Below, piece after piece: positions 1-35,512 of a stretch of 35,512 nt of DNA (its first letter is position 1; every line of letters starts with the position of its first letter). The position numbers were made by a program, and so were the translations under genes. A model generated the notes under the pieces. That model ran no database searches. It was not told the DNA's origin and saw only the letters and a program-made list of their open reading frames with translations. The DNA is from Clostridia bacterium (GTDB taxonomy: Bacteria; Bacillota; Sulfobacillia; DUSP01): contig DUSP01000163.1 in assembly GCA_012842575.1 (NCBI GenBank), positions 1 to 35,512 of the forward strand, in the 5' to 3' direction.

Positions 1-624
1 GGACGAAGAACCTCCTCCTTGCGCGGACTGATTTCCGGCCGTACTGTCCAACGGTTGGTGAAGAAATGCCAGGAGTCGTTCTCCTAAGGACCCCCACCAT
101 GTCCCTCTAGGTCCCAAGAGAGTACTTGGCATTATGCCTGCCAAAAAGCTCCGAAACTTCTCGTGAACTAGGTTAGATTCCGCTTTTGACAACATGTCTT
201 CAATACGGGCGACCTGGTCTTTGAGCTCTTGAATCTTCTTTTCCTCGTCTTGAGAAACATCGCGGCCTTTGGCCGTCTTTTGAGCTATAGTGTACGAATA
301 GTCTCCAAGCTGAGCGAGAAACTGCCGGGTACGTAACGTATCTACGTCTATAGGAAGTGCGCTGAGATAATCTTGGGCGTTCCAGGCCCTATGCCAGGCG
401 GTTGTCAATAGCATGGTCTTTTGTCCGGTCGACTTGGAGGCTATGGTCTTCGAAAGGACGGTTTTTAATCCTTGAACCTCCGAAAGGAGATTATAGAACT
501 CCCGTTGATGACTGACCATAAGGCTGGTTTGTGCCTGAACCCTGGCGGATCTTTCGGATACGCCCCATAAAGCGACCAAGACAATGGCGGTTATTAAAAC
601 TCCTATGAGCCAGTTACGCTTCAA
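1..624 (-). CDS. ypeB: Germination protein YpeB, N-terminal part (runs off left edge)
   Basis: Not in the ORF track because it is open at the edge. Minus-strand TTG start at 624 after AAAGGAGGG; reads MKRNWLIGVLITAIVLVALWGVSERSARVQAQTSLMVSHQREFYNLLSEVQGLKTVLSKTIAS..., resembling YpeB (N-terminal TM plus helical region). Directly downstream of sleB. Confidence 0.82.
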   Translation of the reverse strand, partial: MKRNWLIGVLITAIVLVALWGVSERSARVQAQTSLMVSHQREFYNLLSEVQGLKTVLSKTIASKSTGQKTMLLTTAWHRAWNAQDYLSALPIDVDTLRTRQFLAQLGDYSYTIAQKTAKGRDVSQDEEKKIQELKDQVARIEDMLSKAESNLVHEKFRSFLAGIMPSTLLGPRGTWWGSLGERLLAFLHQPLDSTAGNQSAQGGGSSS

Positions 625-696
625 TTCGGCGACCCTCCTTTGAGGATAGGAGCTCGACTGAGCACGTGCGCTGACGCACTGACCGTACTTGGTTTT

Positions 697-1248
697 TCAC
701 CTCGCGAAGATATGCCTTCCGATTTGAGTGATGATGCGCCTGGTCCAAATCCAAGGGCTCACCCTCTTTGCAGGGTTCCAGAAAAACAAGGCGCCGAACG
801 TAGGATCCCAACCGTTGAGTGCAGCCAAGGCTGCCCTGATATGCTGAGCGGCGGGCGCACGACGCCAGATCAACCCTCGCGATACGGATTCGAACGCGTG
901 TGGTTGGAATATCACACTCGCGATGGAATGCGGAAAAGAGGGATGGCGGATCCTGTTTAACACTACCGAGGCCACTCCTACCTGCCCGGCAAAAGGTTCC
1001 CCTTCAGCTTCCGCTCGTATTAGACGTGCCAGTAGCATGATCTCGTAAGAGTAAGGGGATGCCGCCCCTGCTTCGGGAACCTGGGACTGAGGTACCGCGA
1101 GCCCCAATAGAAAAGCTCCGAGAACGATGATTACGGTGAGAATTATCAAGGCTTTCGAATTCAATAGCTTTTTTGGGATCTTCATCAACGCTTTCGAGAC
1201 GGAACGGATCTTTACGGATTTCTTGGATTGAGACTCTACGTCGCTCAC
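697..1248 (-). CDS. sleB: Spore cortex-lytic enzyme SleB / cell wall hydrolase (Hydrolase_2)
   Basis: N-terminal TM, then LLARLIRAEAEGEPFAGQVGVASVVLNRIRHPSFPHSIASVIFQPHAFESVSRG...ALNGWDPTFGALFFWNPA, typical SleB/CwlJ catalytic domain. Likely GTG start at 1248 after GGAGGTG (the track starts at 1293). Confidence 0.85.
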   Translation of the reverse strand: MSDVESQSKKSVKIRSVSKALMKIPKKLLNSKALIILTVIIVLGAFLLGLAVPQSQVPEAGAASPYSYEIMLLARLIRAEAEGEPFAGQVGVASVVLNRIRHPSFPHSIASVIFQPHAFESVSRGLIWRRAPAAQHIRAALAALNGWDPTFGALFFWNPAKRVSPWIWTRRIITQIGRHIFAR

Positions 1249-1465
1249 CTCGGTGACACCTCCTGAGACACGCGGCATGCGGCACGATGGCACAACGCCG
1301 ATAAGGGTTTAACACGGATTTTGCTTCATTATCCTGGGTCGCTTCATTCACTAATGTTCCCTAGGCGGGTAGCGTTATGAAGGAAAGGAAGGAGTAGGGC
1401 GATGGAACATTAAGGTCATCCTGACTGAAAAAGGAAAGAATGCGGGCAAGGATCTCGTATCCCTT

Positions 1466-1885
1466 CTACCGCAGCCGCTCCACGTGGTTCGCACTTATGG
1501 GTTTAGGGAAATTCGCCCACGATATTCTGGTAGGCTGTTTTACGCGTTGTTCCGGTGCGGGAGAAGGCGGTTCGGCCGAGGAGGCGTCCGGTTGTGAGGT
1601 CCAAGATGCTCCTGCCTCGGGGCTCGGCAAGATCGGGGAGGAGAGGGTTGGGGCGCTCACTAGTCCCTCAAGAACAGGTGTAATCGTTTCTGGCGCTTCG
1701 CCGTTTCGCAAGACGATGGGTTCACCATGCACGGGTTGACTCTGCAAAGGTTCACCATGCGTAGCTTCGCTCTGCACCTTTTCGCTCAAAGTCCTCTGTT
1801 CTCTCTTCGCTCCGACGCCCTCTTTTCCTAAAAGGGCTTTCGTCAACAGGAAAAACGCTATCTCTAGAGGCAACACTCTATTCAC
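1466..1885 (-). CDS. Hypothetical protein with N-terminal hydrophobic segment and Pro/Glu-rich region
   Basis: 139-aa ORF MNRVLPLEIAFFLLTKALLGKEG...; no family recognised. Confidence 0.35.
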   Translation of the reverse strand: MNRVLPLEIAFFLLTKALLGKEGVGAKREQRTLSEKVQSEATHGEPLQSQPVHGEPIVLRNGEAPETITPVLEGLVSAPTLSSPILPSPEAGASWTSQPDASSAEPPSPAPEQRVKQPTRISWANFPKPISANHVERLR

Positions 1886-1911
1886 CCCTTACCATTTCCG
1901 GTAACCATTTC

Positions 1912-2496
1912 TCATCCAAGCCCACCTTGTTGTAAGAGGCTTAGTAGGCTTTTCAGCAACACAGGATCGAGAGCCTTTCCGCTTCCACTTCCGGACGGTG
2001 AGGCCGTGGCGACCGTGCCGCCCGCTCCACCCGTCCCGGATTTCAAAGACATAATGGTCGACAAGAGCTCCGATAGATCGGAAATGTCAATTGAGCCCTG
2101 TGACCCGGAGCGTCGCGACGGTTCTGGAGATAAGCCACGCCCGGGCTCAACCGGTAGCGCTGGCCGGACGGACCCCGTAGCGGTCCAAGCGAATCCCATG
2201 ATATCTAAGAGGCACAATAGCCCCAGGACCGATATCAGCGTGGCGCCTTTAGGTTCGCTCTGCTCGATGAACTCGAAGGCCTTTGCCACTAAGTTGGGTT
2301 CCGAAGTGGTACCGCTCTTTACCCCACCGCTTTGAAGCCTGTTTATAATACTCGTCGCTTCAAGATCAGGGTGGGGCCCTGCTGGAGTCTCCTGTGATCC
2401 TTCTTTCTGTGTCGAATGAGATGCCGGGCGAGGCCCCTGATCTTTCATCGGAGATCCCGATGGGCGGGACCGGGAGGTTTCGTTTTCCTCGGGCAT
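1912..2496 (-). CDS. Hypothetical low-complexity protein with one predicted TM segment
   Basis: 194-aa ORF; ATLISVLGLLCLLDIMGFAW hydrophobic segment, Gly/Ser-rich linker, C-terminal LDPVLLKSLLSLLQQGGLG. Confidence 0.42.
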   Translation of the reverse strand: MPEENETSRSRPSGSPMKDQGPRPASHSTQKEGSQETPAGPHPDLEATSIINRLQSGGVKSGTTSEPNLVAKAFEFIEQSEPKGATLISVLGLLCLLDIMGFAWTATGSVRPALPVEPGRGLSPEPSRRSGSQGSIDISDLSELLSTIMSLKSGTGGAGGTVATASPSGSGSGKALDPVLLKSLLSLLQQGGLG

Positions 2497-2821
2497 GTAC
2501 CGCTCCCTCCAAGACTCTTTTGATGGAAGGGCATGGCGGGGGACGAACCGGCTGAGTTCGACGCCTTGGGGCCGTCTCGTGTATATTGCCTACGTCGAGA
2601 AATGAAGGTTTCGAAAAGGCCGATATCGGTGTCCAAGACCGTTATACCCCGTTACATCATTGTATTCGCGGGGAGCTTCCCTTGTTCAGGGAAATGGTTC
2701 AGGGAAATGCGGAGGCTGATAGACTTTCTTCGTACTTTGCGAGTTTCGTTAACACTTTGGACGCGGCGCTCGTATTATGTAGCAGATCTCGATACTCCAA
2801 AGGGAAGGGGGACAAAAACTC

Positions 2822-2914
2822 ATGGCAGAAGCTCTCGGCGGTGGAGGCTTCCTTGACAGGAGAGCCTTTGTGGTGTTCCTCATTCTTATCCTGCTCCTCC
2901 TCGGCGACGAATGA
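2822..2914 (+). CDS. Tiny membrane protein (30 aa), copy A
   Basis: Below track cutoff. ATG at 2822 after AAGGGAAGGGGG; MAEALGGGGFLDRRAFVVFLILILLLLGDE*. C-terminal 19 aa identical to the 24-aa ORF at 4142. A 15-bp perfect hairpin follows. Confidence 0.6.
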   Translation: MAEALGGGGFLDRRAFVVFLILILLLLGDE

Positions 2915-2976
2915 GGCTAAGGGCGTTGCGGGCTCGATTTGACCGCTCTCAGAAGACGCGCTACGCTCGGAATGTT

Positions 2977-3013
2977 GAAGTAAAGAGCCGCTTTATATGC
3001 GGCTCTTTACTTC
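2977..3013. terminator. Perfect 15-bp inverted repeat, 7-nt loop, downstream of tiny ORF A
   Basis: GAAGTAAAGAGCCGC-TTTATAT-GCGGCTCTTTACTTC; no clear U-tract. Confidence 0.5.
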
Positions 3014-3123
3014 GCTCTCTTCGCTCCTTACCTTCACATCTCTCAAGCACTTTTATATTGCGGTTACGCCCTCTCGAGTAGTTGTACTCCACTTTGATCG
3101 GCGGCTTTCCGGCGCAGAACCCG

Positions 3124-3459
3124 CTACGCCAGCGTCTCTTCACTTGCAGGCGCCGCCTCATCCTGGGATTCTTCCGCTAGAGGGATGTCCGTTTTTTTGA
3201 CTTCGGGATTTGACCCCAGCTCTCCTTCGGAGAGAAGAAGTAGGATCAGAATGAGAAACAGATTATAGGCATTGGCCAAGAGGCCTTGCAGTCTCTGGCG
3301 GACCGATACCGTTTCGAGGACACTCATGCTACCCTCCTGTTGGTCGGATGCTCCTACGATTTCAAATAAGGTGTCTATGAGGCTGTTTGCTCGGGCTCCC
3401 AGGTAGGGGCGTAAAGCTTGGATTAAGCCAATATCTTCGGGTGGCACTTGCAGGATCAT
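3124..3459 (-). CDS. Hypothetical small protein with C-terminal hydrophobic segment NLFLILILLLLSEGE
   Basis: 111-aa ORF, ATG after GGGAGGTGATTGA; hydrophobic segment resembles the tiny ORFs at 2822 and 4142. Confidence 0.5.
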   Translation of the reverse strand: MILQVPPEDIGLIQALRPYLGARANSLIDTLFEIVGASDQQEGSMSVLETVSVRQRLQGLLANAYNLFLILILLLLSEGELGSNPEVKKTDIPLAEESQDEAAPASEETLA

Positions 3460-3574
3460 TCAATCACCTCCCTTGGCACGGGAAAATGGCGGAACTCGTA
3501 GACGTATCCAAAAGGCCTAACGACGGCTTCCTTTTGCAATAAGACTTGTTGCAATAAGACCTGCGGTGAAACAC

Positions 3575-3675
3575 GATGAAATGCAAACCCACGATTGCCC
3601 GACAACAAGACGGCTACGCTTGAGTACTTTTCCGCACCGCCTGATGAAATGCAAACCCCATGATTGCCCGACAAC
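3575..3675. repeat. Direct repeat pair, about 32 bp, period 68
   Basis: GATGAAATGCAAACCC(A)CGATTGCCCGACAAC at 3575-3606 and GATGAAATGCAAACCCCATGATTGCCCGACAAC at 3643-3675. Confidence 0.9.
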
Positions 3676-3707
3676 CTGCCGAGACATAATCCGCTAAAAC
3701 ATAATAT

Positions 3708-3806
3708 GAGCGACGTCCTCTATGGGGTGAACAGTCATGCTGTCGAAAAGGTGCGGCGGGGCTACGGCGCTCCCAGAGCGACGTCCTCTATGGGGTGAGT
3801 GGTCAT
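3708..3806. repeat. Direct repeat pair, period 68
   Basis: GAGCGACGTCCTCTATGGGGTGA followed by an NNNGTCATG-type sequence at 3708 and 3776. Confidence 0.9.
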
Positions 3807-3898
3807 GGGCAGGCGTTGTGAACGATTGCAGTCTTCTCCGAGAATAGGTCGAAGGCACAAGGCCTGAGTAATATGTGGCAGGGGATAGCTTGGAGGGA

Positions 3899-3991
3899 AA
3901 TAAAGCAGTGTAAGAGGGCAATAGCGCAGACGGCGTTCCTTTTACCACCTCTTCCGGTACGGCAATAAAGCAGTGTAAGAGGGCAATAGCG
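3899..3991. repeat. Perfect 28-bp direct repeat pair, period 65
   Basis: AATAAAGCAGTGTAAGAGGGCAATAGCG at 3899-3926 and 3964-3991. Confidence 0.95.
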
Positions 3992-4141
3992 AGCAGGAGA
4001 CGTGTGGCCGGAGATCGGCTCGAAAAATAGGTTTTGGGACCTGTAACAAACGCGAGCATATTAACATAAGATGCATTGAGGTCGAGCGGTAACCGTCCCG
4101 TGTCAGACCTCGACAACTAATATACGAGGGGGGACCGCCCG

Positions 4142-4216
4142 ATGGCAGATTTCTTTGACAGGAGAGCCTTTGTGGTGTTCCTCATTCTTATCCTGCTTCT
4201 CCTAGGCGACGAATGA
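4142..4216 (+). CDS. Tiny membrane protein (24 aa), copy B
   Basis: ATG after GAGGGGGGACCGCCCG; MADFFDRRAFVVFLILILLLLGDE*; paralog of 2822-2914, also followed by a hairpin. Confidence 0.6.
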   Translation: MADFFDRRAFVVFLILILLLLGDE

Positions 4217-4274
4217 GGCTAAGGCATTTCAGTCTGGATTGACCGCACTCGGGAGGCGCGCTACACTCGAATGT

Positions 4275-4312
4275 GAGGTAAAGAGCCGGCCGCATGAGCG
4301 GCTCTTTACCTC
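4275..4312. terminator. 14-bp inverted repeat downstream of tiny ORF B
   Basis: GAGGTAAAGAGCCG-(10 nt)-CGGCTCTTTACCTC; homologous to the hairpin at 2977-3013. Confidence 0.5.
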
Positions 4313-4518
4313 AGCCTTTACTTTTACGCCTGTCTCGTCCTACGCCTGTCTCGTCCGGGGCCCATTCGAACCCGCGGCATTCACCGCAACCAGATGATCG
4401 CCTTGTGCATTTCGTTATATCCCCACCCTACGAGGGATTCGGCTTCGTTTGCTGAAGTAGTGAATGTGAAATATGTGGTTAGAGATGTTGCATCCAAGTG
4501 ACTGGGAGGTCGCATGTT

Positions 4519-5814
4519 GTGTCGAAACGAGATCAAACGAAAGCGCGCGCGAAGGCCTACGTTGACAAAGTCCTGCTTGATAGCGGTATTTCCGAGGAAG
4601 TACGCTATATAGCTTCATATCTTCACGAACGCCCCGAAATCTCCAGTCAAGAGGTCGAGTCCTCTCGATTACTGGTTGAACACCTGAGGCGGCGCGGGTT
4701 CGCAGTGGCACAGGACGTGGCAGGTTTGGATACGGCCTTCGTGGCCGAGAAATTGGTGGGGTCTACGAAGATCAACGGAGTGGAACGAAAAGGCTCGACG
4801 AAACCCACAAGCGTCGCGTTTTTGGCCGAGTACGATGCCCTTCCGGATCTTGGGCACGCCTGCGGGCACAATCTGATAGCGGCGGCGGCATATGGTGCGG
4901 CCGCGGCTTTATCCCAAATCTTTTCGGTCGAGACAGGATCTCCCGAGCTTCCCGATATGGGACATTTTGGACCGGTTAAAGTAGTGGTATTTGGCACCCC
5001 CGCAGAAGAATCCAAAGGCGGCAAGATCGTTATGGCCGACGCCGGATGTTTCAACGGCGTAGACGCTGCTTTCTACTTTCATCCGGGGACGCAAAACGTG
5101 GTAGGGGTTCCATGGCTTATGTCCCAAACCCTTACGGTCACTTTCCACGGACGGTCGGCTCATGCTGCGGTTAACCCGCATAAAGGTATAAACGCGTTAA
5201 CCGCCGTACTCGTTATGTTCTCTTCGATCAACGGATTGAGACAAAACCTTCCGCGAGGCGTCCTCATAAACGGCATAATTAAAGAAGGAGGAAGGGTTGT
5301 TAACATAATTCCCGAGTATGCCGAAGCGGATGTCGAAGTACGCGCCTTATCCGAGAGGGATTTCCGAGAAGGTATTGCCGCTGTAAAGCGTTCTGTAGAA
5401 GCGGGTGCTGTAGCCACCGAAGCCCGGGCCGCGATCCGGGAGCTTGCGAAGTACGAGGCGAAAGTCCGTATTCCCGCCTTGGACCGGTTGCTCCGCGACA
5501 TTTTGGGCGAGGCCGGAATACCTGCGCGAATAGCGGACGATTCACTCGCAAGGGCATCCAGTGATGCGGGCAATGCCTCAAGGAGAATGCCGATAGGTGA
5601 CTTCATGTTGGCCATAGCCCCTCGTACGACCGCTCTACACAGTGCTGAATTCGCGAAATACGCGGGTTCAAAAGAAGGCATCGAGGCCGCAGTAACGGCC
5701 GCTTCCGTGATGGCCAAGGCGGCCCTCGAGGTGATAATGGAGGAAGGTTTGAAGGAAGAGGTAAATGCTCAATTCAAGAAGGGACTCGAGGGTACGGCAG
5801 AAGGAGGCGTTTGA
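4519..5814 (+). CDS. M20 family metallopeptidase / amidohydrolase
   Basis: VAFLAEYDALPDLGHACGHNL, FGTPAEESKGGK, GRSAHAA motifs. GTG at 4519 has the better RBS (GGGAGG); track start is 4498. Confidence 0.9.
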   Translation: MSKRDQTKARAKAYVDKVLLDSGISEEVRYIASYLHERPEISSQEVESSRLLVEHLRRRGFAVAQDVAGLDTAFVAEKLVGSTKINGVERKGSTKPTSVAFLAEYDALPDLGHACGHNLIAAAAYGAAAALSQIFSVETGSPELPDMGHFGPVKVVVFGTPAEESKGGKIVMADAGCFNGVDAAFYFHPGTQNVVGVPWLMSQTLTVTFHGRSAHAAVNPHKGINALTAVLVMFSSINGLRQNLPRGVLINGIIKEGGRVVNIIPEYAEADVEVRALSERDFREGIAAVKRSVEAGAVATEARAAIRELAKYEAKVRIPALDRLLRDILGEAGIPARIADDSLARASSDAGNASRRMPIGDFMLAIAPRTTALHSAEFAKYAGSKEGIEAAVTAASVMAKAALEVIMEEGLKEEVNAQFKKGLEGTAEGGV

Positions 5815-5890
5815 CAGAACATACCAAACGTAACGCTCTCGTTTGCGAATGGGCGTTTTGGAACATTGGGGGAGCGCGAGGGGGCAGCAA

Positions 5891-5916
5891 TCCCCCCTCA
5901 ATTCGTTGAGGGGGGA
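5891..5916. terminator. 11-bp perfect stem with TTCG tetraloop between convergent genes
   Basis: TCCCCCCTCAA-TTCG-TTGAGGGGGGA. Confidence 0.55.
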
Positions 5917-5952
5917 CGTCACGTGTCGGGTCTACTTGACGTTGTTCCGATG

Positions 5953-6711
5953 CTATTCCAATAAGTACTGGACCTCAACTCGAACGTTGAACTTGATTTG
6001 GCCAGGCAAGACGGGCGTGGAAGGAGCTTCCCCTTCCGCCAGTTTTGCGGCGGACCGCAGGTAAACTGGCATTGGCTGTTCCGAAGAAAAGTCCAGCACC
6101 GTCACACTCTTTGTTTCTTTGATTTTGACCCCGGTAAGAGAGGCGACTCGGTCCGCCTTCTTTCTGGCGTCAGCCAAAGCCTTATCCAAAGCCTCTTCCT
6201 TGGCTTTCTCCTGATCTTTTATAATGAACCGGACTCCTTGGACGGTATTGGCACCTGACTCTACGGCGAGGTCGAGGAGGTCTCCCACCGCATCCAATTT
6301 GGTCGTCGCTACGGTGATATTACTAGACGCCCTGTAAGCGATAAGCTTGGGCGGAGCGTCAGAACGATAGTCGTAGACTGGCTCGAGGTTTAATCCCACA
6401 GTTCTTATATCCTTTTTCTCAATACCTTGCCCTTCGAAGACCTTTACTACTCGATCAAGGTTTTCCGCCATGGCTGCCTGGGCTTCCTTGGCCGTCTTTC
6501 GCTCCGCCATCACTCCGAGGGTAAGCTCTGCCTGGTCCGGAACCACATCGAGCTCTCCGGTGCCGCTCACTGCAATGACCTTGAGATCGTCCTGGGAATT
6601 GACAACAGTTATACCCCTTCCGATGGTACCCGGCGAAACCGCAAAGATGAGCGCTAATACAGCCAGTATGAGCGCTGTCAGCGTGAAATAGCTGCCGACT
6701 TTACTTTCCAT
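5953..6711 (-). CDS. SIMPL domain (DUF541) protein
   Basis: N-terminal TM; KVIAVSGTGELDVVPDQAELTLGVMAERKTAKEAQAAMAENLDRVVKVFEGQGIEKKDIRTVGLNLEPVYDY. Confidence 0.88.
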   Translation of the reverse strand: MESKVGSYFTLTALILAVLALIFAVSPGTIGRGITVVNSQDDLKVIAVSGTGELDVVPDQAELTLGVMAERKTAKEAQAAMAENLDRVVKVFEGQGIEKKDIRTVGLNLEPVYDYRSDAPPKLIAYRASSNITVATTKLDAVGDLLDLAVESGANTVQGVRFIIKDQEKAKEEALDKALADARKKADRVASLTGVKIKETKSVTVLDFSSEQPMPVYLRSAAKLAEGEAPSTPVLPGQIKFNVRVEVQYLLE

Positions 6712-6892
6712 GATTTTACCTCCCGAGGTGCTTTGGTTTCAGACTCTGAGAGGCGCGGCCGCACCTTCTCTTCCACATCGGTTAGAGTCATACTTTGGAC
6801 GGAAAGTAAAGCGTGAATGTTCCCGCGTGCCGCCCGCGAATGCAAGTATAACGGTATATAACGGCCGGGACAAAGTGAAGGGAAGGATGAGG

Positions 6893-7705
6893 TCAAGCCA
6901 AGAGGAGTCTGTCGTTCATCACTGACAGCCCATGACCGCTCTTGAACTCCTTGAGGAGATCCGATACGCTGAAGCGCTTCTTTTTCTCGCCGTTTACGTC
7001 CATGATCACTCGACCACGGTCCATCATGATGAGTCTGTTGCCGTGGCGCAGAGCCTGCTCGAGATTATGGGTGACCATGAGGGTGGTGATGCGCTTTTCC
7101 CGTACTAAGTCATCAGTTATGGATGAGACTACTTCAGCGGTGCGCGGGTCAAGGGCCGCTGTGTGCTCGTCGAGCAGGAGAACTTGCGGATTGCACATAA
7201 CCGCCATAAGCAGCGTCAGGGCTTGGCGCTGCCCGCCGGACAACAACCCTACTCGGTCGTTTAAGCGCTTTTCGAGGCCTAAACCGAGGTCTGCCAGGAG
7301 TTTCCTGAAAGACTCACGACGCGGTGCGGTCACTCCGAGGCGCAGCGAAATCGCCTTCCCTCGTGCCGCGGCGAGAGCGAGGTTTTCTTCTACGGTCATA
7401 CTCGGTGCTGTCCCGAGGAAGGGATTTTGAAAAACCCTGCCGATGAGGATTGCCCTCTTGTATTCCGGCACGCCGTTATATGTTTCGCCCGAGATTTCTA
7501 CTGTTCCCGTATCGGGCTCCACACTGCCGGCGATGACACCGAGAAGTGTGGATTTACCGGCACCGTTACTGCCGATTATGGTGATGAATTCCCCCTTTTC
7601 CACGCCGAGTGTGACGTCGTCGAGAGCTATTCTTTCGTCGGGCGTGCGAGGGTTGAATATCTTAGTGACCCCGTTTAGCCTGACCATTAAACGAGCCTCC
7701 TGCAA
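6893..7705 (-). CDS. ABC transporter ATP-binding protein (COG1101-like)
   Basis: Walker A GSNGAGKST, LSGGQRQALTLLMA, VLLLDEHTAALDP. Confidence 0.9.
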   Translation of the reverse strand: MQEARLMVRLNGVTKIFNPRTPDERIALDDVTLGVEKGEFITIIGSNGAGKSTLLGVIAGSVEPDTGTVEISGETYNGVPEYKRAILIGRVFQNPFLGTAPSMTVEENLALAAARGKAISLRLGVTAPRRESFRKLLADLGLGLEKRLNDRVGLLSGGQRQALTLLMAVMCNPQVLLLDEHTAALDPRTAEVVSSITDDLVREKRITTLMVTHNLEQALRHGNRLIMMDRGRVIMDVNGEKKKRFSVSDLLKEFKSGHGLSVMNDRLLLA

Positions 7706-7753
7706 TACGAATGAACAAGCCTCCTACAATCAATACGGACTTAACTTACGAAC

Positions 7754-8635
7754 TTAACTCGTTCGCGATGCCACCCTGAATAGGCTCCTGAATCTTGGAG
7801 TCGCGAGGGCTGCCACCACCAAAACGGCGGTGATCAGTTTGAGATCCGTCGAAGGGAGGCCCATCCTCAAGCCGGCGGCGATTACGAAACGATAAAGCAC
7901 TGCGCCTCCCATCACGGAAACCATCGCGTGATTAACCGTCTTTTCGCCGAATATACCCTCGCCGATGATCACGGAAGCAAGCCCTACCACGATGGTACCT
8001 ACGCCCATGCTTATATCCGAAAAACCCTGATACTGAGCGACGAGCCCGCCGGCCATACCCACGAGGGCATTGGAAAGGCTGAGCCCAACCAGCTTTGTGA
8101 CGTCCGGGTTGGTACCGTAGCTTAACACCATCTGTTCGTTATCACCTGTAGCCCGCAAGGACAACCCCAGGAGGGTCTTCCAGAACCATGACAACAGGGC
8201 GTATACGACCACCAAGATGAGCATGAAGAAAAGCATAGGCCCTAACCAGTCGGGAAGCCCGAGCTCTCCCAGGACTACGAGGCACGTTCTCTCCCGCAGG
8301 AGAGCGATGTTTGGCCTTCCCATCACCCTGAGGTTTACGGAGTATAGGGCCGTCATACCGAGGATCCCCGAAAGAAGGGCGGAAATCCGAAGCCTGGTAT
8401 GTAAAATCCCCGTAAGGAACCCTGCTCCCGCCCCGGCCAGCGTCGAAACCGCTATAGCGGCAAAAGGATCCCAACCGCTGATGATGAGCCGAGCCGATAC
8501 GGCGGCCCCTAGTGGGAAGCTCCCGTCGACTGTCAGGTCCGGAAACTGCAGAATTTTAAACGTCACGTAAACGCCCAGAGCGACCAGGGAGTACAAAAGA
8601 CCTTGTTCCAGTGCACCTTCTACGGCTAGCCACAT
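7754..8635 (-). CDS. ABC transporter permease (COG4120-like)
   Basis: Multi-TM; EQGLLYSLVALGVYVTFKILQFPDLTVDGSFPLGAAV; between ATPase and substrate-binding genes. Confidence 0.88.
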   Translation of the reverse strand: MWLAVEGALEQGLLYSLVALGVYVTFKILQFPDLTVDGSFPLGAAVSARLIISGWDPFAAIAVSTLAGAGAGFLTGILHTRLRISALLSGILGMTALYSVNLRVMGRPNIALLRERTCLVVLGELGLPDWLGPMLFFMLILVVVYALLSWFWKTLLGLSLRATGDNEQMVLSYGTNPDVTKLVGLSLSNALVGMAGGLVAQYQGFSDISMGVGTIVVGLASVIIGEGIFGEKTVNHAMVSVMGGAVLYRFVIAAGLRMGLPSTDLKLITAVLVVAALATPRFRSLFRVASRTS

Positions 8636-8752
8636 GTTACATATTATTCTCCTGCCATTTTTTTGTTTACGAGTTGATGTTCAAAACTTTGTTGTGTTTG
8701 TTTGTAAGTCGATGTTCAAACGATTACTATCAGTGTCCATAACTTAAACTTT

Positions 8753-8795
8753 GTACATCAGTTGATATATCTTTGGTACATCAGTTGATATATCT
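8753..8795. repeat. Perfect 20-bp direct repeat, period 23
   Basis: GTACATCAGTTGATATATCT at 8753-8772 and 8776-8795. Confidence 0.95.
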
Positions 8796-8936
8796 GGAAT
8801 TGATATTCCTAAGAAAGAGAATCACAGGAACGCCGCCCGACACCCGCATTCTTTCAGGCGTCGGATGGCGACCTGTCTAAACGAGATCGCAGACTTCAAC
8901 TTTATCTATAATCTATATATCAACTTTTCTATTCAA

Positions 8937-10034
8937 TTACTGGATGATTTCACTCGCCCTATTCTTGATTGAGTCAGGGATTTCGAGACCGATTTTCTGG
9001 GCCGTCTTAAGATTGATTATTAGCTTGAGATCTTCGAGGTAGCCCACGGGCATCTCCGACGGGTCGGCTCCCTTGAGGACCTCGTCAGCCATCTTACCGG
9101 TCTGGTAACCGAGGTTGAAATAATCGATGCCGTCGGTAGCAAGCGCTCCCTTGTCGACCGGTCCTCTTTCGCCTGTGACGAGAGGAAGCTTGTTCTTTTC
9201 GCACATGGCGATTACCGGATCTATTCCTGCTACCGCCGTATTGCAAGTCGGTACGTACACAGCATCCACACGTCCCACCAAAGACTGCGCAGCCTGAGCG
9301 ACCTCATTTATGCTGGTAGGTGTCGCTTCTACAAGTTGAAGGCCGAGTTTTTCACAGGCTTTCCTCGCCAGCTCTGCCTGAACTACCGAATTCGGTTCCC
9401 CGGCATTGTAAATTATACCCACGCGCTTTATGTCGGGTTTCAGTTCCTTGAGGAGCTCGATCTGGCGGGCGACCGGCGTGAGGTCACTGGTTCCCGTCAG
9501 ATTGGTTCCAGGCTTCTCGATGCTCTTCACGAGCTTTGCCACGACGGGGTCAGTGACAGCAGTGAAAAGAATGGGAATCTCCGTAGTGGCCGTTGCTGCC
9601 GCTTGGGCTGCCGGAGTCGCTATGGCGAGGATCAAATCGACCTTATCCGCGACGAACTTCTGGCATATGGTGAGTGCAGTAGCGGTGTCACCGCCGGCGC
9701 TCTTTTCGTCATAAACAACGGTTTCTCCCTCTTTGTAACCCAGGTCCGCTAAAGCCTTCTTGAACCCTTCCCGTGAAGCGTCCAAAGCGGGGTGATCAGC
9801 GATTTGAACGATACCGATACGAACCGGTGAGGTCTTTTCGGTTTGAGCTTTTTCCGAGGGTGTACTTTCGGATGACGCCGTAGAACCGCTCTTTTCCGAG
9901 GGTTCGTTTTGTGGCTTGGATGAGCATCCTGTTATGCCAAACAAGAGGGCCGCTATGACCAACATGACGACCAGTGAGCCAAATAACCGACCGACCTTGA
10001 CTTCCTTGCGGGAATGCGTTAACCGTTTCACCAT
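8937..10034 (-). CDS. ABC transporter substrate-binding lipoprotein (COG2984 / ABC_sub_bind)
   Basis: Lipobox ITGCSS; VRIGIVQIADHPALDASREGFKKALADLGYKEGETVVYDEKSAGGD. Confidence 0.9.
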   Translation of the reverse strand: MVKRLTHSRKEVKVGRLFGSLVVMLVIAALLFGITGCSSKPQNEPSEKSGSTASSESTPSEKAQTEKTSPVRIGIVQIADHPALDASREGFKKALADLGYKEGETVVYDEKSAGGDTATALTICQKFVADKVDLILAIATPAAQAAATATTEIPILFTAVTDPVVAKLVKSIEKPGTNLTGTSDLTPVARQIELLKELKPDIKRVGIIYNAGEPNSVVQAELARKACEKLGLQLVEATPTSINEVAQAAQSLVGRVDAVYVPTCNTAVAGIDPVIAMCEKNKLPLVTGERGPVDKGALATDGIDYFNLGYQTGKMADEVLKGADPSEMPVGYLEDLKLIINLKTAQKIGLEIPDSIKNRASEIIQ

Positions 10035-10116
10035 GTTACCCTCCCGGATCGTACCAAAATCTTACGGCTTACCACCGTATTACCGGTATCAGTTTAATTT
10101 CATTTTATAGTTTTCG

Positions 10117-10569
10117 TCAAGACGGGGAAATTTCCTCCGGAATTGCCCGATGACCCAGCCCTATGGCGACCTCGTTTAAATGGACAAGCCCTACCGCAAA
10201 GAGCGCAACTACGCAAATGTGACCTCCCCGCCTTGCTACACCGACCTTCCCTCCGACGTTTAGGCCGATGGCCCTGGGCATAATCTGCGAAAGCGCCTCG
10301 CGCGTCGCCCCTGCCACTGCGCCCTCTTCAACGTGACTTTCGCGGATCACTCCCTCACGCTTGGAAGCCACCAAAGAACGCTCGATGGCCACTTTGATGC
10401 TGGTCAAGAATTCTCCTCCCACGTCTACTGCAGCCGCAGCGATCCCAATCGTCCTGAGTTCCTTTTTGATTGCCAGTTCTTCTTCCCTATCCCTGCTTGA
10501 GGCGATACGGATTGCGGCGCGGGCAACGTCAAGCGCACCCGGGTATGGCATAATACCTGCCCCCAACAT
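10117..10569 (-). CDS. HutP-family protein
   Basis: SIKVAIERSLVASKREGVIRESHVEEGAVAGATREALSQI...AIGLNVGGKVGVARR...ALFAVGLVHLNEVAIGLGHRAIP; HutP-like core. No hut genes in the window. Confidence 0.7.
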   Translation of the reverse strand: MLGAGIMPYPGALDVARAAIRIASSRDREEELAIKKELRTIGIAAAAVDVGGEFLTSIKVAIERSLVASKREGVIRESHVEEGAVAGATREALSQIMPRAIGLNVGGKVGVARRGGHICVVALFAVGLVHLNEVAIGLGHRAIPEEISPS

Positions 10570-10625
10570 CTCTAGGCGAGAACCGAAGAAATCTTAGTCT
10601 CATAGCAGCTTCTCTGGCCGTAAGG

Positions 10626-10803
10626 GTTTTCCTGCTGCAATCGAAGGGAACCATGGAGCCCGACATCACGGCCAAGATAAGGTCGGAGCGAGTTTTCCTG
10701 CTGCATTTTCCTGCTACAACTGGGGATTGGTACGCAAGGTCCAGGCTGAGGGAGGAAGTTTTCCTGCTACATTTTCCTGTTACAACCGAAAGGAACCATG
10801 GAG
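10626..10803. repeat. Three copies of GTTTTCCTGCTRCA at exact 66-bp spacing
   Basis: 10626-10639, 10692-10705, 10758-10771; copies 2 and 3 extend to about 29 bp; GGAACCATGGAG recurs at 10647 and 10792. Confidence 0.9.
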
Positions 10804-10898
10804 TGCGGCGCGAACAGGATTTAGGGGGGAGGTTAGCAGCTGCTTCGAGATACTTTACTATAGCTGACTATATTTAACCATTTTGCTGCCATAACAGT

Positions 10899-11540
10899 AT
10901 GGAACTCTTATCCATTGGAGAAGCAACAAAGAGATTAGGCGTACACCCGAATAGGCTCCGGGCCTGGGAGAAACAGGGACTGATCAAGTCCGTGCGGCTG
11001 CCCAGCGGCCAGCGGAGGTACCCGGTCGAGGAAATCAACCGCATTCTAGGGACAGGGGGAATAAAGGTAGAGCCGGACGCGGTTATCTTCTACGCCCGGG
11101 TGCCCACAAAGAAGCAGGCCGATGCCGGAAATCTGGAGCGCCAACTGGAAAGGCTGCGGGGATATGCAGAAGAGAAGGGCTACCGTGTAGTGGCGGAGTA
11201 TTCGGATGTGGCTTCCGGTTTAAACCAGAAACGCCGGGGCCTGGAACGGGCGCTGAAGGCAGCCGAACGGGGCGAGTTCAAGAAACTGCTCATCGAATAC
11301 CCCGACCGGCTGGCGAGGTTCGGATACACCTATTTAGAGCGCCATTTAAAGCACTGCGGTGTGGAGATAGAAATCACTTCGCAGAAAGAGACTGAGGACG
11401 CGCATACGGAACTGGTTCAGGATTTGCCGGCCATAGTGACCTCTTTTTCGGCCCGGCTGTATGGTGCGAGGGGTGGCAGGAAAATCCGGCAGGGCTTCCG
11501 GGAGCTGATAAGGGATGCCGAAGAAGCAGGAGAAAGATAA
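10899..11540 (+). CDS. tnpA: IS607-family transposase/resolvase TnpA, probably catalytically defective
   Basis: MELLSIGEATKRLGVHPNRLRAWEKQGLI (HTH) then FYARVPTKKQADAGNLERQLERLRGYAEEKGY...EYPDRLARFGYTYLERHLKHCGVEIEI; the expected YARVS reads YARVP. Confidence 0.9.
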   Translation: MELLSIGEATKRLGVHPNRLRAWEKQGLIKSVRLPSGQRRYPVEEINRILGTGGIKVEPDAVIFYARVPTKKQADAGNLERQLERLRGYAEEKGYRVVAEYSDVASGLNQKRRGLERALKAAERGEFKKLLIEYPDRLARFGYTYLERHLKHCGVEIEITSQKETEDAHTELVQDLPAIVTSFSARLYGARGGRKIRQGFRELIRDAEEAGER

Positions 11541-13203
11541 ATTTAGCTTTACAGTATGCGGGGAGTTCTTTCCGGAGGTCTACCCAGCCCACCGATCTTC
11601 TAAGTGGAGCCGAGGTGAGGAAGACCCGCTGGCTACGGAGATGCGCCTCTTCTGTGCCTGCGTGCGGTGGGCATTCAACCGACTTCTGGAAGGCGCTTCC
11701 CGTGATGAGATCAAAAAACTTGGCCAGGAACTTTTCGGACTTAACTCCCGGTATGCGGACGACGCCAGGCTTAAGGCGCAGGCCCTGTTGGACTCCCAGA
11801 AAGAGTTACTGGAGCTGGAGATTGAGGAGACGGAAAAGAAGCTGGGCCGGGCGAGACAAAAGCTCGGCTTGGCTATGAGGAAGCTGGTGGAAGCTGAGAA
11901 GAAAGATGTTACCCCGGACATCGCTGAAAAGCTCAAGCTGGCAGTCAAGGGGCGGAACAGCCGGGTAACATCTTTAGAAAAGAAGCTGGCCGAGCTGGAG
12001 GCCCACCAGGAGAACGGCACGATACCAAAAGTAGTTTTCGGTGGCGGAAAGCTCTGGAAAAAGGTCTGCAAAGGCCGGGCCACACGGGAGGAGTGGCGGG
12101 CCGCCCGCAAAAACCGCCTCTACTCCCGTGGAGACGAGACCAAGGGCGGTAACCCCAACATCAAGGGATTTTTTGACGGCCAAGCTTTTCGCTTAGAGGT
12201 TTCCATTTCCCACCTTTCCGAACAGACAGGCACGGATAAACTCGGTCGTCCCAAGATGAGCCGCGCCCCAAGGGTAGAGGGCAGGTTGTGGTTGCCGGAA
12301 AAACACCGCGGCCTGGTCCGGATATGGCTGGCTATGAAGTTGCCTTACACGGTAGAGCTGGTTCGCACCCTGGAGGGCCGCTACCTGGTCCATTTAACGT
12401 TTGATCTTGGCAAAATACGGGAACCCGACTTCGCTAAAGGTTGTTTAGCCCTGGACGCCAATCCTGATGGAGTGGCCTTATGTAATGTAAACGCTTCAGG
12501 CCAACCGGAGCCGTGGCCAGAAGGTTTCAGTGTCTCGTACCCTAGCAATCTGGGCAAGTATGAAGGAGAGTTTCAGGTCATCACTTACCCGAACGGTTTC
12601 CTGTATATCAGAGTACCCGACCTCGCATACACTTCCGGCTTCCGGCGTGACTACCTGATAGGTGTTTTAGCCAAAGTAGTGGTAGACATAGCCTTTTTCT
12701 TGGGCAAGCCCATTGCCTTGGAGGATCTTGATTTTGGCAAAGACAGGCTGGACACCAATAAGAAGTTTAACCGCATGGCTTCGAACTTTCCCTTTGCGAA
12801 AATGGTGGAGGCGGTGTGCTGGAGGGTGGCCAAGGAATGGGTGCCCTTTAAACTTGTGCCTTCCCGGCACACCTCCACCATCGGGCACTGGAAGTACGTG
12901 AGGCGTTATGCGGTTCCAGTGCATTGCGCGGCGGCGTTGAGCATAGGCCGCCGGGCTATGGGCTTTAAGGAACGGATGACTAAAGAGCTTAAAAGACTGA
13001 TAATGCAAATCAAGCAAAACCTGACCCGAGAAGTCGATCCTGATACACCGAGGGAAGGAGAAGGGATGACCCGTGGGGTCAGGGCCTGCTTGAGGCGGTT
13101 GGACAGGAAGCTCCCGGTGTACAGCGGGCTTGCCCGTTGGCAACAGGAGGCGTACTACTCCGTCTGGCACGACTTAAGGCTTTTGGCCCTGTCCTTACGG
13201 TGA
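11515..13203 (+). CDS. tnpB: TnpB-related RNA-guided nuclease-like protein
   Basis: RuvC-I-like CLALDANPDGVALCNV, RuvC-II-like KPIALEDLDFGKDRL, RuvC-III position YAVPVHCAAALSIGRRAMGFKE; no CxxC zinc-ribbon pairs seen. Confidence 0.85.
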   Translation: MPKKQEKDKFSFTVCGEFFPEVYPAHRSSKWSRGEEDPLATEMRLFCACVRWAFNRLLEGASRDEIKKLGQELFGLNSRYADDARLKAQALLDSQKELLELEIEETEKKLGRARQKLGLAMRKLVEAEKKDVTPDIAEKLKLAVKGRNSRVTSLEKKLAELEAHQENGTIPKVVFGGGKLWKKVCKGRATREEWRAARKNRLYSRGDETKGGNPNIKGFFDGQAFRLEVSISHLSEQTGTDKLGRPKMSRAPRVEGRLWLPEKHRGLVRIWLAMKLPYTVELVRTLEGRYLVHLTFDLGKIREPDFAKGCLALDANPDGVALCNVNASGQPEPWPEGFSVSYPSNLGKYEGEFQVITYPNGFLYIRVPDLAYTSGFRRDYLIGVLAKVVVDIAFFLGKPIALEDLDFGKDRLDTNKKFNRMASNFPFAKMVEAVCWRVAKEWVPFKLVPSRHTSTIGHWKYVRRYAVPVHCAAALSIGRRAMGFKERMTKELKRLIMQIKQNLTREVDPDTPREGEGMTRGVRACLRRLDRKLPVYSGLARWQQEAYYSVWHDLRLLALSLR

Positions 13204-13500
13204 CTCCGTTTAGCCGGTGTCGGACAAACCGGTAGGCGTCCTAACAGGACGCGGGAGGCGGGACCGGTTCCCCACCGGGAGGCCAGCACAACCTGGTGGA
13301 AGCTTAGGCTTCCCCGCGCAAGCGGTCCGTGCCGGTTGTGTCCTTCCGGTGCAGCACTCCCGTCCGGGTGGGACTCCCGGGCCGAGGTCCCCTGTCGCCC
13401 TGCCCCTCGGAGGGCAAATCAAGTATCCGGGAAGGAGGCGAATGCCTGGTCTGGGGGCCGGCTTGGCTGGAGATAAAAACAGTCAAGTTTCTTGAACCAG
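13204..13500 (+). ncRNA. Candidate omega/reRNA at the 3' end of the tnpB element
   Basis: No convincing ORF; hairpins include GCGTCCT-AAC-AGGACGC (13236-13252), GGAAGC-TTAG-GCTTCC (13298-13313), GCCCT...AGGGC. Position 3' of tnpB matches known omega/reRNAs. Confidence 0.4.
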
Positions 13501-13510
13501 GAAGAGGTCG

Positions 13511-14890
13511 ATGGGGGTCATCTACATGGACAACGCAGCGACTTCCTGGCCCAAACCTCCAGGAGTCGAGGAGGCTATGCTCCTTTATCTAAGGGAGGAG
13601 GGCGGTAATCCTGGAAGATCGGGCCACAGGCTATCGCTGGCGGCCTCCAGGCGCATATTTCAGGTCAGATTAGCTCTTGCGGAGTTTTTGGGAGTCAAAG
13701 ACCCTGCGAGGATAATATTTACCCAGAACGCCACCGAAGCCCTCTCCCTTGCACTCATAGGGTCCCTGAACCCCCAAGACCGTGTCCTCTCCACCGCCAT
13801 AGAACATAACGCGGTTTCGAGGACTCTTTCATTCTTAAGGTCATGTGGAGTTGACGTCGAGATCATCTCGGTTTCACCTAGGGGATCCCTGGATGTTACT
13901 GGCCTTGAGTCCGCTTTGAAAAGAAAGAAGACCAAAATGGTGGTGGTGAACTGGGCTTCGAATGTGGCCGGGTGGACGATCGATCTGGACGAAGTCTCGG
14001 GCTTGGTGAAGAGGTACGGTGCGCTGCTACTGGTGGATGCAGCACAGGGGCTCGGCCATTTACCCCTTCTCCTCTCCGACCGCATAGACGACCGCATAGA
14101 CATGCTCGCCGCATCGGGACATAAAGGACTGCTCGGGCCCCAGGGGACCGGCTTTCTTTACCTTGGGCCTTCATCTAATCCTAGACCGCTCATTTACGGC
14201 GGAACCGGGAGCGCCTCCTCCTCCGACGAGCAGCCGGGGTTCCTACCGGACAAATACGAAAGTGGTACCCTTAACGGACCAGGAATCGCCGGTTTGGGAG
14301 CGGGCCTCGGTACCTTGTTAAAAGAGGGAGTAATAGAGGTCGCGAGAAAAGAAGCGTGCCTTGCGGCGACGCTTGCCAAAGGGCTCATGGAGATTCCCGG
14401 AGTGAAACTACACGGGGCTTGGAGCGAGGAGAAGCGTGTTTTGAGTTGGCTCCCTCAGCATGGCGCTGAAGTACGAATGCCAGCATCCAAGAACCCCGTC
14501 ACACCTGCCGACGATGGTACGGCTGCCGAAAGTTCAGGAGGAGTCGTCAATGCCCGAACCCCTCTCGCCGGTACTGATGTCGGAGATGGCCGTACACCCG
14601 TTACTACCAGGGCCCCTGTCTTGGGGGTCCCCGGCATACCTGATGCCGTCGCTGTCGTGTCGATGACATTGGAGGGCTGGGATCCGGCGCAATTGGCATT
14701 CGAGCTCGATCGACGTTATGGCATAATGGTGAGGGCGGGATTACACTGTTCTCCGTGGGCGCACCGAACATTGGGAACATTCCCAACGGGAACGGTGAGG
14801 TTTAGCCCCGGACTTTATACGACGCCAGACGAGATCGAAACCGTCGTTTCCGCTGTTAAGGAGTTGGCTATCGAAAGGAAAGGCGGGTGA
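13511..14890 (+). CDS. Cysteine desulfurase / class V aminotransferase (TIGR01977-like)
   Basis: YMDNAATSWPKPPGVEEAM, ATEALSLAL, DAAQGLGHLP, SGHKGLLGPQGTGFLYL, AGLHCSPWAHRTLGTFPTGTVRFSPG; next to selD and yedF. Confidence 0.92.
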   Translation: MGVIYMDNAATSWPKPPGVEEAMLLYLREEGGNPGRSGHRLSLAASRRIFQVRLALAEFLGVKDPARIIFTQNATEALSLALIGSLNPQDRVLSTAIEHNAVSRTLSFLRSCGVDVEIISVSPRGSLDVTGLESALKRKKTKMVVVNWASNVAGWTIDLDEVSGLVKRYGALLLVDAAQGLGHLPLLLSDRIDDRIDMLAASGHKGLLGPQGTGFLYLGPSSNPRPLIYGGTGSASSSDEQPGFLPDKYESGTLNGPGIAGLGAGLGTLLKEGVIEVARKEACLAATLAKGLMEIPGVKLHGAWSEEKRVLSWLPQHGAEVRMPASKNPVTPADDGTAAESSGGVVNARTPLAGTDVGDGRTPVTTRAPVLGVPGIPDAVAVVSMTLEGWDPAQLAFELDRRYGIMVRAGLHCSPWAHRTLGTFPTGTVRFSPGLYTTPDEIETVVSAVKELAIERKGG

Positions 14891-14897
14891 CGACGTA

Positions 14898-15977
14898 ATG
14901 CGCGACGAGGACAACGACCGCGACCTGCGAAGTGACGACATCGCGAGGCTCACTTCTATGGTCAGGGCTTCTGGATGAGCGGCCAAAGTAGGTCCCAAGA
15001 CCCTGTCGCAGGTACTGCGGCAGCTTCCGAAAATTGAAGATCCACGCCTTCTGGTGGGGGCCGACACTTCCGATGATGCGGCTGTATACCGGATAGATCA
15101 AGACACCGCCCTGATTCTGACCGTGGACTTTTTCACGCCCATAGTGGACGAGCCTTATGACTTCGGCCGGATTGCCGCGGCAAATGCGTTGAGCGATGTA
15201 TACGCCATGGGCGGCGAGCCCGTTTTGGCCCTGAATATCCTCACATTTCCATCCTGTATGGATGCTGCAGTGCTAGGCGAAATCCTAAAGGGCGGCTCAG
15301 ACAAGATGAAGGAAGCGGGCGTATACATCGTCGGAGGACACACCGTGGACGATGTGGAGCCGAAGTATGGGTTTACGGTGTTAGGTTTCGTTCATCCTGA
15401 CCGGGTACTGACGAATTCCGGAATTCTACCGGGAGACCTACTTGTGCTTACCAAGCCCCTTGGTACGGGTATAGCGACCACCGCTCTAAAGGCGCGGATG
15501 TGCGATCCTATGCTAAAAGACCGGGTTGTAGAGTCCATGGCGGCGCTCAACGACGTGGCCTCAAAGACAGCGTCCCGGCTCGGGGCTCATGCGTCCACTG
15601 ACATCACAGGGTTCGGACTCCTCGGGCATTCTCTGAAAATGGCAGAGCTCGCCCATGTAACTTTAGAATTCTGGCTAGACAAGTTACCCGTGTTCGGAGG
15701 CGTCTTGGACCTTGTGAAGGAGGGGCTCATTCCGGGGGGTGCCTACAGGAACAAGGAGTATGTAGGGGAAAACGTTTGTTTCGGAACGGATATTTCGGAT
15801 GACGAAAAAATGATACTATTCGATCCACAAACCTCAGGCGGCCTCCTCGTGGCGATTCCCCCCGCGGGTGCCGAAGAAATGGTCAAGCTACTTCCCGGTA
15901 ACGCGTGGATTGTAGGACGGGCTCTTCCGTACGACGGTACGCCATTGCGATGCGTCCGTTTACATGGAGACTCCTAA
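14898..15977 (+). CDS. selD: Selenide, water dikinase SelD, selenocysteine-containing (UGA at 14976-14978)
   Basis: Track gives only 15054-15977. In-frame ATG at 14898 reads MRDEDNDRDLRSDDIARLTSMVRASG(TGA)AAKVGPKTLSQVLRQLPKIEDPRLLVGADTSDDAAVYRIDQDTALILTVDFFTP...; TGA sits at the catalytic Cys/Sec of the SGC/UAAK motif. Confidence 0.92.
14976..15023 (+). promoter_or_regulatory. UGA(Sec) codon plus candidate bacterial SECIS hairpin
   Basis: CTGTCGCAG (15003-15011)-GTA-CTGCGGCAG (15015-15023): 9 pairs including one U.G wobble, G-first loop, 33 nt between the UGA and the loop. Confidence 0.75.
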
Positions 15978-16088
15978 GAGGCACAAGGAGCGACTATGAT
16001 TGCGATTAGAATGCGATTGGAATCGTGAGGATCGATTATAAACGCGGTTATGACGCGGTTATGATTCGGGAAATACGGAGGGTTCTCC

Positions 16089-16844
16089 ATGGGTGGTTCT
16101 ATAGACGGTTCTGGAATAACCCGAGCGGATCGGCAGAACTCCGAGGGTGTGCTCATGGGTGGTTCTATAGATGGTTCTGGAATAACCAAGGTTGTGGATG
16201 CTCGGGGCCTAGCTTGTCCTATTCCGGTGGTAAAGACCAAGAAAGCTCTGGAAGAGGTTTCCCTGGAAGTCTCCGAAAAAAGCCCCTTTACCTTGGTAAC
16301 GCTGGTAGATAACGATATGGCCGCCCAAAACGTATCCAGGATGGCCCAAAACTCAGGCTACGAAGTCTCGGTGGAAAAGGACGGAGCGGCTTACCGCGTG
16401 ATAATCAAAAAAGGGTCCGAAGAGGCATCCCCGGCACTTGCACCCGGACCTTCGGTATCCCTGGAGGCTCCCGAAGTGGGAGAGACCCGTAAAGCGGAGA
16501 CTCATAAAGCGGGGACGGTATTCGTGATTTCTTCCGACACACTGGGGACGGGCGAGGAAGAACTTGGGACCGCTCTGATGTCGAGTTTTCTCTTTGCGTT
16601 AAGTAACGCCGATAACCCACCTTCGACCCTTATCTTCATCAACCGGGGCGTGTATATCACTACAAAAGGCACCCGACATGAGGAAGCCCTTAAGACCCTT
16701 TCTTCAAAGGGTGTCAACGTAATATCCTGCGGTACCTGCCTTGACTACTATCACCTCAAAGACCTCCTCATTTTCGGGGTCGTCGGTAATATGTATGGGA
16801 TAGTCGAAGAGATCTTGAGCGCCCAAAAGGTCATTTGGATATAG
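16089..16844 (+). CDS. yedF: Selenium metabolism protein YedF (TIGR03527-like)
   Basis: VVDARGLACPIPVVKTKKALEE (TusA/SirA-like CPxP) and C-terminal VFVISSDTLGTGEEELGTALMSSFLFAL...VISCGTCLDYYHL. Start may be 16089 or the duplicated ATG at 16155. Confidence 0.92.
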   Translation: MGGSIDGSGITRADRQNSEGVLMGGSIDGSGITKVVDARGLACPIPVVKTKKALEEVSLEVSEKSPFTLVTLVDNDMAAQNVSRMAQNSGYEVSVEKDGAAYRVIIKKGSEEASPALAPGPSVSLEAPEVGETRKAETHKAGTVFVISSDTLGTGEEELGTALMSSFLFALSNADNPPSTLIFINRGVYITTKGTRHEEALKTLSSKGVNVISCGTCLDYYHLKDLLIFGVVGNMYGIVEEILSAQKVIWI

Positions 16845-16910
16845 TCGGGCTTTGATACCCGGACGTTGCCCCGGACGGCTCCGGAGCGGAGAACGGTCAT
16901 TTGGATACAG
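16829..16910. repeat. GGTCATTTGGATAYAG direct repeat, period 66
   Basis: Copies at 16829 (end of yedF) and 16895. Confidence 0.85.
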
Positions 16911-17017
16911 CAGGCTTGAGGCCTGGTGGAATGACGTTGAAGGGATATCGGTTTTTATGAAGAAAACAAACCCCGAGGCGTGCGATCAGCGGTGTGCAAT
17001 CGGCCTGGCAGAAAAGC

Positions 17018-17111
17018 GTAAGAGATCTAGATAAGACGTCAGAGAAGCCATCCGGTTGCACTTGCAAATCGAATTGTTCGGGTAAGAGATCTAGATAACA
17101 CGTCAGAGAAG
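17018..17111. repeat. 30-bp direct repeat pair, period 64, one mismatch
   Basis: GTAAGAGATCTAGATAASACGTCAGAGAAG at 17018-17047 and 17082-17111. Confidence 0.95.
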
Positions 17112-17236
17112 AGCGTGTTCGCCGGGCGAACTCTGTCGCTAGCGCCTTTAGCGTAACCTCAATACCGGTAGTGGTCGGGCAGGCTTCTTAGCGCGGGATG
17201 CTCGACCTGAATACTCCGAAAGGGGTCTTTTGATAT

Positions 17237-18265
17237 ATGATCGAGCAGGCTCCGGACACTTCCCTCCGCCCTCAAGATACCGACACGGTGATCCAGGTCA
17301 AGGATTTGAAAAAGCACTTCTCCATGAGGGGCATGCGCGGCGGTAAAGTGCTGCGAGCGGTCGACGGCGTGAGTTTCACGGTCGGTCGTGGAGAGACCTT
17401 AGGTATCGTAGGGGAAAGCGGTTGCGGGAAGACCACACTCGCGAGGACCATCATCAGGCTTTATCGCCCGACGGCAGGGGGAATCTTGTTCGAGGGTCGC
17501 GATATATCGCATTCGTCGGAGAAGGACCTCAGATGGGTACGCCAGCGGATGCAGATGATATTTCAGGATCCCTACGCTTCGCTGAACCCCCGGATGACGG
17601 TGGGTGACATCATTGACGAGCCGCTCAGCCTTTCAGCCGACCGTCTCCCCGTCAAGGAGCGGCGAGAACGCGTCAACGAACTATTGCGCATGGTCGGCCT
17701 AGACCCCGGACACCGGAACCGGTATCCACACGAGTTCAGCGGCGGGCAGCGCCAGAGAATCGGAATCGCAAGGGCTTTGGCCGTGAACCCTTCGGTGATT
17801 ATTGCCGACGAACCCGTCTCAGCGCTTGACGTTTCCATTCGCGCCCAAATCATAAATCTTCTCGAAGAGCTCCAAGAGAGTCTCGGACTAACTTACATGG
17901 TAATCGCTCATGACCTGTCCATGGTTAAGCACATCTCCGATCGGGTTGTCGTGATGTATCTCGGCAAAATCGTCGAAATTGCGAGTGCATCGGAGCTTTA
18001 CGAAAACCCTCTCCACCCTTATACCCAGGCTTTGCTCTCGGCCATTCCCATTCCCGATCCGGCCGTCGAGCGACGCCGTCAGAGGATTGTTCTCGAAGGA
18101 GACGTACCCAGCCCTACGGATCCCCCCTCCGGTTGCAGATTTAGGACGCGTTGTGTCAAGGTTCGGGAAGTATGCAAAAAAGCGGAGCCCGCCTTAGTGG
18201 AGTTTGGGACCCATTCCGTGGCGTGCCATCTCGTGGGGCCAGGACCATTGTCATCATCCGCTTAG
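17237..18265 (+). CDS. oppF: Oligopeptide/dipeptide ABC transporter ATP-binding protein OppF
   Basis: [73 protein letters not shown]-terminal CRFRTRC. Confidence 0.92.
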
Positions 18266-19447
18266 AGTCGGGAAGGGGTCCCCATCGAGGACGGAAACTA
18301 TCTCGAGCGTGGGATGCTGAGCCAACTCTATCACGTCCGCGTCATTAGGTTGTAAACCCTTAATTGCTTCTAGATCGGACGGCACGCTTTCTTGGCTTTC
18401 TTTGCTTTCCTTAGATACGATCTTCCCGGCTATCGGGTGGCCCGCCGGATCACCTATAATGCTTCCCGAGCACGCTAAACGGACTACTGGCCTCGTAGAG
18501 TCCGTTGCGTCCTGGGCGATTACGCACCCGTAACTTCCATCCGAAAGCTTCACCCAGGTCCCATTTGGATAGTGAGCGACTCTACGCATGAGAATGTCCA
18601 CGAAGTTTGCATCGAGCTCTTTACCGCTTAGATTGGAAAGTGCGGCCATAGCTTCGTGGTGCCTGAAGGCTGGCCTGTAGCTTCTGTCAGAGGTCATAGC
18701 GTCGAATACGTCGGCCACGGCACAGATGCGTCCGAAAACGTGGATTTCATCGTCCTGGAGCGACCTGGGATACCCGCTTCCGTCGAGGCGTTCGTGGTGT
18801 TGAAGTGCGACATGAGCCGCCCGGGTATTGAAGGCAAGGTTCTTGAGCGTGAGCTCAAAACCCTTCCACGTATGGAACTTAATCGCTTCGAATTCTTCAG
18901 GGAGGAGTTTCCCGGGCTTTTTCAGTATTGGGAGAGGCACGGCGACTTTCCCTATGTCGTGGAGCAGCGCGCCGACGCTGAGCGAACGGAGTTCCTTCAA
19001 GGAGAGCCCTGCCTTGCATCCGATAATCAGAGAGTAGATGCATACGTTCACGCTGTGAAAGAACGTGTACTCGTCAAGGCTTTTGAGCTGGTTCACGCTT
19101 GCGATGAGCGACTCGTTATGGATCACTTCATCGACCAAAAGGTCCGTGACGATTAGAAGTTCACGCATGTTGGGCCTTTGTCCGGAGGCTATCGCATCAG
19201 CCACCGATTTAACCGCCCTTGTCGCTCGTACTACCGATTCCACAGAAACGACGCTCTGGAGACCCTCTATTGTTTCGTCGGGGCGATCTGCGATGTACAC
19301 GGATGTATAGCCCTTCTGGAGCAGGATCTCGATGTACGCCGGGGTTAGAACGGTACCCGCCTTGAGTAGTACCGATCCCGCCGCATTCCGAATGTCGACG
19401 GCGAGACGTTTCCCAACACAATCGGTACCAGTCTTCGCTAAATACAT
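18254..19447 (-). CDS. HD-GYP domain protein (putative c-di-GMP phosphodiesterase)
   Basis: [65 protein letters not shown]. Confidence 0.9.
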
Positions 19448-19678
19448 CCGTTAGCCTCCTAATGCGTGAACCGTGGCCCGGGGAAGTGGGTATGGAAGGA
19501 AACACCACTTCTATCTGAAGCCCTAGCGTTCGACAAATGACGACAAATTCCTTCACAGGGAAGGGAAACTCAAGCGACGGGCAGACAGCGCCAAGGGCGA
19601 GTCGTCTATCCAAAGCCTGGCACCGGCTAGCAAGGGAAAATCAAACACCGGACAGACGGCGGCAACTGTCCAGATCTA

Positions 19679-20693
19679 TCAGCCGTAATAGGCTACGTTT
19701 CGGATTTGGGGTGCCCGCTCATCGAGGAGCCAACAGGATGCGGTGTGTCCGGGGTTCACCTCAAATTGCGGAGGAAAATCTTCAATACACACCTTCATAA
19801 CGTATTTACAACGCGGGTGAAATGGACAACCCGTAGGTGGTTTGAGCAGGTCAGGCGGCTGGCCGTGGATGGGCACGAGGCGTTTTTTGACTGTCGCGTC
19901 GAGGCGCGGGACGGAATTGAGTAAACCCCAAGTATATGGATGTCTAGGGTTTCCGAAAATGTCCGTAACGGTCCCGCTCTCTACAATCTTACCCGCGTAC
20001 ATTACCATCACGCGTTCGGCGAGCCCTGCTACTACACCGAGGTCGTGAGTGATCAATACCACCGAGGTATCTAGCTTCTGTTTCAATTTCTTAACGAGAT
20101 CGAGGATTTGGGCCTGGATGGTAACGTCGAGAGCGGTTGTAGGTTCGTCCAAGATGAGGAGTTCGGGGTCACATGCCAAGGCCATGGCAATCATGACCCT
20201 CTGTCGCATTCCACCGCTGAATTCATGGGGGTACTGCTTAAGTCGCCGTTCCGGATTGGGTATACCCACAAGGCGGAGCATCTCCTCAACCTTCGTCAAA
20301 GCCAAAGAACCCCTGAGGCCCTGATGGTGCTCGATTACCTCCCGTATTTGAGCGCCTACGGTGAGTACCGGGTTCAACGAAGTCATCGGGTCTTGGAAGA
20401 CCATGGCCATCTTCCTGCCTCGGTAGGTCGTCATTTCTTGCTCGGTTTTGTCAAGAAGGTTTTGACCGGCCAGCACTATACTCCCTTCAACTATACGACC
20501 CGGAGGTGGAACGAGTCTCATGATAGATAGCGCCGTGACGGACTTGCCGCAACCCGACTCGCCGACGAGGGCGATGGCTTCCCCCGGACGCAGAGAGAAA
20601 CTTACATCGTCAACCGCCTCACTACTCCCACGGAGGTGAAGAAGTACGTCTTTAACGATCTCACTTCAAGAAGATTGTCATAGGTCTCGAACA
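19679..20693 (-). pseudogene. oppD: OppD ATP-binding protein with apparent 1-nt frameshift near 20617
   Basis: Upstream minus frame VFETYDNLLEVRSLKTYFFTSVGVVR then shift into [40 protein letters not shown]; without the shift the Walker A is missing from the track ORF (20521). Confidence 0.8.
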
Positions 20694-20868
20694 CTCTGGT
20701 GTTCCCCCTATCTATGAAGCCCTACCGGAGGCTAGCCACACCGGCTCGGACCGGTGCGGGCCGGGTTCCCCCCTATCTATGAAGCCCTACCCGGAGCATT
20801 GGGCGCATTGCTTTCGGGACCGGGCACGGCGATGTCGCCCCTTGTCTCTTTATCCGTTCTTCATCACT

Positions 20869-21801
20869 TCATCTATGAAGCCATGGGTCTAGCGCGTCAC
20901 GGAGGCCGTCTCCGAGGAAGTTGAAAGCCATCATCGTTATGCTTATGGCTGCCGCCGGAAAGAGGAGCGCCCAAGGCGCCACCCTGATGGCGGGGTAACC
21001 GTCGGAAGCCAATGCGCCCCAACTGGCCATCGGGGCCGCGACGCCGAGACCGATGAAGCTCAAGAACGCCTCGGTGAATATGGCCTGTGGTATCATCAAG
21101 GTCATGGTGACGATTATGGGTCCCATGGCGTTAGGTATCAAATGGCGGAAGATAATGGACCACGTACTCGCTCCCACGGTTTTCGCCGCCAATACGTACT
21201 CTCGCTCTTTGAGGCTCAGCACCTCGCCCCTCACGATACGGGCCATGTCTAGCCAGTAAACGATGCCGATGGCGATGAGGACATTCTGAAGGCCCGCTCC
21301 GAGTACTACCATGAGGAGGATCACGTAGAGCTGAAACGGAAGGCCGTAGAGGATTTCGACTATCCTCATCATGATTTCATCCACATGGCCTCCGAAATAA
21401 CCCGAAATAGCCCCGTACGGCACCCCGATACCGAGTGCGATAAGGCTAGCCAGTACCCCTACCGTCATGGATATTCTGGCGCCCCATAAAACCCTGGTAA
21501 AGAGATCGCGGCCCAAGTTGTCCGTGCCGAACCAGTGGGCGGCGGAAGGGGGCTTGTTGTTCATGACCAGATCCTGCTGATCATACGTGTACGGTGAATG
21601 CGCCGGCCCGATGATGGCGGCCACGCATATTATCAGGATGACGACGAGGCTGGCGATGGCTACACGGTTTCTCTTCAGTCGTTCCCACGCGTCTTTCCAG
21701 TAAGTCGTCGGCGGCCTTACGATTTCGCCCGCTTGATCGATGGTCACTTCGGTCGGTTCGAACATTGGATCTACCGGAGCAGGAGCTACCGGAGTGCTCA
21801 T
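20869..21801 (-). CDS. oppC: Oligopeptide ABC transporter permease OppC
   Basis: HWFGTDNLGRDLFTRVLWGARISMTVG...EYVLAAKTVGASTWSIIFRHLIPN. Confidence 0.92.
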   Translation of the reverse strand: MSTPVAPAPVDPMFEPTEVTIDQAGEIVRPPTTYWKDAWERLKRNRVAIASLVVILIICVAAIIGPAHSPYTYDQQDLVMNNKPPSAAHWFGTDNLGRDLFTRVLWGARISMTVGVLASLIALGIGVPYGAISGYFGGHVDEIMMRIVEILYGLPFQLYVILLMVVLGAGLQNVLIAIGIVYWLDMARIVRGEVLSLKEREYVLAAKTVGASTWSIIFRHLIPNAMGPIIVTMTLMIPQAIFTEAFLSFIGLGVAAPMASWGALASDGYPAIRVAPWALLFPAAAISITMMAFNFLGDGLRDALDPWLHR

Positions 21802-22733
21802 TCTCCTGCACCTCCTTTGGCCACCTTAACACGGGGATCGAGGAAGCCATAAAGTATGTCGACGACGAAGTTGGCGCTCACCAAGAGGATGCTATAGAAT
21901 ACCGTGAGCCCCATGATCATGGTGTAGTCTCGGTTGGAAATGCTTTGTACGAAATCTCGTCCGATTCCCGGGATGGCGAATATGGATTCGATCACGAAAC
22001 TGCCAGTGAGAATCCCCGCTGTAAGCGGCCCAAGGTATGTGACCACCGGCATGAGGGCGTTCCGCAGAGCATGCCTGAAGATGACGACTCTCCCCGGAAG
22101 CCCTTTGGCCCTTGCCACCCGAATGTAATCCTGGGCTAAAGCCTCGAGCATTGTCGTTCTCACCATACGCGCTATGAAAGCCGTCGGAAGGGCCGATAAA
22201 GAAATAACGGGCATAATGGCTTGATCCCAACGCCCCCACATGGCCGACGGCAAAACGTGAAGAGTATACGCGAAGATGAAGATGAGGAGCGTCGCCATGA
22301 TGAAACTAGGTATGGAATAACCGATGACCGCTGCGAACATAGCTAGATAGTCTGGAAGCTTGTTACGGTGAAGCGCCGCAACGACTCCTGCGAGCACTCC
22401 CACGATCACCGAGAACCCTATGCTCAGTGCCCCTAAAGTGGCAGAGACGGGAAAGCCGTCTTTGATGATGTCGTTGACCGTCCGGTCGCGATACCTGAAA
22501 GAAGGACCAAAGTCCCATGTAACGATCCCCTTAAGATAGTGAATGTACTGGCGTTCGATAGGCCAATCCAGGTGGTATTTGGCGTTCAGATTCTGAAGAA
22601 TGGCTTGCGGCACATTCTTCTCCTTGCTGAAAGGTCCTCCTGGGACGGCGTGCATGAGGAAGAAAGTAAGGGTGGCGATGACCCAAAGAGTGAGGATGAC
22701 GGACACGAGCCGTCGTAACACATACCTACCCAA
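21798..22733 (-). CDS. oppB: Oligopeptide ABC transporter permease OppB
   Basis: MGRYVLRRLVSVILTLWVIATLTFFLMHAVPGGPF...RVARAKGLPGRVVIFRHALRNALMPVVTYLG. Confidence 0.92.
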   Translation of the reverse strand: MGRYVLRRLVSVILTLWVIATLTFFLMHAVPGGPFSKEKNVPQAILQNLNAKYHLDWPIERQYIHYLKGIVTWDFGPSFRYRDRTVNDIIKDGFPVSATLGALSIGFSVIVGVLAGVVAALHRNKLPDYLAMFAAVIGYSIPSFIMATLLIFIFAYTLHVLPSAMWGRWDQAIMPVISLSALPTAFIARMVRTTMLEALAQDYIRVARAKGLPGRVVIFRHALRNALMPVVTYLGPLTAGILTGSFVIESIFAIPGIGRDFVQSISNRDYTMIMGLTVFYSILLVSANFVVDILYGFLDPRVKVAKGGAGE

Positions 22734-22833
22734 TAAAGAGGCCCCTCCTTTCGACCGCTGTCAAATAAAATCTCCCCGTTCTAGGGGCCAAGTGGCGATG
22801 GCAGAGCCCCAGGGGATGGGGATGGGCCAAGAA

Positions 22834-22870
22834 GAATCCGGGGCCACCGGCCGCCCGGTGCCCCGGATTC
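22834..22870 (-). terminator. Strong hairpin directly downstream of oppA
   Basis: GAATCCGGGGCCACCGG-CCGC-CCGGTGCCCCGGATTC; 16 bp with one bulge. Confidence 0.55.
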
Positions 22871-22877
22871 CAGGATT

Positions 22878-24608
22878 TCAGTGCTTTTCGATCCACGCAT
22901 ATTTAAAGCCCCAGTTTTGTTGTATGTCGTGCATTACATCCTTCACGTAGTCGCGTTGCTGCCAGATTTGCACGTAGAAGTAAACCGGAGCTATGGGCAT
23001 CTCTTCCATAAATATCTTTTCGGCGTCGTGCAATGCCTGCATTCGGACGGCCTGGTCATTGGTGGTCTTGGCCTTGTTGATCAGCTCGTCAAACTGCTTG
23101 TTCTTCCACTTCGGGTTATTCTGCTGACTGTTCGACAGGAACATGTCAAGGAAGGTCATGGGGTCTATGTAGTCGCCGATCCAGCCATCGCGGGCGATGT
23201 CGTAGTCGCCTTGGACCCGTGTCTTGAGGAATACCTGCCACTCCTGTCCGCCGAGCTCCACCTCTATTCCGAGGTTCTGCTTCCACATTTGCTGGATGGC
23301 CTGCATGATATCCTTGTGGGCGCCCTCGGTGTTGTAAAGGAGGGTGAGCTTGGGGAAGTTCTTTCCATCAGGGTAGCCCGCTTCGGCCAGCAACTTCTTG
23401 GCGGTTTCTATATCCGCGTCTTTGAAGAGATCGCCTGCTTCTTCCCTGAAGTCCTTGCCGGTAGCCGGGTTATAAATCCCTGGCGGAACAAAAGCCGTGG
23501 CGGGGAGCTGGCCGCCCTTGAGTACGTTTTCGACGAGGGATTTACGGTCGATGGCCAAAGAAAGTGCCCGCCGAACGCGCGGATCATCCAAGGGTTTACG
23601 CGTGCAATTGAAGTCGATGTAGTAAGTGGCGAGGAACGGCATCCGTTTGGCTTCGCCGCTTTCGAGCAGTCTCGGGGTGTCTGGTAGCGGCACCAAGCCG
23701 GAGTCGGACATATCGAATTCCCCGTTTTCATAAGCCGTGAGCGAAGTGGCGGGGTCACTGATCTGGACGATCTTGATTTTTTCGAGCTTCACCTTGTCTT
23801 TGTCCCAGTACGTATCGTTCTTGACTAAGGTGAGGTCACTCTTGTGGTTCCATTCCGTAAGTTTAAAGGGACCGTTGGTCACGATTGTACTCGGGTCTGC
23901 GGCCCAAGTGTCGGGGTTAGCCTCTACCGCCCTCCTGTTGACCGGCATGAAGGTGAAGAAGGCCATCAAGTCGAGAAAGTACGGAGCGGGAGCGATGAGC
24001 CTGACCTTGAGGGTTTTCGGGTCAGTGGCCTTTACGGCTACTTGGTCAAGCAGACCCTCTAACTCCTTCACCGCAGCCTCGTATTTCTCAGGTTCCTTTT
24101 CTTTGTCGGGTAACGCAAAGGTATTGGCCGCTTCTGCTCCTTCGATCATCCAAAGGAGATATGCGTAATCCGATGCGGTGCGCGGGTCAAGAACGCGCTT
24201 CCAAGCGAACTCAAAGTCTTCGGCGGTTACCGGATCTCCGTTGGTCCAAGTCACTCCGTCGCGTAGGTAAAAGGTGTATTCTTTGCCGTCTTCAGAGACC
24301 TCCCAGCGTTCGGCGATGGCCGGCTCGACGCCGCCTTCACCCAGTTTCCGCTGCATGAGGCCTTCGAATATCTGATAGATCACGGTGGAACTCGAGCTGT
24401 CCGTGCAAAGCGCGGGATCAAGAGTGGGTGGTTCGGATCCTAAGTTAAAGACGAGCTCTTGTTTTTCGGCGTACGGGCTTTCAGGAGCCGCTTCTTCTTT
24501 TGTGGTCTCTTCTTTGGGTTTTTCTTTTGCGCCGCCACATCCCACCACGGCAACGCTTGCTGCTACTACCACGATGAGCAAGAGCGACATAAGCCGTCTC
24601 TTGAACAT
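22878..24608 (-). CDS. oppA: Oligopeptide-binding lipoprotein OppA
   Basis: Lipobox VVGCGG; ELVFNLGSEPPTLDPALCTDSSSSTVIYQIFEGLMQ... Confidence 0.93.
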   Translation of the reverse strand: MFKRRLMSLLLIVVVAASVAVVGCGGAKEKPKEETTKEEAAPESPYAEKQELVFNLGSEPPTLDPALCTDSSSSTVIYQIFEGLMQRKLGEGGVEPAIAERWEVSEDGKEYTFYLRDGVTWTNGDPVTAEDFEFAWKRVLDPRTASDYAYLLWMIEGAEAANTFALPDKEKEPEKYEAAVKELEGLLDQVAVKATDPKTLKVRLIAPAPYFLDLMAFFTFMPVNRRAVEANPDTWAADPSTIVTNGPFKLTEWNHKSDLTLVKNDTYWDKDKVKLEKIKIVQISDPATSLTAYENGEFDMSDSGLVPLPDTPRLLESGEAKRMPFLATYYIDFNCTRKPLDDPRVRRALSLAIDRKSLVENVLKGGQLPATAFVPPGIYNPATGKDFREEAGDLFKDADIETAKKLLAEAGYPDGKNFPKLTLLYNTEGAHKDIMQAIQQMWKQNLGIEVELGGQEWQVFLKTRVQGDYDIARDGWIGDYIDPMTFLDMFLSNSQQNNPKWKNKQFDELINKAKTTNDQAVRMQALHDAEKIFMEEMPIAPVYFYVQIWQQRDYVKDVMHDIQQNWGFKYAWIEKH

Positions 24609-25045
24609 TCTCTATACCCCCCGTGTTTTCTTTGTTTACCTTTGGGCCTTTGGCTTATAGGTATCCGGCCGAGCCGCTAACCTACCGAATGAGGTTCTTC
24701 TGTTCGCTGCCCTCCAACTCAAGACCGAAACCCCACGAACACCATGCACACGCAGGTTTTCCTGGGCACGAAGGTGTCCTCCGGAGGATGTATATCACCC
24801 CCCCAAAAACAAAAACCGTACGATCCAATGCGCCGGTCCCGTTCTGCCGAGGTACCACCAATGAATGTCGACTACCGTGATTCCCGTTGTGACAGTTAAA
24901 AAGTCAATTCGATGCCACGACGGAAATTCCCTTTTTGCTGTGATGTTTCTTCCGCGCCAAACAATGGAGATTTTACCTGTCCCTTACGGTGAACATGGTT
25001 TCACGCGCGGTTCCCTGACCGAATACAGTGATCTGGGCGCTAGCA

Positions 25046-25187
25046 GAGGCAGAAGTGCACGGGCAAGAGGCAGGGGCAAGGGGTAGGTAAGAGGCGCCGG
25101 CGAAAGATTCGGGCGAGGGGCGCAGGCAGAGGGTCGGACAAGAGGCGCAGGCAACCGGTCGGGCAAGAGACACGGCAAACGAGAACC
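25046..25187. repeat. Degenerate minisatellite, 21-26-bp units, about 6 copies
   Basis: Units starting GAGGC at 25046, 25067, 25091, 25117, 25142, 25167, e.g. GAGGCGCAGGCAACCGGTCGGGCAA. Confidence 0.8.
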
Positions 25188-25230
25188 AAAGAACAAGAAG
25201 AGGCGGTCGAGAAAGGACGGTGAACCGCAA

Positions 25231-26154
25231 ATGGACGGTAACTTCCGGAACGATGAGCGTGAATTCAAACAATGGGGTGTAATATCTCATCCGATTCCGG
25301 GTCGTTCGGGGAAGCCTCGGAGTAAAGGCATCACCATGGTGATGGACAAAGGGTTGGGTTTGGGCGAGACCAGGGATATCCTCGAGGTGGCCCACCCTTA
25401 TGTCGATCTCTGGAAAATGGGGTTCGGCACGTCCATGCTTTACCCACACCGTTTCTTAAGGGAAAAGATTGCCGTCGTTTCGTCATACGATGTCTACATT
25501 TACTTTGGTGGAACGCTGCTCGAGATAGCCTACTACCAGAGGAAGCTCGTGGATTTCCTGACGATGGCGAAAGACCTTGGCATCTGCGTGGTTGAGGTTT
25601 CGGACGGCACTTTGGATATATCGGAAGATGAACGCGGGCGTATCATCGACACCGCGATATCCAAAGGTTTTTTTGTTCTGACGGAGGCCGGGAAGAAGAA
25701 CCCCATTCGGCCTATCACCGCTGGCGAAGTGCTGGCGAGGACAAAGGCGGACTTGGGACGCGGTGCTTGGAAGGTCATCTTGGAAGGGAGGGATTCGGGT
25801 AGAGGAATAGGGATATATGACGTTGAGGGGAACCTTAAAGAGGCGCTTCTCGAAGAGGTCATCGTCGGCCTGACAAAAGAAGGCCTGATGTGGGACCTGA
25901 TTTTTGAGGCCCCCCAACCTCATCAGCAAAGAGAACTGTTGCTCAGACTCGGCCTTAATGTGAACTTGGGGAACGTCAACCCGCGTGACGTAATAACCTT
26001 AGAAGCCATGAGGGTCGGACTGAGGAGTGACACCTTTCGACTGGTCTTAAACACCCGGGATGAGAGGCAGCCTGCTTTAAGCACGAGCATGGAGAGATCC
26101 GGGGAAGGCGGGAAAAGGGAGAGGAAAGAGGGGTCTGTATGCGTCGTCCGTTAG
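25231..26154 (+). CDS. comA: Phosphosulfolactate synthase-like (ComA family)
   Basis: KPRSKGITMVMDKGLGLGETRDILEVAHPYVDLWKMGFGTSMLYP...YYQRKLVDFLTMAKDLGICVVEVSDGTLDI...FEAPQPHQQRELLLRLGLNVNLGNVNPRDVITLEAMRVGLRSDT. Confidence 0.9.
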   Translation: MDGNFRNDEREFKQWGVISHPIPGRSGKPRSKGITMVMDKGLGLGETRDILEVAHPYVDLWKMGFGTSMLYPHRFLREKIAVVSSYDVYIYFGGTLLEIAYYQRKLVDFLTMAKDLGICVVEVSDGTLDISEDERGRIIDTAISKGFFVLTEAGKKNPIRPITAGEVLARTKADLGRGAWKVILEGRDSGRGIGIYDVEGNLKEALLEEVIVGLTKEGLMWDLIFEAPQPHQQRELLLRLGLNVNLGNVNPRDVITLEAMRVGLRSDTFRLVLNTRDERQPALSTSMERSGEGGKRERKEGSVCVVR

Positions 26155-26243
26155 TATTGTCCATGGACTGGCTCGCCGTGATGATTGCAGGTTTCAGCGT
26201 TTTGGCCGTTGGGTTCGGGCTGCTAAAAAAGGTGCCCTGGTAG
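26139..26243 (+). CDS. Tiny membrane protein (34 aa; 26 aa if ATG 26163 is used)
   Basis: MRRPLVLSMDWLAVMIAGFSVLAVGFGLLKKVPW*; overlaps the comA stop and sits immediately before the YeiH-family gene. Confidence 0.55.
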   Translation: MRRPLVLSMDWLAVMIAGFSVLAVGFGLLKKVPW

Positions 26244-26273
26244 AGTGGGGCCGCGGTCAGGGAGGATCATGAG

Positions 26274-27323
26274 GTGCAAGTCGGAGAAAGAGCGATACAA
26301 GCCAAATGGTACGCTGTTCCGGAAGTGCTGAGAAGAGGGATCCAGTATATTCCGGGGCTGTTCCTGCTGCTCATAGTGGGCTACACGGGAAAGGTAATAG
26401 CCTCCTACGTTCCGCATACAGAGTACGTGATATTCGCCATTGCCGTGGGAATGCTCATTTCCAACACGCTGACGATACCGTCGGTTTTCTGGCCGGGCAT
26501 TCGGACATACGAGCTGTGGCTCAAATCGGGGATCGTGTTAATGGGAGTCCGTTTTATGATCTCCCAAGTCGTGGAGGTCGGTTCCGTCGGCCTGGTGTTG
26601 GTGGCAGCCGAGATCCTGGTGGCGTTCCTGACAGCCTCCTGGCTAGGAAGGTATTTTCAATTGAAGGAGCGCCTCTCGACCCTCATTGGGGTGGGGGTGG
26701 CCATATGTGGCGTGTCTGCCATAATAGGCACAATGGGGGCCATCGAGGCCGACGATGATGATGCCAGCTACGCCATAGCAACCGTGCTGATCTTTGGGGC
26801 CGTCATGGTCTTTTTGTTTCCGCTGCTCGGAAGGCTCATGGCCATGAGCGACCGGGCTTTCGGTCTGTGGGCGGGGCTCTGCGTGGATAACACTGCAGAA
26901 ACCATCGCGACGGGTTTTGCTTTTTCGGAAGGCGCAGGCCGTATCGCCACGATAGTGAAGCTCTCGCGAAACGCCCTGATGGGGCTTGTAATTCTGCTGC
27001 TTGCCATATGGTACGCTAGACGCGAAATGGCCCAGCACGTCGGAAGCAAAGGGCGTTTTCTTTGGGATCGTTTTCCCAAGTTCGTCCTGGGTTTTCTGTG
27101 CTTAAGTATCCTTGGGAGTGTTGGGGCGTTCTCGGAGGCCCAGGTATCCGCCCTCGCGAATTTGAGTAAGTGGGCTTTCCTTCTCACCTTTGCCGGAGTG
27201 GGCCTTTCCCTCCAGATATCGAAGATGAAGGCGGGACTCAAGCCGTTCCTAGTCGGGTTGAGCGTGGAAACCTGCGTTGCGGTCGTAAGCCTTTTCATGA
27301 TACGGCTGGTATGCCCGTGGTGA
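26274..27323 (+). CDS. YeiH/UPF0324-family putative sulfate (or related anion) exporter
   Basis: Multi-TM; FVIFAIAVGMLISNT-like region, SGIVLMGVRFM, GVAICGVSAIIGTMGAIEADDDDASYAIATVLIFG. Confidence 0.88.
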   Translation: MQVGERAIQAKWYAVPEVLRRGIQYIPGLFLLLIVGYTGKVIASYVPHTEYVIFAIAVGMLISNTLTIPSVFWPGIRTYELWLKSGIVLMGVRFMISQVVEVGSVGLVLVAAEILVAFLTASWLGRYFQLKERLSTLIGVGVAICGVSAIIGTMGAIEADDDDASYAIATVLIFGAVMVFLFPLLGRLMAMSDRAFGLWAGLCVDNTAETIATGFAFSEGAGRIATIVKLSRNALMGLVILLLAIWYARREMAQHVGSKGRFLWDRFPKFVLGFLCLSILGSVGAFSEAQVSALANLSKWAFLLTFAGVGLSLQISKMKAGLKPFLVGLSVETCVAVVSLFMIRLVCPW

Positions 27324-27344
27324 CGAAATAGCGACCGAAGTAAT

Positions 27345-27362
27345 GGGGGGCTTCGGCCCCCC
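27345..27362. terminator. GGGGGGC-TTCG-GCCCCCC hairpin between convergent genes
   Basis: 7-bp perfect stem with UUCG tetraloop. Confidence 0.55.
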
Positions 27363-27418
27363 AAATCATAAATCATTATGCAAAACTAGGTCACTATCGG
27401 AGGCCGTGGGGCGTGGCC

Positions 27419-28033
27419 TCAAAAGCTTACAATAAACGACTGCTGCTTTGGCTGGATGGGTCGGAAGACCGGCCCCCGCACTCCCTCAGGCCTGGCTGAC
27501 CGTTCTGCTGACCGTTCTATAGTCGTCTCTACGGCGGTTTGTCTGTCGCCTTGGGACTGGCGCGTCTGCTGAGCCACCGATATGTCGGGGGCGTCGCTTT
27601 TGACCTCGGCACGAGTAACCGCAGGAATGATATCGATCTGGCGAGCCTTCATCAGGACTGCCGCACACGCGTTCGGGTCGGCCAGCGCGGGCGCTTCTCG
27701 AACCAGCCCACTGCCGGTCGGCATTATTGCCCCACCCCTGCGAATGACTTGGCGATGACAGATGGCTTTACCATAAAGTCTCCCTGTCGGATAGAGCACT
27801 AACTTGTCGGCCCGAACGTCGCCATGCACCCGACCCGCTATTTCAATGAAATCTGCCGCTATATTACTGATGCAGTTCGCTTCTTCGCAAATCACGACTT
27901 TTCCCTTGACACATAAGTTTCCTTTTACAATACCGTGAACCTCAACCAACCCCTGGGATATAAGGTCACCCTGAATTTCAACATCAGGCCCCACTACGGT
28001 TCGTTGATAATGTAGCCCGCGTCGAGTTAACAT
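27419..28033 (-). CDS. Bactofilin / polymer-forming cytoskeletal protein
   Basis: VVGPDVEIQGDLISQGLVEVHGIVKGNLCVKGKVVICEEANCISNIAADFIEIAGRVHGDVRADKLVLYPTGRLYGKAIC. Likely ATG 28033 (track start 28105). Confidence 0.88.
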   Translation of the reverse strand: MLTRRGLHYQRTVVGPDVEIQGDLISQGLVEVHGIVKGNLCVKGKVVICEEANCISNIAADFIEIAGRVHGDVRADKLVLYPTGRLYGKAICHRQVIRRGGAIMPTGSGLVREAPALADPNACAAVLMKARQIDIIPAVTRAEVKSDAPDISVAQQTRQSQGDRQTAVETTIERSAERSARPEGVRGPVFRPIQPKQQSFIVSF

Positions 28034-28071
28034 CGATCCAACACTCCATTGACAGAAGGCAAGGTCGCTTC

Positions 28072-29070
28072 TCAAATCTCGGTTTGCCGCTGCCGTTTTC
28101 CCCAAGCCCAGAAACCTCTGCAGTTCGCCGTAATCGGGTCATCAGCAAGCTTACCCTGAGGAACATGTGGCAGCAGGTAAGGACTCAATGATTGACCGCC
28201 ACCGCCGCTTAGATAGAGCCGGTCGAACTCCTGGATCCGCCATACGGACATCAATTCGACAAGAACCTTGGTCGCCAACCGCTCGAAAGCCCCGTTACAT
28301 ATCGGTGTTATATCGACCTCCTCTCCCGAAACCGTCACCTTCCCTTTGATGACAGCGCCATCAAGGGTGTAAGGCTCACGTTCCAACCCGTACTCCCGGA
28401 ATAGACGGCTGGCAATATCGACATAGGCGTCGGCAAGTCCCACCTTGATTGTCGTGCTTCGACCAGGGACGAACTCGCCGTCTTCGATAGCTGCCAAATC
28501 TGTAGTTACGTATCCGATATCTATCACGCCTGTACGACCTTCAAGATGCTCGGCTGCCGGCTCAGAACCGCTAAGTGTTTGACTCCAGTACGTGCCCAAC
28601 GGTTGAGGTACCACCTCAACAGAGCTTATGTCCACCTCTGCGTCCCGTGCCGTTCCGTTCTGATAAACCCCAATCCGGTGGATCCCTTTCACTTGGTCTA
28701 CCATGTACTTGGCCAGATGCATACGCCCCGGCGGCAGTCCTGTCACCACCTCAAACTTGTTCTGGGACCGGTCGCAGAATAGAGCTACCGCCGAAAGGGA
28801 GAGGACCCTCATATGAGTGCCTTCTGACCGAGTCGTAGACAAGGCGCGAAATGCCAGATTCGAGTGCCGTATGGCTGACTTGCCCACAAAGAAAACCCGA
28901 TCGTCAATTCTGACTCGTAGGTTCCCCAACGGATCTGTTTGCTGTATGGTCGAATAGTAGATTTGTTTTTCGCTGGCATCCCCGACCACACTGGGAAACA
29001 CATAGCCGTTTTCACCATTAGTTGCCTTTACAAAACCGTACCCGATGTCTAGGCCCAGCAGCTGTGCCAC
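28072..29070 (-). CDS. ParM/StbA-like actin-family ATPase
   Basis: LLGLDIGYGFVKATNGENGYVFPSVVG, FEVVTGLPPGRM, TGVIDIGYVTTDLAAIEDGEFV, LYLSGGGGQSL. GTG at 29070 has RBS GGGGGGA; track start is 29103. Confidence 0.85.
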   Translation of the reverse strand: MAQLLGLDIGYGFVKATNGENGYVFPSVVGDASEKQIYYSTIQQTDPLGNLRVRIDDRVFFVGKSAIRHSNLAFRALSTTRSEGTHMRVLSLSAVALFCDRSQNKFEVVTGLPPGRMHLAKYMVDQVKGIHRIGVYQNGTARDAEVDISSVEVVPQPLGTYWSQTLSGSEPAAEHLEGRTGVIDIGYVTTDLAAIEDGEFVPGRSTTIKVGLADAYVDIASRLFREYGLEREPYTLDGAVIKGKVTVSGEEVDITPICNGAFERLATKVLVELMSVWRIQEFDRLYLSGGGGQSLSPYLLPHVPQGKLADDPITANCRGFWAWGKRQRQTEI

Positions 29071-29279
29071 TCCACATTCCCCCCGCGTAAGGAATTCCAT
29101 CAAACCGTTATGTGTAGTACGACGATGCCATCATGCTTATGGGTGATCGGTAGCTCTTTTTCCGTTTGATATCAAGGCTTCTTGACTAACTAATCGTAGT
29201 CATCTTCTTACCCAGAATGTATAGTTTTCACTTCAAAAGACATCACCCGAATGGGTGAGAGGATGCTTTGTTATAAAAT

Positions 29280-29318
29280 CGAGAATGCATCTCCATCTTA
29301 GACGGAGATGCATTCTCG
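29280..29318 (-). terminator. 15-bp stem terminator for the giant regulator gene
   Basis: CGAGAATGCATCTCC-(9 nt)-GGAGATGCATTCTCG; on the minus strand followed by GATTTTAT. Confidence 0.65.
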
Positions 29319-29343
29319 TCACTTATGGTAACTTTTGTTTCTT

Positions 29344-32300
29344 TCAGAGTATCCCTAATTCCTTAGCCCTGGCTATGACTTGGACTCTTCTGTTCGCCTG
29401 AAGCTTGCCATATATGTTCTTCACGTGGGTCTTGGCGGTATTAACGGTCATGCCTAGGCTTTCGGCGATTTCCCCATTTGACAGTCCTGCAGCAATCAGC
29501 CTGAGCACCTGAGCTTCCCTCTCGGTAAGCGGCTCAACCAAAGGTGGGCGAGTTCCGTTGTTTGTACTGGCAGAGCCCTTCTCCAAAAACGTCTTCAGCG
29601 TTTTCGCATAAACCATTTCGCTTAACAGGAACTTCAGAACCTCGATGCGGGATTGCGTGAACGCCCCTGTCATCAGGCTGTTCTCCAAATACAGAACCCC
29701 AACGAATATACGGCTAAAAAGCACCGGCAGACACATGAAGGACTTTGCGGGATCTCGCGCAATGTGCGGGTCTTTTGCAAATATCCCCGCCTCTCTCCCG
29801 TCGTTCACTACCACTGGTTCAAGGGTTCGGAAGGCGTACCGGACCATCGCCCTGGACAAATTCGCGCTTTTCTCTAAAGACACAGGAGTGATGACCGTTG
29901 CCGGGTGCTTCCCACCTTCCTTTGCGGCTTCGACGAAGAGCTCCCCGTCCCTCTCAAGTATCAGGTACCCCTTGTCGGCGCCCGCATTTTCAACGGCAAT
30001 GTCAAGCAACCCTTCAACCATCCTATCCGGGTCAGGTTCATTATGGAGGGTTTGTACGGCTTTTCGTATGGCACTCACATCCGGTTCCCCGGGTGTGCCG
30101 CTGGCACTTGTTTTAGTTGCCTTCAAGATGTCGCCCAGCATTGCCCTTAGGTCGGGGTCTTCTTTTGCCTCTATTATCTCGGCTAACAGATCAGGATATC
30201 GCTCCTTTAGCTCTTGCGCTTTTCTTCCAGCACCCCATTCACGGTAACCCTTATAGGCGTTCTCCAGGTACATTCCGGCAATTCTATTGCATCCGGTTGC
30301 AAGATAGTACCTGGCGGTCAATTCACTGGCAATGGCTTCGTTCTGTATGTAGCCGTTCTCGTGGGCGGATTGGATGGATTGCTCATACAGGGAGATGGCC
30401 TCCCGTCCCCTCCCACAAAGACGCGCCATTTCGGCGGCGACCAGTAGGTATTTGTGCAGGAAGTTTGCGGCGCAGGAATCCGACCATTTCTTCATCTGCC
30501 GCTGGTTCTTCTTGAGGACTTTCCAGTATCTTTTCCTGTCGTTTGAAGGCAGACTTTCATATATGGCCGTTATCGTAAGAGAGAAGTAGAAGACGTATTC
30601 CGCCGAAATCAAAAACCCCATGATCGCATCGGCCAAGCCTTGGAGTCTTTCTGCCGTACACAGTGCTTTCTGGTAATCGCCACGTAGGTAGTACGACTGC
30701 ATTCTCAAAAAATAGCAGGTCGCCAGCGCCGCTCTATCGCCTGCAGCCAATTGCACTAATCTGTTTTGTTCAAAGGCGTCTTCACTGGGCGCAGTCGATT
30801 CTCCTGCCTGTCGCATCAAGCTGGAAACAAAATGTTGATAGAGGGCGGCGTTCGTTGCCAGGTTCTCGTGTTTCATTTTTTTAGCCCAACTGTCGCCTTT
30901 TTTAGCCTCCTCGAAGATTTCGTCAAGGCGAACGCCCATAAGGTACTTATTCTCGAAAATGACACCGAGTGAATAGCCGACGGTGAGCACGTCTCCGGCT
31001 TCAAGCCCGCAGCGGACAGCTTCGTTCAAGTATTCAAGCCCGGCTTTACCGTGCTGAGTCCAGTGGGATATTATGGCGCCAACCGTGAAGTACACGATGC
31101 ATTTGGAGGAGTTTTTGTCGTACCTTTCGGCAAGCTTTATGCTTACCTTTGCCAGCTCGTGTCCTGCGGCATAGTCTCCAAGTACGCTCCCCGCGATGAT
31201 GCTGTACCCGATGTATCCAATGCAAGCCATTTCGCTGTTTCCGTATTTGATGGCATGGTTACCTGCCTTCAGGATGACGAATCCATAAAGCCCGGGATTA
31301 CTGAAGCTTGTGACGCACGCAAGTCTAATGAATAGCTCTGCAACCTTCCTTTGCACCGGGTCTTCCATTTCCGGCAGGTGTATCAGGTCCTCGATTTTCC
31401 TGTTGCGCATGAGCCATTTGTACACTAGTAACTCCCTGACGTAATCGAGTTTGCTGGGATGAGCGGGTAGTCTGACTCCGAGTCTCTGCAATGCATCTAT
31501 GCCGATGCGGGCGGCCCCGGCATAATCCCCCATTCCGGCATGCAATATCACTTTTAAGCCGTATACGCTTGCCCTCTCAAGTTCCGTTCGCGTTCGGCGT
31601 ATTATCGTGTCAAACAACGATTCCGCTGTCTCGGTGTTGGCTGACATGTATTCACACTGAGCGCGTTCCAGATGCAGGTCGTGGCTCAATTCGTAGCAGG
31701 TGTCCCATGAATTGTCCGGAAGAAGATCCATACCGGCCCTTAGATAACCTAATGCGGAACCGTAAGCGGCAGAGGCTTTGGCCTTGCGTCCTGCCGCCAG
31801 ATTATATTCAGCCAGCTTTAGCCTCTCGGCCGGGTCATCAACCAGATCGAGACCGCGGTTTAAGTGGTCCATGATGGAGAGTATTCTTTCATCCAGCTCG
31901 TCCTGACTGGTATTCTGCAAGATCAGACAGCCAATCCTCAGATGCACGCTCCTTCTCTCCCTCTCCGGGATCAGGGAATAGGCCGCTTGCTGGACCCGAT
32001 CATGCGAGAACTCATTGAGATCCGCTGCACCGCCGTGGTATGACGTGGGCTGGGCTTCCCTGGCGTCACCCGCAGGCAAAACGAGTCCTGCCAAGATAGC
32101 CGGCAGAAGGCAAGAAGCCGCTTCAGCTGGGGGGTTCTCGCAAACAGTCGATAGTGTTTTCAGGTCGAATGTATTTCCGAGGCAGGCGGCCAACCTCAGT
32201 ACATCGCGCGTCTCTTTCGGGAGTTTCTCGAGTTTGCCGAGTATGAAATCGACAATGTCATCTGCCATCCGAAGCTTTTGGATGGCAGCCATGTCCCACT

Positions 32301-34047
32301 CCCAACGGCCAGCCTCGATATTGAATCTGAGTAGTCTATCGTGATAGACGGACCTCAATAGCTGAACCAGGAAAAACGGATTGCCGCCGGACTTGCGGTA
32401 CAGTTCTTCCGCCAGCGAATCCGATTCCTCTCTGTGGCAGTGCAAGGCCTCGGCGATGAATTCCATGACCTGGGATTGCTCAAGTGGAGAAAGTTTTATG
32501 TGCTGTACTGGAGTGTCTTCCTTCCTGAGTTCCTCTAGAGTTATCACCAGAGGGTGAGTCTTTGTCACTTCGTCGTCTCGGTAGGCGCCGACCATAAGCC
32601 AGTAGCGGTTGTCTGCTGTTCGGCATAGATATCCGATAAGCTGTAACGATGCCGCGTCTGCCCACTGCAGGTCATCCAAGAAAATGACCAACGGATGATC
32701 GTTTCCGGCAAATACGCGGATGAAATTCCTGAATACCATGAGGACCCGGTTCTGGGCTTCTTTTGGCTGAAGCGTCTCAACGGGCGGTTGGGGTCCAATA
32801 ATAAACTCGACTTCGGGAATTACCTTGGTGATGATCGCCCCGTTCCGGCCTACCGCATGCAGGATTTTTTTTCTCCAAAGACTAAGTCTTTCCCGGCTCT
32901 CGGTCATAATCTGTCTTATTAAATTCCCGAAGGCATAAGCGAGCGGAGCATAGGGTATGTTTTGCTGGAGTTGATCGAATTTCCCGCTAACGAAGTAGCC
33001 CCTTTTTTCCGCGATGGGCTTAAGGGCTTCGTTTATCAACATCGTTTTGCCGACACCCGCGCATCCGCTCACCAGTATGACTCCGGCCTCGCCGCCGCAT
33101 ACGCGCTCAAAAGCGGCCCTTAGGACTTCTGTTTCCCTTTCCCTCCCGTAGAGCTTGCGGGGCAATTGAAGGCGAGCCGATACATCCCTCTGTCCAGGAC
33201 GAAACGGCCCGATCTTACCTGTCTGGCTCCACTGACGCCTGCATTCTTCTAGATCCCACAAGAGTCCGTGGGCACTCTGATATCTGTCTTCGGGAGTCTT
33301 GGAAAGGAGCTTCATAATAATGGCGGACACTGCCGGGGGTATTTCGGGGTTCCTCTTATCGGGTGATTCCGGCTCCCGGGCAACATGAGCATGTACCCAC
33401 TCATCGGGGTCCCCTGCTTGCAGAGGAAGTCGACCAGTTAACATTTCAAATAACACTACGCCGAGGGAATAAAGATCACTGCGGTGGTCAACAATTTGTT
33501 CTACGCGCCCTGTTTGTTCCGGCGCCATATACTCCGGCGTTCCTGATGGAGCATCGGCAACCGGAGCGTTCTCACCCTCAAAAGAAAAGTAAACCGCAGA
33601 TCCGAAACCGGTTATTCTCACTGTTCCCGTATCGGGATGGATTATTATGTTGTCCGGCCTCAAGTCCCTATGGATGATACCTCTTTGATGGAGCTGCCCG
33701 AGCGTCTGGGCAACTTGAATGGCAACGGCAAAGAAGGTTGTAAGGTCAATCGAGTTGCTTCGAAGGTATTCCCTCAAGAATAAAGCCCCGGGGTCTTCCA
33801 TTATCAAGGCAAAGCATATACCGGCCTGTTCCAGTCGCACGGGTCTAACGATGCCCTCAATATCAAGGTTCCGGGTGATCTCGTACTCATACACGAGCTT
33901 GGCTATTCCCGCGGGGTCGGCTTTTTCTTCCTCAACCGCCTTTATGATGACCGGCGCTCGATCCTGGACTGTTCGCCCCCTGTAAACCGTTATTCCATTG
34001 TCTTTGCATATCTCTTCATCGATTATGTAGCCGGGCAAGGCCAGCAC
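29344..34047 (-). CDS. Multidomain regulator: Ser/Thr kinase-like, AAA/MalT-like ATPase with helical repeats, GAF, LuxR HTH
   Basis: GIIHRDLRPDNIII, GTPEYMAPEQ; Walker A VILVSGCAGVGKTMLINEAL; GAF-like region; C-terminal LTEREAQVLRLIAAGLSNGEIAESLGMTVNTAKTHVKNIYGKL. Confidence 0.93.
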   Translation of the reverse strand: MLALPGYIIDEEICKDNGITVYRGRTVQDRAPVIIKAVEEEKADPAGIAKLVYEYEITRNLDIEGIVRPVRLEQAGICFALIMEDPGALFLREYLRSNSIDLTTFFAVAIQVAQTLGQLHQRGIIHRDLRPDNIIIHPDTGTVRITGFGSAVYFSFEGENAPVADAPSGTPEYMAPEQTGRVEQIVDHRSDLYSLGVVLFEMLTGRLPLQAGDPDEWVHAHVAREPESPDKRNPEIPPAVSAIIMKLLSKTPEDRYQSAHGLLWDLEECRRQWSQTGKIGPFRPGQRDVSARLQLPRKLYGRERETEVLRAAFERVCGGEAGVILVSGCAGVGKTMLINEALKPIAEKRGYFVSGKFDQLQQNIPYAPLAYAFGNLIRQIMTESRERLSLWRKKILHAVGRNGAIITKVIPEVEFIIGPQPPVETLQPKEAQNRVLMVFRNFIRVFAGNDHPLVIFLDDLQWADAASLQLIGYLCRTADNRYWLMVGAYRDDEVTKTHPLVITLEELRKEDTPVQHIKLSPLEQSQVMEFIAEALHCHREESDSLAEELYRKSGGNPFFLVQLLRSVYHDRLLRFNIEAGRWEWDMAAIQKLRMADDIVDFILGKLEKLPKETRDVLRLAACLGNTFDLKTLSTVCENPPAEAASCLLPAILAGLVLPAGDAREAQPTSYHGGAADLNEFSHDRVQQAAYSLIPERERRSVHLRIGCLILQNTSQDELDERILSIMDHLNRGLDLVDDPAERLKLAEYNLAAGRKAKASAAYGSALGYLRAGMDLLPDNSWDTCYELSHDLHLERAQCEYMSANTETAESLFDTIIRRTRTELERASVYGLKVILHAGMGDYAGAARIGIDALQRLGVRLPAHPSKLDYVRELLVYKWLMRNRKIEDLIHLPEMEDPVQRKVAELFIRLACVTSFSNPGLYGFVILKAGNHAIKYGNSEMACIGYIGYSIIAGSVLGDYAAGHELAKVSIKLAERYDKNSSKCIVYFTVGAIISHWTQHGKAGLEYLNEAVRCGLEAGDVLTVGYSLGVIFENKYLMGVRLDEIFEEAKKGDSWAKKMKHENLATNAALYQHFVSSLMRQAGESTAPSEDAFEQNRLVQLAAGDRAALATCYFLRMQSYYLRGDYQKALCTAERLQGLADAIMGFLISAEYVFYFSLTITAIYESLPSNDRKRYWKVLKKNQRQMKKWSDSCAANFLHKYLLVAAEMARLCGRGREAISLYEQSIQSAHENGYIQNEAIASELTARYYLATGCNRIAGMYLENAYKGYREWGAGRKAQELKERYPDLLAEIIEAKEDPDLRAMLGDILKATKTSASGTPGEPDVSAIRKAVQTLHNEPDPDRMVEGLLDIAVENAGADKGYLILERDGELFVEAAKEGGKHPATVITPVSLEKSANLSRAMVRYAFRTLEPVVVNDGREAGIFAKDPHIARDPAKSFMCLPVLFSRIFVGVLYLENSLMTGAFTQSRIEVLKFLLSEMVYAKTLKTFLEKGSASTNNGTRPPLVEPLTEREAQVLRLIAAGLSNGEIAESLGMTVNTAKTHVKNIYGKLQANRRVQVIARAKELGIL

Positions 34048-34276
34048 CTCATCCCCTCCCAGCCCCTAAGTATATCGCTATTGCCTTCCTTGGCCTTCCT
34101 CCCTTGGCCTTCCTTGCGCGGGCTCCCGACAAACCCTACGACCTTCATCGTTTTTCGACCTCGATCTAGCTCCATCTAGAGCCCATCGCTCGGGCCAAGC
34201 GTGGCCGAAAAATATCCAGCGATTTAAGCGATTCATAAGAGGTGTCCGACGATTTATAAGGAAATACAACGCGTAC

Positions 34277-34385
34277 GCGATCTTGTTAGACTTGGATTTC
34301 CCTAGACCGCGCTCACGCTGAAGACCGCGCTCACGCCGACTGCCGCGATGCAGGCCAGTGCGCGATCTTGTCGAACTTTGATTTC
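34277..34385. repeat. GCGATCTTGT... direct repeat pair with a nested 18-bp duplication
   Basis: GCGATCTTGT at 34277 and GCGATCTTG at 34362, each followed by a similar TTKGATTTC; AGACCGCGCTCACGC duplicated at 34304 and 34322. Confidence 0.8.
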
Positions 34386-34483
34386 ACTCCGGTGTGTTTA
34401 GGGACTTGAAAGGAATACGACCAAAAGATGTCATTTCGTATGGTATTCTATTGCCAATGATATCTCATTCGCTGTAAACCTTC

Positions 34484-35512
34484 TTGTACCTTCAATCAGG
34501 ACCGGGTTGCCCTTGGAGGGGAGAGGGCAATCCGGATTCCTCATGGAGAGGGGGAACGCGTATTTCCTCAGGTTCAAGAGACCCTAAGATCATTTTCGTA
34601 ACAGGAGGTTCACGGAGCGGAAAGAGTACATTCGCCAAAAGGCTGGCGGAGTCAGTGGGGGACAGACTGTTCTATGTCGCTACCGCACAGCCCCTTGACG
34701 ATGAGATGAGAGAAAGGATAAGGAAACACAAGGCCGAACGATCGGATCGTTGGCAAACTGTAGAAGAGCCGGTGGACCTGGCCGGGGCGCTTCTTCGGCT
34801 TAAGGGAGAGGCGGATGCGATCGTCGTTGACTGTATGGGTCTATGGATCTCAAACCTCCTCACCGGGGGGTCGGACGCGTCGAGGGCCATTTACCTATCC
34901 GAGGACGATGCTCTGAGTCTCGCAGTGGAAGCGGTATCGGCCGCTAAGTCGACGCGAGCCTGTGTAATCTTTGTGAGTAACGAGGTCGGTCTGGGAATTG
35001 TGCCGGAAGATGCGTTGGGCAGAGCATTCCGGGACGCGTTGGGCAGGGTGAACCAAGTACTGGCCGAAATGTCTGACGATGCCTATCTCCTGATCTCAGG
35101 AAAGGCGATCCCACTGAAGAAGGCCGCTCTGGAATCAATCCCCGCCTGTGGTCATGAACCGTCTTCTGGGTCGGCATTCGCTTCCGAAACGGAATTCACC
35201 GTTCAAGAGATGCGGCACTCCTACCCATGGTGGCATCCATTAGGCCCGCTCCGTGCCTTCACTTTCCTCACCCGTATCCCCTTGCCGGGACGCTTAAGGA
35301 CCCTAGGTGCAACAGAAATGCGCCCGGGGTACTTCCGGCCCGTAGTCGTATGGTTCGGAGCGGTCGGCTTTTTGCTGGGCGCCATATTGGCCGGTTCCGA
35401 TTACATTATGACCGTGATGGCGGGCATCGAGGCGCCGATTGCGGCTGCCATCCAACTAACCCTTTTGTTCCTTTTGACCGGCGGGCTCCACGTGGATGGG
35501 CTGGCGGATACA
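34484..35512 (+). CDS. cobU-cobS: CobU (adenosylcobinamide kinase/guanylyltransferase) fused in frame to CobS (cobalamin synthase); runs off right edge
   Basis: KIIFVTGGSRSGKSTFAKRLAESVGDRLFYVATAQPLDDEMRERIRKHKAERSDRWQTVEEP...VSNEVGLGIVPEDALGRAFRDALGRVNQ...SETEFTVQEMRHSYPWWHPLGPLRAFTFLTRIPLPGR...TGGLHVDGLADT with no stop. Start uncertain (TTG 34484 or close to 34586). Confidence 0.85.
   Translation, partial: MYLQSGPGCPWRGEGNPDSSWRGGTRISSGSRDPKIIFVTGGSRSGKSTFAKRLAESVGDRLFYVATAQPLDDEMRERIRKHKAERSDRWQTVEEPVDLAGALLRLKGEADAIVVDCMGLWISNLLTGGSDASRAIYLSEDDALSLAVEAVSAAKSTRACVIFVSNEVGLGIVPEDALGRAFRDALGRVNQVLAEMSDDAYLLISGKAIPLKKAALESIPACGHEPSSGSAFASETEFTVQEMRHSYPWWHPLGPLRAFTFLTRIPLPGRLRTLGATEMRPGYFRPVVVWFGAVGFLLGAILAGSDYIMTVMAGIEAPIAAAIQLTLLFLLTGGLHVDGLADT
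34502..34535 (+). promoter_or_regulatory. 12-bp hairpin just upstream of (or inside the 5' end of) cobU-cobS
   Basis: CCGGGTTGCCCT-(TGGAGGGGAG)-AGGGCAATCCGG, one G.U pair. Confidence 0.4.

Follow-up and report, generated by a model that had tools for sequence, protein, structure and literature searches.

The window analysed here, the whole 35,512-nucleotide stretch of DNA, carries a selenium gene cluster in which selD lies between genes for a cysteine desulfurase family protein and for YedF. The features on which the analysis turns are the following.

13511-14890, + strand: cysteine desulfurase family protein (TIGR01977, above cut-off), ending 7 nt before selD
14898-15977, + strand: selD, selenide, water dikinase, 359 residues with selenocysteine (Sec) as residue 27 (TIGR00476 match)
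14976-14978, + strand: in-frame TGA at the active-site position SG-U-AAK, read as Sec from alignment and conservation
14991-15002, + strand: weak remnant of a hairpin in a proximal position, GGUC-CCAA-GACC, whose loop does not open with G
15003-15023, + strand: predicted bacterial SECIS hairpin, a 9-pair stem (15003-15011/15015-15023) with apical loop GUA (15012-15014)
16089-16844, + strand: yedF, sulfurtransferase-like selenium metabolism protein (TIGR03527, above cut-off; TusA and DsrE domains)

The preliminary description of this locus had proposed that the selD frame extends upstream of the listed open reading frame (ORF) through a single TGA. This is borne out by the sequence: between ATG 14898 and the stop at 15975-15977 the frame is open but for 14976-14978, which is codon 27, and the peptide across this codon reads ...MVRASG-U-AAKVGPKTLSQVLRQLP... 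A start at ATG 14961 is also possible. Over positions 1-309 of the 311-position TIGR00476 profile the full protein scores 388.8 bits (cut-off 125), the match beginning upstream of the TGA; AIRS and AIRS_C domains were found, and the active-site motif G-[CU]-x-x-K is present as SG-U-AAK. Identity to the other SelD members found is 42-55%. The mechanically produced ORF list, as the preliminary description also pointed out, starts SelD at GTG 15054, and the catalytic N-terminal segment is thereby lost. This ORF call is an annotation artefact; N-termini missed in such a way are a familiar annotation error.

The neighbours of selD are those named earlier. The cysteine desulfurase, whose family assignment is broad, scores 292.6 against the 525 required for the SclA selenocysteine lyase, and it is a probable source of selenium mobilised from cysteine or selenocysteine. 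Its profile matches in two separate stretches; approximately residues 320-385, between the conserved parts, are rich in Pro, Thr, Ala and Gly and look like an insertion. The yedF gene begins 111 nt 3' of selD or slightly further: its conserved domain begins after a second, repeated start, ATG 16155, which is probably the true one. The region 16001-16200 contains short tandem repeats with an 11-nt unit, before yedF, and the MGGSIDGSGIT start, which is repeated in the yedF frame. Among 80 GTDB loci, a relative of the desulfurase lies near selD in 20 and a relative of yedF in 21. Directly upstream of the selenium cluster is an IS607-type element (10899-13203), in which a MerR-resolvase transposase (NF033518, 184 bits) overlaps a 562-aa TnpB-like protein that reaches 60.5 of the 100 bits needed for TnpB and has no Pfam match. 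Further along the window, at 25231-26154, this bacterial genome encodes a phosphosulfolactate synthase ComA (TIGR03849, 298 bits, above cut-off).

The TGA had been assigned to the residue that is Cys or Sec in SelD proteins, and the alignments agree with this placement. The window SelD aligns through the TGA with the solved SelD chains 3u0o and 2yye/2zod, and at the TGA position the 2yye record (RSSGCAAKVGP) has Cys, as expected of a selenoprotein gene, in which an in-frame TGA aligns with Cys or Sec of homologues. We searched 40 relatives and the window's own genome, taking E below 1e-70 as a strong SelD match. Exactly one TGA was present in 31 of 32 strong matches, which come from 28 genomes of the class; the sole exception is a Cys-SelD, whose genome belongs to the same order and has a Sec-SelD as well (Cys-SelD at L023, G002:C218; Sec-SelD at G002:C180:15210-16145). 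The alignment with SelD proteins suggested by the preliminary description gave TGA at this column in all 25 rows, the window row included, and across these sequences G26, residue 27 and K30 are invariant. In a wider set, assembled from the loci of the class search and GTDB species, the site codon is TGA in 70 genes and TGC or TGT in 7.

These data bear on the possibility that a Cys codon was misread as TGA in sequencing or assembly. Cys-SelD genes do exist, one of them (L023) in the same order, and a TGC or TGT at 14976 had been named beforehand as the observation that would overturn the Sec reading. Such an error is contradicted by the conservation of TGA across the class: the codon is kept at the same position in 31 of the 32 strong matches, so that for practical purposes 14976 cannot be a sequencing error, and the SECIS hairpin described below is found here and not in the Cys genes. 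We consider this explanation extremely improbable.

The preliminary description had also made its reading depend on selA, selB and selC being present elsewhere in the genome (2.47 Mb in 220 contigs, 92.8% completeness). All three were found in one contiguous selC-selA-selB cluster: a tRNA-Sec with anticodon UCA lies at G000:C43:15041-15133, and immediately downstream on that contig come selA (542 bits, cut-off 268) and selB (345 bits, cut-off 242). The genome thus holds selA, selB, selC and selD, the set that accompanies a selenoprotein gene. Reading of the UGA by another route, with TGA generally used as a sense codon or by plain readthrough, would likewise yield the full-length protein; we found no support for either, TGA ends other genes here, among them the adjacent desulfurase (14888-14890), and tRNA-Sec and SelB together with a SECIS provide the simplest sufficient route. 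Such a route is accordingly given almost no weight.

A 9-pair hairpin with loop GUA had been described 33 nt after the UGA. We recovered this hairpin; the distance of 33 nt runs from the UGA to the loop, and the stem begins 24 nt after the UGA. The bacterial SECIS model, as summarised in PMC13188914, sets the stem at 4-16 bp and the loop at 3-9 nt, with G as the first or second loop nucleotide; it further specifies a UGA-loop distance of 16-37 nt and a minimum free energy of at most -7.5 kcal/mol. The window hairpin lies within all of these sequence and energy limits, with a 3-nt loop, a 9-bp stem, G as the first loop nucleotide, a spacing of 33 nt and an energy of -12.8 kcal/mol for the isolated stem (-13.5 in a 30-nt fold); its spacing is near the long end of the permitted range. 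The SECIS-like layout proposed for it is further borne out by a codon shuffle and by covariation.

When the 81-nt segment was folded whole and coding was ignored, z was only -1.24, so we used a test with the amino acids fixed, in which the peptide was kept and codons were drawn from selD's own usage. Of the sequences recoded in this way, 0.34% formed 9 pairs and 0.28% reached an energy as low as that of the real hairpin (z -4.2). Among all 339 30-nt codon windows in selD, the four with the lowest z-scores lie on this hairpin, which is therefore beyond chance. None of the Rfam SECIS models matched the window segment. RF00031 (SECIS_1), which did not reach its gathering threshold at the window, was silent in all control genomes too, so its silence here is no evidence against a bacterial SECIS.

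Comparison across SelD genes points the same way. Covariation was assessed in 38 Sec-SelD genes, selected for a peptide that reads Q-[VM]-[LM]. In the stem, 86.3% of cells are paired, versus 73.1% after shuffling, and the covariation score is 0.379 versus 0.133. Doubly changed cells number 36, versus 8.0 after shuffling and 4-17 in slid-partner controls, counts that are not independent events because the sequences are related. In several genes Cys, Ser, Gly or His stands in place of the Arg that follows QVL, and the opposite codon shifts with it so that the pair is kept. In a strict scan, a hairpin conforming to the model was found in 73% of Sec-SelD genes versus 13% expected, and in none of the 7 Cys-SelD genes; 19 of the 70 Sec-SelD genes have no hairpin that fits the strict perfect-stem model. 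Mean hairpin z is +0.71 in Cys-SelD and -1.39 in Sec-SelD; the peptide of the Cys genes is nearly identical and the stem is missing. Assignment of 15003-15023 as a SECIS that would recruit SelB is thus supported.

A nonsense mutation that inactivated selD, leaving only the product of the 15054 frame or none at all, would turn the gene into a pseudogene, and the ORF list does give a shortened product from GTG 15054. Against this, selD contains no further stop or frameshift, its invariant residues are all retained, the Sec machinery is intact, the RNA hairpin is maintained and the search of this genome and the 40 relatives returned no second SelD at SelD-level score from the genome itself. We regard a pseudogene as highly implausible.

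The strict scan of the 70 Sec-SelD genes further revealed that SelD SECIS hairpins occupy two slots, with the loop at either about +17-20 or about +33 nt from the UGA. The distal slot (loop start 30-37 nt after the UGA) is used in 35 genes and the proximal slot (16-23 nt) in 20, of which 5 have both; a single gene has its conforming hairpin solely between the slots. The contrast can be seen, for example, in L031 and L040-L044 against L018, L026, L054 and L108. The window selD uses the distal slot. Its proximal remnant at 14991-15002 is weak and its loop does not begin with G, which puts it outside the SECIS model; with 4 pairs, loop CCAA and no model match it was ruled out as the SECIS of this selD. 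The proximal slot serves other SelD genes, and in the 38-gene set its stem covaries too, more weakly. A short literature search found no description of this two-slot alternation, which we present as a mildly new side finding.

We are thus nearly certain that the window carries a selenoprotein selD whose UGA at 14976-14978 is decoded as Sec by means of tRNA-Sec, SelB and the hairpin. The gene, its codon, the hairpin, their conservation and the machinery genes are all observed here; decoding efficiency, chemistry and selenium supply we infer. During translation, SelB recruited by the hairpin at 15003-15023 would bring tRNA-Sec to the UGA of the same mRNA, and Sec27, near Lys30, would make up the flexible active site. 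The enzyme would convert selenide and ATP to selenophosphate, which would pass through SelA into SelD's own Sec and probably also into a YqeB/YqeC selenium-cofactor pathway. The adjacent desulfurase is probably the selenium supplier, and YedF is a linked factor.

Sec-SelD and FdhA are the most widespread bacterial selenoproteins (PMC1794560), so that the feature in the window is ordinary: it is an ordinary Sec-SelD of a long-known bacterial selenoprotein family. With the Sec-SelD of other bacteria (TIGR00476; PMC1794560, PMC4561486) it shares the family, the active-site position, the single in-frame UGA, a bacterial SECIS directly downstream and the co-occurrence of SelA, SelB and SelC, and no essential difference separates them. 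It also shares the family, a similar site peptide and in part the AQVLR segment with Cys-SelD proteins (L023 from the same order; L066, L071, L086, L103 and L127 from Bacillales), but those have a Cys codon in place of the TGA and no SECIS hairpin. Likeness to the bacterial SECIS consensus (PMC13188914) extends to the 3-nt loop, the 9 pairs, the G that opens the loop, the 33-nt spacing and the energy.

Selenium use elsewhere in the genome was examined family by family. In clostridial relatives, Sec is frequently present in FdhA, HdrA and FlpD (FrhD-type) (PMC1794560). Here, no in-frame stop was found in FdhA or in the three FlpD (FrhD-type) genes, and three HdrA-type reading frames have Cys in all four YCSxxCC motifs. 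A GrdA search of the genome gave no match, and its control likewise had none anywhere. A candidate second selenoprotein at G000:C66:14254-14718 was rejected, its TGA being the ordinary stop that ends an iron-sulfur subunit. No SelU above cut-off was found in the genome. A single 826-aa protein (L137:6415-8892, - strand; G000:C133) combines YqeC, a MocA-like cytidylyltransferase domain and YqeB, and the genome encodes several molybdenum hydroxylases; SelD, YqeB and YqeC together mark the selenium-cofactor trait (PMC9312934). With FdhA, HdrA and FlpD in Cys forms or free of stops, SelU not found and YqeB/YqeC present, there may be few selenoproteins here besides SelD, or none, among the families examined in an assembly that is 92.8% complete. 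This possible near-sole status is a second side finding, also mildly new. That SelD is the organism's only selenoprotein, with selA, selB and selC kept for its one residue and selenophosphate really serving the YqeB/YqeC cofactor, is a bolder proposal that we think rather unlikely. SelD is reported as the lone selenoprotein of organisms that make selenouridine as well (PMC1794560).

The present analysis corrects the annotation of a selD gene that had been called without its catalytic segment. The gene is, besides, a further independent example of how a SECIS shapes the coding sequence that contains it: where amino acids under the stem have changed, their pairing partners have changed with them. 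If the bolder proposal were true, a sole SelD coupled to a selenium cofactor rather than to selenouridine would be useful for testing why Sec decoding is retained.
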